This document shows positions 1-64,000 of a stretch of 64,000 nucleotides of DNA, piece by piece. The translations under genes were made by a program, and so were the position numbers. The DNA is taken from assembly GCF_000015045.1 (NCBI RefSeq), contig NC_008609.1:1355001-1419000 (forward strand), in the 5' to 3' direction. Below the pieces are notes generated by a model. That model saw nothing but the letters and a program-made list of their open reading frames with translations, made no database searches and was not told the origin of the DNA. How positions within the stretch are numbered: position 1 is the stretch's first letter; each line of letters begins with the position of its first letter. This DNA is from Pelobacter propionicus DSM 2379 (lineage in GTDB: Bacteria > Desulfobacterota > Desulfuromonadia > Geobacterales > Pseudopelobacteraceae).

Positions 1-2668
<2,668 letters not shown>

Positions 2669-2680
2669 AAAAATGAAATT

Positions 2681-2711
2681 CGGCCGGGGAAGGGCAACCT
2701 TCCCCAGGCCG
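2681..2711 (+). other. Hairpin in the 23S-5S spacer
   Basis: CGGCCGGGGAAGG pairs with CCTTCCCC-A-GGCCG around a GCAA tetraloop, with one bulged A. It is followed by an ATATAT stretch, not a T-run, so it is more likely a processing or structural stem of the rRNA precursor than a terminator. The rest of the 2669-2804 spacer shows no tRNA gene. Confidence 0.5.
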
Positions 2712-2804
2712 ATATATATCGAAGCAAGCGTGCAAACCTAAACACCACAATGCAATTGATAATGATCTGTAGAGGCAGGTTTCAAACCTGTCCCTGCGAA
2801 AGAT

Positions 2805-2922
<118 letters not shown>

Positions 2923-2930
2923 AATAATAA

Positions 2931-2967
2931 AAGCAGCCCCATCACATCATGTGATGGGGCTGCTTTG
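2931..2967 (+). terminator. Rho-independent terminator of the rRNA operon
   Basis: AAGCAGCCCCATCACAT pairs perfectly with ATGTGATGGGGCTGCTT across a very short loop, and the stem ends in CTTTGCGTTT. It starts about 8 bases after 5S, where the rRNA operon should end. Confidence 0.85.
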
Positions 2968-3106
2968 CGTTTATATAACCTCGGAAAATGCCTTACTGTT
3001 GGTACCCTCCGGCGAAACTTTCAAATTCCCCGTTTGGGTTTTCTGTGTTCGTCTGCTACTATCCTCTACGGATAACTGATCAACTAATGGGAGGAGTGAA
3101 CGAAAC

Positions 3107-3787
3107 ATGGAAAAGAGAGCGGTAGTCCTCTACAGCGGTGGCCTGGACTCGACAACCTGTCTGGCAATGGCGAAGGCGGACGGTTTTGCGCCCTATGCCA
3201 TGAGCTTTTCCTATGGCCAGCGCCATGGCTTTGAACTTGAGGTAGCCAAGGCGAATGCCCGCCCCCTGGGGGCTGTGGAGCATCTGGTTGTGGATTTTGA
3301 CCTTCGCCGCATGGGCGGCAGTGCACTGACTGACGATATCAGCGTCCCCAAGGAAGGTGTGGGGAGCGATATACCGGTGACCTATGTTCCGGCCCGCAAC
3401 ACCATTTTCCTCTCCTTTGCCCTTGGGTGGGCCGAGGTGCTTGGTGCTTTTGACATCTATATCGGCGTTAATTCCCTGGACTATTCGGGGTACCCGGATT
3501 GCCGTCCCGAGTTTGTCAGCGCATTCGAGGCACTGGCCAATCTGGCAACAAAGTCAGGGGTGGAAGGGCAGGGGCACTTCAGTATCCGTACGCCGCTGAT
3601 CAACATGACCAAGGCCGAGATCATCAAGGCTGGCGTTGCCCTGGGGGTGGATTACTCCTGGACCCACTCCTGTTATGATCCAGAGAGTGACGGAACTTCC
3701 TGCGGACGCTGTGATTCCTGCCGGTTGCGGCTGAAGGGATTTGCCGAAGCAGGTCTTGTGGACCCGCTTACCTATTCTGGCAGATAG
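3107..3787 (+). CDS. queC: 7-cyano-7-deazaguanine (preQ0) synthase QueC
   Basis: Converts 7-carboxy-7-deazaguanine and ammonia to preQ0 using ATP, a step in queuosine tRNA modification. The 226-aa length is normal for QueC. The PP-loop ATP-pyrophosphatase motif SGGLDS is at residues 10-15, and the C-terminal zinc site is visible as C-x8-CGRC-x2-C near residues 191-205. The start follows GGGAGG about 11 bases upstream. No preQ1 riboswitch could be recognised in the 140-base leader. It is a single gene between the rRNA terminator and a convergent-free promoter region. Confidence 0.95.
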
Positions 3788-3819
3788 TCCTTGATTATGC
3801 CTTGCTGTCGGATCGTGTC

Positions 3820-3847
3820 TTGAACTTCCTTACTGCTGTCGTACAAT
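3820..3847 (+). promoter_or_regulatory. Sigma-70-type promoter for the small Cys-rich gene
   Basis: TTGAAC, 16 bases, TACAAT. It lies about 40 bases upstream of the start codon at 3890 and just after the queC stop, so the following gene probably has its own transcript. Inferred from consensus match only. Confidence 0.5.
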
Positions 3848-3889
3848 AGAAATGTATTGCAGTCAACACACATCCAGAGGAGAACTGCC

Positions 3890-4090
3890 ATGAAAGATCA
3901 GAAGAGTTGTTGTAATGCCACGGTCCATCATCAGCACATGTGCATTCTCAAGGAAAAAGGGATGACCGAGGAGATTGCCAAGTATTCCAACAATCCCACC
4001 GTGGAATGCGGTATCTGCGGGGCAAAGGCTAACTCCGCCGATTACATCTGTACGCCGGTAAAGGTCTGGGAAGAAGGTCAGCTGAGCTGA
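3890..4090 (+). CDS. Small Cys-rich, probably metal-binding protein
   Basis: A 66-aa protein of unknown function. It begins MKDQKSCCN, has a His/Cys-rich N-terminal part (CC, HHQH, C) and a C-terminal CGIC...YIC arrangement typical of a small zinc ribbon or rubredoxin-like knuckle. The start at 3890 is chosen because AGAGGAG sits 7 bases upstream; an earlier ATG at 3857 lacks a ribosome site. It is monocistronic, with its own promoter and the terminator at 4113. I do not recognise a named family. Confidence 0.7.
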   Translation: MKDQKSCCNATVHHQHMCILKEKGMTEEIAKYSNNPTVECGICGAKANSADYICTPVKVWEEGQLS

Positions 4091-4112
4091 CATTCGAAGA
4101 GAAACGCAGGAC

Positions 4113-4147
4113 AAAAAAGGCGCATCCGATGAGGGATGCGCCTTTTT
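4113..4147. terminator. Bidirectional terminator between convergent genes
   Basis: AAAAAGGCGCATCC pairs with GGGATGCGCCTTTTT around a short GATGA loop. The A-run and T-run on the two sides make it work in both directions, serving the small Cys-rich gene and pta, which converge here. Confidence 0.85.
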
Positions 4148-4172
4148 GCGTAGCTTAGGATATGGGGCCGTT

Positions 4173-5177
4173 TTAACTCTGGGCTGCCTGAACGGCGGTG
4201 ATAGCGGTGACGTTGACGATATCGTCCACCGAGCAGCCGCGGGAGAGGTCGTTGACCGGCTTGGCAAGGCCCTGGATGACTGGACCGACCGCCTCGGCGC
4301 CGGCGATGCGTTCTACCAGTTTGTAACCGATGTTGCCTGCACCCAGGTCGGGGAAGACAATGACGTTGGCTTTGCCGGCAACGCTGCTGCCCGGAGCCTT
4401 CTTCTCGCCGATCTTGGGAATAAGGGCTGCGTCGGCCTGCAGTTCGCCGTCGATCTGCAGATCCGGCTTGAGCTGCTTGGCGATCTCCAGTGCCTTGGCA
4501 ACCTTGTCCACGTTGGGGTGGTTGGCGCTTCCCTTGGTTGAGAAGGAGAGCAGGGCAACGCGGGCGTCCACGTCCAGAAAAGCCTTACAGTTTCCGGCAG
4601 TGGCTATGGCGATTTCGGCCAGTGCCTGTGAATCAGGGTCGGGGTTAACGGCGCAGTCGGCGAACAGGACGATGCCGTTCTCGCCGAAGCTGGGGGTCTT
4701 GGTAATCATCAGGAAGAAGGAGGAGACGGTCTTGATCCCCTTGGCAGGGCCGACGGTCTGGAAAGCTGCCTTGAGCACGTTCCCGGTTGTGCCGGTGGCG
4801 CCGGCGACTTCGCCCCCTGCGTCGCCATTGCGAACCATCATGCCTGCATAGTAGAGGTAGTCCGGTGCGGTCAGCAACTTCTTCGCGTCTTCTGCGGTCA
4901 GTCCCTTGCTCTTACGCAGTTCAACGAGATCAGCCACATATTGGTCCAGTTTGGGAGACGTGGCCGGGTCGAGCAGTTCCACTCCTGAAAGATCGATTCC
5001 TTTTGCCTTTGCCTCTGCCTGAATCTTGGCTGGATCACCCAGGACAATCGGTTTTGCCAGTCCCTCTTTAATTATTTTCTCGGCTGCGTACAGGGTGCGT
5101 TCGTCATAGCTCTCCGGCAGTACGACGGATTGCAGATTCTTTTTGGCCTTTGCCTTGATCTGGTCGACAAGATGCAT
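4173..5177 (-). CDS. pta: Phosphate acetyltransferase
   Basis: Interconverts acetyl-CoA and acetyl phosphate, the first half of the acetate kinase pathway. The 334-aa protein is the short single-domain Pta form. It shows the N-terminal VVLPESYDERTLYAAEKI block, GNVLKAAFQTVGPAKGI near residue 130, and the C-terminal GNIGYKLVERIAGAEAVGPV, which is characteristic of the family. The start follows GGAGGT. Acetate kinase is not adjacent. It ends at the shared terminator at 4113. Confidence 0.95.
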   Translation of the reverse strand: MHLVDQIKAKAKKNLQSVVLPESYDERTLYAAEKIIKEGLAKPIVLGDPAKIQAEAKAKGIDLSGVELLDPATSPKLDQYVADLVELRKSKGLTAEDAKKLLTAPDYLYYAGMMVRNGDAGGEVAGATGTTGNVLKAAFQTVGPAKGIKTVSSFFLMITKTPSFGENGIVLFADCAVNPDPDSQALAEIAIATAGNCKAFLDVDARVALLSFSTKGSANHPNVDKVAKALEIAKQLKPDLQIDGELQADAALIPKIGEKKAPGSSVAGKANVIVFPDLGAGNIGYKLVERIAGAEAVGPVIQGLAKPVNDLSRGCSVDDIVNVTAITAVQAAQS

Positions 5178-5300
5178 GAGTTACCTCCATGTAGTTTTAA
5201 AACAGCATAAAAATGAGCGATTGTACATCGCCGGATTGAAATAACCAATATTAAAAACAGTCTGTCCCCGCTTAAGGCGGGTCCTTGCGGTCATGCCCTC

Positions 5301-6494
5301 TCAGGCAAAGCTGATCCCCATTGCTTCGGCAACGGTGTGGATGTCCTTGTCTCCGCGGCCAGAGAGGCAGACCACTATGCTGGCATCCTTTGGCATGGTA
5401 GGGGCAAGCTTAACCAGGTGCGCGATGGCGTGGGACGATTCCAGGGCTGGCATGATCCCTTCTTCGCGGGTCAGAAGCCGAAAGCCCTCCAGCGCCTCTT
5501 CGTCGGTGACGGAGGCGTATTCGGCCCGGCCGCAGTCCTTCAGCCAGGAGTGCTCCGGTCCCACGCCGGGGTAATCGAGGCCGGCGGAGATGGAGTGGGC
5601 AGGGCTGATCTGGCCATGCTCATCCTGCAGCAGGTAGGTCTTGTTGCCGTGCAGGATGCCGGGTGATCCGGCGCAGAGCGTGGCTGCGTGTTGGCCGCTG
5701 TCGATGCCGTAACCGGCCGCCTCGACGCCCACCAGGCGAACATCCTTGTCTTTCAGAAAGGGGTAGAACAGCCCCATGGCGTTACTCCCCCCCCCCACAC
5801 AGGCCACCAGGCAGTCGGGAAGCTTTCCCTCCACCCTGCGGTGCTGTTGTTTGACCTCTTTGCCGATCACGGACTGGAAGTCGCGCACGATCATGGGGTA
5901 GGGATGTGGGCCGGCCACGGTGCCGATAACGTAGAAGGTATCCTTGATGGTGGTGACCCAGTTTCGCATGGCCTCATTCATGGCGTCCTTCAGGGTGGCT
6001 GTGCCGGCTGTGACTGGCGTGACCGTGGCTCCCAGGAGCTTCATGCGGAAAACGTTCAGGGCCTGGCGGCGAGTGTCCTCCTCCCCCATGAAGACTTCGC
6101 ACTGCATGCCGAACAGTGCGGCAACCGTGGCGGTGGCCACGCCGTGCTGGCCTGCGCCCGTTTCGGCGATGACCCGCTGTTTCCCCATGCGCTTTGCCAG
6201 CAGTGCCTGTCCGATGGTGTTGTTCACCTTGTGGGCACCGGTGTGGTTCAGGTCCTCGCGCTTCAGGTAGATCCTGGCACCGCCCAGCTTCTCGGTCAAC
6301 TTCTCCGCGAAATAGAGCGGGTTCGGGCGACCGACGTACTGACGCAGGTAGTATTCAAACTCCTCCCGAAACTCCCGGTCGCGGCGGTAGTGCTTGTAGG
6401 CCTGTTCCAGTTCCAGCAGGGCCGGCATGAGTGTCTCCGGAACGTACCGTCCGCCAAATTCACCGAAATGGCCTTTTTTATCGGGTAGATTCAC
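5301..6494 (-). CDS. trpB: Tryptophan synthase beta chain (TrpB1 type)
   Basis: PLP enzyme that joins indole and serine to make tryptophan. The 397-aa length and the [17 protein letters not shown] start are typical of the classical beta chain that pairs with TrpA. The PLP lysine is in HTGAHKVNN near residue 90, and GGGSNA binds the phosphate. Its start overlaps the trpF stop by 17 bases, indicating translational coupling. The expected partner trpA is not in this window downstream: the next gene is pta. A weak GC stem at 5266-5281 followed by T-rich sequence may end this transcript. Confidence 0.96.
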
Positions 6495-7107
6495 TGCGGG
6501 TCTCCTTCGCTATTCTGATAAACTCTCTGATCTTTACAGCATCCTTTTTGCCCGGAGCGGCTTCGACTCCGCTGGACACGTCCACGCCGTAGGGGTGAAC
6601 CTTGCGGATGGCGGCGGCGATGTTGTCCGCAGTCAGGCCACCCGCGAGAACAATCCGGTTCTTTGCCGCCGCGCCTGCAGCGATGTCCCAGTTGAAGGTG
6701 CGGCCGGTACCTCCATGGGCGGAGGGAGACCAGGCGTCCAGAAGGAAAGCGGAGACGCGGTACGATGTCATTGGTTCCAGGCTGGACTCGTCCCTGACCC
6801 GCAGCGCCTTGATGACGCGGCGCTTGACTCCGGCGCAGAACTGCGGGGCTTCCTCGCCGTGCAACTGGACAATATCCAGACCGCATGCGTCAGCAGTCTG
6901 GTTGATCACGGCCAGTGGCTCGTTGACGAACAGGCCGATGGTCTGGATGAAGGGGGGGAGCTGACGGATGATGCTGGCTGCCTGCTCGGGGGTGACGGAG
7001 CGGGGGGATGCTTCGCAGAAGACGAAACCGAGGGCGTCGGCGCCAGCGTCCACCGCCAGCAGGGCGTCTTCCAGGTTGGTTATACCGCAGATTTTTACTT
7101 TGATCAT
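6478..7107 (-). CDS. trpF: Phosphoribosylanthranilate isomerase
   Basis: Catalyses the Amadori rearrangement of phosphoribosylanthranilate in tryptophan synthesis. It is a 209-aa TIM-barrel with the family start IKVKICGIT (catalytic Cys within) and the late phosphate-binding [10 protein letters not shown] plus [10 protein letters not shown] motifs. It lies between the two trpB genes on the same strand and overlaps trpB1 by 17 bases. The C-terminal ETRSESTR tail extends into the trpB start. Confidence 0.95.
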
Positions 7108-7171
7108 GTATGATAGGACCGGTGAGGCGAGACCGGGGACCCGTAAAAAAGAGACGGATCCCCGGTTCCGG

Positions 7172-8527
7172 TTACAGCTGTACTTTGGGCAGACGCTCCA
7201 GTGACTGTTTCACCAGCTCGCTTGAATACTCGTAATCTTCCAGGTCGCCGGAGAGGTAGGCGTCGTAGGCGCCCATGTCCAGCTGGCCGTGCCCGGACAG
7301 GCCGAACAGGATGGTGCGCTCCTTGCCCTCTTCCTTGGCCAGCACCGCCTCGTCGATGGCAGCGCGCACCGCATGGGACGACTCGGGCGCAGGCACGATC
7401 CCCTCGCAGCGGGAGAAGAGCAGTGCCCCCTCGAAGCAGGCATTCTGCTTGTAAGACTTGGCCTCGATCTGGCCGGCGTGGTAGAGCTGGGAGATCAGAG
7501 GGGACTGACCGTGGTAACGCAGACCGCCGGCATGAATGCCGGGGGGGACGAAGTCATGGCCCAGAGTATACATCATGGCGATGGGCGCCATCCTGGCGGT
7601 GTCGCCGTAGTCAAAGGCATAGACCCCCTTGGTGAGGGTCGGGCAGGACGCCGGCTCAACCGCAAGACAGCGCACCTGCTTGCCACTGGCCCGGTCGGCG
7701 ATGAAGGGGAAGGCCAGGCCGGCAAAATTGGAGCCGCCGCCGCAGCAGGCGATGACCACGTCCGGGTAGTCACCGGCAATCTTCATCTGCTCCCTGGCCT
7801 CCTGGCCGATCACGGTCTGGTGCAGGCAGACATGGTTGAGCACGCTACCCAGGGCGTAGTTGGTGTCGGCATGGTTGGCCGCATCCTCCACCGCCTCGGA
7901 GATGGCGATGCCCAGGCTGCCGCTGCAGTCCGGATCGTGGGCCAGGATCGAGCGCCCGGCATTGGTTAATTCGGAAGGGGAGGGGATCACCGTTGCCCCC
8001 CACAGCTGCATCATGCTCTTGCGGTACGGTTTCTGGCTGCAGGATACCTTGACCATGTAGATGGTGCACTCCAGGCCGAACATGGAGCAGGCCAGGGCCA
8101 GTGACGTGCCCCACTGTCCGGCCCCGGTCTCCGTGGCCAGGCGGCGGATGCCGGCCTGCTTGTTGTACCAGGCCTGGGGGATTGCCGAGTTGGGCTTGTG
8201 GGAACCGGCCGGCGAGACCCCCTCGTGCTTGTAGTAGATCTTGGCCGGTGTCCCCAGCGCCTTTTCCAGGCGGTGGGCACGGAACAGCGGTGACGGCCGC
8301 CAGAGTCTGTATATGTCACGCACCTCGTCCGGGATGTCGATCCAGCGCTGGGGGGACATCTCCTGTTCGATCAAGGACATGGGGAAGATCGACAGCATGT
8401 CCTCCGGAACGATAGGCTTCAATGTCTGGGGGTTGATGACCGGCGCCAGCGGGCCTGGCATATCGGGGATGATGTTGTACCACTGGCGGGGAATCTGATC
8501 TTCGTTGAGTAGAATTTTTGTGTTCAC
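7172..8527 (-). CDS. trpB: TrpB2-type tryptophan synthase beta chain
   Basis: A second, 451-aa beta-chain homologue of the TrpB2 subgroup, which makes tryptophan from serine and indole without the standard TrpA contacts. Diagnostic features are the longer N-terminus ([20 protein letters not shown]), the REDL-equivalent region followed by [11 protein letters not shown], where the PLP lysine sits, and the [10 protein letters not shown] phosphate loop. It is in the same minus-strand cluster as trpF and trpB1. Roles such as indole salvage are known for the subgroup but are not shown by the sequence. Confidence 0.93.
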
Positions 8528-8553
8528 TTAAGTCGCTCCAGGATTATTTCATA

Positions 8554-9870
8554 TTATTCCAGATTGTCCTCGATCCTGATAAAACTGGTCTTTTCGCAGA
8601 CGAAGTCGAGTCGGTCGATCTCCTCCAGGGCTGCTTGTACGGAGCCTTCAACCGCCTCATGGGTCATGATCACGATCGGAACCGGTGCGTTGTCGTTCGC
8701 CTCATGGGCGGTCTGCACCATGGATGAAATGCTGATGCCGTGCTTGCCCAGGGCGCCGGTGATGGTCCCCAGGACGCCGGGAATGTCGCGGGTGCTGAAA
8801 CGGAGCATGTATTTGCTGACAATATCGGCCATGGGCTTGACCGGAAGGTCCCTGACCTGCTCGTCCATGAGCCCCAGCGGTGCCATCCTGCGGCCGGCAC
8901 CGGCGAGCATGCTGCGGGAGAGCCCGATCAGGTCGCCGACGATGGCGCTGGCGGTGGGGTCCTGGCCGGCGCCGCGTCCGTAAAACATCACCGCGCCGAC
9001 GAAGTCTCCGGTCAGGCGGATGGCGTTGAAGACGCCGTTCACATCGGCCATGGGGTTGTGCAGTGGGATCATGGTGGGGTGGACACGGGCCTCGACCTTG
9101 CCGTCGGACAGCTTGCCGATGGCAAGCAGCTTGATGCGATAGCCGAAGTCGCGGGCGAATTTCACATCCAGGCCGCTGATCCTGGAGATCCCTTCGGTGT
9201 GGATGGCGTTGAAATCGATGCGTGTCCCGAAGCAGAGCGAGACCAGGATGGCCAGCTTGTGGGCGGTGTCGACCCCTTCGATGTCGAAGGTGGGGTCGGG
9301 CTCGGCGTAGCCCAGCTCCTGGGCAGCCGTGAGCATGTCGGCGAAGTCGGCTCCCTCCTGGGTCATGCGGGTCAGGATGTAGTTGCAGGTGCCGTTCATG
9401 ATGCCGAACACGCTGCCGAAGTTGTTGGCGGCCATGTTGCCCTTGATGGCGGTAAGCACCGGGATGCCCCCCCCAACGGCCGCCTCGAACTGCACCTCCA
9501 CGTTCTTCCTGGCAGCGGCGGCGAAAATATCCTGGCCATGCAGGGCCAGAAGAGCCTTGTTGGCGGTGACGATGTGCTTTCCTTTTTCGATTGCCCTAAG
9601 GACGAAGCTCTTGGCCGGCTCGTAGCCGCCGACCAGTTCGATAACCACGGAAATTTCCGGGTCGTCGAAGATGTCGTTGACATCGGTGGTCATGCAGGAC
9701 GGATCCACGGCAACGCCGCGATCGGTGGTGATATCCCGGTCGGCGATGCGCTTGAGGACAATTCCAGCGCCCACCTTGCCGCGAATGACCTCCGCATTGT
9801 TTGTGAGCAGTTTGACCACTCCGGCGCCAATGTTTCCGAAACCTATCAAGCCAACTTTGATGTCATTCAT
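8554..9870 (-). CDS. hom: Homoserine dehydrogenase
   Basis: NAD(P)H-dependent reduction of aspartate semialdehyde to homoserine, feeding threonine and methionine synthesis. The 438-aa protein has an N-terminal Rossmann motif (GLIGFGNIGAGVV), the catalytic region around GTCNYILTRMTQEGADF, and a C-terminal ACT domain (FSTRDIPGVLGTITGALGKHG), which usually gives threonine feedback. It lies 26 bases upstream of trpB2 on the same strand, so the two may be co-transcribed. Confidence 0.96.
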   Translation of the reverse strand: MNDIKVGLIGFGNIGAGVVKLLTNNAEVIRGKVGAGIVLKRIADRDITTDRGVAVDPSCMTTDVNDIFDDPEISVVIELVGGYEPAKSFVLRAIEKGKHIVTANKALLALHGQDIFAAAARKNVEVQFEAAVGGGIPVLTAIKGNMAANNFGSVFGIMNGTCNYILTRMTQEGADFADMLTAAQELGYAEPDPTFDIEGVDTAHKLAILVSLCFGTRIDFNAIHTEGISRISGLDVKFARDFGYRIKLLAIGKLSDGKVEARVHPTMIPLHNPMADVNGVFNAIRLTGDFVGAVMFYGRGAGQDPTASAIVGDLIGLSRSMLAGAGRRMAPLGLMDEQVRDLPVKPMADIVSKYMLRFSTRDIPGVLGTITGALGKHGISISSMVQTAHEANDNAPVPIVIMTHEAVEGSVQAALEEIDRLDFVCEKTSFIRIEDNLE

Positions 9871-9908
9871 TGAAAGCCTCGATTCTCAGACATTAATTTA
9901 GTTTCGCG

Positions 9909-10340
9909 TTACTGCTCCCTGTCGGGTTCCTCCGCCTTTGCGCAGGAAGGTATCTCGTCCAGGATGCCGTTGACGAAGGCGGGCGAATCCTTGTCGCCGA
10001 ACCTGCGGGCGATCTCGATCGCCTCGTTGATGCTGACCTTCTTGGGGATGTCCCCGCGGAACATCAGCTCATAGGTTGCCAGGCGCATGATGTTCAGGTC
10101 CACCTTCGGCATCCTGCTTAACGACCAGTTCTTGGAGCGCGCCTTGATGGCCGCGTCGATGGCCGGGCGATGCTCCAGGACCCCCTGCACCAGTTCTTCG
10201 GCGAACAGGCGCAGACGGTCGGAAACCGGTTGCTCCTCACGGAACATCTGCAGCATCTCCCGCGGGCCCACGGATGCGTTGGAATCAAGGGCGTAGAGCA
10301 TCTGCAGCGCCAGTTCGCGCGACTCCCTTCGCAGTCCCAT
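9909..10340 (-). CDS. nusB: Transcription antitermination factor NusB
   Basis: A 143-aa all-helical protein that, with NusE (S10), binds boxA RNA during rRNA antitermination. The N-terminal [16 protein letters not shown] and the C-terminal [27 protein letters not shown] blocks are the standard signatures. Its start codon overlaps the ribH stop (TAATG), the classic ribH-nusB coupling. Confidence 0.95.
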
Positions 10341-10807
10341 TAGTTGATGCTCCTCAGCAGGTTGACGGTCTCGATGACGGTGACCGCCGCCTCGAATCCC
10401 TTGTTTCCGGCCTTGGTGCCGGCCCGTTCAACGGCCTGCTCGATGGAATCGGTGGTCAGTACGCCAAAGGAGATCGGAACACCGCTCTCCAGGGATACGG
10501 CCGCCACCCCCTTGGTCACTTCCGACGAAACATAGTCGAAGTGGGGCGTGGAGCCGCGGATGACGGCGCCCAGGGCGATGATAGCGTCATAGGCTCCGCT
10601 GGCAGCCATCTTTTTCGCCGCCAGCGGGATCTCGAATGCACCCGGGACACGGGCTATATGGATCTCCTGCTCGTCGGCGCCATGGCGGACCAGCGCGTCA
10701 ACGGCCCCCTCCAGCAGGCGTTCGGTTATGAAACTGTTGAAACGACTGACAACGATGCCGATCTTCTGGCCCTTGGCGTCGAGTTTTCCCTCAAAATAGC
10801 GCGGCAT
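10340..10807 (-). CDS. ribH: 6,7-dimethyl-8-ribityllumazine synthase
   Basis: Penultimate enzyme of riboflavin synthesis; condenses the aminopyrimidine with dihydroxybutanone phosphate. The 155-aa protein starts [20 protein letters not shown] and shows [20 protein letters not shown], the [16 protein letters not shown] active-site loop, and [12 protein letters not shown] chose the ATG at 10807, which has GGGAGGTTAC just upstream; the open frame extends further but matches no family sequence. It overlaps nusB by one base. No FMN riboswitch is seen upstream. Confidence 0.95.
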
Positions 10808-10917
10808 GGTAACCTCCCTCACGTAACCTAAAGAGCTCCGGATACTAGCATACCTTTTGGGCGATGTGATAGGAAAAATAGCCCGAAGGGTCCTCAAACC
10901 GAGGAGATGCCGGGGGG

Positions 10918-12096
10918 CTAAGCGTTGTTTTCCGCGGGGAGCGAATGGAAGACGATCCGGCCGCCATAGTCGGCAACCACGAAGAGCGGATGCGCACCGG
11001 TGGCGTGGCCCTGGCTTGCCTGGAGCGCCTTCCGGGCGGTAAGGGTCAGGAGAGCGGGGTCGAAGCCGGTGGAGACGGCAATCTCGCGGGCCGTGTTGGC
11101 GCTGGCGATGGTCTCGACCACTCGGGAAGGAAGCTCCGCCTCCACTGCCCATGCGCGCAGCCGCGCCAGGTCCATGTCCGAGGCGGCGGCGTGGGTGTTC
11201 TCGTAGCCGCAGGCGATCTTGACCAGCTTGGCATACTGGCAGGCGATCACCGGCTGGTGGAACCCGCGCTCCCGGGCCGAGCGCAGGGCATGGGCCACGT
11301 GGTCGCCCATCATGACAAACGCTTCCTCCGGAAGCGGTTCAAGGTACATGGTTCCCGGTTCCCGGTCTGCGTTCCCGGATTCCTGGTCCCCGAAGTCGAA
11401 CCTTGCACCTCGAACCTTGAGCCACTCCTGTGCAGCCAGTTCACTGGTGCGGCCGGTGGAGAAGACGACCGTTGCGCAGCCACAGGCCCGGGCCACATCC
11501 AGGGCGGTATCGATGGTATCGGTCCAGGCCTTGGCGGAGATGGGGCGGACGATGCCGGTGGTGCCGAGGATGGAGAGGCCGCCCAGGATCCCCAGGCGGG
11601 CGTTGAGGGTTTTCTGCGCCCGCAGTTCACCATCCGGGATGGATATCTGGACCAGGACCCGCCGGTCCGCGAAAACCTCTCCCACCGCCTCCTGGATCAT
11701 CCGCCGGGGAACGGGGTTTATGGCCCACTCCCCCGGGGCTACCGCCAGTCCCGGTTTTGTGGCCCTGCCGATACCGGTTCCTCCCGTGATTTCGACCATG
11801 TCTCCCTGCGCTAATGGGAGGGGCGGGGGGACTGTCACCCGGGCATGCAGCTCGGCCCCGTTGGTTATGTCCGGATCATCGCCCGCGTCCTTGACCACGA
11901 AGCAGGAGGCGCTGCTGGAGCTGAACTCCTGGCCTTCCAGCCTGAATGTGGCGGATATGCCGGTCGGGAGCCGCAGGGTAACCTGGTCACAAAGGCACTG
12001 GTCACGCAGCATGAGCGCCGCGCCTTTGGCTGCGGCGGCTGCGCAGGTGCCGGTGGTAAAGCCGGCCCTCAGTTGTGTCGAAGATTCTCTTTTCAT
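10918..12096 (-). CDS. cbiD: Cobalt-precorrin-5B C(1)-methyltransferase CbiD
   Basis: Anaerobic (cobalt-early) cobalamin pathway enzyme that methylates C-1 of cobalt-precorrin-5B. The family start [20 protein letters not shown] and later [30 protein letters not shown] and [11 protein letters not shown] are clear. At 392 aa it is slightly long because about 28 residues between AAQEWL and LPEEAF are encoded by an inserted repeat (see 11336-11420). It is close to cbiC and cbiX on the same strand, consistent with one cobalamin cluster, although a repeat lies between cbiD and cbiC. Confidence 0.94.
11336..11420. repeat. Palindromic repeat inserted in frame inside cbiD
   Basis: About 85 bases bounded by an imperfect inverted pair (GGTTCAAGGT and ACCTTGAGCC). 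The interior consists of short iterated words: TTCCCGGTTCCCGG on one side and GAACCTTGCACC / CGAACCTTG on the other. It interrupts the expected junction of two conserved CbiD blocks yet keeps the frame open. The low-complexity word structure differs from the flanking gene. Mobile-repeat status is inferred; no second copy was found in this window. Confidence 0.55.
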
Positions 12097-12134
12097 GGGG
12101 AGTGTGCCTTCAGGGTGAGTGCGAAAACAGCGTA

Positions 12135-12229
12135 CTCACAGAAAGGCACAAAGGCATCCGGAAAACCGCTGAAAACCAATTCTTACGGCCGTGCGGTTAC
12201 TCTTCGTGCGCTTCGTGCCTTTGGGTGAG
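12135..12229. repeat. 95-bp imperfect inverted repeat between cbiC and cbiD
   Basis: CTCACAGAAAGGCAC at the left pairs with GTGCCTTTGGGTGAG at the right, and an inner AACCGC/GCGGTT pair lies around the centre. The sequence can form one long stem, unlike a simple terminator, and has no adjacent T-run. It resembles the small palindromic repeats scattered in environmental proteobacterial genomes. It fills most of the 184-base gap between cbiD and cbiC. Confidence 0.55.
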
Positions 12230-12280
12230 ATGCGAACGCTCTTTCCGGGTGTGTCAATTTTCCCGAGCAACGCTAGTGCG

Positions 12281-12925
12281 TCAGCATTGCCCGGCCAGGA
12301 TCGCCAGGGCGTTCACCACAGCCGCGGCGACGTTGGAGCCTCCTTTGCGCCCAATGTTGGTGATGAAAGGGATCGCCTGGCCACTTGCCGCCAGGGCGTT
12401 CTTGCTCTCCTCGGCACCCACGAAGCCGACCGGAAGCCCGATGATCAGCGCCGGTTTGGCCGTGCCCTCGTCGGTCAGGCGCAGCAGTTCGAACAGTGCC
12501 GTGGGGGCGTTGCCGATGACGAAGATGCGGTTCACGGGGTCGCCCACCGCCTTGCGCATGGCCGCGATGGAGCGGGTGATCCCCTCCTGTTTGGCTATTT
12601 CGATGACGTCGGGATCGGCCACGTGGCAGTTGACCCTGGTGCCGAAGCGCGCCAGGCGGACCTTGCTGATGCCGGAAAGGGCCATGTTTGTGTCGGTGAC
12701 GATGCCATAGCCGCTCTTGAGCGCCGCCACGGCCTGTTCCACGGCCCCCTGGGAAAAGACCATGCTCCTCACGTATTCAAAATCCGCGCTGGTATGTACT
12801 GCCCGGCGCACGACCTGCCATTCTGCCGGGGGCCAGTCGTGCCGGCCGGCCTCGGCGTCGATGATGCGGAAGGACTCCGCCTCGATCTCTTCCGGTTTCA
12901 TCGCCAGGGAATCCATCAGCGCCAC
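12281..12925 (-). CDS. cbiC: Precorrin-8X / cobalt-precorrin-8 methylmutase CbiC
   Basis: Moves the C-11 methyl group to C-12, giving (cobyr)hydrogenobyrinic acid. The 214-aa protein carries the conserved His in RRAVHTSADFEY near residue 44, then GYGIVTDTNMALSGI, VIGNAPTALFEL and the C-terminal GRKGGSNVAAAVVNAL. The start overlaps the end of cbiX by 10 bases, so the two are translationally coupled. Confidence 0.95.
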   Translation of the reverse strand: MALMDSLAMKPEEIEAESFRIIDAEAGRHDWPPAEWQVVRRAVHTSADFEYVRSMVFSQGAVEQAVAALKSGYGIVTDTNMALSGISKVRLARFGTRVNCHVADPDVIEIAKQEGITRSIAAMRKAVGDPVNRIFVIGNAPTALFELLRLTDEGTAKPALIIGLPVGFVGAEESKNALAASGQAIPFITNIGRKGGSNVAAAVVNALAILAGQC

Positions 12926-13299
12926 CCCAGTCTGTCCAGCGCCTCGCCGATGCGTTCGTTTTCGATCTCGGCCAGCTTGGGGTGCGCACCCAGGTGGCCG
13001 CCCATTTCCATGACCAGGCCGGGGTGGCGTTTCTTGGCCTCCTCGATCTCCTCGGGCAGGTCGTGCTGCACATGGGCGCCCATGAACAGGAAGTAGGGCA
13101 TGAGCAGGATGCGTTCAGCCCCCCTGGCAACGCAGGTGTCGATTCCCTGCTGGATGCTGGGCTCGTGCATTTCGCGGAAGGAAACCTCGACGATATCGAA
13201 ACCGGACATCTCCTGGACCATCTTCGCCACCTGGCGGGCGGCGTCATTTGCCTCGGCGATGCGGCTGCCGTGGGCCATCATCAGTATTGCGGTTTTCAT
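12916..13299 (-). CDS. cbiX: Short-type sirohydrochlorin cobaltochelatase CbiX(S)
   Basis: Inserts cobalt into sirohydrochlorin, the entry to anaerobic cobalamin synthesis. At 127 aa it is the small homodimeric CbiX form. It begins MKTAILMMAHGSR, with the metal-binding His, and has PYFLFMGAHVQHDLP in the middle and GGHLGAHPKL near the end. The start at 13299 is chosen because it begins the family-like sequence and follows AGGTCAC; the longer open frame upstream is unsupported. No cobalamin riboswitch is visible in the 70-base gap to the next gene. Confidence 0.92.
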   Translation of the reverse strand: MKTAILMMAHGSRIAEANDAARQVAKMVQEMSGFDIVEVSFREMHEPSIQQGIDTCVARGAERILLMPYFLFMGAHVQHDLPEEIEEAKKRHPGLVMEMGGHLGAHPKLAEIENERIGEALDRLGWR

Positions 13300-13370
13300 G
13301 TGACCTCGCTTGTCTTGTCGTTCATTTAGGTCCGGGAGCATACCATCGCCCGGCCTGTCGCACAAGCCCC

Positions 13371-16300
13371 TTAACGTCCCCGTACCTCCACCTTCCACGC
13401 CCGGCTCTCCCCGCGCAGTTCAGGCTGGTACATGGGCCAGACCACCGCCGGCAGCGCCGTGATCCTTCCCTCCAGTTCGGGATAGATCACGTGGCGGAAC
13501 TCATGCCGTCCCGCCGGCAGACTGGTGACGAAGAAGGCCATGCGCTCGTCGCGGCGCTCGCGGTGCGCGTACCAGTCGAAGAAGGCCGTTTCGTCCCTGA
13601 AACGCGGGTCGCGATCCGCCTCGCGCGATTCGAACCCGGCCGGCAGGCGGTCCTCGATGATCACGTACTCCAGCGCCCGGTCGTTGTCCACGGTCAGGCG
13701 CACCTCGATATCGTCTCCCGGGCTGACCGGCTGGTCTGCGGCCAGGGGAGTGAGCTCGCGTCGCCAGCCCTCCTGTGTCTTGACGGAGTTGATGCGGTAC
13801 ATGCTGCGGGTGATCTTCAGGCCGGGGGATGACTGCACGGCCTCGGGAGGAACGGCGTACTCCAGGGTCGCGGCCAGATAGGCGGCACCGCCGTCATCCT
13901 TTGTCAGTTTCAGGGTGTTGTTCCCGCTCTTCAGGGCTGCTGCCGTGATGCAAAGCTGCCGTTCTCCCGCCACCAGCCTGCCCTTCTCCACGCGGTAGTC
14001 GGCCAGTTTCTTGCCGTTTACGGCCAGGGTCGCGCTGTAGCTGGCAGTGCTTTCGCCGCTGGCCGCCACATAATCGGCCAGCGCTACCACTGCTGCCGCC
14101 GATGATGTGGTGGTACGCCACCAGCCGCCACTCTGGCGGCGGGCCAGAAATTCCGCCAGCCTGGCCGCCAGCGGGTCGGCGGGGTTCTGCTTCACCACCA
14201 GTGACAGCAGGCCGGAGGTGGTTTCCACTGCCGAAGAGCCCCAGCGCCAGCCGTACCACCAAGAATCCGCGTCCCTGTCCTGGATATAGGCCGCTGTCCC
14301 CTCATGGCGGATATTTCGCTTCAGCTCATCCAGCAGGGGGGGGAGCGCATCGTTCCGGCCGGCAAAAGCCAGCCCTTGGCAGAAGGCCAGCTGATCCGCC
14401 GTGGTCAGTTCCCCCCACTCCAGGCGGATCCGCTGCTCCAACTCTTCCTTGTCGATAGCGTTGACGGCAAAAGCCCGGAAGGCGCGGGCCTGGTCTCCGG
14501 CCGGGGCGTTGCGCAGCAGGCTCTCCAGGGCCTGGGTTCCCCGCTGTACCATCCCTGGCGGGATGGGCAGTCCGGCCCGTTTTGCCAAACCAAGGGCGTA
14601 GAGGGCATGGCTGGTCATGGTCAGGCTGCTGCTGTCCCGCTCCCACCAGCCCCAGCCGCCATCCGCGTGCTGCATCTCCTCCAGCCGCTTCATCCCCTGA
14701 TCGATGGCCGATGCCAGCTTTTCCTGTGTTGCCGGGTCCGGCTGCCAGCCCTGTTGGGAGAGCAGGGCGCGGGCGTGCAGGGCCGGGATGAATCGCGACA
14801 GGGTCTGCTCGACGCAGCCGTAGGGAAACTGCACCAGTCGGCTGATGGCGCTGTCCAGGCTGGCGGCGATGGTGGGGGAGAAAGAGATCTTCAGCTCCCC
14901 TGAGCCGGGCAGGGCGTTGTCCGGCAGGGTCAGCGTCTCATCCCCCTGCCGCTCCCTGAGGGCGATGCCGGTAGCGGCCGTGCGGGGTATGCCCCGTTCC
15001 AGCACCGGCAGGGTCAGCTCCATGGCATCCGCTCCCTGTTCTCCCCTGGCCATCAGTTTCAGGGTGGCATTGCCGGCCCGCTCGGCCTTGAGCGCCATGT
15101 CGCGGCGCAGCGTCCCGCGGGGAGCTAGTTCTCCGCTGAAATCCGTACCCTTCAGCAAGGTCAGGCCGCTGGCTTCGAAGCGCCCCCTGACCGTCTGTTG
15201 CCTGTCGGCCATGCTGGTGAGCAGCCCCGGAATTTTCAGTTCGTCCCCCACGGTCAGGAAGCGGGGAGGGGAGAGCCGCGCCATCAGTCCCAGGCGGGCG
15301 ATGAACTTCTCTCGCCCCGTACCGAAGTCGCTGCTGAGGGTTTGGCCAACGGCTGTTGCCCGCCAGGTGGTCAGGTTGTCCGGCAGGGTGAACTCGGCCG
15401 TGGCGCTGCCGTCAGCGTTCGTGGTCAGCATCGGTTGCCACAGGGCGGTATCCTTGAAGGTCTTGCGGCTCTTCACCCCCTTAAGGCCATCATCTTGGGC
15501 GGTCAGTGCGGCCCCATCCTTGGCTGCGCCTCCCAGGTAGACGCGGGGGAAAGAGTGCAGGGTGGTCACCAGGTGCTCGCGGTTGCCGCGGAAGAAACGG
15601 TAGATGTCATCGCCCCGTTCGGGCGCCACGGCGAAGATAGCCTCATCCACAACTGCCAGGGACAGCTCGGCAGGCACCTGCTTTCCCTCCGCCGTGGGGG
15701 AGATGGTCAGGCGCACCCGGTCCCCGGGAGCGTAGACCGGCTTGTCAGCCCTGACCCTGATGTCCAGCTTGCCCGGCTGGATATCCACCCGCAGGGGGAG
15801 GGTGCGGCTGAAGAAGCGTCCGCCGCGTACCGTCACCGCCGAGACATGCATGAACGGCGCATAGCTCTCGCTCACCGGGATCTCCACCACCTGCAGGTTG
15901 TTCTTCAGCACGATGGTGCGGCTGTTGTGGATCTCCCGTCCCTCCAGGGTCAGCAGCAGGGTGCCGCCGCTGCCCGGTGTGCGTACGATCAGGCGGGCCG
16001 TGTCGCCCGGTTTGTAGGTTTTTTGGTCGAATTCCGCCTCCAGGTCGCGTTGGGGCCCCTGCCAGTCATCCCCTTCCTTCCAGACCCAGATCAGGGCGTC
16101 GGCCGTTGAGGTGCGCCCGGCCTGGTCGGCGGCCCGGCCCCTGACCCGCCACAATCCGGGGTGGGGGAAACGGTAGCTGGTCTGGGCCCTGCCGCTCACG
16201 TCCGTCGTCAGGCTGACGGAGCCTGACCGCTTCCAGGAGTGGGAGCGGCTCTTCCCGTCGTAGATCTGCTGCTCGAATGCCAGGTTCAGCGGCACTGCCC

Positions 16301-18521
16301 GGGGATTCCCCTCCCAGTCGGCCGCGGAGAGGCTTACCTCCACCGCCTGACCCGGCTTGGTCAGGTAGGAGCTGGTTGTGACCTTCAGCGCCACCAGGGA
16401 GGGGACAACTGTCAGGGAAGAAGAGGATGATACCTGGCGCGAGGAGGCGTCGGTCACATCCACCTCCAGGGTGTAGCTGTGAGGCATGTCATGGCTCTTG
16501 GCCGCAACCGGTATCAGCGCCTCGCCCTTGTCATCCAGGCGCAGTTCCCCTTCACCGATGAAGTCTGCGTATCCGCCGGAGGAGCGCTCTTCGTCGTCAT
16601 AGCCGTCGCTGTCCCTGCCTAGTTCCGCAGCAGGCCTGCTGTAGATGCGCCAGTTGACCCTGGCGTCGGCCAGTGGGGCCCCGAAGTAGTAGCGGCCGCT
16701 CAACCTGACCTGTGCCGTCTCCCCCGTCACCAGGAAGCGGCGGTCGGGTGTCAGTTGCAGCTCGAACTCCGGTTTTCGGTACTCCAGCACCCTGAACCAC
16801 CCCTGCCAGGACTCATTCCCGGCAGATGCGTTGATGGTATAGCCGCCCAGGGATGCTCCCCGTGCCAGGGCGCATTCCCCCTGGAACGAAGCGCCTGACG
16901 ACAGGGGGGCGTCATGTTCGCAGACCGTCTTGTCGCCGCTGTCGCTGATGGTCACATGTATGCGGTCGAGCTTTGGCAGGGTGTAAGCGTCCCCATCCCC
17001 GCGCTGACGCAGGACCCCCTTGTAGTAAACTGTCTGACCGGGGCGGTAGGCGGGACGGTCGCTGTAGAGATACCCCCTGGTCGTGGCAGCCTGGGTTTCC
17101 CCGGAGCCCAGCTCCAGGAATGCCAGGCTGTCGCCCAGGCGTCCGGTCAATGTCCGCGCCGAGCCGGTCGTATCCCAGGTGGCCATGCCGTTGGCATCGC
17201 TGGTTGCCTGTGTCCCGGACTGTGTCGAGCCGATGGTTACCCCGGCGAGCGCCCTGCCGCTGACCAGGTCGGTGGCGTACAGTTGTGTGCCCTTTGGGGA
17301 CGTCTTGGCCACCAGCCCCAGGCGGGTCACCAGGAAGCCGAAGCGGGCCGTTGCTCCGCTGCCCTTCAGCTCCAGCAGGTAGGCGCCCGGCTTCAGTCCC
17401 GGGATGGGGACGTGGGCGCTGCGGGAGTGGCCGTATCGCCGCGCCGGGAAAGTCAGCGGATAGCTGGTCAGTTTGTGCAGGTATCCGGTGGGGATGCCGT
17501 CAGGCTGGCGCAGGTCGACCTTACCCGTCAGCAGGGGCGCGCTGTCAATCGCGGAGATCACCGCCTCGGCCTTCTCCACCCAGAGGCCATGGGTGCGCAG
17601 CTTGAGCGCCCTGTCCGGCAGGAAGACGTCGCCGTACTCCTCGATGGTCAGCCAGGGGGGCTTTACCTCCGGTCGCAGGGTCAGGGTGCGCTGCTCCCCC
17701 TCCTGGAGCCTGACGACCTCCCTGGTGCCGTTCAGCCGCTCATCCGAGGGGAAGAGGGAATAATCGCCGGGGGGGAGGTCGTTGAACACGGCAACGGAGC
17801 GGCCGGCGGTTGTTGCCGAACGGTAGAGGGAATCTCCGGAGAAACTCAGGTTGATGCGTTCCAGCGGGCGGCCAGCCCCGTTCCGGGGAATGACCGTGAC
17901 GCTGAGCGTGGCGGCGCGGCGCATGACCAGATCGCCCAGATCCTTTTTCTCGGCCGGGTCCAACTGGATGTAGGCGCTCTTTTCCAGTACCCAGCCGGGG
18001 TGCTGGAGTCGCGGCTCGTACCCCTGGCTGTCCAGGCCGGTTATGGTGAAACGGCCGTCACTGCCGCTGACGCTCCCAACCCAGCGGCTTGCCACGATTC
18101 TGACCCCCGGCATCGGCCTGCCGCCCCCGTCCACCAGCCGTCCGGACAGCTCGGCCTGTCTGTGCAGGTAGGCGCTGAGCGTCTCCGTTTGCCTGGAGCT
18201 GACCGACGCCCCTCCCTCGAAGAGCCCGTAGCCATCCTTCCTCACCAGCCAGGTATAGTAGCCCGGTTTGAGATCCACGTTGAAGCGCCCCTCGCTGTCG
18301 GACGTGGCAGTGGCTGCGCTGGTCAAGGGAACCTTCATCCCCCTGTTTTCCATGAAGGTGATCGTTGCCCCCTTCACCGGACGGTTGGTCTCGGCGGAGA
18401 TGATGGTTCCGCTAACGCTGACCTGTTTGGCGGTTTGGGGGGGCTTGCCCCGGGCGGCCCAAGCTGCTGCCGGTATCAGGGTCATGATCAGCAGGGTAAA
18501 CAGAATGCGGATCGTTTTCAT
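13371..18521 (-). CDS. Giant bacterial alpha-2-macroglobulin family protein
   Basis: A 1,716-aa exported protease trap. The start at 18521 is preceded by AAGGAG and gives a signal peptide (MKTIRILFTLLIMTLIP...AWA) without a lipobox Cys, so it is predicted periplasmic, not lipid-anchored. Up to three carboxypeptidase-regulatory-like beta domains occupy about residues 30-230 (GTIISAETNRPVKGATI; GRLVDGGGRPMPGVRI). MG2-type sequence (SDRPAYRPGQTVYYKGVLRQ) follows near residue 490, then the A2M core (LWQPMLTTNADGSATAEF), a thioester motif CVEQ with Cys at residue 1236, and a C-terminal MG10-like domain. The usual partner pbpC is absent; AMMECR1-like and VanW genes follow upstream. Confidence 0.93.
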   Translation of the reverse strand: MKTIRILFTLLIMTLIPAAAWAARGKPPQTAKQVSVSGTIISAETNRPVKGATITFMENRGMKVPLTSAATATSDSEGRFNVDLKPGYYTWLVRKDGYGLFEGGASVSSRQTETLSAYLHRQAELSGRLVDGGGRPMPGVRIVASRWVGSVSGSDGRFTITGLDSQGYEPRLQHPGWVLEKSAYIQLDPAEKKDLGDLVMRRAATLSVTVIPRNGAGRPLERINLSFSGDSLYRSATTAGRSVAVFNDLPPGDYSLFPSDERLNGTREVVRLQEGEQRTLTLRPEVKPPWLTIEEYGDVFLPDRALKLRTHGLWVEKAEAVISAIDSAPLLTGKVDLRQPDGIPTGYLHKLTSYPLTFPARRYGHSRSAHVPIPGLKPGAYLLELKGSGATARFGFLVTRLGLVAKTSPKGTQLYATDLVSGRALAGVTIGSTQSGTQATSDANGMATWDTTGSARTLTGRLGDSLAFLELGSGETQAATTRGYLYSDRPAYRPGQTVYYKGVLRQRGDGDAYTLPKLDRIHVTISDSGDKTVCEHDAPLSSGASFQGECALARGASLGGYTINASAGNESWQGWFRVLEYRKPEFELQLTPDRRFLVTGETAQVRLSGRYYFGAPLADARVNWRIYSRPAAELGRDSDGYDDEERSSGGYADFIGEGELRLDDKGEALIPVAAKSHDMPHSYTLEVDVTDASSRQVSSSSSLTVVPSLVALKVTTSSYLTKPGQAVEVSLSAADWEGNPRAVPLNLAFEQQIYDGKSRSHSWKRSGSVSLTTDVSGRAQTSYRFPHPGLWRVRGRAADQAGRTSTADALIWVWKEGDDWQGPQRDLEAEFDQKTYKPGDTARLIVRTPGSGGTLLLTLEGREIHNSRTIVLKNNLQVVEIPVSESYAPFMHVSAVTVRGGRFFSRTLPLRVDIQPGKLDIRVRADKPVYAPGDRVRLTISPTAEGKQVPAELSLAVVDEAIFAVAPERGDDIYRFFRGNREHLVTTLHSFPRVYLGGAAKDGAALTAQDDGLKGVKSRKTFKDTALWQPMLTTNADGSATAEFTLPDNLTTWRATAVGQTLSSDFGTGREKFIARLGLMARLSPPRFLTVGDELKIPGLLTSMADRQQTVRGRFEASGLTLLKGTDFSGELAPRGTLRRDMALKAERAGNATLKLMARGEQGADAMELTLPVLERGIPRTAATGIALRERQGDETLTLPDNALPGSGELKISFSPTIAASLDSAISRLVQFPYGCVEQTLSRFIPALHARALLSQQGWQPDPATQEKLASAIDQGMKRLEEMQHADGGWGWWERDSSSLTMTSHALYALGLAKRAGLPIPPGMVQRGTQALESLLRNAPAGDQARAFRAFAVNAIDKEELEQRIRLEWGELTTADQLAFCQGLAFAGRNDALPPLLDELKRNIRHEGTAAYIQDRDADSWWYGWRWGSSAVETTSGLLSLVVKQNPADPLAARLAEFLARRQSGGWWRTTTSSAAAVVALADYVAASGESTASYSATLAVNGKKLADYRVEKGRLVAGERQLCITAAALKSGNNTLKLTKDDGGAAYLAATLEYAVPPEAVQSSPGLKITRSMYRINSVKTQEGWRRELTPLAADQPVSPGDDIEVRLTVDNDRALEYVIIEDRLPAGFESREADRDPRFRDETAFFDWYAHRERRDERMAFFVTSLPAGRHEFRHVIYPELEGRITALPAVVWPMYQPELRGESRAWKVEVRGR

Positions 18522-18583
18522 GAGGGACTCCTTGGTTGTTGGTAGGCTATCCGATAAGCCCGACGAGGCAGGAGAGGATGCCA

Positions 18584-19201
18584 TCACCTGTCGATGCCTC
18601 TCGTGGAGATGGCCATGGCCCTGAAGCGGCTCACCCGCACGCTGGACGGGTCGTTCTCCCCCAGCCTGGCCAGGGCCTGGCGGAAGGCCCAGCTGGCGGT
18701 GCGTGCCTCGCCCGGGACAAAGGCCATGCCAGCATCATTACCTTCCACAAACATCCCCTCCCGCAGCGGATCGATGGCACGGTAGTCCGCCACCCGCTCC
18801 GGTTGATCCAGGGGGAAGGTGATCTGCACTCCCGTTGCCTGGGCTGTTTCGCGACTCAAACCGCGGCTGCGGGGATCATTTTTGAGCGCCAACCGGACGT
18901 TGTCGGCGATCTCCTCGGCCAGGCTGGCCCGGCGCGGGATGAAACCGCCGAAACAGGCCACAACCCGCCTGCCCTGAAAAAAGGTGACGAAGCAGGCCTG
19001 CTGTTGCCGTGTCGCGCATGGGGGAGGGGGGGGGAGGGAGACGCCATCCAGTCGGGCCAGCAGGCAGGCGCGGGCGTACTCCACGAGGGCGGATGATTCT
19101 GTCGCGGTGAAGCGCGGTGGTGTCGCCCATACCGTTGATATGCCGGCGAACATCAGGAAGGGTATGGTCAAGAGCGTAATCGTTCTTTTGGCTTTGCTCA
19201 T
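18584..19201 (-). CDS. Exported AMMECR1-domain protein
   Basis: A 205-aa protein with a signal peptide (MSKAKRTITLLTIPFLMF...WA). The rest matches the AMMECR1 fold: ACFVTFFQGRRVVACFGGF corresponds to the family's redox-type motif FVTxxxxxxLRGCIG, followed by LAEEIADNVRLALKNDPRS and VQITFPLDQPERV. The biochemical function of AMMECR1 is unknown and the proteins are usually cytosolic, so the signal peptide is notable. It lies 62 bases upstream of the alpha-2-macroglobulin gene, same strand, and is likely in one envelope operon with it. Confidence 0.75.
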   Translation of the reverse strand: MSKAKRTITLLTIPFLMFAGISTVWATPPRFTATESSALVEYARACLLARLDGVSLPPPPPCATRQQQACFVTFFQGRRVVACFGGFIPRRASLAEEIADNVRLALKNDPRSRGLSRETAQATGVQITFPLDQPERVADYRAIDPLREGMFVEGNDAGMAFVPGEARTASWAFRQALARLGENDPSSVRVSRFRAMAISTRGIDR

Positions 19202-19225
19202 GTCATGGCCCGTTGTGGGGGAGTT

Positions 19226-19972
19226 TCAATTTCCGCCACCGGCGATGACCCTGCTGGGTGCGGGGTAGTTATCCTCGGAGATGAGTTCTCTTTTGTCGAT
19301 GCCATTCGTGTGGGTTATCCGCCAGGTGCGGGTGGAGAAGCCGTGACTGCCGGGTTGCCCAGACTTCCCCGCGCTTATGGCCACGGTTTCCGGTTCCTGG
19401 CTGATCTGGCTTGACTGGATTTCCACCTGAAACAGCCGGGCCACCGGAGAACGGAAGGAGACGGTCAGGCGGTCGTTGCCGGAGTCGATGCGCAGTTTGA
19501 GCGGGTGGGGGAAGGGGTTGCGCAGCCTCAGGTCCTTGCGCCAGGAGGAGATGGTGGCGTCGCGACCGGGAGGAACGTGGGCCACGGCGCGGGAGTGGGG
19601 GTGGCGTTCCACCACCTCCAGCCCTGCCAGCAGCCCGGCGTTGTAGAGTGTGGATGCCAGTTGGCAGATGCCGCCGCCGGGGGTGTCGTCAAGGGTGCCG
19701 TTGCTGGTCAGGTAGGGCGCCGGCAGAAAGCCCTTCTCCCGCTCGCGGGCTCCCACCCGTTGGTTGAAGCTGAACGTACCGCCAGGTGGGATGATGGCGC
19801 CGTCCAGTGCTTGGCCGGCGATGGCGGCATTCTTGCGCTGTTCAGGCGAGCGGTTGGAGAGCGAGGTGGAGAAGCCGCTCCAGAGCTGGCCGAAGGGAGG
19901 CTCGCCCCATGCCGTGGAAGCAAAGATCAGGCAGACGAGCAGCAGGAATATGCCGTGGCGGTGTGGTCCCAT
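19226..19972 (-). CDS. VanW family protein
   Basis: A 248-aa exported protein (signal peptide MGPHRHGIFLLLVCLIFASTAWG). VanW hallmarks are ALDGAIIPPGGTFSFNQRVG, the invariant GGGICQLASTLYNAGLLAGLE, ERHPHSRAVAHVPPGRDA and the RNPFPHPLKL beta segment. VanW proteins are linked to cell-wall or glycopeptide-resistance loci, but the activity is unknown. It is adjacent to and co-oriented with the AMMECR1 and alpha-2-macroglobulin genes, suggesting a shared envelope role. Confidence 0.88.
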   Translation of the reverse strand: MGPHRHGIFLLLVCLIFASTAWGEPPFGQLWSGFSTSLSNRSPEQRKNAAIAGQALDGAIIPPGGTFSFNQRVGAREREKGFLPAPYLTSNGTLDDTPGGGICQLASTLYNAGLLAGLEVVERHPHSRAVAHVPPGRDATISSWRKDLRLRNPFPHPLKLRIDSGNDRLTVSFRSPVARLFQVEIQSSQISQEPETVAISAGKSGQPGSHGFSTRTWRITHTNGIDKRELISEDNYPAPSRVIAGGGN

Positions 19973-20035
19973 GTGCAGGCAAGTATAATCCCTCTGCCAG
20001 GGAGGGCAAGGGGAATTGCCCGGGAGAAGTCACTC

Positions 20036-20284
20036 CTACGCTCCCATCTCTCCCAGCCACTCAAAACGTGGCTTATCGTGCCCATCCACCAATATGCTCT
20101 CCAGGAACATGCCCCGTGGCCGCACCCAGAGCGAGCGGTCGCCGTACAGCTTGCGGTAGACGACCAGCCATTCTTCCGTCTCGCTGTGGCGGGCACTACC
20201 AATCACTTCGTATTCGTTACCCTTGTAGTGGCGGTAGCGACCGGGGAGTGGCAGCATTGTCGTGTCGATCGCATCGTTGTTCAT
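20036..20284 (-). CDS. DUF1653 protein
   Basis: 82 aa, essentially one DUF1653 domain: GRYRHYKGNEYEVIGSARHSETEE, VVYRKLYGDRSLWVRP and PRFEWLGE are the family blocks. The function is unknown; the fold is small and beta-rich with conserved aromatic and His residues. The gene has its own upstream gap of about 125 bases and AAGGAG 6-8 bases before the start. Confidence 0.88.
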   Translation of the reverse strand: MNNDAIDTTMLPLPGRYRHYKGNEYEVIGSARHSETEEWLVVYRKLYGDRSLWVRPRGMFLESILVDGHDKPRFEWLGEMGA

Positions 20285-20410
20285 GTGCTGGATACTCCTT
20301 CAGTTTCTCCCCGTATCGGATCGTGGTTTGCCACTGTGTCCGGGATGGGGATAGGGGGCAGATTTAATAATGGCTCCGAGGAGAAAATGCGGGGGCGGCG
20401 ACGGGGGGCG

Positions 20411-21556
20411 CTATTCCAGAAATCGGGTAAAGACCTGGTTGGAGAGCAGCATGCCGCGCCTGGTCAGGTGCACTCCTCTGTCGTCCATGGCCAGTAGCCC
20501 CAGACCTGTCAGCTCCTCCAACTCCTTACCGAAACGCTCCTTCATCTCCATTCCGAATTCCCTCCGGAAGTCGCTGAATGTCACCCCGTCCAGCATGCGC
20601 AAGCCCAGGAACATGAACTCTGCCAGGGCATCGTCGTCTGAAATCTCGGTCATCTCCTGTCGGGGTAACTGGCCACGAGTGATGGCGGCTGCATACTCGT
20701 CGACGTCGCTACTGTTGGCGAAGCGGAGGCCGTGGCCGGTGCCACGCAGGAATGAGTGGGCGCCGGCCCCCAGCCCCAGGTAGCCGTCGCGCCTCCAGTA
20801 GCCGCTGTTGTGTCGGGAACGAAAGCCGGGGAGGGCGTAGTTGGCGATCTCGTAATGCTCGTACCCGGCAGCGCCCAGCAGGTCATCGGCGGCTAGGAAC
20901 ATGTCGGCGGACAGGTCTTCGTCCGGCAGGTCACGGTCATGGGTGTAGCGTTGGGCGAAGGGGGTGCCCTCCTCGATGGTCAGGCCGTAGACCGACAGGT
21001 GCTCCGGCGCCAGATCCAGGGCACGCTCCAGGTCGTGGCGCCACATCTCCATGGTCTGTCCCGGCAGGGCATGGATCAGGTCGATGCCGATGTTAGCGAA
21101 CCCGGTCGCCCGGGCCGCCTTCACGGCCTGTTCTGCCTGGGCCGCCGAATGGATCCGCCCCAGGCTGGCCAGCATGCGGTCGTCTAAGGACTGCACCCCC
21201 AGGGAGAGCCGGTTGACTCCTGAATGGCGGAAGCCCGCCAGCTTCGCCCTGTCGATGGTGCCCGGGTTGGCCTCCAGGGTGATCTCGGCATGGGGCAACA
21301 GGCTAAACAGGGTGTCGGCCAGGGAAAGTATCCGTCCGATCTGGTCGGGTTCCAGCAGGGACGGAGTTCCTCCGCCGAAGTAGACCGACTCCAGGGGGCG
21401 GCCGGACGGAATCCCGGCATGGGCCAGGCGCATCTCGGCCTGCAACAGTTCCACGTATGCCTCCCGCCGGGCTGGGGAGCCCTCCTGGGAGATGAAGGCG
21501 CAGTAGGGGCACTTGTGCAGACAGAAGGGGATATGGATGTAGAGGCGGGTGAACAT
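20411..21556 (-). CDS. hemW: HemW-like radical SAM protein
   Basis: A 381-aa radical SAM protein of the HemW/HemN branch, now regarded as a heme chaperone or coproporphyrinogen-oxidase-like factor. It starts MFTRLYIHIPFCLHKCPYCAF, placing the CxxxCxxC iron-sulfur motif at residues 12-19. Other motifs are YFGGGTPSLL, EANPGTID, NRLSLGVQSLDD and the C-terminal winged-helix-like HemN domain. The start at 21556 is chosen over upstream Met codons because the family begins here and AAGGAG lies 11 bases away. The true HemN oxidases are longer, so HemW is preferred. Confidence 0.9.
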   Translation of the reverse strand: MFTRLYIHIPFCLHKCPYCAFISQEGSPARREAYVELLQAEMRLAHAGIPSGRPLESVYFGGGTPSLLEPDQIGRILSLADTLFSLLPHAEITLEANPGTIDRAKLAGFRHSGVNRLSLGVQSLDDRMLASLGRIHSAAQAEQAVKAARATGFANIGIDLIHALPGQTMEMWRHDLERALDLAPEHLSVYGLTIEEGTPFAQRYTHDRDLPDEDLSADMFLAADDLLGAAGYEHYEIANYALPGFRSRHNSGYWRRDGYLGLGAGAHSFLRGTGHGLRFANSSDVDEYAAAITRGQLPRQEMTEISDDDALAEFMFLGLRMLDGVTFSDFRREFGMEMKERFGKELEELTGLGLLAMDDRGVHLTRRGMLLSNQVFTRFLE

Positions 21557-22040
21557 GGGGAAGGTAACTCCTTTTCGGTACTCTGACTGCTCACCGCGTC
21601 GGGCTGTCCCGCAGTCGGTTACGGAGGCTTTCGCACCCTGATAGTGACCCATGGCGGGCAATGGCGCAATTCATTTTTCCGCCGGATGTGCATGCCTTCC
21701 GCTGCTTCTGCGGGAAAGCGACCGGTTGCAGATATGCCGCGACTATGCCTCTCCACCGCTACTGCGACCCATGTTCATCCGTGTCGTGCGCGACCCGGCA
21801 ACCTTGGACCAGATCGTTAGTCGTGTATTTATTGAATGTTTTAATTTACAAGTTGTCAGAGAGTGGTATGTTTTCTTCGGAAAACCACCGCTTTTGTTGG
21901 CCGGGAATTCATGATCAGGCTTGACGCTTGTGTACGCCTCGATGCCGATCAGCCGGGAATAAAGTGGTTTTGGTTTCAATCGAAAACCAGCAGACAGGTG
22001 CCCCGTGGGGGCGCCTCGTAGTGCGAAAAAGGAGATCGTT
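21557..22040. other. 484-bp intergenic region between divergent genes
   Basis: No convincing gene. It holds the divergent upstream regions of hemW and the protease-hydrolase gene. An AT-rich stretch at about 21820-21870 could contain promoter elements, but no clear -35/-10 pair could be picked. A ribosome site (AAAAAGGAG) for the next gene ends it. Confidence 0.5.
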
Positions 22041-24107
22041 ATGCCGAGCACACCTGACGCCAACCGCACCTTTGATGCCCGTCCCGACCGTATCGACTAT
22101 CGCGACCGGGTCTACAATCCGCCACTGGTCTGTCTTCCCGAGCAGTACCCCTCACCGGAGTTCATTGAAAATCACCTGGCCGACTACACCAGAAAGCACA
22201 AGCTGATCCTGAATCAGGGCAAGGAGGGGGCCTGTACCGGCTTCGGGCTGGCCGCGGTCATCAACTACCTGCTCTGGAAGGAATGTCTGGAAGCGGGGAA
22301 GGATGGCGGCAGGAGCGTGTCCAGAATTGCCAGGGTCAGCCCGCGCATGCTCTACCACATGGCTCGTATCTATGATGAATGGCCGGGCGAGGACTACGAG
22401 GGATCCAGTTGCCGCGGTGCCATGAAGGGGTGGCATCGCCATGGTATCTGCACGGAACAGTTCTGGCCGTACAAAACCAAATTCGTTCCCCCCAAGGAGG
22501 GGTGGCAGCAGGATGCGGCGCGGCGGCCGCTGGGTGCCTATTACCGTATCAACAAGGATTCCATCGCCGATATGCAGGCGGCCATCAGAGAGGTGGGAGC
22601 AATCTATGTGTCGGCCTCGGTCCACAAGGGGTGGTCTCTCGGTGCATCGTCAACTCTACCGATGATTCCGTTTACGACGGAGGTTGCCGGCGGCCATGCC
22701 TTTGCCATAACCGGATATACCACCCGGGGCTTTATCGTTCAGAACTCCTGGGGAGATGGATGGGGCTGTCTGGGATTCGCCATTCTGGGCTACGAGGACT
22801 GGATTCGCAACGGTTCCGATGCCTGGGTGGCGGTGTGCGGAGCTCCCATGGAACTGGTGGATGCGGTGCGTACCCGCACCAGCCTGAGCCTGCATGATGC
22901 GGTCAGCGGCAGGGCCGAGTGGTCCTGGTCTTCGGACAGCACCGCCATCCCCTATGCCCATGCCACTCCCGCTGTGCACCCCTGGAGCGAGGGGGAGGCC
23001 TATGAGCATTCCCTGGTGCTGGGAAACGACGGTCGCCCCATCAACCGCTTTCTCGATGTGGCGGATGCGGTTGCTGGGGTCCGGGAAGCAGCGCTTAATC
23101 TTCCCCTGGCCTGGCTTGGCGGGCAGCAGAAGCCGATCATCGCCATCTACGCCCACGGCGGCCTGAACGACGAGGAGGCTTCCATAAAGCGGATCCGGGT
23201 GATGGGACCCTACTTCCGTGAGAACGGAATCTATCCGCTCTTCGTAACCTGGAAAACCGGTTTCGGGGAGAGCATCTCCGGCATCCTCGATGATGCCGTG
23301 TCGAAGTATTTCAAGACGTCAGAGGGAGAACTTTCACGCGGATTCTGGTCCGAAGTGAAGAATCAGTTGCAGGAAGCCAAGGACCGTTCCGTGGAGCTGG
23401 CCTGCGAAAAGCTGCTGGTCAAACCGGTCTGGATGCAGATGAAGCAGAATGCGGCTGCCGCGGTGGAGCGTGACGCTGGCCTGGCGCTGCTGGCCGGTCA
23501 CCTGGTGGAACTGAAGCAGCGCATCCCTGCGCTCCAGATCCATCTGGTGGGACATTCTGCCGGCTCCATCCTTCACGGCCACCTTTTGGACCAGTTGACT
23601 CAAAAAAAGCTCCAGGTCGAAAGCCTGTCCCTGTACGCCCCGGCCTGCACGGTCGGTTTTGCTCTGGAGCATTATGCCTCGGCTGTGAAGAAAAATATCT
23701 TGTCGAAAGAACGGTTTTTCTTCGATATTCTCAGTGACGAACGGGAACTGGCCGATACGGTCGGTCCGTACGGCAAGTCTCTGCTGTACCTGGTCAGCAG
23801 GGCGCTGGAGGATGTGCACAAGATGCCGCTGCTCGGCATGGAAGCGGCCTGGAATCCGGCGGTGGAATCTAAAGAATTGTGGAACGCCAGGAAAACGGTC
23901 GACGTCGCCCGCTGGCGCACGTTCATGGGGGGAATGCAGACGGTCAGGGTTCATACCAAGGAACGGGCGAAGGTGTTCGACGGCCAGGAGTATATCTCAC
24001 TTGCCCATGGTTCCTTTGACAACGACGTGGAGGTGGTGGCCGCCACCCTGAGGAGGATTCGCGGCGAAGAACTGGCGGTTAAGGTGGAAAACCTGCACGG
24101 ATTCTGA
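22041..24107 (+). CDS. Papain-like (C1) cysteine protease fused to an alpha/beta hydrolase-like domain
   Basis: A 688-aa two-domain protein; no named family is recognised for the whole. The start at 22041 follows AAAAAGGAG. Residues 50-270 carry a C1 peptidase catalytic set: Gln59, Cys65 in NQGKEGACTGFG, His219 in GGHAFAITGY and Asn235 in QNSWGDGWG, the papain order and spacing. From about residue 360 the protein becomes a serine-hydrolase-like fold: IIAIYAHGGLNDEEA, then LVGHSAGS with the nucleophile Ser506. No signal peptide is visible, so it is predicted cytosolic unless exported by another route. It is monocistronic, followed by the terminator at 24325. The substrate is unknown. Confidence 0.75.
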   Translation: MPSTPDANRTFDARPDRIDYRDRVYNPPLVCLPEQYPSPEFIENHLADYTRKHKLILNQGKEGACTGFGLAAVINYLLWKECLEAGKDGGRSVSRIARVSPRMLYHMARIYDEWPGEDYEGSSCRGAMKGWHRHGICTEQFWPYKTKFVPPKEGWQQDAARRPLGAYYRINKDSIADMQAAIREVGAIYVSASVHKGWSLGASSTLPMIPFTTEVAGGHAFAITGYTTRGFIVQNSWGDGWGCLGFAILGYEDWIRNGSDAWVAVCGAPMELVDAVRTRTSLSLHDAVSGRAEWSWSSDSTAIPYAHATPAVHPWSEGEAYEHSLVLGNDGRPINRFLDVADAVAGVREAALNLPLAWLGGQQKPIIAIYAHGGLNDEEASIKRIRVMGPYFRENGIYPLFVTWKTGFGESISGILDDAVSKYFKTSEGELSRGFWSEVKNQLQEAKDRSVELACEKLLVKPVWMQMKQNAAAAVERDAGLALLAGHLVELKQRIPALQIHLVGHSAGSILHGHLLDQLTQKKLQVESLSLYAPACTVGFALEHYASAVKKNILSKERFFFDILSDERELADTVGPYGKSLLYLVSRALEDVHKMPLLGMEAAWNPAVESKELWNARKTVDVARWRTFMGGMQTVRVHTKERAKVFDGQEYISLAHGSFDNDVEVVAATLRRIRGEELAVKVENLHGF

Positions 24108-24324
24108 ACAGTGAGGGATGGGCACAGGGAACCGCACTGGGTCACGGGAAAAAACGGGGTGAGGAGGGGAGCGTGTCGGCAGTTGGCTGGTACGGTGCTG
24201 GAGAACAGGGGTAAGAATCTGTTTTCGGTGCCTCGTGCCAGTAGGTAGTGAGCGGGCTGCATGCGGATACAACTCTTTCTTTTCTGCTGGTTTTCGGTAG
24301 GGCAAGGGAGTTCTGGGTAGTCGC

Positions 24325-24352
24325 AACCTGGGCACGATAGCGTGCCCAGGTT
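24325..24352 (+). terminator. Rho-independent terminator
   Basis: AACCTGGGCACG pairs perfectly with CGTGCCCAGGTT around ATAG, followed by TTGATTTTG. It is 218 bases after the protease-hydrolase stop, within the 400-base gap 24108-24597, where no gene is seen. Confidence 0.75.
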
Positions 24353-24597
24353 TTGATTTTGTTTCCGGAACACTGGATGCACGATTCCGTTTACATGTGC
24401 ACGCCGGACACATTTGTCTTGAGTCAACTCGCCCGCCTGCCGAAGTGAACAGTACTATGCCGCCTTAAAGGGTTGCAACTGCGCGGAAACTATCGGATTC
24501 GGCGTTAATGAATATTGTGGACACTGGTGACTCCGCGATGATACATTCTAACCATGCACATTCAAAAGGACTGGATCGATACACAAGGAGTCAGGTT

Positions 24598-25860
24598 GTG
24601 AAACAATCAATCCGGCGCCATATTGGCAGAATTCTGTTGGATGGCAGGTTTTTGTCACAGCGGAGCCTTGATGCTGCCCTGGAGGAACAGAAGCGAACCA
24701 AGGAACTTCTGGGGCAGGTACTGGTCAGGATGGGGCTGCTGGGGGCGGATGATGTCAGGCTCCCGCTCATGGTGCAGGGACATCTGGGCTCTCTCTCCGA
24801 TGCGGTGAAAATTGCCGCCGGCGAACGACAACTGCTGGGCGAACTGCTCGTGCAATCGGGGCGCATCACCGGCGAACAGCTTGACTTCGCAATCTCCGAA
24901 CAGCGGCGAAGCGGCGAAAAGCTGGGCGAGGTGTTCAAGCGTCTCGGCATGCTCACGGAAAGGCAGTTGAACGCCCTTCTTGACGTACAGTTAAACCAGG
25001 GGGGCGCCGGCGATTCTCCCCTCAGGCTGGGTGAGCTTCTGGTCGCGACGGGGCATATTACCCGCGAACAGCTGGAATTTGCGCTTCAGCGGCAATCACT
25101 GACCCATGGCAGGCTTGGTGAAATACTTGTAGAAGCGGGGTATGTCCGTTCCAGCCGTGTCAAGTATGGCATTCGCCTGCAGAAGATGCTGATGAATGCT
25201 GTTCTTGCCGCCGTGGTTTCCCTTGAAATGGGTGCGGTAGCCACTGCCAGTCCTCTTTCCGATTCCGCTACCCAGAACATCATGGAGAGCGCGCTCAACG
25301 AATCGGGAGAATTCGCGTGTCTCTCGGCAAAGGAAAGGGAGCTGTACCGGCTTGTGAATGAATATCGCGAAAGCCATGGACTGCCACCGATAGTCAATTC
25401 ACGCTCGCTGAACAAGGTCGCTCGCGTGCATGCCATTGATCTCTGCAAAAACCAGCCAGCCGAAGGAGCAGACAACCGTGGCCTGGCCTGTTCGTTGCAC
25501 AGTTGGTCGGATAAGGGGGCCTGGAAACCGGTCTGCTATACGAAGGATCATGCGTTTGCCGAAGCAATGTGGGACAAGCCACGCGAGATCACCAATTTCA
25601 CCTATATAGGAGATGGCTACGAAAATGCTTATTCCACCAGTGAAAAAGAGGTCAATCCGGCGCGTGTGCTGGAGGCCTGGAAGGCGAGCCCGAGCCACAA
25701 CGCAATCCTCCTCGAATCCGGTGACTGGAAGGGGAGCAACCTTCTGGCTTTCGGTGTCGGTATCCATAAGAACTATGCTGTTATGTGGGTTGGCTCTTTG
25801 ACAGATCCCCTCGGTCCGATGCAGGCTTGCGTGACAGCGAAAAACTATGCGATGAAATGA
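24598..25860 (+). CDS. MshEN-type repeats fused to a CAP (SCP/PR-1) domain
   Basis: About 420 aa. I place the start at the GTG at 24598 because AAGGAG lies 7 bases upstream; ATG codons at 24508 and 24538 are in frame but lack a ribosome site. Residues 5-195 hold about three tandem helix pairs of the MshEN/GspE-N type (HIGRILLDGRFLSQRSLDAAL; LLGELLVQSGRITGEQLDFAI; RLGELLVATGHITREQLEFAL), modules that bind cyclic di-GMP in MshE-type ATPases. A hydrophobic segment near residues 197-220 precedes a CAP domain (KERELYRLVNEYRESHGLPP; ARVHAIDLC; WKASPSHNAILL). Predicted topology is cytosolic sensor and exported CAP domain. The next gene encodes a PEP-CTERM protein. Confidence 0.75.
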   Translation: MKQSIRRHIGRILLDGRFLSQRSLDAALEEQKRTKELLGQVLVRMGLLGADDVRLPLMVQGHLGSLSDAVKIAAGERQLLGELLVQSGRITGEQLDFAISEQRRSGEKLGEVFKRLGMLTERQLNALLDVQLNQGGAGDSPLRLGELLVATGHITREQLEFALQRQSLTHGRLGEILVEAGYVRSSRVKYGIRLQKMLMNAVLAAVVSLEMGAVATASPLSDSATQNIMESALNESGEFACLSAKERELYRLVNEYRESHGLPPIVNSRSLNKVARVHAIDLCKNQPAEGADNRGLACSLHSWSDKGAWKPVCYTKDHAFAEAMWDKPREITNFTYIGDGYENAYSTSEKEVNPARVLEAWKASPSHNAILLESGDWKGSNLLAFGVGIHKNYAVMWVGSLTDPLGPMQACVTAKNYAMK

Positions 25861-25932
25861 ATCTCTGACATGCGTTGGCGCATGTCGATGCATTGACTCT
25901 GTTTGAAGAACCGTGCCATGGGAGACAACAAC

Positions 25933-26829
25933 ATGCCAGACAAGAGGCAATATAAGGCCAGAAAGCCGCTTGCCGGCTTCACTAACCACCGGTGGGGCGT
26001 GGCAGTGCTTGTTGTGCTGGCGCTTGTGGCGACAGGTCTCCTGATGAGGTCATTTCTCATGAACGGGAAGGGTGTTTCGCGCGAAACACCCGTGCGATCA
26101 GTCGTGCAGAAGAGCCAGGAGCCAGTCGATGCCAGCAGTGAAATCGACGGGAAGTATTACGGGCTGTGCAAGAAAAACAGCATTCACTCGGTGGAGGATT
26201 TCCGCACTACGGTCCGAAACGATCCGGTGCTGGCCGCCCACTTCGCCGGGTTCAACTGGGATAACGCCAGGCTTGGGAAACAGGATAAGCCGGTATGGAC
26301 ATATGTTTCCTACAGAAAGGGTGAGGTTGTCAGGCGGACAACAAGGGCGGTCAGGCTGCCCAAAGGTGATGGCTATGTTACCGACGGAACCCATATGGTC
26401 CGCACCTACTGCTGCAATGACTATGTTGCTGCCCCCGCTCCGAGGGGGACGGGACCGGAAGATCCCGTTGAACGGGTTGACGCTCCTCCCCGTCGGTTGA
26501 ACAAACCAGAGTCTGCCGATGATCTTCCTCAGCAGGTGGCGTCCTGGTCGCCCGAAGATGATCCGACACACGTTACCCCCGAAACCCTCAATCGGGTCCC
26601 CCGCGACTTGGGGTTGCCCCTCTTTTGGGGCCCCGGCCATTCTTCAGACCCGTCACGCTCCCCTGATGATCCCGGTTTTGGCCAGTACTCGTCACCAAAG
26701 CCTCCCCCCAATCATGTCGTGACCCCTGAACCGGGCACATTTTTTCTGCTGGGGACGGGTTTGGGCGCCTTTGGTCTCTTCTCGCTGTTTCTTCGCAGGC
26801 GGGCAAAATCCCCTGAGAGCACAAACTGA
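25933..26829 (+). CDS. PEP-CTERM sorting-signal protein
   Basis: 298 aa of unknown function. The C-terminus is a textbook PEP-CTERM signal: VTPEPGTFFLLGTGLGAFG, a hydrophobic segment, then RRRAKS. Such proteins are processed by exosortase EpsH-type enzymes and are usually surface or extracellular-matrix components. A membrane segment near residues 20-40 (WGVAVLVVLALVATGLL) lies at the N-terminus. The middle is Pro/Asp-rich, with a Cys pair (YCCNDY) and no recognised domain. The start at 25933 is preferred because GGAG is 8 bases upstream. No exosortase gene is in the window. Confidence 0.72.
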   Translation: MPDKRQYKARKPLAGFTNHRWGVAVLVVLALVATGLLMRSFLMNGKGVSRETPVRSVVQKSQEPVDASSEIDGKYYGLCKKNSIHSVEDFRTTVRNDPVLAAHFAGFNWDNARLGKQDKPVWTYVSYRKGEVVRRTTRAVRLPKGDGYVTDGTHMVRTYCCNDYVAAPAPRGTGPEDPVERVDAPPRRLNKPESADDLPQQVASWSPEDDPTHVTPETLNRVPRDLGLPLFWGPGHSSDPSRSPDDPGFGQYSSPKPPPNHVVTPEPGTFFLLGTGLGAFGLFSLFLRRRAKSPESTN

Positions 26830-27165
26830 ATCTATTGGGAGTTTCTGGTTGTTTTTGACGTGAAGCCCTCCGCTTTGGGCGCCACAGGCATTTGTGCCCG
26901 GGGTTCAGCGTTTGAAGGGGGCTTTCGCTTTCTGTCCCCGCCGTTTTCATCTGTTTTCTCGCTGATTCGGAAAGCTCCGCGGATTCAGGTTCAAGGTGGT
27001 AGCTTATGATTGTAATCAGTATGCTGTCGTCTGTCGGTGGAATGGGCGCAAGTTTGTGTCTCACGAATTAATCCGGAGCCGGTAGAAATGACGAATAATA
27101 TGAATTGCAATTCTGAGCGAAATGAGTAAGATGTTTCAAATTCACTTTTACCAAGGAGATGCGTG
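26830..27165. other. 336-bp intergenic region
   Basis: No gene recognised. It holds the upstream region of the small exported protein. I looked for a cyclic di-GMP (GEMM) riboswitch because such switches are common in this lineage and the neighbours have MshEN domains, but the conserved core was not found. Only the ribosome site AAGGAG at 27153 is clear. Confidence 0.4.
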
Positions 27166-27366
27166 ATGAAACGCGCAATTACCATAATTGCGGCATTTGT
27201 TGTGGCTGCGCTGTTGACGGTAGCGGCTCAGGCGACGAGCCGTGAAGAGCAGATTTTCGGACAGATTGACACTGGCCTGAGTGGTCAGGCGGCATGCTTG
27301 CCAGAAGTTGCGTCAAGCGTCTCTGTCAGGGATGGACAATCGCACCAGCGCGGAACATTCCCATAA
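27166..27366 (+). CDS. Small exported protein
   Basis: 66 aa with a clear signal peptide (MKRAITIIAAFVVAALLTVAAQA). The mature part is about 43 residues, contains one Cys and ends QSHQRGTFP. No family is recognised. AAGGAG is 7 bases upstream of the ATG; a GTG one codon earlier is an alternative. A terminator-like stem follows at 27388. Confidence 0.55.
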   Translation: MKRAITIIAAFVVAALLTVAAQATSREEQIFGQIDTGLSGQAACLPEVASSVSVRDGQSHQRGTFP

Positions 27367-27387
27367 GAGCGGAGACAATCCGTGTTG

Positions 27388-27414
27388 AGGCCTGCCCGCT
27401 GGTGGGCCTTTTTC
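27388..27414 (+). terminator. Probable terminator
   Basis: AGGCC...GGCCT stem with inner CC/GG pairs, then TTTTTC. It is just after the small exported protein and ends before the first DUF507 gene. The stem is imperfect. Confidence 0.45.
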
Positions 27415-27426
27415 ATTTGAGGTACT

Positions 27427-27714
27427 ATGCGACTGAGAGAAGAGCAGATACGGCGTCTGGCCGAAAAGGTCTGCAGTGATCTGATGGCTGAGGCCCTGAT
27501 CGTACCGAAGCAGGGACGCAACGCGGTTGTCGAGGGTATAGCCGGAGCGATCATTCAGGATATTCGCCGGGAGCAGGCGCTGGAAAAGGATGCCGAGCGG
27601 ATGCTGGATGATACCATTGCCGCCATGGGGCGTGGCGCGGCGGATATTGATCGTCGCAGGATGCTGCGCATGATTAAGGAAAAGCTGGCAAAGGATCGCA
27701 AGATTGTGCTCTAG
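27427..27714 (+). CDS. DUF507 family protein (first of a pair)
   Basis: 95 aa, highly charged and helical. It begins MRLREEQIRRLAEKVCSDL and ends RRMLRMIKEKLAKDRKIVL, matching the first half of the DUF507 family, whose role is unknown. It is followed after 53 bases by a second DUF507-like gene; in this lineage the two usually occur together, suggesting a heteromeric complex. No membrane segment or signal. Confidence 0.82.
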   Translation: MRLREEQIRRLAEKVCSDLMAEALIVPKQGRNAVVEGIAGAIIQDIRREQALEKDAERMLDDTIAAMGRGAADIDRRRMLRMIKEKLAKDRKIVL

Positions 27715-27767
27715 CTCCTGAGAGCAGTACCCTTCTTTCGAAGCCGGCTAGTAAAGGTGAAAATTGT

Positions 27768-28028
27768 ATGGTGTTTTCCGAAGACCGCATATCCAACCTG
27801 TCCCATGAGATTATGGAGCGTTTCTGGCGCGATGACCTGGCGGATGTGGCAGACGAGAGACGTACCTTGGCCAGGGTCAAGCAATCGCTTACGTCGTTCT
27901 TTCAGGTGGCCGAGGAGATCGACGAAACCGTGCGCGCCAAACTGCGCAATCGTGACCAGGGGAGTCGCGACTGGGACGCCCTGTATCAGAAGTTTTATCA
28001 GGATGAGTTAGCCAGAAGGGGACTGTAA
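27768..28028 (+). CDS. DUF507 family protein (second of a pair)
   Basis: 86 aa, helical and acidic/basic (MVFSEDRISNLSHEIMERFW ... KFYQDELARRGL). It resembles the other DUF507 protein in its N-terminal helix and in its length. The DELARRG ending is typical of the family. It is presumably co-transcribed with the preceding gene. Function unknown. Confidence 0.8.
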   Translation: MVFSEDRISNLSHEIMERFWRDDLADVADERRTLARVKQSLTSFFQVAEEIDETVRAKLRNRDQGSRDWDALYQKFYQDELARRGL

Positions 28029-28225
28029 ACTACTGCTGCCGCCTTCAGGCTGTCTGTGCTGTTACGATCAAGGCGGGCCCCGTACGCTTCCACTGCTTCA
28101 TGTCTGAAAGGGCGACTGCTGCGGAATGCAGCCTAGGGTTTGCATGAGTTATGGTGTGTCATCTGATTAACGCAATTCCAAGGCCATGGGCGTCCATCCA
28201 GGGCCTTGTTCACGAAAGGCAGATC

Positions 28226-30316
28226 ATGTTTCGAACCACCCGAAGACCTTTTGTTATCGCATTGGCAGGTATTTCGCTCGTTTCCCTTGTCAGTCTCTCC
28301 TGTCATGCCGATGACGCGCTCACCAGTGCCGTATCGCAGTTTCGGGAGAAGGACCATACGGACGGTTTTGCTTTGGCACTGAAAACTGCCGATTCTCCGC
28401 AGCGTACGTTTTTGCTGGGGGTCAGCGCCCTCCGTCAAGGGAAGACCGAAGAATCCCTGTCCCTGTTGGGGGAGGCTGAGCAGAAATTGCCACTGCTGGG
28501 AGATTATGCCGCCTACTATCAGGCCGAGGCATTGTTTAAGCTGAAAAGGTATCCCGAGGCGGCTGCCAAGGCGGTTGCCATACCCAAGGAGTACCCGGTT
28601 TCTTTGCTGGTCCGACGTTCGTTGAAGCTTCAACTCGACAGCGTTGTGGCTGCTGGAGATTTCGCCGCAGCGCTCAAGCTGTCCCAGGCTTTTGTCGAGA
28701 AATACCCCTCTGGCGCGGATTCCGTGGACGCGCTTTTCCTGTCCGGCCTCTGCCGCGAGGAGCTGGGCAATACGAACGGCGCGGTCCAGATTTACCGGAG
28801 CATCTGGCTGAATACCCCGCTTGCCTTACAGGCTGTGAAATCCCAGGACCGCCTCAAGGAACTGGAGAAGCGGGGCATCGCCAGCAACTCTTTTACGGCT
28901 GAGGAACTGCTTCGCCGAGCCTCCGCGTTTTCCGCGAAAAACTCCTTTTCGCACTCACTGCGGACACTCCAGGCAATTCCGCTGGAAGGACAGTCAGCGG
29001 CCCTGGTCGATCTCGTTATGTTGCGTACCGGCCTGAACCAGTATCGCATGCGCAACTGGAAGGAGGCCGAAAAGAGTCTGGTCAGGGCAGGAACCAGCAA
29101 CAATGTCTCCATACGATCCGAAGCTCGCTTTTGGCAGGCCAAAGCCTTGGAACATCTTGACCAGGGTGGACGGGCTTTTACCATGTTAATGGAATTGGCT
29201 GGCGAGGGGCAGAAACAGGAATTCGCCGATGATGCCCTGATGGAGGCCGCCGACCTGCGAAAGGGGGCAGGGAGCTATGCCGAGGCTGCTCTTCTGTTTG
29301 AAAGAGTTGCTCTACTCTGCCCGGAATCAAAGCATGTCAGTCGGGCTGCCTGGGAGTCGGGCTGGTGTCATTACCTTGCGGGAGAACATGCTGCGGCTGC
29401 CGTGTCATTCAAGGCGCTTTTGAATGAGGGCGGCCAGCGGGAAAAGGCTCTCTACTGGCTGGGACGTGTGCTGGAGAACAGCGGCAATGCAGAGTCGGCA
29501 GACTGTTACAGCACGCTTTTGAACGAATATCCGGCAGGTTTTTACGCCGCGTGGCACCGGGAGAAGAAGGGGATCCAGGACAACCGTGAATCCCTTGCCC
29601 AACGTTCCACCATGATTGCTTCACCGCTTCCGTCCGGTTATGAAAAACCGCTTCTGTTGGCTTCACTGGGCATGATTGACGAGGCCCGTCGGGAGGCGGC
29701 TGTTCGACGGAAGAATGGTGACAAAAAGGGGCAGTATCCCGGCTTTGCGCGACTCTATCTGGAAATGGGCGATTATGGATCAGCCATTTACCTCTTTCAG
29801 CAGAACCGCTCACTAAAGTGGGAAAAAGAAAGCTTGCCACTCTGGACCGCAGGTTATCCCCTGGCCTATACGGGTCAGGTGGCGCAGCAGACAGCTGCCA
29901 ACAGCCTCTCCGAGGCGCTGATTTATGCCCTGATTCGTGCCGAGAGCAGTTTCTCGCCTACAGTGAAATCTCCGGCAGGGGCCATCGGCCTGATGCAGCT
30001 CATGCCGGCAACGGCCAAGGCAACTGCCCGCGAAAAGGGCACCTTTGATCCCGCTCGACTGACAACCCCCGATTACAACATCATGTTGGGGACGCGGCAT
30101 TTTCGCGATCTTTTGAATGGGTATGACGGCGATGTGGTTTTTTCGGTCGCCGCCTACAATGCCGGTGCAGGTGCGGTGGCGCGCTGGAGAAAGAGGCTTA
30201 AAGGGCTTGATAAGGATGAATTCATTGAAAGCATACCCTATAAGGAGACTCGTGACTACGTCAAAAAGGTCTATGCTGCGGCCGCCACCTACCGGCAGTT
30301 GTATGGGTTGCGCTGA
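28226..30316 (+). CDS. slt: Slt70-type soluble lytic murein transglycosylase
   Basis: 696 aa, periplasmic. A signal peptide (RRPFVIALAGISLVSLVSLSCHA) is followed by a long superhelical region of TPR-like repeats (residues about 30-540) and a C-terminal SLT domain. The SLT motif is ALIRAESSFSP with catalytic Glu573, then GAIGLMQLMPATAK, VAAYNAGAGAVARW and the closing ETRDYVKKVYAAAATYRQL. It cleaves peptidoglycan to 1,6-anhydromuropeptides. The start at 28226 gives a proper signal peptide; the upstream in-frame extension does not. Confidence 0.92.
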   Translation: MFRTTRRPFVIALAGISLVSLVSLSCHADDALTSAVSQFREKDHTDGFALALKTADSPQRTFLLGVSALRQGKTEESLSLLGEAEQKLPLLGDYAAYYQAEALFKLKRYPEAAAKAVAIPKEYPVSLLVRRSLKLQLDSVVAAGDFAAALKLSQAFVEKYPSGADSVDALFLSGLCREELGNTNGAVQIYRSIWLNTPLALQAVKSQDRLKELEKRGIASNSFTAEELLRRASAFSAKNSFSHSLRTLQAIPLEGQSAALVDLVMLRTGLNQYRMRNWKEAEKSLVRAGTSNNVSIRSEARFWQAKALEHLDQGGRAFTMLMELAGEGQKQEFADDALMEAADLRKGAGSYAEAALLFERVALLCPESKHVSRAAWESGWCHYLAGEHAAAAVSFKALLNEGGQREKALYWLGRVLENSGNAESADCYSTLLNEYPAGFYAAWHREKKGIQDNRESLAQRSTMIASPLPSGYEKPLLLASLGMIDEARREAAVRRKNGDKKGQYPGFARLYLEMGDYGSAIYLFQQNRSLKWEKESLPLWTAGYPLAYTGQVAQQTAANSLSEALIYALIRAESSFSPTVKSPAGAIGLMQLMPATAKATAREKGTFDPARLTTPDYNIMLGTRHFRDLLNGYDGDVVFSVAAYNAGAGAVARWRKRLKGLDKDEFIESIPYKETRDYVKKVYAAAATYRQLYGLR

Positions 30317-30421
30317 CATGCCGGTTCCTTCCTCTGATACCGGAGGTTGTTGTCGGCGACGTCCGGCGAATAACGGTTACGGTGGAATCGCCCCGCCCGA
30401 ACTGTAACGTGGGGACAGGGC

Positions 30422-30727
30422 TCAGCATGACTCCACTTCGATCTGGTGCAGCAGTGTCAGCGCCTCTTGGTCCCCGTGTTCCTCAAGCAGATCATATATG
30501 TTGTTGATGTAGGAATGGATCAGGAATAGTTCGTCGAGGCGGCGAGTATTGTTGGTGTCGGGCGATTCAGCCAGCTCCAGTTTCTCCTTGAATTTCTCCC
30601 AGAACAGATTCGTTTTGGCAGGGTCATCGATGTGACGTCGCAGCATCGCCACCAATCGCCGGGCATTGCCGTCGCCGTCAATTCCCTTGAATGTCACGTA
30701 ACGGTCTGTTTCTGTCATCTTTTGCAT
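30422..30727 (-). CDS. cowN: N2-fixation sustaining protein CowN
   Basis: 101 aa. The sequence [49 protein letters not shown] and the C-terminal [10 protein letters not shown] follow CowN closely, although the final Cys pair of many CowN proteins is a single Cys here. CowN protects nitrogenase from carbon monoxide, so the organism is probably a diazotroph. AGGAG lies 7 bases before the ATG at 30727; a second ATG three codons in is an alternative. No sigma-54 -24/-12 element could be found upstream. Confidence 0.9.
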
Positions 30728-30816
30728 GTTCTTCTCCTCTGGTGTTGTTGGCACATGTACGTGTCTTCTGCTGCCCGCTGTTTGGGCAGAATCGGCTGGT
30801 ATTCTGAGCGCTGAAT

Positions 30817-30852
30817 GCAGCGCAGGTGTGTCCGGTCGACACACCTGCGCTG
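30817..30852. other. Perfect 16-bp inverted repeat upstream of cowN
   Basis: GCAGCGCAGGTGTGTC, a CGGT loop, then the exact complement. It is 90 bases upstream of the cowN start and about 180 bases before the next plus-strand gene. There is no T-run, so it is not an ordinary terminator; it could be an operator, a cruciform or an RNA stem. The rest of the 305-base gap holds the sigma-28-like site at 30974. Confidence 0.5.
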
Positions 30853-30973
30853 CTTGGCGCTTGCGTCATGCAGAAAGTGAACCAACTGCGCAGGAACGTG
30901 GGGTCCGCTAGAGTACCGGTCGCATCATGTAAGCCTCTGGCGGCGAGAAAAGCGAGGAAGGTTGAAATAATTC

Positions 30974-31000
30974 TTAATATTTCTGAAGGAAAGTCGATAA
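30974..31000 (+). promoter_or_regulatory. Sigma-28 (FliA)-like promoter
   Basis: TTAA, exactly 15 bases, GTCGATAA, compared with the flagellar consensus TAAA-N15-GCCGATAA. It ends 33 bases before the start codon of the small protein at 31033. Inferred from consensus only. Confidence 0.4.
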
Positions 31001-31032
31001 AAGAAAAGTACTTTCTGGAGGGGGTGATACGG

Positions 31033-31290
31033 ATGTCAATAGCTCAGCTTTCACCGAACAGTATTCTCGTTGCTCCTTCTCAGGTCAATGCGCCAACGCA
31101 GAGTGTGCAGCATGCCGCTCTGGCCCAGGCAAGTCAGGCCGCCCAAAGTGCGCTTGTCAAGACCAAAACCGATACTGTAACCATCTCATCCCAGGCTGCA
31201 ACGATGAATTCCCGTGCCTCTCGCCTCGCTGAAGAGCCTCGGGAAGACGGAACGGAGAGAACGACTCAAAAGAAGAGGCGACAGGGCTGA
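31033..31290 (+). CDS. Small hypothetical protein, possibly motility-linked
   Basis: 85 aa beginning MSIAQLSPNSILVAPSQVNA, Gln/Ala/Ser-rich, with TDTVTISSQAATMNSRASRL in the middle and a basic tail. The TDTVTIS block recurs in small proteins near flagellar genes and in YjfB-like proteins, but similarity is weak. GGAGGGGG is 9 bases upstream of the ATG. The candidate sigma-28 promoter supports a motility link. A wobble-paired stem at 31330-31357 may terminate it. Confidence 0.55.
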   Translation: MSIAQLSPNSILVAPSQVNAPTQSVQHAALAQASQAAQSALVKTKTDTVTISSQAATMNSRASRLAEEPREDGTERTTQKKRRQG

Positions 31291-31414
31291 ATCCGAGCAG
31301 AGTGGTGAATCGTTTTATCGCATATTTCAAACGGGAGTCCATTCACGGATTCCCGTTTGCTGTTCTCCCAATCTGGTCGTTCCCTTTCTTCGGTAAATCT
31401 GTTAGGATCGCGCA

Positions 31415-31873
31415 ATGGGTGAAAAACTGATCTGTAATAACAAAAAGGCCTACCACGACTATTTCATCGAGGAAAAGATGGAGGCCGGTCTTGTCCTGCT
31501 GGGAACCGAGGTGAAGTCCTTGCGGGCTGGCAAAGCCAACCTGAACGACTCCTTCATGCTGGTGCGCGATGGCGAAGCCTTTCTGCATAATCTGCACATC
31601 TCTCCCTACGAGTTCGGCAATCGCCAGAACCATCAGGCCGATCGCAATAGAAAACTGCTCTTGCACCGCAAGCAGATTGATCGTTTGTACGGCAGAATCA
31701 GGGAACAGGGCTATTCGATCGTTCCCCTGCGCATGTATTTCAAGGACGGTCTGGTGAAGGTCGAGATAGGGCTTGCCAAAGGCAAGAAACTATACGATAA
31801 ACGTGAAGACATGAAGAAGAAGGACAGTCAGCGCGAACTGTCCCAGGCGCTCAAATCGAAAAACAGGGAGTAA
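31415..31873 (+). CDS. smpB: SsrA-binding protein SmpB
   Basis: 152 aa; binds the tRNA-like domain of tmRNA and delivers it to stalled ribosomes. Family blocks are [56 protein letters not shown], the [19 protein letters not shown] region and a basic tail [18 protein letters not shown]. Its RNA partner ssrA lies 75 bases downstream on the same strand. Confidence 0.96.
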
Positions 31874-31948
31874 GGCCGAATACGCTGGACCAAGAACGAG
31901 TAATAATCACGAAATTACCGGTTTCTGGTCACTGGTCACGGAATTTAA

Positions 31949-32302
31949 GGGGGTGTAAAGGTTTCGACGGGGAACTGAAAATCTGGGTAGCACCGGGTCG
32001 GGGCAGGTGGCCGACCTTAATAAACCTGCACGGCATTAATTGCCGACAATTATAACACTCCTGTAGCCTTAGCGGCTTAACAGGCGTCCCCAATGAAGAT
32101 GCCGGTGGTACAACGGGGGCGTCATTTACTACCGGATAGGGAAGCGCGACGCCCGTAGCGCAACCCGAAACTCAACGGGATCGTCGTCTGACTGCCTTGT
32201 TCATTGCGCAGGTAGACGGTTAAATTGAGCAATGTACTAACGGTGTAGAATCTCAGATGCTAGGTTTTTCGGACGTGGGTTCGATTCCCACCACCTCCAC
32301 CA
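31949..32302 (+). ncRNA. ssrA: Transfer-messenger RNA
   Basis: One-piece tmRNA. The 5' GGGGGTG pairs with CACCTCC at the 3' end followed by ACCA, and the T-arm GGTTCGATTCCCACC precedes it. The tag reading frame runs from 32042 to 32080 and encodes ADNYNTPVALAA followed by TAA, a typical Geobacter-like tag with the ALAA degron. It lies just after smpB. Its 3' end is a common attachment site for integrases, and one lies immediately downstream. Confidence 0.95.
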
Positions 32303-32414
32303 ATCAATAGTCCGGCACGGTCCGGGCACATCCAAAAGCCCTTGAGAAATCAGGGGCTTTTTCTTTTGTCTTGCCAGTGTAGTCCAATGATGTACCCTGA
32401 AATCCGGTTGTTTT

Positions 32415-32479
32415 GGGGGTAACTCTGGGGGTAGTGGGTAGGCGCCTGGGGGTAACTTGCAAATAATCTGGGGGTAACT
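32415..32479 (+). repeat. Four direct repeats upstream of the ssrA-linked integrase (arm-type sites)
   Basis: GGGGGTAACT starts at 32415, 32448 and 32470, and the variant GGGGGTAGT at 32427. The spacing (12, 21, 22 bases) approximates whole helical turns. They lie between the ssrA 3' end and the integrase start, where P4-type integrases have arm-binding sites. Function inferred from position and spacing. Confidence 0.55.
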
Positions 32480-32488
32480 GGGGTAGAT

Positions 32489-33715
32489 ATGGCGCTGACG
32501 GACGCTCAGGTGAAGGCGGCAAAGCCGAAAGAGAAGGCGTACAAGCTGACCGATGGTGACGGGCTATATTTGTAGGTTATGCCAGCCGGGGGGAAGTGGT
32601 GGCGCTTCAAGTACCGCTTCGGCGGCAAGGAGAAATTACTTTCCTTCGGCACCTATCCCGACATCTCCCTTGCGGAAGCGCAGGCGAAGAGGCACGAGGC
32701 GCGAAACCAGGTTGCCAACGGTATTGACCCCGGAGCTGAACGCAAGGAGCTGAAGAGGGCGGAGCAGGAGCAACAGGAGATCGTCGAAAACAGCTTCAAG
32801 GTGGTCGCTCGCGAATGGCACGGGAAGTTTTCCGGCCAATGGTCGCCGGGCCACTCCATGACTACCATGGACCGCTTGGAGCGGGACATATTCCCCTGGC
32901 TGGGGAGCAAGCCAGTTGCTGATGTCAAGCCAGTTGACCTTTTGGCGGTACTGCGCCGGATAGAGGGGAGGGGGGCGCTGGAGACGGCACACAGAGTCCG
33001 AACTATCTGTGGGCAGGTGCTGCGTTATGCTGTGGCTACCGGACGTGCTGAAAGGGATTCTGCGGCAGACCTGCGGGGTGCGTTGCCGCCGGTGCGGGAA
33101 AAACACCATGCGGCGCTGACCGACCCGAAGGAGGTGGCCGACCTGCTGAGGGCCATTGATGGCTTCAAGGGAACCTTTCACGTTAAGTGCGCTTTGAAGC
33201 TCGCCCCTATGCTATTTGTCCGTCCCGGCGAGTTGCGGCAAATGGAGTGGGCGGAGATCGACCTTGACGGCGCACAGTGGAACATCCCCGCCGAAAAGAT
33301 GAAGATGAAGCAAGCCCATATCGTGTCGCTCTGCAAACAGGCCGTTGCGATCCTGAAAGAACTGCAGCCATTGACCGGCGCGGGCCGCTATGTGTTCCTT
33401 TGTCACCGTTCACCACTGCGTCCCATGACCAACAATGCAATAAACGCGGCATTCCGTCGTATGGGGTACACGTCCGATGAAATGACAGGCCACGGATTCC
33501 GGGCAATGGCGCGGACGATCCTTGACGAAGTTTTGCAGGTCCGGCCTGACTTCGTCGAGCACCAACTTGCCCATGTCGTGCGTGATCCGAACGGTCGAGC
33601 CTACAACCGGACGGCGCATCTCAAAGAACGGCGGAAGATGATGCAGCTTTGGGCTGATTACCTTGATGGATTGAGGGTAGGGGCGAAGGTGATTCCATTA
33701 CGGAATACATCATGA
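32489..33715 (+). pseudogene. P4-type tyrosine integrase interrupted by an amber codon
   Basis: Reading from the ATG at 32489 gives MALTDAQVKAAKPKEKAYKL...DGDGLYL, then TAG at 32573, and the same frame continues VMPAGGKWWRFKYRFGGKEK for another 378 codons. Together these make the usual N-terminal DUF4102 arm-binding domain plus a full catalytic domain: RPGELRQMEW carries the first Arg, HGFRAMARTIL the His-x-x-Arg, and HVVRDPNGRAYNR replaces the usual HxxxxxxxxAYNR end with the Tyr. Only a single codon is affected. A shorter product from the ATG at 32579 would lack the N-terminal arm-binding strand. It lies 187 bases after ssrA, so ssrA is the inferred integration site. Confidence 0.8.
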
Positions 33716-33811
33716 AAGGCGAGAGACGTTTGCACTGAGTGATTCTCGAAATGTCTGTGATACTGAGAACTTTGTTTCAAAGTTTCACGGGATAGGACGG
33801 CCATTGGTACC

Positions 33812-36202
33812 ATGTTTGTTGAAAAGATCACGAACAGTGCGGACGAACTTGAGCGGTTGCTCGAAGAGAACAGCCGCCTCAAAGCCCTGCTGACCAGCCA
33901 TGGCATCGCCTGGGAAGAAGTCACCCCTGTGGTTGCAGAGTCCGTCGTCGTAGAAGCACCGCCCCCAGTCTCATTCACCACTGCCGACAAAATCGCACTC
34001 TTCCGCCGCCTGTTTCGGGGGCGCAGTGATGTCTTCCCCCTGCGCTGGGAGTCCGTCAGGGGAAAATCCGGCTATTCACCGGCCTGCGGCAACGAATGGA
34101 AGCCGGGCATCTGCCGCAAGCCGAAGATCAAATGTGGCGACTGCACCCAGCGTCTGTTGCTACCGGTCACCGATCAGGTCATCTACGATCATCTGGCCGG
34201 AAAACAGACCATTGGAGTGTATCCGCTGTTGACTGACGACAGCTGCAATTTCCTGGCGGCCGATTTCGACGAGGCAGACTGGCGCGAGGACGGCCAGTCG
34301 TTCATGCAGTCCTGCCACGAATTGCAGATTCCCGCCGCGCTGGAAATCTCCCGCTCCGGCAATGGCGTGCACGTCTGGCTCTTCTTTTCCGAGCCGGTTC
34401 CGGCCCGAGAGGCGCGCCGACTTGGAGCAGCATTGATCAGTCATACCTGCAATCGCACCCGGCAATTGTCCCTGGCAAGCTATGATCGGCTCTTCCCCAA
34501 CCAGGATACCCTGCCCAAGGGCGGTTTCGGCAACCTGATCGCTCTCCCCTTGCAGAAGCAGCCCCGCGAGCAGGGACGCAGTGTTTTTGTCGATGCGAGG
34601 TTTGAACCTTATCCGGATCAGTGGGTCTTTCTTGCTTCGATTCGGCCGTTATCCAGAGCGGAACTGGAAGACGCTATCCTGCGGGCCAGTGGCGGCCGTC
34701 ATCCGCTGGATGTGGCTTTCGCCGTAGATGAAGAGGAGAGTAAGCCGTGGCAGCGCCCGGCACCCGTTACGGCGAAGATATCTGGGCCGCTTCCGGAGTC
34801 ACTGGCACTTGTGCTGGCCAACCAGATCTTCATCGCCAAGGTCGATCTCCCTCAAGCGTTGGTAAATCGCTTGATCCGGCTGGCTGCTTTCCAGAACCCT
34901 GAATTCTACAAGGCTCAGGCCATGCGCCTGCCGGTGTGGAACAAGCCGCGCATCATCGGATGTGCCGAGAATTACCCTCAGCATATCGGCCTGCCCCGTG
35001 GCTGCCTCGATGCGGTGCTCGACCTGTTACAGGAGAACGACATTCGTCCGGAGCTACGGGACGAGCGCCTGGCCGGACGGAAGGTGGCTGCCAAGTTTAC
35101 CGGAACCTTGCGCAAGGACCAGAAGGCCGCAGTGCGGGAAATGCTTAAACAGGATGTCGGTGTGCTCTGTGCCCCGCCAGCCTTCGGCAAGACGGTCACA
35201 GCTGCCGCCCTGATCGCTCGCCGCAAAGTGAGCACGCTGGTGTTGGTCCATCGCACCGAGCTTCTGCGCCAGTGGCAGGAACGATTGACCGGATTTCTCG
35301 AGTTTCCGAAAGGAAGCTTGGGCGTCATCGGTGGCGGCAAAAAGAAACCGTCCTCTAAGATCGATATCGCCGTCATGCAGTCACTTTCTCGCCGCGAAGA
35401 TGTGGGCGAACTCCTCGACCAGTACGGGCAGATCATTATCGACGAATGTCATCACCTGTCGGCCTTTTCCTTCGAGGCGATCCTCAAGCAGGCCAAGGCG
35501 AAATTCGTGGTGGGGCTGACAGCCACGCCGATACGACGCGACGGTCATCAGCCGATCATCTTCATGCAGTGCGGGCCGATACGCCACAGCGCAGCCAAAC
35601 CGGAAACCGCCCCGGCGCAACTGGGAGTCTGGCCGAAGGTTCTACCCGCGCCGGAGGTTCCGCCGGATTCACCGATTCAGGATGTGTTCCGCATCCTTGC
35701 CAACGATGCGACCCGCAGCCAGCGCATCGCCGGGGATGTGCTGGCCGCCTATCGGGAAGGGCGAAAGGTGCTGGTGCTTACCGAGCGGACAGATCATCTG
35801 TCGCTGTTGCGGACGGCACTGGGGAGTCAGGTCGAACACTGTTTTGTCCTCCATGGTCGCTTGTCGAAGAAGCAGCGAATGGCCGTATTCGACGAGCTGG
35901 ATGCGTTGGGCGAATCCGCGCCAAGAGTCTTGCTCGCTACCGGCCGCCTGATTGGTGAAGGGTTCGACCACCCGCCACTCGATACACTGGTGCTGGCCAT
36001 GCCGATTTCCTGGAAGGGGACGCTTCAGCAATACGCCGGCCGCCTTCACCGGGAGCATGCCGGCAAGCAGGATGTGCGCATATATGATTACGTCGAAAAT
36101 GACCAGCCCCAGCTCTCCCGCATGTGGGAAAAACGCCAACGCGGCTACCGTGCGATGGGGTATACGATCAGGGCGCCTGCAGTGGAATCGTCAGGCAGGT
36201 AG
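33812..36202 (+). CDS. DEAD/DEAH helicase with TOTE-type archaeo-eukaryotic primase domain
   Basis: 796 aa. A short N-terminal coiled coil (residues 9-30, ELERLLEENSRLKALL) leads into a primase-polymerase domain with a metal-binding DFD at 151-153 (FLAADFDEADW), SGNGVHVWLFF (the sxH motif) and FPNQDTLPKGGFGNLIALPL. The C-terminal half is an SF2 helicase: Walker A PAFGKT with Lys460, DECHH at 544-548, GLTATPIRRDG, and QYAGRLHREH as motif VI. This architecture is that of the primase-helicase component of predicted TOTE conflict systems. The gene sits in an island next to an integrase and just upstream of a SWIM zinc-finger gene. Role as antiphage or conflict factor is inferred. Confidence 0.82.
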   Translation: MFVEKITNSADELERLLEENSRLKALLTSHGIAWEEVTPVVAESVVVEAPPPVSFTTADKIALFRRLFRGRSDVFPLRWESVRGKSGYSPACGNEWKPGICRKPKIKCGDCTQRLLLPVTDQVIYDHLAGKQTIGVYPLLTDDSCNFLAADFDEADWREDGQSFMQSCHELQIPAALEISRSGNGVHVWLFFSEPVPAREARRLGAALISHTCNRTRQLSLASYDRLFPNQDTLPKGGFGNLIALPLQKQPREQGRSVFVDARFEPYPDQWVFLASIRPLSRAELEDAILRASGGRHPLDVAFAVDEEESKPWQRPAPVTAKISGPLPESLALVLANQIFIAKVDLPQALVNRLIRLAAFQNPEFYKAQAMRLPVWNKPRIIGCAENYPQHIGLPRGCLDAVLDLLQENDIRPELRDERLAGRKVAAKFTGTLRKDQKAAVREMLKQDVGVLCAPPAFGKTVTAAALIARRKVSTLVLVHRTELLRQWQERLTGFLEFPKGSLGVIGGGKKKPSSKIDIAVMQSLSRREDVGELLDQYGQIIIDECHHLSAFSFEAILKQAKAKFVVGLTATPIRRDGHQPIIFMQCGPIRHSAAKPETAPAQLGVWPKVLPAPEVPPDSPIQDVFRILANDATRSQRIAGDVLAAYREGRKVLVLTERTDHLSLLRTALGSQVEHCFVLHGRLSKKQRMAVFDELDALGESAPRVLLATGRLIGEGFDHPPLDTLVLAMPISWKGTLQQYAGRLHREHAGKQDVRIYDYVENDQPQLSRMWEKRQRGYRAMGYTIRAPAVESSGR

Positions 36203-36256
36203 GGGACGAAATCGGTTGCAGGATTAGCTGTCTATGAACAGAGAAAGGTATGAACC

Positions 36257-37555
36257 ATGAAATCCGTCAAGACCATGCTCAAAGGGCTCACCCACGAGGA
36301 ACTCCGTGAATGGGCCGGCGACAGGATATTCGACCGCGGAAGAAATTACATCTCCCGTGTCTCGCAACTGTCGCGTACCGAGGATGGAACCTTGGCGGCC
36401 TGGGTCTCCGGTAGCGATGAATATGCCACCACGGTCAGGCGCGATGGCAGGGAGGATTTTGACTATGACTGTACCTGCCCCTATGATGACGGCCCCTGCA
36501 AGCACGCGGTTGCGGTGCTGCTGGCGGCTGCCGGGCAGTTGAATGGAGGGGGGGCGATCCCTCTCCTGGATCCCTGCGCTGACCTGGCGCTGGAGATGTT
36601 CGGTGATCCTGAAGATGATGAGGAGTGGGCGGATGCTGAAGAGCCGGATGTGGAGTCATCCTCCCCGGAAGAGGCCAAAGGTCGTTTGCCCAGGATCGAA
36701 TCGATTCTGGCGGAGAAAAGCCGGGAAGAACTCGTGTCGCTGCTGGCTGGGCTTGCCTCCGATTTTCCGGATGTAGCCCGCCGGATCAACGAGACGGCGC
36801 AGCTTGAGACTGGACAGGTGGGAAAAATCGTCTGTGCCTTGAAAAAGGAGATCCGTTCGCTGACAGCGGAGGATGTCTGGTACAACCCCTGGAAGAGCGA
36901 GGGAAACCTGCCGGACTATTCCCATGTGGAGCAGCAGTTGCGTGCGCTATCGGACAGGGGGCACGCCGATGCTGTTCTGGAGCTGGGGGAGGAGTTGTGG
37001 CAGCGGGGCAACAAACAGGTCGAGTGCTCCCACGACGAGGGGGATACCGCCATGAAGATCGCCGCCTGCCTGGAGATCGTGCTGAGGGCGCTGCCTTCCA
37101 GCTCAATGCCCCGCGTGGAGCAGGTGCAGTGGCTGGTGGATCACGAACTTGATGATGAATACGCTCTGCTGGCCGGGATAGATAAACTCCTCAATGGCCC
37201 GCTCTACGGGGAAACGGAGTGGTCTAAGCTTGCCGAGACGCTTGAAGTGCGCCTGGAAAACAGGGAACTGCCAAAATCGGGGAGTTTTTCAGAAACCTAT
37301 CGCCGCGAGCGGGTCATGCGGTGGCTCTGCCACGCCTATCGGCGAAGCGGGCGGCAGAAAAAGGTCCTCCCGCTCCTGGAACGGGAAGCTGACCGTTGCC
37401 GGAGTTACGAGACACTGGTGAATGCCCTGCTGGAGGCGGGGGAGCCCGACCGGGCGCGTCAGTGGTGCATTCGGGGATTCGACAGAACGATAAAGGATGC
37501 ACCCGGAATAGCCAGTGCCCTGCAAAAGCGTTTACGGCAACTGGCCGAGGAGTGA
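36257..37555 (+). pseudogene. SWIM zinc-finger protein, N-terminal part (split by transposon)
   Basis: The first 432 codons of a larger protein. The SWIM motif CxCx(n)CxH is visible as CTCPYDDGPCKH near residue 75, followed by an acidic linker and a helical repeat region. The stop TGA at 37553 is the first three bases of the transposon, not native. The rest of the gene resumes at 43295; joining across one copy of the GGAG target duplication restores the frame (RQLAEE|EGKLDLAAAY). The intact protein would be about 645 aa. SWIM proteins often accompany SF2 helicases, and this one follows the primase-helicase gene by 55 bases. A truncated product could still be made. Confidence 0.85.
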
Positions 37556-37697
37556 GAGTAAACACGATAATCGAGGGAGGTTCAGACTTGCTAATTGAGG
37601 GATCATTGCAGGCCCTGACCTGACGATCATGGATGCTGGATGGGCGGCGGTTGAGCCCTGCATAACAGTAGGTTCATCCGCCGCCCCCAGGTTTTTC

Positions 37698-37946
37698 CTA
37701 CCTCAGTTGCCGCATGAGCTCCCTTGCCTTCTTCCGGCTGTAACCGATGTCCTCCCTCGATACGTCATACAGATAGACCGGATAGTTAAACCCTGTCTTG
37801 ATGAGCAGTCCTCCGTTCCAGTCAGTGATCATGGTGATGCTTCTAATATTCCGACGGTAGCGGAACCATGTCGTATTTTCCTCCGTGATCTCCACATCGA
37901 GCGTTTCCAGCCGTCTTTTCTGGGGGTTATACACAGTGCATTCCAT
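37698..37946 (-). CDS. 82-aa protein at the transposon end, copy 1
   Basis: Begins MECTVYNPQKRRLETLDVEI and has a Trp/Tyr-rich middle (TTWFRYRRNIRSITMITDW) and a basic tail (SRKKARELMRQLR). The start is the ATG at 37946, 6 bases after GGGAGG; an in-frame GTG directly on the ribosome site is unlikely. It is identical to the copy at 52907 and lies inside the transposon, downstream of the ATPase. No family recognised. It could be a cargo gene or a fourth transposition or regulatory factor. Confidence 0.7.
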   Translation of the reverse strand: MECTVYNPQKRRLETLDVEITEENTTWFRYRRNIRSITMITDWNGGLLIKTGFNYPVYLYDVSREDIGYSRKKARELMRQLR

Positions 37947-38129
37947 ATCCACCTCCCGGGCTATTTCAGGAACGGCGCGGCTGACGCACGGGAGGAGTGA
38001 ATAGGTCGAAGTAGAGGGGTTCGTCGATGCGCGGTGTCAATGGTAGTGCAATAATGTCCCAAAAGCGGTAACGAAAAGTGTACCGCCCTGGAAGCCGTGG
38101 TATCCCTTCTGGAGAAAGGAGGGGTGCCC

Positions 38130-40153
<2,024 letters not shown>

Positions 40154-40983
40154 GGAACTTCTCTAACCAGCAGGGTGGTACACTTTTCAATTCCCGAAAC
40201 TGGTACACTTTTGCGTCCCCATTGACACGCGGGAGGTTGCGCTCGGCGGCGGCGGTGAGCAGTTCCGCCGCCATGTGTGTGAGCACCCGCAGGTTTCCGT
40301 GTGCATGGGTTGCCAGGGTTTGGATCAGCTCCGGTGCGATCAACTGGGGCGCCCCGGCTTTCTGCAGGACGTAGTCCAGGTAGGAAGCCAGCTCCTGCGG
40401 GGTGAGCGCGGAGAGTTCCAGGCGGGCGCGGATGCGACTGCCCAAGGGTAGGAGTTCCGGGGTGCGGAAGCGCTGGGGGAGCCGGGCGTCGCCGCACAGC
40501 ACGGTGAAGAGCAGGCTCTGGGAGTCGAAGCTCGCGCTTTGCAGGAGCCTCAGTTCGGTCAGGCACTCGGAGCTGACCTCCTGAGCCTCATCGACCAGGA
40601 GCAGCGGGCGCAAGAGAGTCGCTGCACAGTGTGCGCGCCAGCGCTCACGCAGCGCCTTGAATCCGCCATACCGGTTGGCGGGATTGAGCTGAACGCCGAA
40701 TAGCTCTCCAAGCTCGCGATAGAAATCGGCGACCTTGCTTTGGGGGCGCTCCATCACCCCCACTACGATGTCGGGCAGTTGTCCCAGGCGGGCGCCAAGC
40801 CACTGCAGGGTCTTCGATTTGCCGTAGCCCGGCTCACCGGTGATCAGGGAGAACCCGCCCTGGGAGACCAGGGACTCCAGGCGCCGGGCAAAGAGTTCGG
40901 CGCCCGGCAGCGGCCAGAGCGCCTCCACGGGAAGCGCCGGCACGAACGGGTTGTACTTGAGCCCGTAGAGGGCCAGGAGAGTC

Positions 40984-42438
40984 TTATCGTTCATCGGGAC
41001 CCTCCTTCACGGCAAGATAGGCCGGTGGAAGCCCGGTGGCGGCGTAATCCGCCAGCCACTTGCGAAGCAGTGCGGGCATCTCCTCGGGTGAGGCGTTCGC
41101 CTGGGCCGACTGCGCCGCAACCGGTTCCAGAGTGCGGCGCTGACCGGAGGCGTTTTTCTCCTTGTCCTGGGGGAGCAGCCGGGCCAAGGGATTGCAGCTG
41201 TCGGGATCCACTAGAACCATCCGGCTTACGTCCCAACCGGCATGGCGTAACGTCAGGCGGGGGAGATGCCTGAACCGCGACGGGACCTCGAAGCGCACCC
41301 CCTCGACCGTCACGGTTGCATCGCTTTTGCGCTGGGTGCGCGTAACCTGGCGGGTGAAGGCGAGATTCAAGGAGTCCATGTCGGGAGCCGAGCGGGAGAC
41401 CTCCGGTCCGGCGAGCAGGCGCTCGATCGGAGCGCAGCCGATCTCGCTGTGGGTACGGCGGTGATAGTCCTGTTCGACCCACGCCTGGGTGGTGCGGTTG
41501 AGGAACTCCAGCCGCAAGGGGCTCACCCCGCGCAAAAGCTCCATGAGACGTCCCTCAAGCTGCGCCCAGAACACCTCCTGTTTCCCGTTCATATAGGGCG
41601 AGTAAGGAAGGGTTGTGTCGTGGCTCACCCCGAGTCGGGCCAGCCCCTCCCGGGTTTCCTCCGCCAGCATCGCGCTTCCATTATCGGTCATCAGAGCCCT
41701 GGGAAGCCCACGTTTCAGCATCGCCTGCGTGAGAGCATGCGCGAGGTTCTGGGCGCTTTCCGCCAGATACCACTGCAGATGGCAGCAGAGCCTGCTCCGG
41801 TCGTCCAGAACCGCGCACACCAGGGGCGTCTGCCAGCCCCCCTCCTCGTCCAGCACCTTGAGGCTTCCCTGGTGGAAGTCGAGGTGCCACAGGGCGTGCA
41901 CGTGGCTCGCCTCATAGCCGCGAATCTCACGGCTTTCGCGGCGCCGGACGGCGCGGCGTTGTCCTTCGGTCGGGTTCGCGGGCTCGCGCCTTTTCTGCCA
42001 CCCCTTCTCCCGCATTCGGCGAAGCACGCTCTGGTAGCTCGGCAAGGCTCCCATCTGGGGCTTTTGGGCCACTTCGGCGGCGAGGTTGTCGTAGTGCAGT
42101 TGCACCGTCCAGCGAGGATACCTGGCATACTGCACTTCCAGGGCGCTCAAGAGCGCCTCGGACAGCGCAATCTGACACCCGGCGTCCGAACGCGCCTTGC
42201 GACTCAGCGCAGCGATCGGGTCCGCGGCGTCCTTCGCCTGGTAGTACCAGCGTTCGAGCGTGGAAAAACCAAGTCGTATAGACTTCTCCGGGAGCAGGGG
42301 ATGCCGGTACACCCTCTCGCTCAATTCCCGGATCTTTCCCTGCAACTCCCCGCTCGCGGCAGGGCTCGCCAATAGCGGTCCGATCACCTGCAGCCGAAAC
42401 CTGGCCCAGCGCTGCTTCGGGACTACATTCTTCTTCAT
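40984..42438 (-). CDS. DDE transposase of the 3.5-kb transposon, copy 1
   Basis: 484 aa, identical in sequence to the copy at 50613. The rve-type catalytic core shows the three acidic residues in HALWHLDFHQGS, RALMTDNGSAML and YSPYMNGKQEVFWAQLE. An N-terminal helical DNA-binding region precedes it, and a beta-barrel plus charged tail follow, as in TniA/TnsB/MuA. The stop overlaps the ATPase start by 11 bases. This copy's ATPase partner is broken, so it would depend on copy 2 for that function. Confidence 0.93.
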   Translation of the reverse strand: MKKNVVPKQRWARFRLQVIGPLLASPAASGELQGKIRELSERVYRHPLLPEKSIRLGFSTLERWYYQAKDAADPIAALSRKARSDAGCQIALSEALLSALEVQYARYPRWTVQLHYDNLAAEVAQKPQMGALPSYQSVLRRMREKGWQKRREPANPTEGQRRAVRRRESREIRGYEASHVHALWHLDFHQGSLKVLDEEGGWQTPLVCAVLDDRSRLCCHLQWYLAESAQNLAHALTQAMLKRGLPRALMTDNGSAMLAEETREGLARLGVSHDTTLPYSPYMNGKQEVFWAQLEGRLMELLRGVSPLRLEFLNRTTQAWVEQDYHRRTHSEIGCAPIERLLAGPEVSRSAPDMDSLNLAFTRQVTRTQRKSDATVTVEGVRFEVPSRFRHLPRLTLRHAGWDVSRMVLVDPDSCNPLARLLPQDKEKNASGQRRTLEPVAAQSAQANASPEEMPALLRKWLADYAATGLPPAYLAVKEGPDER

Positions 42439-42592
42439 TTAAGGCTCCTTTCCGGCCGCCATCCAGGCGTCTCCACTGTGGAGCACCTTCGGGTCAGCCA
42501 AGAGCCGCCTTATAAACCATTCCGAGCCCGATGCGAATCCGCCATCTTTTGCGCGGACCCTTACGACAGTCCAGCTCCCTCGCCGATCCTGT

Positions 42593-43155
42593 TCAAAAGC
42601 CGCATCCCGCAAGCAGTCGCAGACAGCGCACCAACGCCGTTTCCGGGCCGTCGCGGCCAAGCCCCAGGCGCTCCAGCACCCCCAACGGAATCGCTTCCGC
42701 CGCCACTGGAGGGATCAGGAGACCGCGCAATCTTTGCCAGGTTGAGGTATGCGGGAAGGTCGAGCGAAAAAACGCCAGCCAGCGTCTGAAAGTCGAGAGG
42801 GTGACGCCGAAGAGGTCCATGATCTTGCGGGCGCTGTAACCCTTTTCCCGCTGTTGGCGAAGGGCTGTGGCGACAACGATCACCCCGCCCCAATAAACAC
42901 GCCGGCCCAGGAAGAGCACCGATGGCGGCAAGGTCCGTCGTCGGCAACCTTCACGACCGCAGCAAAGACTATGGCGTATGAAGAATGTTTCGAACAGGTT
43001 GGCGGGGCCGCCACGGGGTTTGCGCACATAGGCGCCTCGGTGCAGCGGTCCCGAACAGTAGGGCAACCAAGGGAGCGCACCCCCTCGGCAAGGTCGACGT
43101 CGATGTTATGAAGGAGGGAAAAAAGCTTCTGACGCTGAATAATTTCTGGTAGCAT
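42593..43155 (-). CDS. Zinc-binding/HTH protein of the 3.5-kb transposon, copy 1 (apparent -1 frameshift)
   Basis: Mirror of the gene at 49896-50458. The N-terminal part (MLPEIIQRQKLFSLLHNIDV) is in one frame and the main part (PYCSGPLHRGAYVRKPRGGP ... LRLLAGCGF) in the -1 frame. Joining them near 43063-43065 rebuilds a CPYC zinc knuckle. The second half has CCGREGCRRR and an HTH-like segment (GYSARKIMDLFGVTLSTFRRW). It resembles DUF6431-type proteins found beside rve transposases; that match is tentative. The same shift in both copies means it predates the duplication or is programmed. Confidence 0.65.
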
Positions 43156-43294
43156 GACTCCTGCCTGATTCCTGCTGGGCAAGGAGGAGCCCCCGTCGAT
43201 TCCGCCAAGAAAAGTGAGGGGGCTTCTCCATCTTTTCCTCACATTTCTCGTCTATTTCTCGCCTAATTTCCATCAATTTTTCTGATCAGCCTCA

Positions 43295-43931
43295 GGAGGA
43301 GGGTAAGCTGGATCTGGCGGCTGCCTACCGGGCCGAAGATTTCTTTGGTCAACCGACGGAGAAGGCGTACCGGAAATTGCGTCAGGCTGCGGAGAAGGCT
43401 GGTTCGTGGCCCGAAGTGCGCGGCGGGATACTGGACTATCTCCAGACCGGGCGGCTTCCCGCAACGGGCGGCGCGGGGAAGAGCCGTTGGCCGCTGCCGG
43501 GGATTGAGGTCAAGGTACCTGCGTCCCGGGAAAAATTCGGACAGGATAGTTTCCCTAACCGGGAAATGCTGATTGAGATCGCCATCCTGGAACAACGCTA
43601 CGATGATGCCGTAGCGCTCTTTCAGGAGTTGAACAAAACCAGGCGCTGGAGCTGGAGTATTGACGAGCAGCTGGCCACGGCCATAGCCGCAAGCCATCCC
43701 GACGTTGCCCTCGGGATCTGGAAATCCATTGCCGACCGCCTGATCAGGCAGGTCAAGCCGAAGGCCTATCAGGAGGCTGCCCGCTATCTGCGCCATATGC
43801 GCAGGGTGTACGGAGAGACCGGTCGTCTCGCCGACTGGAATGCGTTGATCGTTAGCCTGCGCCTGGAGCACAAAGCCAAGCGGCGTCTGGTGGAGGTGTT
43901 GGACGGGCTGGTAAAGGCGGGTGATTTGTAA
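43295..43931 (+). pseudogene. SWIM zinc-finger protein, C-terminal part
   Basis: Continuation of the gene at 36257: GKLDLAAAYRAEDFFGQPTE, then helical repeats ending EVLDGLVKAGDL. It has no start codon of its own and begins directly at the GGAG duplication. Alanine/arginine-rich paired helices match those in the N-terminal part, and excision of the transposon puts both parts in one frame. Confidence 0.85.
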
Positions 43932-44049
43932 GTGGATGCCACGGCGTTGCGGTGACGCAGTCGGCAGAGTAAGGCAATACCGATTACCAGGGCTGTTTTC
44001 CGGGACAGAAGATGCCTGGCTGGATACCAGTCAAGGGTTTGGGAACGAA

Positions 44050-44080
44050 AAAGGGCTACAGCCTGTTGCTGTAACCCTTT
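44050..44080. terminator. Bidirectional terminator between the SWIM gene and tRNA-Thr
   Basis: AAAGGGCTACAGC pairs with GCTGTAACCCTTT (one mismatch) with T-rich flanks on both strands. On the minus strand it lies 9 bases after the 3' end of tRNA-Thr copy A, the native end of that tRNA transcript before the island inserted. Confidence 0.75.
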
Positions 44081-44088
44081 ATTTTTGC

Positions 44089-44164
44089 TGGAGCCGTTTG
44101 TCGGAATCGAACCGACGACCTCATCATTACGAGTGATGTGCTCTACCAACTGAGCTAAAACGGC
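44089..44164 (-). tRNA. tRNA-Thr(CGT), copy A
   Basis: 76 nt including encoded CCA. Acceptor GCCGTTT/AAACGGC, D-arm GCTCAGTTGGTAGAGC, anticodon loop CTCGTAA (CGT), T-arm GTCGGTTCGATTCCGAC. Identical to copy B. It retains the native terminator on its 3' side, but its upstream side is now island DNA, where I see no clear promoter, so it may be silent. Confidence 0.95.
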
Positions 44165-44246
44165 AATGAGGTCAATAGCTTGTGTTAGATGCTGAGAAAG
44201 GTGTCTGTCTGTTTTGTAGGCTGAGATTTGATTGATTCTAATAAAA

Positions 44247-44269
44247 ACTGTGACAAAAACTGTGACAAA
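44247..44269 (+). repeat. Two tandem integrase arm-type repeats, left end of island
   Basis: ACTGTGACAAA at 44247 and again at 44259, 12 bases apart. The same word lies at 54472 beside the integrase at the other end. Position near both attachment sites fits arm-type binding sites. The 44165-44718 gap otherwise has no gene; it also contains interleaved inverted repeats (TACTGTC 44343 / GACAGTA 44405; GCTTGACA 44356 / TGTCAAGC 44412) that could be a resolvase or origin site. Confidence 0.5.
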
Positions 44270-44718
44270 CTTACTGTCTAGATAGCCTCCAAGTCAACTA
44301 TTTTTGTAGCTGAGCAACTACCCACGCTGAGATAAACGCTTGTACTGTCATTCCAGCTTGACACCCTCCCTGCCAGATCGTCACGAGGATCGCCTCTGAG
44401 GCCCGACAGTATGTCAAGCCATGCCGTACTATACCTGCTTAGGTGCTCGGCCTTAACGGGGTTGTGGAGGGCAAAGCGAATCTATTGAGCTACAGAATGT
44501 TGAAATTGCTGTGTTGTTGCGGCGGGGTGTTCAGACTCTGAGTGTGGCGGGAATCCCCTATGCACCGCACCGCTGGCCCCTCAGAGACTTACAGGTTCCG
44601 GGGCATAGCCAAGGGGATGGGCGATACGGGAGGGGCTTCAGGGGGCGCACAGGACGCCTGCTTTGCCTGCTATCAGACAACGTGCATTGAGCTGAACAGA
44701 CAAGCGTATCTATTCGTA

Positions 44719-45297
44719 TTAGTTAGCATTAGCCTTCAAGAGCTTGTAAATTGACTCTCTGCTTATACCCATATCCTTGGCTATCACTGTCTTCTTCTCA
44801 CCTGCTGCAACTCTGCTTTTGATCACCTCTATCTGTTCATCGGTGATAGACCTCTTGCGCCCTACCCCTTTATAACCGCCAGCTGCTTTTCTAATGGCAA
44901 TGCCTTCCATCTGCCTTGATCGTATAAGCTGTCGCTCAAACTCCGCAAAGCTTCCCATCATGTTAAGCATTAGCTCTGAGTACGGATCAGCCTCACCAGA
45001 GAAGGTAAGCCCCTCTTTCACGAACTGTACCCTAGCCCCACCTGCTACCAACTCAGACACGATCAGCTTAAGGTCAATCAGATTCCTAGCAAGCCTATCC
45101 ATCGAATGCACTACAACAAGATCACCTTTGTACGCTGTACGCATGAGTTGCTTCAGCTCTGGCCTATCCACGCTCTTTCCGCTTACCTTGTCCTCAAATA
45201 CCAGATCAAGTTTCACGCCCTCCAGCTGCCTAGCCGTGTTCTGCTCAAATGTCGATACCCGCTTGTACCCTAGAACCCTTCCCGTTCGCTCTCCCAC
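44719..45297 (-). CDS. Serine recombinase (resolvase/invertase type)
   Basis: 192 aa, the size of Tn3-type resolvases and DNA invertases. Catalytic-domain motifs are GYKRVSTFEQN with the nucleophile Ser, VVHSMDRLARNLIDL, and the long E-helix region MMGSFAEFERQLIRSRQMEGI. The C-terminal HTH is KKTVIAKDMGISRESIYKLLKA. It is divergent from the small DNA-binding gene and is likely an island resolvase. A consensus promoter is at 45330-45358. Confidence 0.93.
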   Translation of the reverse strand: MGERTGRVLGYKRVSTFEQNTARQLEGVKLDLVFEDKVSGKSVDRPELKQLMRTAYKGDLVVVHSMDRLARNLIDLKLIVSELVAGGARVQFVKEGLTFSGEADPYSELMLNMMGSFAEFERQLIRSRQMEGIAIRKAAGGYKGVGRKRSITDEQIEVIKSRVAAGEKKTVIAKDMGISRESIYKLLKANAN

Positions 45298-45329
45298 AGC
45301 ATGCCCTCCTGTCCTGTTTGTGTATTAAC

Positions 45330-45358
45330 CATCTAAGACTTATCTGGGCAAATGTCAA
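45330..45358 (-). promoter_or_regulatory. Sigma-70-type promoter of the serine recombinase
   Basis: On the minus strand: TTGACA, 17 bases, TAGATG, with the -10 about 33 bases before the start codon. It lies in the 366-base divergent gap 45298-45663, which also carries several TGTCAA/TTGACA-like words that may be operators; no other gene is seen there. Confidence 0.45.
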
Positions 45359-45663
45359 ACAATATTCTTTTGAACCCTTAATACACAGAAAATGTGTCAA
45401 CCAAAACTGTGCACCAGCGGTACACCGTTATCTGACAGATTGGAACGTGGCCTGAACTATTGCCTAAACACCATGAGCACCACTCCAACGCTGATCAATT
45501 GTTTCTGCCAGTTATCAATTGGGACCTCTTATAGATCGTATCCCGTTGCCCAATATCCTCACGTCAGCCGTGTATCTGTTTCTCGGAACATAGCCGACAG
45601 AGATACGCAAGCTCACCCTTCACCAGTCTTCGGATTCTACGGAGAGCAACCAAAGGAGAACAC

Positions 45664-45906
45664 ATGCCCCAGCAGCAAACCCGGAAGCACTCAGGTAGCC
45701 AGTACCACTTGAACTTAGACATCATCACATGTGCAGCATTATCAGCGTGCCAGCAGGCATACATACGCCACGGACAGAGATTCAGTAATTCAGTAATCGT
45801 GCGGCGAGCATTGAGGGCATTGCTTGAGAAACTTGAAGTTATGCCTAGCCGGTCAGTACAGCAGGAAATCGTACAAACCCAGAGAGCAGCAAAGGGCGTA
45901 CTCTGA
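45664..45906 (+). CDS. Small protein, possibly ribbon-helix-helix DNA-binding
   Basis: 80 aa (MPQQQTRKHSGSQYHLNLDI ... VQTQRAAKGVL). The stretch HLNLDIITCAALSACQQAY followed by SNSVIVRRALRALLEKL resembles the beta-strand plus two-helix order of ribbon-helix-helix proteins. AAAGGAG is 6 bases upstream. Its stop is only 2 bases before the helicase start, so they form an operon; a copy-number or replication regulator is plausible but unproven. Confidence 0.6.
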   Translation: MPQQQTRKHSGSQYHLNLDIITCAALSACQQAYIRHGQRFSNSVIVRRALRALLEKLEVMPSRSVQQEIVQTQRAAKGVL

Positions 45907-45908
45907 GC

Positions 45909-47924
45909 ATGTCAATTTCTCCTACGCTGTTCCTTGAGAGAATGGAAAACAGATGGGCTGGTTTCGGTAATGTCGTCAGCGCACCCTTGCGCAGGTCATG
46001 GCATCAGACGTGTACGGCACTCAATGACAAGCACAGAGCCGCCGACGATCCATGGGAAGAAGAGACTTGGAAGGTTCTGTGTCCACCCACCGGAAGCGGA
46101 AAGACCCAAGGACTGATCGTTTACGCATCAATGCTGAATACCCAGAACATCCCGTTATACAGCCACCCCGGCATGATCATTGTCACCAGAAGGATTGACG
46201 ATGCCGATAACATCGCTCAGCAGATCAATGAATTATCGAGGGCGTATTCCGGTGATCCGAAGAAACCGGACACAGCAATCAGCTATCACTCAGACAAGAA
46301 GGGCTTGGTCAAGATGTCGGAACTTGCTCAGCATCCGGAATTGGTCATTACGCATAACGCCTATTCCAGAGCCTTGGATGAATTGAACCGTAACGCAGAG
46401 ATTGAGGACACGTGGGATTACTTCTACAACTTCAAGTCCGGTAGGCGGAAGCTCGTAGTCATAGATGAAGCAATAGACCTCGTTGAATACACGGAGATTC
46501 AGCTCGAGGATATTAAAGCAGTCCTGTTCCTATGCGAACCCATCAAGAAAGAGTTTCCTTCAGAATGGGAAATGTTGTGCCGCTTGAAAGGTATCTTGGA
46601 GCAATACGCAGAGGATAATAAAAGACCTCACAAAGAAAGCATTCTCAACGACCTTCCCACATGTCAGTGGTTTTTCAACAATGAAAACTCTGGCAGCCGC
46701 ACGGTAAACGGCATCCCTCTTGATTCACTATCCTGCTTGGATTTGACAGAATTCAAAAAAGCATTGAGAAAAATCAAGATGGACAGATTGATCAAAAAGC
46801 ATGATGCCGGTGAGAACGCGAGACTTGTAAGGAACTGCCTTGAAACTGTCTCTGCCGTTAATTCTCTGTTGAAGACATTCATCTTCTACAGTCGGAATCA
46901 ATCGACACCAACGTTCAACGCAGCACGTTATATCGTTCCACCTGATGCAAGAGGTGGCGTGATCCTCGATGCTACTGCTATGTGTAATCCGGTCTATGAT
47001 CTATGCAAAGGTGCTTCTGTAATTAAACCGCCAACCGGCACAAGGAACTACCAGAACGTTACGGTGCACACCAGCTATGGTCACAAGGTCGGCAACTCAG
47101 AAATGGGTGACAACAAGAAAGCACTGCAACTCAGCCAAGACCTCGTAGACCACCTTGATGTGCAGTTCAGCAAAGATACGGAACAGAGAAAGGTTCTGGT
47201 CATAACGCACGATGACGTTGAACCCTTCTTAAAGCAGTGTATCCCGCAGAACTTCAACATGTCGGTTGCACACTGGGGAGCACTAGATGGGTCAAACGAG
47301 TGGAATGATCATGACACCGTAGTTATCTTCGGCTTGCCGTACAAACCCAAGCGGTGGTCAGCTTCCGTCTTCATGGGTTATCAAGGGATGCAGAGCACTG
47401 CATGGTTACAAGACAAAAATCTACGGAAGTTCAAGAAACACGAGGATATCAGGATAGCAATAGATGACGGCCAGATGATAACCGACATTGTGCAGGCAGT
47501 GAACAGAGTTCGTTGTCGTAAAGTTACCGATGAGGACGGGAACTGCCCCAAGACAGATGTGTTCATGTTGTTGCCAACGGAGAACAAAGCAAAGACCCTG
47601 CTTGATGGTATCAGCCGCGAGATGCCCGGAATCAGGATAACCGGTTGGAACTACGACAGCCAGAAGCAGAAGAAACGTGGCAGGAAATCAGGAAGGGGTA
47701 ACTGGGATGAAAGCCTTGTTGCTTACCTGAAGAAGCTTGGTGTTGGTGATAGGATTGCTGCATCCGATATCAGCAAAGCATTGGATATTAATAGTGAAAC
47801 TTGGAAGGATATTGTACGCAGGATCAAGACACCGGGCACATACCTAAACGAGGAGCTAAAGCGGATAACCGTCGGGTATCAAATGGAACTCCAGAGAGCG
47901 GCTTTCCTGAAACTGGCCCCCTGA
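45909..47924 (+). CDS. SF2 (DEAD-like) helicase of the island
   Basis: 671 aa. Walker A CPPTGSGKTQGLIVYASM near residue 60, Walker B KLVVIDEAIDLVEY near residue 182, and a C-terminal helicase motif VI-like VQAVNRVRCRK near residue 530. The last 100 residues are basic (KQKKRGRKSGRGNWDESLVA) and look like a DNA-binding tail with a winged-helix-type end. The arrangement suggests a replication or DNA-processing helicase of the mobile element. No primase motif recognised. A short stem (CCCCC...GGGGG, 47917-47933) at the stop may help termination. Confidence 0.75.
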   Translation: MSISPTLFLERMENRWAGFGNVVSAPLRRSWHQTCTALNDKHRAADDPWEEETWKVLCPPTGSGKTQGLIVYASMLNTQNIPLYSHPGMIIVTRRIDDADNIAQQINELSRAYSGDPKKPDTAISYHSDKKGLVKMSELAQHPELVITHNAYSRALDELNRNAEIEDTWDYFYNFKSGRRKLVVIDEAIDLVEYTEIQLEDIKAVLFLCEPIKKEFPSEWEMLCRLKGILEQYAEDNKRPHKESILNDLPTCQWFFNNENSGSRTVNGIPLDSLSCLDLTEFKKALRKIKMDRLIKKHDAGENARLVRNCLETVSAVNSLLKTFIFYSRNQSTPTFNAARYIVPPDARGGVILDATAMCNPVYDLCKGASVIKPPTGTRNYQNVTVHTSYGHKVGNSEMGDNKKALQLSQDLVDHLDVQFSKDTEQRKVLVITHDDVEPFLKQCIPQNFNMSVAHWGALDGSNEWNDHDTVVIFGLPYKPKRWSASVFMGYQGMQSTAWLQDKNLRKFKKHEDIRIAIDDGQMITDIVQAVNRVRCRKVTDEDGNCPKTDVFMLLPTENKAKTLLDGISREMPGIRITGWNYDSQKQKKRGRKSGRGNWDESLVAYLKKLGVGDRIAASDISKALDINSETWKDIVRRIKTPGTYLNEELKRITVGYQMELQRAAFLKLAP

Positions 47925-48021
47925 GTTAGGGGGTGAAATTCTCAATAGTATATTATTGACAAATTGACCCCCAAAGTCTGAGCCATGCGCCTGTAGAACC
48001 GCACTCCCTGCGCCCTCTATT

Positions 48022-48079
48022 GTGCGTCCCTCCCGTGAAACCCAAGGCCAACCCTTGGCGAGTACCGGGAGGGCGGCAC
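48022..48079. other. 58-nt nested stem-loop in the island intergenic region
   Basis: Outer GTGC/GCAC, then CCCTCCCG/CGGGAGGG (8 bp), an internal loop TGAAAC versus CGAGTAC, and an inner CCAAGG/CCTTGG closed by CCAAC. The pairing is perfect within each helix. It lies in the 233-base gap between the helicase and lipoprotein genes; possible roles are a single-strand origin, an oriT-like site or a structured RNA. Confidence 0.5.
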
Positions 48080-48157
48080 GGAGGAAGCACAAGACATTGA
48101 ACCTTACGATGTGACAAAGTGTATCCATCAGTCGTTAACCCACAAGTGGTTATGTTG

Positions 48158-48610
48158 CTACTCAAAGTCTTGCAGTGGTGGATACCCAGCCTTGATTCTT
48201 ATATCGTTAAACGTGTAGTTGATTCTAAACTCTTCTCCCCGCCATATCCCCGTTAGGTCATATCTTGAGTTAAGCAGCAAGGTATTAGATTTTTCATCGA
48301 AGATATTAATACTGAAGTTCTTCATGTACTTCCGCATGTCCCAACCATCATAATAGTCATACTTTACCAAGAGATCAGTTTCAGAGACATCCTTTGGTAG
48401 CGGAGTCTGCTTAACCATAAAGCCCATTCCAGTCATATGTGCCATTATTGCAGCTCCGAGGTTAAACTCATCTTGCGTCAACATGTCGACATATGCAGTC
48501 TTGTACTTCTTTAAATCAGTATCAGGCTTAATAACAGTATTCACAGAACCGGAGCATCCAGCTAACATCATCAGGCAACTAAACATTGCTGCTGCAACAA
48601 CCCATTTCAT
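48158..48610 (-). CDS. Small lipoprotein
   Basis: 150 aa with a lipobox LAGC, Cys19 being the predicted lipid-modified residue (MKWVVAAAMFSCLMMLAGC). The mature part has no named domain: VIKPDTDLKKYKTAYVDMLT, then an aromatic-rich beta region KYDYYDGWDMRKYMKNFSIN. Lower GC than the flanking core genes, in keeping with transfer. Could act in exclusion or stress, but there is no evidence for either. Confidence 0.75.
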   Translation of the reverse strand: MKWVVAAAMFSCLMMLAGCSGSVNTVIKPDTDLKKYKTAYVDMLTQDEFNLGAAIMAHMTGMGFMVKQTPLPKDVSETDLLVKYDYYDGWDMRKYMKNFSINIFDEKSNTLLLNSRYDLTGIWRGEEFRINYTFNDIRIKAGYPPLQDFE

Positions 48611-48687
48611 GCTTGACCCCTTGAATTACAAATTATAGACATGCCACAAAATCATGAAACCAGTAACAGCTAAATATACAAATAATA

Positions 48688-49545
48688 TTAGCTATCTATC
48701 TTAGTGTTAGCAAGGATATATTCAGATATGCAAATATTGTTATCATGCTTCTTGTTAGGCAATAACGCAGCCAAGTCTCTTATTATCATGCGCTCAAGAG
48801 TAACTCTGTGCGGAGCAAACACATCTGGTAGGACATCATAACGGAAATAATCCCAGTGAGGAATTGATGCATAATTTGCACTTAGTCGCTTCACTAGGTC
48901 AACAGCCTCACCGATATATATGAGCTTGTTTCTAGTATCAATAAGTGTGTAAATAACATTCTTTGCTCCCTGCTGAAGAGGAAGCGCACTTCGCAACATC
49001 CAATCCTGCTTATGTATCCTTGCTTCACCCTTGTTAGCTATCTCATCATCAATTCTCTGGATTGCAGATGACTGTACAAGACGCTTGAAGAGTTCAGGGA
49101 AACTTGGCTCCTGAGTGTAATAAGCGCAAAACTTAAAGAGCCTCTTAGAAGAATCATACTCTATGTCGAGGAACTCCCAGAAGGGGATGGTTTTCTCAAT
49201 GTCAGTCGTCTTACGGGAACTAAGGTTCGTTTCCAACGACCTCATGTAACTCATCAAGAAGGTATGCTTTAGTTCAAGTGAAAGGGACTCATCGTACCAA
49301 AGGCGATAGGCAGGACTGCGTCGGCCTTTCTTAGCAGATGTAACCCACCCATCATACAAGGTTGAGTTGAAGTTGATTTTAACGATTGAACCTTCATCTT
49401 TTTTGGAAGATACATCAGCAAAGGTTTCAGGGAGCTTCCACATATCACAAGCCCAGTTAGGTATGGTTGTTCCATTGTAACCAAAGAGGGACTTGTCGAC
49501 CTTTTTACGCCATAAGGGAAACTCGATATTCTTGCGTTCAAGCAT
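48688..49545 (-). CDS. GIY-YIG-domain protein
   Basis: 285 aa. The C-terminal third carries a GIY-YIG-like core: VIYTLIDTRNKLIYIGEAVD (YTL...YIG), then a basic segment LVKRLSANY and RVTLERMIIRDLAALL with the expected Glu. The N-terminal 190 residues are unassigned. AT-rich relative to its surroundings. A homing or restriction-type nuclease cargo of the island is plausible. Confidence 0.7.
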   Translation of the reverse strand: MLERKNIEFPLWRKKVDKSLFGYNGTTIPNWACDMWKLPETFADVSSKKDEGSIVKINFNSTLYDGWVTSAKKGRRSPAYRLWYDESLSLELKHTFLMSYMRSLETNLSSRKTTDIEKTIPFWEFLDIEYDSSKRLFKFCAYYTQEPSFPELFKRLVQSSAIQRIDDEIANKGEARIHKQDWMLRSALPLQQGAKNVIYTLIDTRNKLIYIGEAVDLVKRLSANYASIPHWDYFRYDVLPDVFAPHRVTLERMIIRDLAALLPNKKHDNNICISEYILANTKIDS

Positions 49546-49587
49546 GACGACACGTTCCTTAATGCATAGCCTAATAATTTGAATAAC

Positions 49588-49756
49588 TTACTCCGTTATC
49601 ACCCCATAGTCAACCTTCACGACCACCTCTAGCAGAACATCAGCCTTGTACCTCTTGCCGTACCTTCCCGTTGTAATGGATGCGTTAGCGTGCCCCATGA
49701 GTTCACCTATGAGACTCTCTTGTGCTCCCTGTTGCTTCAGGTTATCGGCAAAGGAG
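49588..49756 (-). pseudogene. Island integrase, C-terminal fragment
   Basis: Minus-strand reading gives SFADNLKQQGAQESLIGELM, HANASITTGRYGKRY, then DYGVITE and a stop at 49588. It contains the last catalytic block of a tyrosine recombinase (GHAN...TxxxY; the nucleophile Tyr is in TTGRYGKRY). It completes the gene whose N-terminal part ends at 53301: HSFRHS + FADNL rebuilds the HxFRHSFAD motif. The 3,544-bp transposon separates the two. Confidence 0.85.
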
Positions 49757-49895
49757 TGAGGCTGATCAGAAAAATTGATGGAAATTAGGCGAGAAATAGA
49801 CGAGAAATGTGAGGAAAAGATGGAGAAGCCCCCTCACTTTTCTTGGCGGAATCGACGGGGGCTCCTCCTTGCCCAGCAGGAATCAGGCAGGAGTC

Positions 49896-50458
49896 ATGCT
49901 ACCAGAAATTATTCAGCGTCAGAAGCTTTTTTCCCTCCTTCATAACATCGACGTCGACCTTGCCGAGGGGGTGCGCTCCCTTGGTTGCCCTACTGTTCGG
50001 GACCGCTGCACCGAGGCGCCTATGTGCGCAAACCCCGTGGCGGCCCCGCCAACCTGTTCGAAACATTCTTCATACGCCATAGTCTTTGCTGCGGTCGTGA
50101 AGGTTGCCGACGACGGACCTTGCCGCCATCGGTGCTCTTCCTGGGCCGGCGTGTTTATTGGGGCGGGGTGATCGTTGTCGCCACAGCCCTTCGCCAACAG
50201 CGGGAAAAGGGTTACAGCGCCCGCAAGATCATGGACCTCTTCGGCGTCACCCTCTCGACTTTCAGACGCTGGCTGGCGTTTTTTCGCTCGACCTTCCCGC
50301 ATACCTCAACCTGGCAAAGATTGCGCGGTCTCCTGATCCCTCCAGTGGCGGCGGAAGCGATTCCGTTGGGGGTGCTGGAGCGCCTGGGGCTTGGCCGCGA
50401 CGGCCCGGAAACGGCGTTGGTGCGCTGTCTGCGACTGCTTGCGGGATGCGGCTTTTGA
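49896..50458 (+). CDS. Zinc-binding/HTH protein of the transposon, copy 2 (apparent -1 frameshift)
   Basis: The ATG at 49896 opens MLPEIIQRQKLFSLLHNIDV...EGVRSLGC; the frame then has to move back one base at about 49986-49988 to continue PYCSGPLHRGAYVRKPRGGP, CCGREGCRRR and an HTH (GYSARKIMDLFGVTLSTFRRW) to the stop at 50458. The joined protein has CPYC plus CCxxxxC, a likely zinc site, and is about 187 aa. It may be a DUF6431-type protein. Alternatives: translation from a TTG at 49985, or a fixed frameshift mutation. The site is not a classic A-rich slippery heptamer. Confidence 0.65.
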
Positions 50459-50612
50459 ACAGGATCGGCGAGGGAGCTGGACTGTCGTAAGGGTCCGCGC
50501 AAAAGATGGCGGATTCGCATCGGGCTCGGAATGGTTTATAAGGCGGCTCTTGGCTGACCCGAAGGTGCTCCACAGTGGAGACGCCTGGATGGCGGCCGGA
50601 AAGGAGCCTTAA

Positions 50613-52067
50613 ATGAAGAAGAATGTAGTCCCGAAGCAGCGCTGGGCCAGGTTTCGGCTGCAGGTGATCGGACCGCTATTGGCGAGCCCTGCCGCGAGCG
50701 GGGAGTTGCAGGGAAAGATCCGGGAATTGAGCGAGAGGGTGTACCGGCATCCCCTGCTCCCGGAGAAGTCTATACGACTTGGTTTTTCCACGCTCGAACG
50801 CTGGTACTACCAGGCGAAGGACGCCGCGGACCCGATCGCTGCGCTGAGTCGCAAGGCGCGTTCGGACGCCGGGTGTCAGATTGCGCTGTCCGAGGCGCTC
50901 TTGAGCGCCCTGGAAGTGCAGTATGCCAGGTATCCTCGCTGGACGGTGCAACTGCACTACGACAACCTCGCCGCCGAAGTGGCCCAAAAGCCCCAGATGG
51001 GAGCCTTGCCGAGCTACCAGAGCGTGCTTCGCCGAATGCGGGAGAAGGGGTGGCAGAAAAGGCGCGAGCCCGCGAACCCGACCGAAGGACAACGCCGCGC
51101 CGTCCGGCGCCGCGAAAGCCGTGAGATTCGCGGCTATGAGGCGAGCCACGTGCACGCCCTGTGGCACCTCGACTTCCACCAGGGAAGCCTCAAGGTGCTG
51201 GACGAGGAGGGGGGCTGGCAGACGCCCCTGGTGTGCGCGGTTCTGGACGACCGGAGCAGGCTCTGCTGCCATCTGCAGTGGTATCTGGCGGAAAGCGCCC
51301 AGAACCTCGCGCATGCTCTCACGCAGGCGATGCTGAAACGTGGGCTTCCCAGGGCTCTGATGACCGATAATGGAAGCGCGATGCTGGCGGAGGAAACCCG
51401 GGAGGGGCTGGCCCGACTCGGGGTGAGCCACGACACAACCCTTCCTTACTCGCCCTATATGAACGGGAAACAGGAGGTGTTCTGGGCGCAGCTTGAGGGA
51501 CGTCTCATGGAGCTTTTGCGCGGGGTGAGCCCCTTGCGGCTGGAGTTCCTCAACCGCACCACCCAGGCGTGGGTCGAACAGGACTATCACCGCCGTACCC
51601 ACAGCGAGATCGGCTGCGCTCCGATCGAGCGCCTGCTCGCCGGACCGGAGGTCTCCCGCTCGGCTCCCGACATGGACTCCTTGAATCTCGCCTTCACCCG
51701 CCAGGTTACGCGCACCCAGCGCAAAAGCGATGCAACCGTGACGGTCGAGGGGGTGCGCTTCGAGGTCCCGTCGCGGTTCAGGCATCTCCCCCGCCTGACG
51801 TTACGCCATGCCGGTTGGGACGTAAGCCGGATGGTTCTAGTGGATCCCGACAGCTGCAATCCCTTGGCCCGGCTGCTCCCCCAGGACAAGGAGAAAAACG
51901 CCTCCGGTCAGCGCCGCACTCTGGAACCGGTTGCGGCGCAGTCGGCCCAGGCGAACGCCTCACCCGAGGAGATGCCCGCACTGCTTCGCAAGTGGCTGGC
52001 GGATTACGCCGCCACCGGGCTTCCACCGGCCTATCTTGCCGTGAAGGAGGGTCCCGATGAACGATAA
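50613..52067 (+). CDS. DDE transposase of the transposon, copy 2
   Basis: 484 aa; the start MKKNVVPKQRWARFRLQVIG follows AAAGGAGCC. Catalytic acidic residues lie in WHLDFHQGS (near residue 190), LMTDNGSAM (near 250) and NGKQEVFWAQ (near 290), the D,D-35-E pattern of rve transposases. The C-terminal third has a beta-barrel-like RFEVPSRFRHLPRLTLRHAG followed by a tail rich in Gln, Ala and Pro that could bind the ATPase. It is the TnsB/TniA-like component. Confidence 0.94.
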   Translation: MKKNVVPKQRWARFRLQVIGPLLASPAASGELQGKIRELSERVYRHPLLPEKSIRLGFSTLERWYYQAKDAADPIAALSRKARSDAGCQIALSEALLSALEVQYARYPRWTVQLHYDNLAAEVAQKPQMGALPSYQSVLRRMREKGWQKRREPANPTEGQRRAVRRRESREIRGYEASHVHALWHLDFHQGSLKVLDEEGGWQTPLVCAVLDDRSRLCCHLQWYLAESAQNLAHALTQAMLKRGLPRALMTDNGSAMLAEETREGLARLGVSHDTTLPYSPYMNGKQEVFWAQLEGRLMELLRGVSPLRLEFLNRTTQAWVEQDYHRRTHSEIGCAPIERLLAGPEVSRSAPDMDSLNLAFTRQVTRTQRKSDATVTVEGVRFEVPSRFRHLPRLTLRHAGWDVSRMVLVDPDSCNPLARLLPQDKEKNASGQRRTLEPVAAQSAQANASPEEMPALLRKWLADYAATGLPPAYLAVKEGPDER

Positions 52068-52887
52068 GACTCTCCTGGCCCTCTACGGGCTCAAGTACAA
52101 CCCGTTCGTGCCGGCGCTTCCCGTGGAGGCGCTCTGGCCGCTGCCGGGCGCCGAACTCTTTGCCCGGCGCCTGGAGTCCCTGGTCTCCCAGGGCGGGTTC
52201 TCCCTGATCACCGGTGAGCCGGGCTACGGCAAATCGAAGACCCTGCAGTGGCTTGGCGCCCGCCTGGGACAACTGCCCGACATCGTAGTGGGGGTGATGG
52301 AGCGCCCCCAAAGCAAGGTCGCCGATTTCTATCGCGAGCTTGGAGAGCTATTCGGCGTTCAGCTCAATCCCGCCAACCGGTATGGCGGATTCAAGGCGCT
52401 GCGTGAGCGCTGGCGCGCACACTGTGCAGCGACTCTCTTGCGCCCGCTGCTCCTGGTCGATGAGGCTCAGGAGGTCAGCTCCGAGTGCCTGACCGAACTG
52501 AGGCTCCTGCAAAGCGCGAGCTTCGACTCCCAGAGCCTGCTCTTCACCGTGCTGTGCGGCGACGCCCGGCTCCCCCAGCGCTTCCGCACCCCGGAACTCC
52601 TACCCTTGGGCAGTCGCATCCGCGCCCGCCTGGAACTCTCCGCGCTCACCCCGCAGGAGCTGGCTTCCTACCTGGACTACGTCCTGCAGAAAGCCGGGGC
52701 GCCCCAGTTGATCGCACCGGAGCTGATCCAAACCCTGGCAACCCATGCACACGGAAACCTGCGGGTGCTCACACACATGGCGGCGGAACTGCTCACCGCC
52801 GCCGCCGAGCGCAACCTCCCGCGCATCGACGAACCCCTCTACTTCGACCTATTCACTCCTCCCGTGCGTCAGCCGCGCCGTTCCTGA
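52057..52887 (+). CDS. ExeA/TniB-like transposition ATPase, intact copy
   Basis: 276-aa AAA+ protein starting MNDKTLLALYGLKYNPFVPA, the ExeA/TniB family opening. Walker A is GEPGYGKSKT near residue 58, Walker B LRPLLLVDEAQEVSSE near residue 130, and sensor 1 SLLFTVLCGDARLPQ. Like TnsC/TniB it would select target DNA and activate the transposase, with which it overlaps by 11 bases. The last 20 residues correspond to the fragment at 37966 that is cut off in copy 1. Confidence 0.92.
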   Translation: MNDKTLLALYGLKYNPFVPALPVEALWPLPGAELFARRLESLVSQGGFSLITGEPGYGKSKTLQWLGARLGQLPDIVVGVMERPQSKVADFYRELGELFGVQLNPANRYGGFKALRERWRAHCAATLLRPLLLVDEAQEVSSECLTELRLLQSASFDSQSLLFTVLCGDARLPQRFRTPELLPLGSRIRARLELSALTPQELASYLDYVLQKAGAPQLIAPELIQTLATHAHGNLRVLTHMAAELLTAAAERNLPRIDEPLYFDLFTPPVRQPRRS

Positions 52888-52906
52888 AATAGCCCGGGAG
52901 GTGGAT

Positions 52907-53155
52907 ATGGAATGCACTGTGTATAACCCCCAGAAAAGACGGCTGGAAACGCTCGATGTGGAGATCACGGAGGAAAATACGACATGGTTCCGCTACCGTC
53001 GGAATATTAGAAGCATCACCATGATCACTGACTGGAACGGAGGACTGCTCATCAAGACAGGGTTTAACTATCCGGTCTATCTGTATGACGTATCGAGGGA
53101 GGACATCGGTTACAGCCGGAAGAAGGCAAGGGAGCTCATGCGGCAACTGAGGTAG
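52907..53155 (+). CDS. 82-aa protein at the transposon end, copy 2
   Basis: Identical to the gene at 37698. It starts 19 bases after the ATPase stop with GGGAGG 6 bases upstream, so it is translationally linked to the transposition genes. Predicted small alpha/beta fold with many aromatic residues; no Cys pairs beyond one and no membrane segment. It lies about 145 bases from the transposon end. Function unknown: cargo, immunity or accessory transposition factor. Confidence 0.7.
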   Translation: MECTVYNPQKRRLETLDVEITEENTTWFRYRRNIRSITMITDWNGGLLIKTGFNYPVYLYDVSREDIGYSRKKARELMRQLR

Positions 53156-53300
53156 GAAAAACCTGGGGGCGGCGGATGAACCTACTGTTATGCAGGGCTC
53201 AACCGCCGCCCATCCAGCATCCATGATCGTCAGGTCAGGGCCTGCAATGATCCCTCAATTAGCAAGTCTGAACCTCCCTCGATTATCGTGTTTACTCTCA

Positions 53301-54443
53301 GGAGTGTCGGAAGGAGTGGAAGCACTTCAGCGGATCATCGGTGATGTACTGCCTGTTGAAGCTGTTACCGTACCAGTTGCCAACATTCTTCCCGTATCCC
53401 CATCTGCCCTTTGACAACCCCCACAGGTTACACCCAGCAGGAGATGCGCCTCTCTTCTGCTCCAGATACACCAGCAACCCCATGCTGATTAGGTCAGGAT
53501 GGACGGGAACAATCCTTTTTGACGACTTGGATTTCAGGCGTTTATCTCCTTGCGTGTTAACATCAAAGCAGACAATCCCATCTATGGTTCTTATGTCCTC
53601 TGTAGAGAGCTGGCAGATTTCTTCAAGTCTCATCCCTGAGTACATAGCGATAAGAGGCACCCATCGTCTATATGGCTTAACCTGAACTGAGCAATGATCC
53701 AGAACCTTCCGCAAGTCATCGTTGCTGTATGCCTTCCGTTCCTCGTCGGTGCGGGTATCTTTCCCAAGAGTCAAACCCTCAGCGGGATTACTATCAGTAT
53801 GACCATGTTTGGCTCCCCATTTGAGCAGCGAGGAAAGGAGGATCATATATTTGTTTACTGTAGCGAGGTGCATCCCTTCATTTCCTGTATTCACCTTAAG
53901 CAGTTCCGGTACAGTGAGGTTCTTGAACCTGTTGATTCTCATGAAACCAGGAGGAAGCCTTCGTAGTATATCCCGACAACTTACACAAGATGCCCTATCA
54001 ATGTCGCAGACAGGTTTGTTGTCAAGAACCATCATCAGAAGTTCTAGCTGTCTGTCAATTTCATGTTGGCTCTTGGGTGTCCAGTTCGGAGAGTGCTCTT
54101 TTGTGTACATATCAATGAGCTTAGAGAGCTTTACTGAAGCTCTTTGGGAAGTGGGGGATACAACGGGTGAGTGGGGGGGAGCTGGTTTGTGATGCTTGCA
54201 GGGTAGGGTGTATGCCATCAATCCATCAAGCATCTCAGGCGAGAGCAAGCCCGTGCGGATCAATGTGAAGGCAACGCTGAATTTCTGCTGAAGCCCACCA
54301 GCGAGGGCCAGAGCTTCCTTCTTGTTGGAGGTCTTGAGCGACTTGGCTATGTCGGTCTTATTGCCAAACAGGGGGCGGAGATCAAGGGGAAACCACTGAC
54401 GGAAGTAATACCTACCGTTACGAGTGAAGAGGTGCTTAGACAT
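53301..54443 (-). pseudogene. Island tyrosine integrase, N-terminal part (split by transposon)
   Basis: 381 codons from the ATG at 54443 (MSKHLFTRNGRYYFRQWFPL, a DUF6538-type start), through a SAM-like core-binding domain, to the catalytic YSGMRLEEICQLSTEDI (Arg) and CFHSFRHS, where the frame runs into the transposon and stops. The missing end, with the Tyr nucleophile, is at 49588-49756. Full length would be about 437 aa. It lies 88 bases from tRNA-Thr copy B, its inferred attachment site. Without the Tyr this fragment cannot recombine. Confidence 0.9.
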
Positions 54444-54471
54444 AAAAAACCCGCTTTCACTCAGTCCTAAA

Positions 54472-54482
54472 ACTGTGACAAA
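54472..54482 (+). repeat. Integrase arm-type repeat, right end of island
   Basis: ACTGTGACAAA, the same word found twice at 44247-44269. It lies between the integrase start and tRNA-Thr copy B. Confidence 0.45.
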
Positions 54483-54530
54483 AACGGGTCTTTCTGTTCT
54501 AACAGTACTAAACTATTGGAATAATTAAAC

Positions 54531-54606
54531 TGGAGCCGTTTGTCGGAATCGAACCGACGACCTCATCATTACGAGTGATGTGCTCTACCAACTGAGCTAA
54601 AACGGC
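54531..54606 (-). tRNA. tRNA-Thr(CGT), copy B
   Basis: Identical to copy A over the full 76 nt, including CCA and anticodon loop CTCGTAA. This copy keeps the chromosomal upstream side with a consensus promoter at 54674, so it is the one most likely expressed; the island begins right after its 3' end. Confidence 0.95.
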
Positions 54607-54673
54607 ATTGATGTCACGAAGGCTTGCTTTTGTCGGTCTCTGGCCATAAAACCGGCTGGGAAACGGAAGACTA

Positions 54674-54702
54674 GCATTAGCTGATTTTTTCGAATCTGTC
54701 AA
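54674..54702 (-). promoter_or_regulatory. Sigma-70 promoter of tRNA-Thr copy B
   Basis: Minus strand: TTGACA, 17 bases, TAATGC, about 68 bases before the mature tRNA 5' end. Perfect -35 and optimal spacing. Confidence 0.6.
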
Positions 54703-54723
54703 CCTTTGCCATGGCGTTCTGAT

Positions 54724-55332
54724 TCATCCGGCTGTCATGAAATTGCGTATTCCGGTGAAGACGATCTGGGCTGCCAGGGCGGCGACAAACAGGCCGGTGA
54801 TCTTGCTCAGGATGATGATCCCCCGCTTGCCGATCAGGTGCTCGATGGAGGCGGCGCAGAAGAGCAGCAGGCCGATGCAGAGCACGGCGGTTGCCAGGGC
54901 CGCGCAGCCCACCAGGATCTCCCAGCTCTGTTGAATCTCCGCTCCCATGACCAACAGGGCTCCGGTGGTGCCCGGCCCCACGGTGATTGGAATGGCGAGG
55001 GGGACAACCGAGATGACCTCCCGTTCTCCCCCCGGCGGGGCCTTGTCGTCACCGTACACCAGTTGCACCGCCGAGAGGAACAAAAGCGCCCCCGCGCCGA
55101 TGCGGAATGAGTCCAGGGTTATGCCGAACAGGGAGAAGAGGGTGTTGCCGAAGAAGTAGAGCGTGAAGCAGGCCACCAGCACGGCGACGGTTACCCGCAG
55201 GGCCAGCTTCCTCCGTTCCCTGGCCTCATATCGCTGGGTCATGGAGAGGAATGTGGAGAGTACGAAGAAGGGGGTCAGCAGGAAGAAGAACTTTATCCAG
55301 ATGCCGAAAAAAAAGCTGCCGTAGATCTGCAT
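54724..55332 (-). CDS. MarC family integral membrane protein
   Basis: 202 aa with about six membrane segments. MarC-type features are FFLLTPFFVLSTFLSMT at the N-terminus, RIGAGALLFLSAVQLVYGDD, AIPITVGPGTTGALLVMG and the C-terminal TGLFVAALAAQIVFTGIRNF. The family has no firmly known substrate; the older link to multiple antibiotic resistance was not upheld. Stands alone, between tRNA-Thr and a small Cys protein. Confidence 0.9.
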   Translation of the reverse strand: MQIYGSFFFGIWIKFFFLLTPFFVLSTFLSMTQRYEARERRKLALRVTVAVLVACFTLYFFGNTLFSLFGITLDSFRIGAGALLFLSAVQLVYGDDKAPPGGEREVISVVPLAIPITVGPGTTGALLVMGAEIQQSWEILVGCAALATAVLCIGLLLFCAASIEHLIGKRGIIILSKITGLFVAALAAQIVFTGIRNFMTAG

Positions 55333-55390
55333 GTGGTCGGATCCTCGGACGGGCGGGGAAGGGGAAGGACGAAAACGGACGTGTGACTCT

Positions 55391-55546
55391 TCAGAGGCCG
55401 AGTTCCAGCTGCTTCCAGGTGCATTCCTGTTTCATCCGCCCGCGGTTGTAGGGGTAGTAGCGCGGACACTGGGCCACGACGGCATGGGCCGCCTGCTTGC
55501 AGGTGCGGCGACACGATATGCAGAGCTTGTTCGCTGGTTGGCTCAT
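55391..55546 (-). CDS. 51-aa Cys-rich small protein
   Basis: Reads MSQPANKLCISCRRTCKQAA, then a CPRYYPYNRG segment and a C-terminal KQECTWKQLELGL. Cys at 9, 12, 16, 27 and 42 could bind zinc, with a CxxC start. Upstream only a weak CAGG ribosome site is visible. The organised Cys spacing and a CPxYxPY segment argue that it is real, and its codon use matches the neighbours. No family recognised. Confidence 0.55.
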   Translation of the reverse strand: MSQPANKLCISCRRTCKQAAHAVVAQCPRYYPYNRGRMKQECTWKQLELGL

Positions 55547-55654
55547 CCTGTTACTGTGTGCTGGACTCATGGTTGTGGATTTGCCTGCGCAGCCGTCCCC
55601 GGAAACGGCTCGTGCCCGGGAGCGGCTGCGCGGATTGTGCGTGATCGCGCTCTG

Positions 55655-56728
55655 TCAGGCGACGAACCTGACCCAGCCGAACTCGTCCTTGATTTTTCCG
55701 GTCTGGATGCCGGTCAGGGTGTCGTACAGTTTCTGGGTTATCGCGCCCACCGTGCCTCCGCTCAGGTGGACGACCTCGTCCTTGAAGCAGAGTTTACCCA
55801 CCGGCGAGACCACGGCCGCGGTGCCGCTGCCAAAGGCCTCGGTCACCTTGCCGCCCCTGATGTCGTCCATCAACTCATTGATTTCGATGCTGCGTTCCTC
55901 TGCCCGGTATCCCAATGAGACAGCCAGTTTGAGTATGGAATCGCGGGTGATGCCGGAGAGGATCGAGCCGTTCATGGCCGCGGTAACGATTGTGTCGCCA
56001 TAGACGAAGAACATGTTCATGGATCCGACTTCCTCGACATAGCGCTGTTCGCGGCCGTCCAGCCAGAGCACCTGGTCATAGCCCTTGTTCTTGGCCTCCA
56101 GCGCCCCCTTGAGCGAGCTGGCGTAGTTGCCGCCGGTTTTGGCTTCGCCGGTGCCGCCGGGTACGGCGCGCACGTAGTGGTCTTCCACCATGATGCTGAC
56201 CGGGTTGAAGCCTGCGGAGTAGTAGGCGCCCACCGGGGAGAGGATGACGAAGAAGTAGTAGTGGCTTGACGGCTTGACGCCCAGCACCGGTTCCACGGCG
56301 ATCATGGCCGGCCGGATGTAGAGCGAGGTTCCCGGCGCGCCGGGAATCCACTCCTTCTCCAGGGAGAGCAGTTTCTCGATGCCACCCAGGAACAGTTCCT
56401 CGGGCACGTCCGGCATGCAGAGCCGGTCGGCGGACTGGTTGAAGCGCCGTGCGTTCATCTCGGGACGGAACAGCGCTATCCTGCCGTCGGCCCATTTGTA
56501 GGCCTTCAGGCCTTCGAATATCTCCTGGGCGTAGTGGAACACCAGGCAGGAGGGATCAAGTACAAAGGGAGCGTAGGGCTGGATGCGCGCGTCGCACCAC
56601 CCCTGGTCGGCCTTCCATTCCACCAGCAGCATGCGGTCGGTGAATTGCCGGCCAAAGCTGAGCTTGGTTTCGTCTTGTGCTTTCTGTTTCATTTTTTCCG
56701 CGGGGAGCGGAAGGACTTGAATATCCAT
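55655..56728 (-). CDS. ilvE: Branched-chain amino acid aminotransferase
   Basis: 357-aa fold-type IV PLP enzyme that transaminates Val, Leu and Ile. Length and sequence match the longer, eukaryote-like bacterial class: FHYAQEIFEGLKAYKWADGRI, RFNQSADRLCMP, YIRPAMIAVEP, the PLP lysine in GEAKTGGNYASSL, EEVGSMNMFFVYGD, and GTAAVVSPVG near the end. Divergent from pyc across a 220-base gap. Confidence 0.95.
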   Translation of the reverse strand: MDIQVLPLPAEKMKQKAQDETKLSFGRQFTDRMLLVEWKADQGWCDARIQPYAPFVLDPSCLVFHYAQEIFEGLKAYKWADGRIALFRPEMNARRFNQSADRLCMPDVPEELFLGGIEKLLSLEKEWIPGAPGTSLYIRPAMIAVEPVLGVKPSSHYYFFVILSPVGAYYSAGFNPVSIMVEDHYVRAVPGGTGEAKTGGNYASSLKGALEAKNKGYDQVLWLDGREQRYVEEVGSMNMFFVYGDTIVTAAMNGSILSGITRDSILKLAVSLGYRAEERSIEINELMDDIRGGKVTEAFGSGTAAVVSPVGKLCFKDEVVHLSGGTVGAITQKLYDTLTGIQTGKIKDEFGWVRFVA

Positions 56729-56805
56729 GACAACGCCTCCGGGACAACATTAAATGAAGATTTTTGTATCATATCCGCTACGTTACGGCAAGGCCAAAAA
56801 CCCTG

Positions 56806-56835
56806 TTGACAAATTCGTGGAAAACATGATTTAGT
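56806..56835 (+). promoter_or_regulatory. Possible promoter of pyc
   Basis: TTGACA followed after 17-18 bases by ATTTAG/TTTAGT. It lies about 115 bases upstream of the pyc start. The -10 is a poor match, so this is tentative. Confidence 0.35.
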
Positions 56836-56948
56836 GCCTAGTTTGTAGAGGTGTAACTATATAAAATAGCTTGTATCTTTTTTTGGCGATGGATTGTCGC
56901 CGCGTTTGCCGGACATAGCGATACTTATCAGGATCAGGAGGTCATTCA

Positions 56949-59900
56949 ATGCAGAAGAGGAAGTTTAAAAAAATCATGGCAGCCAACCGCGGCGAGATTT
57001 CCGTCCGCATCTTCCGCGCCTGCGCCGAGCTGGGCATCAGGATGGTGGCCATTTATTCCGAAGAGGACAAACTGTCGCTGCATCGTTACAAGGCTGATGA
57101 GGCCTACCTGATCGGCAAGGGCAAGGCGCCCGTGGAGGCCTACCTGGGCATCGACGAGATCATCGCCCTGGCGCTGAAGGTCGGTGTGGAGGCGATCCAC
57201 CCCGGCTATGGATTTCTGTCCGAGAACGCCGAGTTTGCCGAGAAGTGCGAGGCCAACGGCATCGTCTTCATCGGTCCCACGGGCGAGATGCAACGCGCCC
57301 TGGGGGATAAGGTTGCCGGCCGCAAGATGGCCACGGCTGCCGGTGTCAATGTGGTGCCTGGCACCGAGGATCCCATCGAGCGGGAAGAGGATGCCCTGAA
57401 GTTCGCCAAGCAGTACGGTTACCCGATCATCGTCAAGGCGGCGGCCGGCGGCGGCGGTCGCGGCATGCGTGTGGCCCACAACCAGAAAGAGTTGCTGGAA
57501 GGCTTGGTGGCGGCCGGGAGCGAGGCCAAGGCTGCCTTCGGCAACGCGGCCGTGTTCCTGGAACGCTATCTGGAGAACCCCAAGCATATCGAGGTGCAGG
57601 TGCTGGGGGACAACTACGGCAACCTGGTGCATTTCTTCGAGCGTGACTGCTCGGTGCAACGCCGCCACCAGAAGGTGGTGGAGTTCGCGCCTTCCCTCTG
57701 CATCACCCCCGAACTGCGCGAGGAACTGTGCGACGCTGCGCTGAAGATCGCCCGGCAGGTCAACTACCGCAATGCCGGTACGGTGGAGTTCCTGGTGGAT
57801 CAGCAGGGGCGTTACTACTTCATGGAGATGAACCCCCGCATCCAGGTGGAGCATACCGTGACCGAGATGATCACCGGCCGCAACCTGGTGCAGAACCAGA
57901 TCCTGGTGGCCGGCGGTTACGCCCTCTCTGACCCGGAGATCAATATCCCTTCCCAGGGCGCCATCAACATGCGCGGCTATGCCATCCAGTGCCGCGTGAC
58001 CACCGAAGATCCGGCCAACAACTTCGCCCCTGATTTCGGCATGCTGACCACCTACCGCTCTGCTGCCGGCTGCGGGGTGCGTCTGGACGCCGGCAACGCC
58101 ACCACCGGCGCCAGGATCACCCCCCACTACGATTCGCTGCTGGTCAAGGTGGGCACCTGGGGACTTACCTTCCCGGAGGCGGCCCATATCATGGACCGGG
58201 CCCTGCGGGAGTTCAGGATCCGCGGGGTCAAGACCAACATCGCCTTCCTGGAGAACGTGGTTACCCACCCGGTGTTTCTGGAGGGGAAGTGCGACACCTC
58301 CTTCATTGACAAGCATCCCGAGCTTCTGGTCTTCGAGGAGCGGAAGGACCGTGCCTCCAAACTGCTCAATTACCTGGGCGAGGTGGTTGTCAATGGTATT
58401 CCCGGCATCACCGAGCGCATGAAGTCGTCCCAACTTGCCGAAGCCAGGGTGCCCGAGGTGGATGTGCTCTCCCCCCGCCCCCAGGGGACCCGCGACCTGT
58501 TCAGAAAGATGGGCGCCGAGGCATTCTGCACGTGGGTGCTGGAGCAGGAACGGCTGTTTCTGACTGATACCTCCATGCGCGACGCCCACCAGTCCAACCT
58601 GGCCACCCGCGTGCGCAGCTATGACCTGCTCAAGATCGCCGAGCCCACCTCCTACCTGGGGGCGGAGCTCTTCTCCCTTGAGTGCTGGGGAGGAGCGACC
58701 TTCGATGTCTCCATGCGCTTCCTGAAGGAAGACCCCTGGCAACGGCTGCATGCCCTGTCGGAGAAAGTGCCCAATGTCCTCTTGCAGATGCTGCTGCGCG
58801 GCTCCAATGCCGTGGGCTACACCAACTACCCGGACAACGTGGTGGAACGCTTCGTCGATGAGGCGGCCCGCTCAGGCATCGACGTCTTCCGCGTGTTCGA
58901 CTCCCTCAACTGGACCACAGGCATGCAGGTGGCCATGGAGGCGGTGCGCAAGACAGGCAAGATCTGCGAGGCGGCCATCTGCTACACCGGCGACATCACC
59001 GATCCCAAGCGTGACAAGTATCCGTTGGAATACTACGTCAACCTGGCCAAGGAACTGGAAAAGATGGGCGCCCACATCCTGGCCATCAAGGACATGGCCG
59101 GCCTGCTCAAGCCCTTTGCCGCCTACCGGCTGATCAAGGCGCTTAAGGAGAACATCGGCATCCCGGTGCATCTGCATACCCACGACACCTCCTCCAACGG
59201 CGGCGCCACCCTGCTCAAGGCCAGCGAGGCCGGGGTGGATATCGTGGATGCGGCCCTCTCCGCCCTGTCCGGCCTGACCGCCCAGCCCAGCCTGAACGCC
59301 ATCGCCTCGGCCTTGGAGGGGAGCGAGCGCGACCCGCTGGTCAACGGCCGCGGCCTGCAGCAGCTGTCAAACTACTGGGAAACGGTGCGGGATTACTACG
59401 CCCCCTTCGAGTCCGGCCTCAAGGGAGGCACGGCCGAGGTCTACGAGCATGAGATTCCGGGCGGACAGTACTCCAACTTCAAGCCGCAGGTTGCGGGCAT
59501 GGGGCTCATCGACCGCTGGGAGGAGTGCAAGGAGATGTACCGCAAGGTGAACCTCCTGTTCGGCGACATCGTCAAGGTCACCCCCACCTCCAAGGTTGTG
59601 GGGGACATGGCCATGTTCCTGGTCAAGAACAACATGCAGCCGGAGGATATCTACACCGCCAGGGAAGAGCTGGCCTTCCCCGAATCGGTGGTCGGCATGT
59701 TCAAGGGGATGCTGGGACAGCCCCACCAGGGATGGCCTGCCGACCTGCAGCGGATCATACTCAAGGGAGAGCAGCCGATCACCTGCCGTCCCGGCGAGCT
59801 CCTGCAGCCGATCGACTTCCAGGAGGAACGCCGCAAGCTGGAGGAAAAGCTGGGGCACCCGGTGGACGACAAGGCGCTGCTCTCCGCCATCCTCTATCCC

Positions 59901-60395
59901 AACGTGTACCCGGACTTCGACAAGCATCTCCAGAAGTATTCCGACACCTCGGTGATACCGACCCCGATCTTCTTCTACGGCCTTGAGCCGGGGCAGGAGA
60001 CCTCCCTGGACATCGAGCCGGGCAAGACCCTGATCATCGCCCTCAACGCCATCGGCCGCCTGCACGATGATGGCACCCGCGTGGTTTCCTTCTCCCTGAA
60101 CGGCAATAACCGTTCGGTGATTATCCGCGACCGTTCGGTCACCAGCGGCGTGTTCGTGCGCGACAAGGCCGACAGGGACAACCCCAGCCATATCGGCGCT
60201 CCCATGCCGGGCAAGGTGTTCAAGGTCAATGTCAAGCCGGGCTTCGAGGTCAAGGCCGGTGATGTGCTGATGGTAACCGAAGCCATGAAGATGGAGACCA
60301 ACATCAAGGCCAAAGTCGACGGCCGGGTGATGGAGGTCAAGTTCAAGGAAGGGGACAAGGTGGAGAAGGACGACCTGTTAATCGTCATGGGTTGA
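56949..60395 (+). CDS. pyc: Pyruvate carboxylase
   Basis: 1,148-aa single-chain biotin enzyme that carboxylates pyruvate to oxaloacetate, refilling the TCA cycle. Order: biotin carboxylase (residues 1-450; KAAAGGGGRGMR ATP loop, FMEMNPRIQVEHTVTE), carboxyltransferase (about 530-810; TDTSMRDAHQSNLATRVR, metal-binding HLHTHD), allosteric linker and biotin-carrier domain (TEAMKMETNI, biotinylated Lys1114). Start follows AGGAGG. The full-length alpha4-type form is typical of Geobacteraceae. Followed by a strong terminator. Confidence 0.97.
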   Translation: MQKRKFKKIMAANRGEISVRIFRACAELGIRMVAIYSEEDKLSLHRYKADEAYLIGKGKAPVEAYLGIDEIIALALKVGVEAIHPGYGFLSENAEFAEKCEANGIVFIGPTGEMQRALGDKVAGRKMATAAGVNVVPGTEDPIEREEDALKFAKQYGYPIIVKAAAGGGGRGMRVAHNQKELLEGLVAAGSEAKAAFGNAAVFLERYLENPKHIEVQVLGDNYGNLVHFFERDCSVQRRHQKVVEFAPSLCITPELREELCDAALKIARQVNYRNAGTVEFLVDQQGRYYFMEMNPRIQVEHTVTEMITGRNLVQNQILVAGGYALSDPEINIPSQGAINMRGYAIQCRVTTEDPANNFAPDFGMLTTYRSAAGCGVRLDAGNATTGARITPHYDSLLVKVGTWGLTFPEAAHIMDRALREFRIRGVKTNIAFLENVVTHPVFLEGKCDTSFIDKHPELLVFEERKDRASKLLNYLGEVVVNGIPGITERMKSSQLAEARVPEVDVLSPRPQGTRDLFRKMGAEAFCTWVLEQERLFLTDTSMRDAHQSNLATRVRSYDLLKIAEPTSYLGAELFSLECWGGATFDVSMRFLKEDPWQRLHALSEKVPNVLLQMLLRGSNAVGYTNYPDNVVERFVDEAARSGIDVFRVFDSLNWTTGMQVAMEAVRKTGKICEAAICYTGDITDPKRDKYPLEYYVNLAKELEKMGAHILAIKDMAGLLKPFAAYRLIKALKENIGIPVHLHTHDTSSNGGATLLKASEAGVDIVDAALSALSGLTAQPSLNAIASALEGSERDPLVNGRGLQQLSNYWETVRDYYAPFESGLKGGTAEVYEHEIPGGQYSNFKPQVAGMGLIDRWEECKEMYRKVNLLFGDIVKVTPTSKVVGDMAMFLVKNNMQPEDIYTAREELAFPESVVGMFKGMLGQPHQGWPADLQRIILKGEQPITCRPGELLQPIDFQEERRKLEEKLGHPVDDKALLSAILYPNVYPDFDKHLQKYSDTSVIPTPIFFYGLEPGQETSLDIEPGKTLIIALNAIGRLHDDGTRVVSFSLNGNNRSVIIRDRSVTSGVFVRDKADRDNPSHIGAPMPGKVFKVNVKPGFEVKAGDVLMVTEAMKMETNIKAKVDGRVMEVKFKEGDKVEKDDLLIVMG

Positions 60396-60425
60396 GCCCT
60401 GTCCTGCTCCTGCTCCCGTTGAAAC

Positions 60426-60456
60426 AAGCCCCCCGATGCGCTGCCCCGGGGGGCTT
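60426..60456 (+). terminator. Terminator of pyc
   Basis: AAGCCCCCCG...CGGGGGGCTT stem followed by TTTTA, 31 bases after the pyc stop. Confidence 0.8.
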
Positions 60457-60486
60457 TTTATGTCCGGGGTACAACAGGGAGGTGTC

Positions 60487-61872
60487 TCAGTTTCGTGCTC
60501 CGGGTGCCAGACGCTGCCAGGCGAAGCCCAGCAGCATGGCAGCAAGGGAGACGGCCAGGCCGGCGTAGAGCGGCGGTATGGGGGAGGGTATAACCCCGGC
60601 GATGATCACCGCCGTGGGTGCGGCGTAGATGGAGAGGGCGCCTCCCCGGGCGCTGGTGCGCTCACCCAGGAATATGGCCAAAAGCAGCGGCAGGAAGAGG
60701 GTGGCGCCCCGCAGCCCCATGGAAAGGAAGCTCCACTTCATGATGGCAGAATTCGGATCGGACAGCAGGACGGCGAAGGCTGCCAGCAGGGCGCCCAGGG
60801 TGAGCAGCCGCATCAGCGGCAGTTCGTGGGATGCCGTCCGCTTCAGTTTCGACACCACGTCCACGTAGAGGGTCGTGCCGACACCCATGGCCAGGCCGGC
60901 GGCGGTGCCGACGGCAGCGATCAAAAGCGCGGCGAAGGCAACCCCGGCCAGTGCGGGATGGAACTGCTGGGCCAGGAAGAGCGGCAGGGCCTTGGCGCTG
61001 TCGATGCCCGGCGCATGCACGCGCATGTACATTCCGATGGCGATCCCCAAAAGCCCCAGGGGGGGCATCAGCAGGGCGCTGATCAGGGCGCCGTTCCTTG
61101 CCGCGACCGTGTCGCGGGCCGAGAAGATTGACTGGAGGTAGGTCTGGGTGGAGATGACCCCCACCAGCAGGGAGCAGAGGTCGGAGATACCCTCCGATAC
61201 TCCGTAGCCGAACAGGGAGAACCAGGGATAGGGGGGCAGGGAGCGTCTCAGTTCCTGTAACCCTCCTCCGGTTGAGATGACCAGGATGCCGCCGGCCAGC
61301 ATGATGGCGTAGATCAGAGTCGTCTTGATCACCCCCAGGGGGCCTGCGCTGCGCATGCCGCCCCCCACGGTGAACAGGGCGGTGAGCAAGAGGGCTGCCA
61401 GGGCGCCACCGGGAAGGGAAATCTGGAAGAGAGTCGAGAGCAGCGCTCCTGCGGCCAAAAGCTGGGCCACGATGTGGATGAACATGCCCAGGGCCGAGAA
61501 GAGGCTGGCGCAGACCCGTGCCCGTTCGCCGTGGTAGCGTGATATGAACTGGGGGATGGTGGCTGCCATGCCCCCGCGCAGTGAGGGGGCCAGGGCCAGG
61601 CCGAGGAACAGGCAGGCGATGCCGGCGCCCAGGGTGAACCACCAGGCCGACAGGCCATGCAGGTAGGCCAGTTGGGCCGTGCCGATGGTAGCGGCTCCCC
61701 CCACCAGGGTGCCCAGGATTCCGCCGGCCACGTCCCGGCTGTTCGCCTTTCGACCGGCCAGGGAGAAATCTCCTGCCGAGCGGACGTTGCGCGCGCTGGT
61801 TACGGCCACCGCCACCATGGCGGCGATGGTGAGCAGAAATGGTACCATGAAGAGTGCTGAAACGTTGGGCAC
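60487..61872 (-). CDS. Sodium:solute symporter family protein
   Basis: 461 aa with about 13 hydrophobic segments. SSS-family marks are DFSLAGRKANSRDVAGGILG near residue 35, GGAATIGTAQLAYLHGLSAWWF, and the middle block SEGISDLCSLLVGVISTQTYLQSIFSARD (Na-site region). Substrate not deducible. Convergent with pyc and divergent from ogt. Confidence 0.9.
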   Translation of the reverse strand: MPNVSALFMVPFLLTIAAMVAVAVTSARNVRSAGDFSLAGRKANSRDVAGGILGTLVGGAATIGTAQLAYLHGLSAWWFTLGAGIACLFLGLALAPSLRGGMAATIPQFISRYHGERARVCASLFSALGMFIHIVAQLLAAGALLSTLFQISLPGGALAALLLTALFTVGGGMRSAGPLGVIKTTLIYAIMLAGGILVISTGGGLQELRRSLPPYPWFSLFGYGVSEGISDLCSLLVGVISTQTYLQSIFSARDTVAARNGALISALLMPPLGLLGIAIGMYMRVHAPGIDSAKALPLFLAQQFHPALAGVAFAALLIAAVGTAAGLAMGVGTTLYVDVVSKLKRTASHELPLMRLLTLGALLAAFAVLLSDPNSAIMKWSFLSMGLRGATLFLPLLLAIFLGERTSARGGALSIYAAPTAVIIAGVIPSPIPPLYAGLAVSLAAMLLGFAWQRLAPGARN

Positions 61873-61963
61873 ACCGGACCTCCTTCGGGAGGGGCAGTGT
61901 AAACCGCGCAGACTGCCCTTGTCAAAGGAGCGTTATGCTGCGGGCATAGATAAGGAGGAAGCC

Positions 61964-62437
61964 ATGGTGCATTTTCAGGAAACCTGTCTGGGACGAATCG
62001 GCATCGCCGAGGAGGGGGGAGGCATCAGCCACCTCTTCCTGGGGGGGGATAGCGTGCCGCGGGAGATGGAACAGGGCCAGACGCCGCTCTTGCGAGAAGC
62101 TTTTCAGCAACTTGAACGCTATCTGGCGGGAGAACTGACCGATTTTTCCCTGGCGCTCATGCCGGACGGCACCCCCTTCATGCAGCGGGTGTGGCAGGAA
62201 CTCCGCCGGGTGCCCTACGGCCGGACGGCCAGCTACCGGGATATCGCCACCGCACTGGGCAACCCCAAAGCCGTGCGTGCGGTGGGGATGGCCAACAACA
62301 GGAATCCGATCCCCATCTTCATCCCCTGCCACCGGATCATCGGCTGTAGCGGGAAGCTGGTGGGCTACCGCGGCGGCTTGGAGATGAAGAGGCGGCTGCT
62401 GGAACTGGAGAGGGGGAGAGCGTGCCCTCAGGGATAG
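61964..62437 (+). CDS. ogt: Methylated-DNA-protein-cysteine methyltransferase
   Basis: 157 aa. Removes O6-alkyl groups from guanine onto its own Cys. The active-site IPIFIPCHRIIG and the HTH region FMQRVWQELRRVPYGRTASY are clear, followed by GYRGGLEMKRRLLELE. The ATG at 61964 has AAGGAGG 5 bases upstream, while the longer upstream open frame has none. Its end overlaps the convergent EamA gene by 10 bases. Confidence 0.94.
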   Translation: MVHFQETCLGRIGIAEEGGGISHLFLGGDSVPREMEQGQTPLLREAFQQLERYLAGELTDFSLALMPDGTPFMQRVWQELRRVPYGRTASYRDIATALGNPKAVRAVGMANNRNPIPIFIPCHRIIGCSGKLVGYRGGLEMKRRLLELERGRACPQG

Positions 62438-63306
62438 AGGGTGATCAGCGCCACGCCGCAGAGCATCAGCAGTGTGCCTGCCAGTCGCCCGGCAATTCCC
62501 TGCTCATGGAACAGGACGTGTCCGTAGATGACTCCCATCAGCAGGCTCAGCCGTTTCAGGGATATCATGTAGGCGACCCTGGTCATGGCTATGGCGCTCA
62601 TGTGGGTCAGCACCATCAGGGCATAGAAAAGTGCGGGCAGGATAGCCTCCTTCACTGCTCCGCTGGCAAACACTCCCCGTACACCCCCCTTCATGTTCCG
62701 CAGCGCAAGGGGAGTCAGCAAGAGCGTAAGAAGCGGGATGTAGATCGCGGCGAAGAAGAGGGGCGATGAAGCTGCCACGGCCTGCTTGCCCAGGGTTGAT
62801 GTGACGCTGTAGATCAGGGCCACTCCCAGCATGCAGCGCGCACCCCTGTCGCGCATGGTGGCCCGCAACGGTTCCAGGAACTCCCTCCTGGCCCTGCCGA
62901 GGTTGAGGCAATAGGTCCCGGTGACGATCAGCAGTACACCCGCTGTGCCGGCGCGGGAGATGCGCTCTCCCAGCAGCAGGGAGGGGACGGCCAGCAGGAA
63001 CAACGGTGTCAGGGCCAGAAGCGGCAGCGTCAGGCTCAAGGGGGAGAGCTTGAGCGCCCGGATGTAGAGCACACTTGCCAGTGCCTCCAGTGGGAGCGAC
63101 ACGAGCGTTGCACGGTAGAAGCCGGGGGCAAGGGTGGGGATCGGGATGAACGGCAGCATGGCCAAAAGAAACGGCGAAGCGAGCAGAAGCCGCAGCCAGA
63201 GGATCAGGTGTTCGTTGTGGTGCGTAAGCGCGCGTTTTGCCAGCGCATCGCTGGTGGCAAGGGAGAAGGCGCAGAGCAGGGAGAGGGGAATCCAGGGAGA
63301 GATCAT
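62428..63306 (-). CDS. EamA/DMT-family transporter
   Basis: 292 aa, about ten membrane segments in two EamA repeats: SLATSDALAKRALTHHNEH and LLLASPFLLAMLPFIP in the first, ALIYSVTSTLGKQAVAASSPL and YMISLKRLSLLMGVIYGHVL in the second. Small-metabolite exporter is the family role; substrate unknown. The start at 63306, with AGGAAAC upstream, gives a proper first membrane helix; a longer frame would add an unrelated polar extension. Confidence 0.88.
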   Translation of the reverse strand: MISPWIPLSLLCAFSLATSDALAKRALTHHNEHLILWLRLLLASPFLLAMLPFIPIPTLAPGFYRATLVSLPLEALASVLYIRALKLSPLSLTLPLLALTPLFLLAVPSLLLGERISRAGTAGVLLIVTGTYCLNLGRARREFLEPLRATMRDRGARCMLGVALIYSVTSTLGKQAVAASSPLFFAAIYIPLLTLLLTPLALRNMKGGVRGVFASGAVKEAILPALFYALMVLTHMSAIAMTRVAYMISLKRLSLLMGVIYGHVLFHEQGIAGRLAGTLLMLCGVALITLYP

Positions 63307-63583
63307 GGCTGTTTCCTGGCGATGGGGAGCGGCGCTTGTCGTGTCGGAGCGTCGTGCTTCATCTAATCCTGAAAAGGGAGCCCTTTCGTGCATGGTCTGA
63401 TATGAAGCCGGATTATTGTTTCTTCGTACCACGGGGGGGCGGGATTACAAGCGTCACGGATTCATTGCCGCGGTAGCGGCTGATCCTGTGGCCGCAGAAA
63501 GGGGGGAGGTGGCATGGTGGCGTTGCCTGTATCCCCGGCTCGCCAGCGGGGGGGGCGTTCTTTTCGTGGCCTTGGCCTTGGCG

Positions 63584-63611
63584 TTGAATTGCCGCGGTTC
63601 AGCAGTATAGT
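63584..63611 (+). promoter_or_regulatory. Sigma-70-type promoter of the last gene
   Basis: TTGAAT, 16 bases, TATAGT, about 67 bases upstream of the start codon at 63678. The 371-base gap 63307-63677 shows no other feature. Confidence 0.5.
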
Positions 63612-63677
63612 TGAACACGTAATCCGCTGCTGCGTATCTGGAGGCGGGACTTGAAAAAACGGAAAGGGGAGGTTGCT

Positions 63678-63962
63678 ATGTCGTGGTACACGTTCTCGCT
63701 CAGCAAAGATGATCTGGCCCGCTACGACGCGTCGCAAGACCTGTTCACCACCATGTATTTGACCCATGGATTGCCGCAGGGCATGGCACTATGGATCAAG
63801 CCCAACTGCGATACCGGTGAAAACATGCTCTTTGCCCAGGTTCCCGATGGTCTGAATGTGAAGGACTCGGCGTTCTTTCGCATGTTTTCCCTGACCCAGT
63901 GCTCAGGTCCGTCGATGGCCGGGTTGTCATTGCTGGTCGGAAAGGCGGGAGGAGCGCGCTAG
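63678..63962 (+). CDS. Hypothetical protein
   Basis: 94 aa (MSWYTFSLSKDDLARYDASQ ... LSLLVGKAGGAR). Soluble, no signal or membrane segment, no family recognised. GGGGAGG is 5 bases before the ATG at 63678, which is preferred to an in-frame Met nine codons upstream. Own promoter at 63584. Confidence 0.65.
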   Translation: MSWYTFSLSKDDLARYDASQDLFTTMYLTHGLPQGMALWIKPNCDTGENMLFAQVPDGLNVKDSAFFRMFSLTQCSGPSMAGLSLLVGKAGGAR

Positions 63963-64000
63963 GGAGCGGGAGCGCAGGGTGTTGAGCGCGATGCCCCCTT

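Follow-up and report, generated by a model that had tools for sequence, protein, structure and literature searches.

A papain-like peptidase fused to a divergent alpha/beta hydrolase in Pelobacter propionicus, with caspase and nuclease-type neighbours in some relatives

In a 64,000-nucleotide stretch of Pelobacter propionicus DSM 2379 (NC_008609.1, positions 1,355,001 to 1,419,000; hereafter the window) we found a gene whose product joins an N-terminal papain-like (C1) peptidase to a C-terminal alpha/beta hydrolase, both active sites being complete in the one chain as far as the sequence can tell. In some bacteria this fusion recurs beside genes for caspases and antiviral nucleases, which suggests a role in cell killing or defence rather than in digestion; we tentatively regard it as a cytosolic two-enzyme lytic effector of the bacterial conflict or regulated-cell-death kind, a reading to which we would give a little less than an even chance. 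As no partner gene adjoins the window gene, this model is carried over to it from its relatives. A search of open-access PubMed Central full text found no published description of a fusion between a C1 peptidase and an alpha/beta hydrolase.

The open reading frame was confirmed where the original prediction had placed it, with its ATG at 22041, its stop at 24107, 688 codons in between and an AAGGAG ahead of the start (Table 1); the mechanically longest frame of the gene begins at a GTG at 22005. GC content is 59.6% in the gene and 58.6% over the whole window. On one side lies a divergent HemW-like gene (20411–21661, reverse strand), and on the other a CAP-domain protein is encoded 400 bp downstream, with a hairpin at 24325–24352 in between; the fusion gene is for these reasons probably monocistronic. 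It had been credited with a terminator of its own, and a hairpin with a U-rich tail is indeed there, although shuffled versions of the region yield no fewer terminator-like sites. The downstream CAP protein (24508–25860, forward strand; 450 residues) has an odd composition, its CAP (SCP-like) domain being preceded by three matches to the model of a cyclic-di-GMP-binding (MshE-related) domain, and is adjoined by a PEP-CTERM-like protein (25903–26829). Elsewhere in the window, a 1738-residue protein on the reverse strand (13371–18587) resembles by eye a bacterial alpha-2-macroglobulin (YGCVEQ motif). PADLOC, which holds no model of the fusion itself, gave no match for the window protein or for the four neighbours scanned alongside it, and membership of a known defence family was rejected on this blank result. 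A phage or viral origin was likewise rejected, as two phage records matched in the C1 domain only and viral contigs gave a single short match.

Table 1. Features of the fusion gene and its product, in window coordinates
Feature	Position	Strand	Evidence
CDS, C1-alpha/beta-hydrolase fusion protein, 688 aa	22041..24107	+	ORF list, full-length homologues
Ribosome-binding site AAGGAG ahead of ATG 22041	22029..22034	+	sequence
Intrinsic terminator-like hairpin, 12-pair stem, U-rich tail	24325..24352	+	about 220 bp past stop
C1 peptidase domain, xylellain-type, residues 6-268	22056..22844	+	Pfam PF00112, 3ois, structure Z 23.1
Gln59, oxyanion-hole residue	22215..22217	+	72/72 invariant
Cys65, catalytic nucleophile	22233..22235	+	72/72 invariant
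His219, catalytic base	22695..22697	+	72/72 invariant
Asn235, catalytic Asn (QNSWG)	22743..22745	+	72/72 invariant
Interdomain linker, residues 270-315, variable, largely low-confidence	22848..22985	+	pLDDT about 35-60 over residues 271-310; poor conservation
Alpha/beta-hydrolase domain, residues 316-688	22986..24104	+	model pTM 0.83, fold matches
HGG motif, residues 372-374, probable oxyanion loop	23154..23162	+	alignment
Helical insert / possible lid, residues 408-475, incl. long helix	23262..23465	+	low pLDDT, model
Ser506, nucleophile elbow GHSAG	23556..23558	+	71/72, 1 unreadable
Glu569 to Asp572, invariant acids, candidate catalytic acid	23745..23756	+	72/72 each
His656, candidate catalytic His (HGSFDND)	24006..24008	+	71/72

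The Pfam Peptidase_C1 model scored 32.6 bits on the window protein (cut-off 20.7), and the best solved relative of this domain was xylellain (3ois, E = 1.4e-9). An AlphaFold model of the fusion had a mean pLDDT of 76; its residues 6–268 superposed on the PDB structure of xylellain with a Z of 23.1 (rmsd 3.1 over 232 residues), and on cathepsins with a Z of about 18–20. Superposition of the model on xylellain and papain would bring the Cys, His and Asn into proximity. The catalytic set originally proposed, Gln59, Cys65, His219 and Asn235, was recovered at exactly these positions, and each of the four is present in all 72 homologues of the conservation set, which bear both domains. By profile, catalytic set and fold alike, the N-terminal domain belongs to papain family C1A. 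A secretion signal is usual for cathepsin-type C1A members but is not a strict requirement in bacterial ones. Hydropathy analysis found neither a signal peptide nor a transmembrane segment in the fusion protein (highest 19-residue mean 1.14, with a hydrophilic N-terminus), in agreement with the earlier claim that a signal peptide is lacking, and a secreted digestive cathepsin was ruled out on this basis.

For the C-terminal domain, a profile search against PDB sequences gave nothing significant (best E = 0.04), and the best curated family for the window protein was DUF900, at an E-value of only 0.16; across the family, 12 of 20 members matched this Pfam model at E-values up to 1 (best 3.3e-5). 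When residues 316–688 were modelled alone with AlphaFold, from an alignment of 10 relatives, the pTM was 0.83. The best 50 rows of a VIA structure comparison with this model were almost all alpha/beta hydrolases (Z 10.1–12.3); Foldseek returned nothing under E = 0.001, its best rows, all above that value, including DDHD, cutinase and the A. fulgidus lipase. On the evidence of the model the domain is a divergent alpha/beta hydrolase, and structure prediction thus bears out both of the anticipated folds.

The serine-hydrolase elbow was also correctly foreseen: the serine of GHSAG is Ser506, present in 71 of the 72 homologues, with an unreadable X in the remaining row. Glu569 and Asp572 are each found in 72 of 72, and His656 in 71, the exception being locus L095. 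Ser506, Glu569 or Asp572, and His656 are thus candidate catalytic residues; the HGG at 372–374 is the likely oxyanion loop and the helical insert at 408–475, as modelled, may be a lid. Since the catalytic residues are kept in 71–72 of 72 two-domain homologues, the alignment indicates that both active sites are under selection, and at this level the expectation that a single cytosolic chain carries two catalytic domains holds. In the caspase-richest Sulfurovaceae subclade (L089–L095) the His372 of the HGG motif has been lost, and the hydrolase may work differently there. This loss, together with that of His656 in L095, could be taken to mean that the hydrolase part is changing, and that one of the two domains is merely binding or regulatory and leaves a single real activity (e.g., a C1 peptidase with a hydrolase part that serves to bind a lipid signal); given that Ser506, Glu569, Asp572 and His656 are otherwise kept at 71–72 of 72, and that the four C1 residues are conserved likewise, we consider this very improbable.

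Close relatives over the whole chain occur in Geobacter, Planctomycetales, Pseudomonadales, Sulfurovum, Hydrogenophaga, Desulfobacteraceae and a Deltaproteobacteria MAG placed in Myxococcota, and plasmid-borne copies in Ideonella, Sinorhizobium, Rhizobium, Microvirga and Eleftheria. The hydrolase profile matched in 17 of 175 Sulfurovaceae, 30 of 349 Burkholderiales and 19 of 343 Planctomycetota genomes, frequencies of ~5–10% that are rough rates from a sampled genome set; both domains are present in 5 of 57 near relatives. Nearly all of the hydrolase-bearing genes that were read keep the two domains in this order, C1 in front. In a tree of 75 hydrolase domains the one from the window protein groups with those of two Geobacter loci (L002 and L007) and then with that of Planctomycetales locus L003, a mixing of phyla such as gene transfer would produce; the wider clade is sister to the Sulfurovaceae clade that is linked to caspase and MBL genes (support 95/97).

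Our neighbourhood survey covered 81 loci, the genes of unannotated ones being called by a simple longest-ORF script. No neighbour gene recurs across the whole family in these loci; the recurrent ones are lineage-bound, and a shared operon was ruled out on the ground that they are confined to single lineages. At most loci, including the window, the fusion gene is solitary, and family searches of the window gene's own neighbours found no caspase, MBL or murein hydrolase adjoining it. This solitary state, seen in most genomes including those of the window and its near relatives, would suit a housekeeping or catabolic enzyme, intracellular or released on lysis, that degrades proteins and esters or storage material and has no part in conflict; ordinary metabolic genes are often the neighbours, and at one locus the fusion adjoins a matrixin-like metallopeptidase. 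Such an enzyme would, however, be oddly patchy within families (5 of 57 near relatives with both domains; 30 of 349 Burkholderiales), and the fusion has been coupled to caspases more than once independently, caspases usually being regulators and not digestive enzymes; we think a catabolic role possible, though unlikely. A 1162-residue protein that combines two AAA+ stretches with an FtsH-type M41 peptidase domain is encoded downstream of the fusion in genome G625 (L149:10638–14126, forward strand), and a conserved protein of ~600 residues with no Pfam match directly downstream in two Planctomycetota genomes (L190:3920–5719, reverse; L191:6584–8380, forward). In three related genomes (L097–L099) a gene for a Sel1-repeat protein (domain tested in L099) follows at +1 after a few bases, its product being a possible regulator or immunity protein.

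A caspase gene stands at -1 on the same strand at 7 of the 81 loci, namely L009, L088, L089, L090, L093 and L094 in Sulfurovaceae and L157 in Burkholderiales, and the catalytic His and Cys of the linked caspases are intact (GHG, DSCHSG). Caspases make up 7 of 172 adjacent same-strand genes versus 1 of 634 far genes (Fisher p = 1e-4), a comparison in which the loci are phylogenetically non-independent and the caspase model was built from the same hits. Six of the nine caspase-linked cases belong to one Sulfurovaceae clade, and on the tree the caspase-link label changes at least twice (three times by parsimony). At two further Burkholderiales loci, L171 and L172, the caspase is part of the same protein, at the end of the chain after the hydrolase; in L172 an Amidase_2 domain takes the place of C1 at the front, and the front of L171 is homologous to it, under threshold. 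After each of these caspase-hydrolase genes (L171:8835–11816, forward; L172:4658–7594, reverse) comes, on the same strand, a gene for a protein of 620–641 residues whose H-E-V-T-H motif suggests, by eye, a possible metallopeptidase. A VWA-domain protein is encoded upstream in L009. The only caspase-domain match in the window genome (G000) lies in a 631-residue open frame ~200 kb from the fusion (C3:1172508–1172873, L059).

An MBL gene lies upstream of the fusion at three Sulfurovaceae loci, at -1 in L005 and at -2 in L009 and L088, where the caspase gene is in between and the order is MBL-caspase-fusion. The PADLOC model LmuA matched the MBLs of L005 and L009 (1.1e-79 and 7.4e-72), as did the RTasMBL and Avs1a models, and that of L088 was assigned by homology and by an LmuA match at the corresponding position in G378. 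Anywhere in the genome, an LmuA-type MBL is present in 8 of 71 carriers; none was found in the window genome at E ≤ 1e-20. The links to murein hydrolases belong to Burkholderiales and rhizobial relatives: PG_binding and GH19 domains are fused ahead of C1 in L154 and L157 and PG_binding also in L155 and L156, while at -1 there is an Amidase_2 gene in L035 and L164 and a PG_binding gene in L160.

The proposal that the fusion is a conflict enzyme is therefore upheld through relatives only (caspase at -1 at 7 of 81 loci, MBL at three, two caspase fusions), most loci including the window having neither; the neighbours of homologues did yield caspases and defence-type MBLs, in a minority. Less survives of the suggestion that it is linked to secretion. 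An effector secreted or injected without a signal peptide, through a T6SS, another injection system or membrane vesicles, and acting on rival cells would explain why no signal peptide is present; the fused murein-hydrolase modules and the lipase-like domain do resemble antibacterial effector activities, and the Sel1-repeat gene directly follows the fusion in L097–L099 as an immunity gene might. The T6SS sheath gene VipB, however, was not found in the window genome or in 58 of 69 carriers (present in 11, searched genome-wide), by which a T6SS effector was rejected, and no delivery gene was seen next to the window gene; we regard delivery into rival cells by any route as improbable.

If the fusion is a cytosolic lytic effector, the hydrolase would do the damage by attacking ester bonds, in membrane lipid or elsewhere, a target suggested by its fold neighbours, which are lipases, phospholipases and esterases. 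The papain domain could be a switch, inactive until a trigger and then cutting either a partner or the linker or lid of its own chain. Plausible partners are next door in Sulfurovaceae, as the upstream caspase might be able to cut the fusion and the MBL would be of the protease-activated type; in Burkholderiales and rhizobial relatives the fused or adjacent murein hydrolase would fit the breaking open of cells. We speculate further, with more doubt than conviction, on an immune or regulated-lysis effector in which the papain-like protease replaces the trypsin-like one of nuclease-protease pairs: a trigger (the caspase, where linked) would lead to activation of a partner pro-nuclease where present and to release of the fused lipase-like domain, and with them to a joint attack on DNA, on the membrane and, in some lineages, on the cell wall. 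If true, this would add papain-like peptidases to the trypsin- and caspase-like enzymes that act as activating proteases in bacterial immunity, and would give a testable role to a widespread gene whose present name is just "C1 family peptidase"; even without an immune role, a conserved fusion with two active sites, found in several phyla and with no published description that we could find, is a well-defined target.

Among single-domain enzymes, xylellain (3ois) has the same catalytic set as the fusion and its N-terminal segment aligns too, but the fusion chain goes on into a hydrolase domain of 373 residues. Lipases and esterases (A. fulgidus lipase, lysosomal PLA2, dienelactone hydrolase and, weakly, DUF900) have the fold, GHSAG elbow, HGG loop and late His in common with the fusion hydrolase, which differs in its long helical insert, in being preceded by a C1 domain in almost every member and, in the window protein, in having no curated family match better than the DUF900 one (E = 0.16). 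In VMAP conflict systems, caspase domains always have a neighbouring alpha/beta-hydrolase gene (Kaur et al. 2020, PMC7159879), and alpha/beta-hydrolase domains of the VMAP kind have been assigned to membrane-lipid hydrolysis (PMC8195603). Some relatives of the fusion resemble these ternary systems in having a caspase beside or fused with an alpha/beta hydrolase, whereas the fusion hydrolase carries a C1 peptidase and no caspase is near the window gene. According to a 2025 study (PMC12799240), a partner protease switches on the MBL pro-nucleases of Hachiman and AVAST, caspases do likewise for the nuclease of canu loci, and further nuclease homologues are co-located with proteases of other families. 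With the MBL-protease pairs of Hachiman, AVAST, Lamassu and DRT (PMC12799240) our family shares, at three loci (L005, L009, L088), an immune-type MBL just upstream, and also a protease placed N-terminally to a second enzyme; the protease is trypsin-like there and papain-like here, the fused enzyme here is an alpha/beta hydrolase, and no immune-type MBL was found in the window genome. As in canu loci (PMC12799240), caspase and MBL genes occur together in L009 and L088, but in the order MBL-caspase-fusion and with the C1-hydrolase protein as an extra component. By analogy, the Sulfurovaceae loci would thus fit the protease-activated-nuclease pattern of that study (PMC12799240), with a papain-like protease.

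Follow-up and report, generated by a model that had tools for sequence, protein, structure and literature searches.

What kind of mobile element lies at positions 49757..53300 (+ strand) of the 64,000-nucleotide stretch of Pelobacter propionicus DSM 2379 analysed here (the window), and how does it produce a zinc/HTH protein whose gene is divided between two reading frames? The answer we favour, at a probability of about 0.8, is that it is a self-sufficient transposon of the Tn6049 family whose zinc/HTH factor would be made by a −1 slip at C_CCY, a reading drawn from comparison of sequences.

The element is present in the window as two full copies in opposite orientation. Copy 2, at the positions given above, is full-length at 3,544 bp, as judged from arm identity and flanks. 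Copy 1 (37553..43294, − strand) is the same element broken by a nested IS21-family element of 2,193 bp (38035..40227, + strand; IstA and IstB), which is bounded on both sides by 5-bp CGCGG repeats; without this insertion copy 1 also measures 3,544 bp, and its arms are 100% identical to those of copy 2 over 3,067 and 482 bp. The termini read TGAG..CTCA and GGAG flanks both copies (49753..49756 and 53301..53304 for copy 2). The left end of copy 2 (49757..49781, + strand) carries the motif TGAG..CA..GATGG, with GATGG at position 21, which is common to other family members; the right end (53276..53300, − strand) carries TGAG..CA..GAGGG, with GAGGG at position 21 and again at position 45. Excision of copy 2 together with one GGAG rejoins a tyrosine-recombinase frame of 435 aa, and excision of copy 1 with one GGAG a SWIM-domain frame of 642 aa. 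The original prediction had described the paired copies, their TGAG ends, the 4-bp duplication and the rejoining of the host genes, all of which are confirmed. It had also proposed looking for the same ends and duplications in other copies. The host genome holds seven near-identical copies; with flanks assigned by eye, six have 4-bp duplications (GGAG, GGAG, CCAA, ATGG, ATGC and GAAA) and one has a 7-bp duplication (TCAACGC), so that a length of 4 bp holds for most copies within a family range of 4–7 bp.

The element had been put forward as a possibly undescribed family. This was not borne out. Tn6049, the namesake of a little-studied family, was first named in the metal-resistant soil bacterium Cupriavidus metallidurans and had appeared in the literature by 2010; its published description gives end sequences and GCAG repeats, and its transposition module was still unclassified in a paper of 2018. 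In C. metallidurans CH34, and also on plasmid pHS87a, Tn6049 is an element of about 3.5 kb with the order zinc/HTH gene, IS481-like transposase, AAA ATPase (‘gspA’) and small open reading frame (ORF), with TG..CA ends, GATGG at position 21 of its right end and 4- or 6-bp duplications. It differs from the window element in having its zinc gene in one frame, an unrelated fourth gene and a transposase only 48.5% identical. The remainder of the window zinc protein is 40% identical to the Tn6049 zinc protein, and the ATPase 51% identical to that of a Tn6049-type locus (L092). Cupriavidus, Paraburkholderia and pHS87a elements make up the best 20 plasmid matches, which have 97–98% coverage; the three of these that were examined have the gene order of the window element. 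Among 80 related loci, a zinc gene lies beside the transposase in 77 (in the three others the transposase is at a contig end) and an ATPase gene is present in 78 (L083 is at a contig end and L072 has a truncated transposase).

Family ends read TGTG/TGAG..CA..GATGG, with GATGG or GAGGG at position 21 in 12 of 17 left ends and 16 of 17 right ends. The automatic end search gave many spurious pairs, from which those with the family end motif were retained. Duplications of 4–7 bp flank 14 of these 17 elements (L037, L039 and L147 are without), most of which came from a search that made a duplication a requirement. A single transposase tree places graded intermediates between the window element and Tn6049. 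On sequence comparison the element thus joins the Tn6049 family as a new member: it has the order of genes, the terminal motif and the short duplications in common with Tn6049. A separate, previously undescribed family has in its favour the different fourth gene and the low transposase identity; set against the shared features and the graded tree, it is highly improbable and is refuted unless family limits are drawn far narrower. Two arguments originally offered for separateness also fail, since the window ends begin with TG and finish with CA, as in IS21, and the duplications are 4–7 bp rather than fixed at 4 bp. No relative of the element was found in the viral contigs searched, nor in further searches of two classes (5 and 26 genomes) at E ≤ 1e-100; the phage records searched gave one partial match only.

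The coding capacity downstream of the zinc gene is as originally predicted: a 484-aa DDE transposase (50613..52067, + strand), a 276-aa AAA+ ATPase (52057..52887, + strand) and an 82-aa ORF (52907..53155, + strand). The transposase residues D187, D252 and E288 are invariant in 43 aligned members. By sequence, its nearest model is IS481 (NCBIfam NF033577), at 101.7 bits, under the 224-bit cut-off. Its predicted fold matches type V-K CAST TnsB (Z 22.5, r.m.s.d. 11.4, 323 aligned; residues 7 to 480) and IstA (Z 20.6, r.m.s.d. 5.7, 233 aligned), with ranges of Z 20.6–22.5 for V-K TnsB chains and 20.5–20.6 for IstA. The transposase thus probably folds like TnsB and IstA, and because its structure is a predicted model the likeness is confined to a shared fold. 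The ATPase is an AAA_22 protein closest to MuB (E 7e-7). It (P0002) has no IstB_IS21 match at E ≤ 0.1, whereas the ATPase of the nested IS21 element matches at 2e-82; nor does it match TniB in Pfam. TnsA endonuclease gave no family match among the element proteins scanned. The suggested logic of a DDE transposase working with an AAA+ ATPase is therefore borne out by the predicted TnsB/IstA fold and the MuB-like ATPase. The fourth gene is lineage-specific and without a family match: among the 80 loci the window ORF occurs only in L033 and L034, and it is also found in L143 and the sister element L118, while the Cupriavidus small ORF is confined to Cupriavidus-type loci. We treat it as a variable passenger that does not define the family.

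The zinc/HTH gene had been read as a single protein beside the transposase. Its position is conserved, as described above, but it is not one ORF: the frameshift had been missed. The N-terminal part (49896..49991, + strand; start ATG at 49896) comprises 32 codons in frame 0 and ends TGC CCT, and the remainder (49991..50458, + strand; from TAC at 49991) lies in the −1 frame and encodes the second knuckle cysteine, further cysteines and the HTH. The shift falls at one and the same place, inside the CPxC zinc knuckle, in one clade only. It is found in 14 records with 11 distinct transposases, forming a single clade with 100/100 support on a tree of 73 rows, built after removal of duplicates and of transposases that contain stops or fall short of 440 aa (L072 excepted). 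In all, the clade counts 12 distinct transposases, that of the window among them. In one scan of 74 assessable loci, 65 read through and 9 shift.

Could the shift be an old inactivating deletion in a dispensable gene, whose conservation is coincidental? Both window copies carry it and the other genome copies are near-identical, so that the element spread with the shift; frame breaks also occur elsewhere in the zinc gene of two one-frame relatives, L062 and L103. Selection points the other way. Ten of the 14 shifted records served as representatives (L034, L143, L144 and L145 match others wholly or nearly); among them, pN/pS of the N-terminal part is 0.46 in frame 0 and 0.99 and 1.41 in the other frames, and that of the remainder is 0.27 in the −1 frame compared with 1.62 when frame 0 is read on. 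Both halves thus appear to be under purifying selection, each in its own frame, across lineages whose transposases are 57–70% identical to that of the window. All members shift at one identical site, and in nine of the ten the remainder stays open for 150–155 codons, the tenth (L040) being without its C-terminal half. A pseudogene is therefore very unlikely, and we retain a programmed −1 shift as the preferred reading.

The putative slippery site of copy 2 is C_CCT (49988..49991, + strand), within the codons of the CPxC knuckle; that of copy 1 (43060..43063, − strand) was positioned from the 100% identical arm. TGC CCY is conserved at the site in all ten representatives and in L160, a locus met after the hypothesis was formed, which shares both the shift and its position and can form 10 of the 11 stem pairs. 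C_CCY matches the form Z_ZZN, which a review gives as the least that almost every case of −1 frameshifting requires. The site is a tetramer and not a classical X_XXY_YYZ heptamer. A run of just three or four C was judged too short for transcriptional slippage, which was therefore rejected.

A putative stimulatory stem-loop follows the slip site (49998..50048, + strand), suggested by covariation within the clade. In the alignment of the ten representatives, 91.3% of cells are paired and 12 are double-change cells. Stem covariation is 0.287 compared with 0.145 when shuffled (none of 500 shuffles as high) and five pairs are changed on both sides (reached by 56 of 500 shuffles), although all members of the clade descend from one origin and do not count as independent trials, so that these shuffle counts overstate the support. 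One-frame relatives served as controls, hand-picked mostly from the nearest lineages rather than taken from all one-frame loci: 11 of them show 61.9% pairing versus 59.1% shuffled, and 16 give a mean synonymous-shuffle z of +0.32 versus −1.41 for shifted members (p 0.0007). The downstream fold is not stronger than synonymous shuffles in 3 of 11 sequences, the window copy itself (z +0.37), L147 (+0.35) and L160 (−0.02). At the stem columns, one-frame relatives pair somewhat above slid controls. Shared protein constraints (GGP..GGP) favour pairing in the stem.

The covarying stem also bears on a second alternative, in which, with no frameshift, the frame-0 part is a short protein of its own and the remainder is initiated separately at a TTG or CTG where the shift lies. 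In 14 of 14 shifted records the −1 frame has an NTG precisely at the shift site (the window and the L033 group have TTG, all others CTG), so weak separate initiation could occur there. In all 14, the stretch of the −1 frame that separates the knuckle from the nearest stop upstream is free of ATG and GTG. No conserved upstream Shine–Dalgarno sequence was seen by eye. In the ten representatives frame 0 continues for 29–62 codons beyond the site, which leaves no coupling of termination to reinitiation at that point. The split falls inside the CPxC motif, and the halves, when joined, can be aligned with their one-frame relatives through the knuckle. With a stem 3′ of the site in addition, separate initiation seems unlikely, if less so than a pseudogene, and a −1 slip remains the better account.

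The zinc/HTH protein itself resembles little else. Pfam gave weak HTH matches and one stray match, and TniQ was not matched among 49 zinc-protein rows. Of five models, only the best was confident (86.6; the others 69.6–72.5), and a fold search with the L042 model returned nothing at E ≤ 0.001 (best Z 2.6). A link to DUF6431 through the sister family L010 was set aside: the L010 zinc protein matches DUF6431 below the cut-off, and its profile comparison with Tn6049 zinc proteins was unconvincing (probability 5.7, E 0.0067). The protein could act as a target selector, a TnsD/TniQ-like part.

We propose the following model. The transposase would bind the repeated GATGG-containing end motifs and join the 3′ ends to target DNA, while the ATPase would mark the target and recruit the transposase, perhaps through a conserved C-terminal tail. 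The zinc/HTH protein would be a third assembly or target factor, made whole in this lineage only by a one-base backward slip at C_CCY, in which the proline tRNA would re-pair from CCT or CCC to CCC, aided by the stem-loop 5–6 nt downstream. The slip would join the first and second CPxC cysteines, which are encoded in different frames, and its rate may keep intact zinc factor scarce and, as a proposed consequence, transposition low. We lean towards the view that the transposon sets its own rate at this third factor, not at the transposase, through a programmed −1 shift in a zinc knuckle that was fixed once and has been kept by selection in several bacterial groups.

The family is now placed, with a transposase of predicted TnsB/IstA fold, a MuB-like ATPase, a zinc/HTH gene in nearly all loci, defined ends and short duplications. 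The frameshift offers a direct handle on the role of the zinc factor, since translational control of its dose appears to have been adopted in one clade and nowhere else in the family. It also provides a candidate −1 cassette (C_CCY plus stem-loop) outside transposase genes, the usual place of such control. Searches of open-licence PubMed Central turned up no description of a frameshift in the Tn6049 family.

How does this arrangement compare with known systems? Tn7-like elements and type V-K CASTs (TnsB/TnsC) likewise pair a DDE transposase with an AAA+ ATPase, and V-K TnsB is the closest predicted fold, but the window zinc protein has no Pfam match to TnsD or TniQ. IS21 (IstA/IstB) shares the predicted transposase fold, TG..CA ends and variable duplications, its duplication range spanning the 4–7 bp variation; it differs in that the window ATPase is AAA_22 and not IstB and the zinc/HTH gene is extra. 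Tn402/Tn5053 differs in that the window element lacks TniB and TniQ matches and its duplications are 4–7 bp rather than 5 bp. The IS481-driven Rhodococcus equi element TnRErm46 was set aside, since its published ends and gene content are different. IS1/IS3-type elements also use a programmed −1 frameshift to gate a transposition protein, but there it is the transposase itself, whereas here it would be a putative accessory zinc/HTH factor, with C_CCY in a zinc knuckle. FseA of the symbiosis island ICEMlSym offers a second parallel, a frameshift that gates an accessory protein, there an excision activator; it differs in being a +1 shift in a transcriptional activator of an integrative conjugative element.

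The transposon at 49757-53300 (+) belongs to a named but poorly studied family, Tn6049, and not to a new one. Its 484-aa transposase matches 252 records in a plasmid collection, 24 of them across at least 80% of its length; the best 20 of the 252 come from Cupriavidus, Paraburkholderia and one Pseudomonas plasmid (97–98% coverage, 47–52% identity). The copies on pMOL30 and pHS87a, which published papers identify as Tn6049, have the same gene order (zinc/HTH protein, transposase, AAA ATPase, small ORF); their 181-aa zinc/HTH protein is annotated 'transposase' and the next gene 'IS481 family transposase'. Tn6049 is described as 3.5 kb long, present in 12 copies in CH34, one of them on pMOL30, with its ATPase gene named gspA (PMC2864759). 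The Tn6049 ends found here agree with those published for pHS87a, where 12-bp imperfect repeats and 4-bp GCAG repeats are reported (PMC4739549). This shared gene order and these shared ends set aside the original prediction of an undescribed family. A related transposon is on record in Acidithiobacillus (PMC3414803), and the transposition module of Tn6049 'could not be categorized' (PMC6210171); the passages naming it in PMC13192273 and PMC3384475 add nothing on mechanism. The unexpected, testable feature, absent from the original prediction, is a frameshift in the zinc gene.

Sequence comparison bears out both window copies (the other at 37553-43294 (-)), together with the ends and GGAG duplications of each and the IS21 nested in the reverse-strand one, and scripted excision rejoins the host genes, giving a 435-aa recombinase at one site and a 642-aa SWIM-domain protein at the other. 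A scan of the genome (4.24 Mb, 3 contigs) finds seven transposase copies at 100% identity and likewise seven left ends. Four full copies are identical, one further copy has three differences, and the window copy on the reverse strand and L026, elsewhere in the genome, are each interrupted by the same 2,193-bp IS21 element. This element (38035-40227 in the window) sits at different sites in these two of the seven copies, with 5-bp repeats, CGCGG and TTCAT, at the two insertions. The target duplication is 4 bp in six of the seven copies and 7 bp (TCAACGC) in one, L029. The tyrosine recombinase interrupted by the forward-strand copy lies in a region framed by near-identical 87-bp repeats (44088-44174 and 54530-54616, 10.4 kb apart; tRNA-Thr-like by eye), which may be a genomic island whose integrase is broken.

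Relatives were sought in one genome per species, and the best 80 of 100 loci were retained; 77 carry the zinc gene and 78 the ATPase. Comparison of 17 elements, window included, gives the left-end consensus TGAGcatGatCA and the right-end consensus TGAG.GTGa.CAC. Position 21 is occupied by GATGG or GAGGG in 12 left and 16 right ends of the 17 elements, and 11 of the 17 right ends have the motif again at position 45. Duplications of 4–7 bp flank 14 of the 17, a count biased by the fact that most elements were picked by a duplication-requiring search. The end motif is common to the family, a fixed 4-bp duplication is not; and the contrast once drawn with TG..CA elements fails, because the ends here are themselves TG..CA and the length of the duplication is variable. 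The 82-aa fourth gene (52907-53155) has a 53%-identical copy in a sister-family element (L118:229-459) whose transposase is only 28% identical to that of the window; this small gene apparently passes from one element family to another. The sister family at L010 combines a DUF6431-like zinc protein, a Mu-C-type transposase and an AAA_22 ATPase, and the distant transposase of L117-L119 is likewise paired with an ATPase.

D187, D252 and E288 of the transposase, spaced as D,D(35)E, are invariant among 43 aligned members. Each of these members matches the NCBIfam IS481 model, which is the best match of the window protein, yet at 101.7 bits, far below the cut-off of 224. The predicted fold (pLDDT 81, pTM 0.69) is closest to type V-K CAST TnsB (Z 22.5, rmsd 11.4, 323 residues), followed by IstA (Z 20.6, rmsd 5.7, 233 residues) and a Tn7 TnsABCD transpososome chain (Z 20.2, rmsd 5.7, 253 residues). 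Since retroviral integrases score Z 17–20 over ~145–167 residues, the catalytic core alone is not diagnostic. The ATPase is of the AAA_22 type; its profile search matches MuB (E 7e-7) and a phage 'DNA transposition protein' family (3e-20).

The window zinc gene runs from ATG 49896 to TGC CCT, where homology resumes one base back (TAC TGT..). At this site, 65 of the 80 loci continue in one frame, nine carry the same -1 shift and six lie at contig ends and are not assessable. Added genome searches contributed four more loci with the shift, L143, L144, L145 and L147, the first three with transposases identical to those of L034, L037 and L039. On a 73-row transposase tree, the 11 distinct rows that carry the shift group in a single clade (100/100 support). 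A later find from another class of the phylum, L160, is the twelfth distinct member; three others from that search, L161-L163, have the zinc gene in frame. The records with the shift carry the labels Thermodesulfobacteriota, Myxococcota and Pseudomonadota and are mostly MAGs, the two named isolates being Desulfocicer vacuolatum and Desulfobacter vibrioformis. Two other zinc genes (L062, L103) are open across the site and split elsewhere, at different places, a pattern that ordinary decay would produce, in contrast to the single fixed site in the clade. In D. vacuolatum (L040:4746-6413) the zinc gene lacks its C-terminal half and shares one open frame with the transposase, either a natural fusion or a decaying copy.

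By their substitution patterns, both halves of the shifted gene are maintained as protein, in different frames. Across ten representatives, pN/pS of the N part is lowest in frame 0, at 0.46, the other two frames giving 0.99 and 1.41; for the remainder it is 0.27 when the -1 frame is read, but 1.62 when frame 0 is continued. The joined halves yield a C-P-x-C knuckle and flanks as in one-frame relatives.

At the shift site all ten have TGC and then a proline codon, CCT in nine and CCC in one, so a proline tRNA could slip back by one base to pair with CCC; L160 also reads TGC CCT. The site has the form Z_ZZN, which a review names as the minimum required for almost all -1 frameshifting (PMC5009743). 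A putative stem of ~11 pairs lies ~5–6 nt beyond the slip site, where 91.3% of cells across the ten sequences are paired, with 12 double-change cells. Its covariation is 0.287 against 0.145 when shuffled (0/500 as high), and permuting synonymous codons gives a mean stability z of -1.41, compared with +0.32 for 16 relatives whose zinc gene is in one frame (p 0.0007), figures that overstate independence because shifted members share ancestry. Sliding the partner by 1–3 columns lowers pairing to 44–61%; five stem pairs have a double change, equalled by 56/500 shuffles. In 11 one-frame relatives, these columns are 61.9% paired against 59.1% shuffled (47/500 as high), and 38–49% when slid. Eight of the ten folds are more stable than their synonymous-shuffle mean; those of the window and L147 are not. 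L160 keeps 10 of 11 pairs, with A-U where others have G-C, U-A or G-U, and its z is ~0.

The presence of the zinc/HTH protein throughout the family suggests that it may be required for transposition. If so, slippage would set its dose: ribosomes that stay in frame 0 would yield an N-terminal fragment that ends in a nonsense tail (29–62 frame-0 codons in the ten, 142 in L160), and slipping ribosomes the whole protein. Our searches of open-licence PubMed Central gave no account of frameshifting in the Tn6049 family. In bacterial IS elements, frameshifting is described for transposases (PMC5009743). The likeness to IS3-type elements is that a frameshift would set dose; the difference is that an accessory factor would be gated here. 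Such gating has a precedent in FseA, the excision activator of an integrative conjugative element, for which the same review records a shift of +1 rather than the -1 proposed here (PMC5009743).
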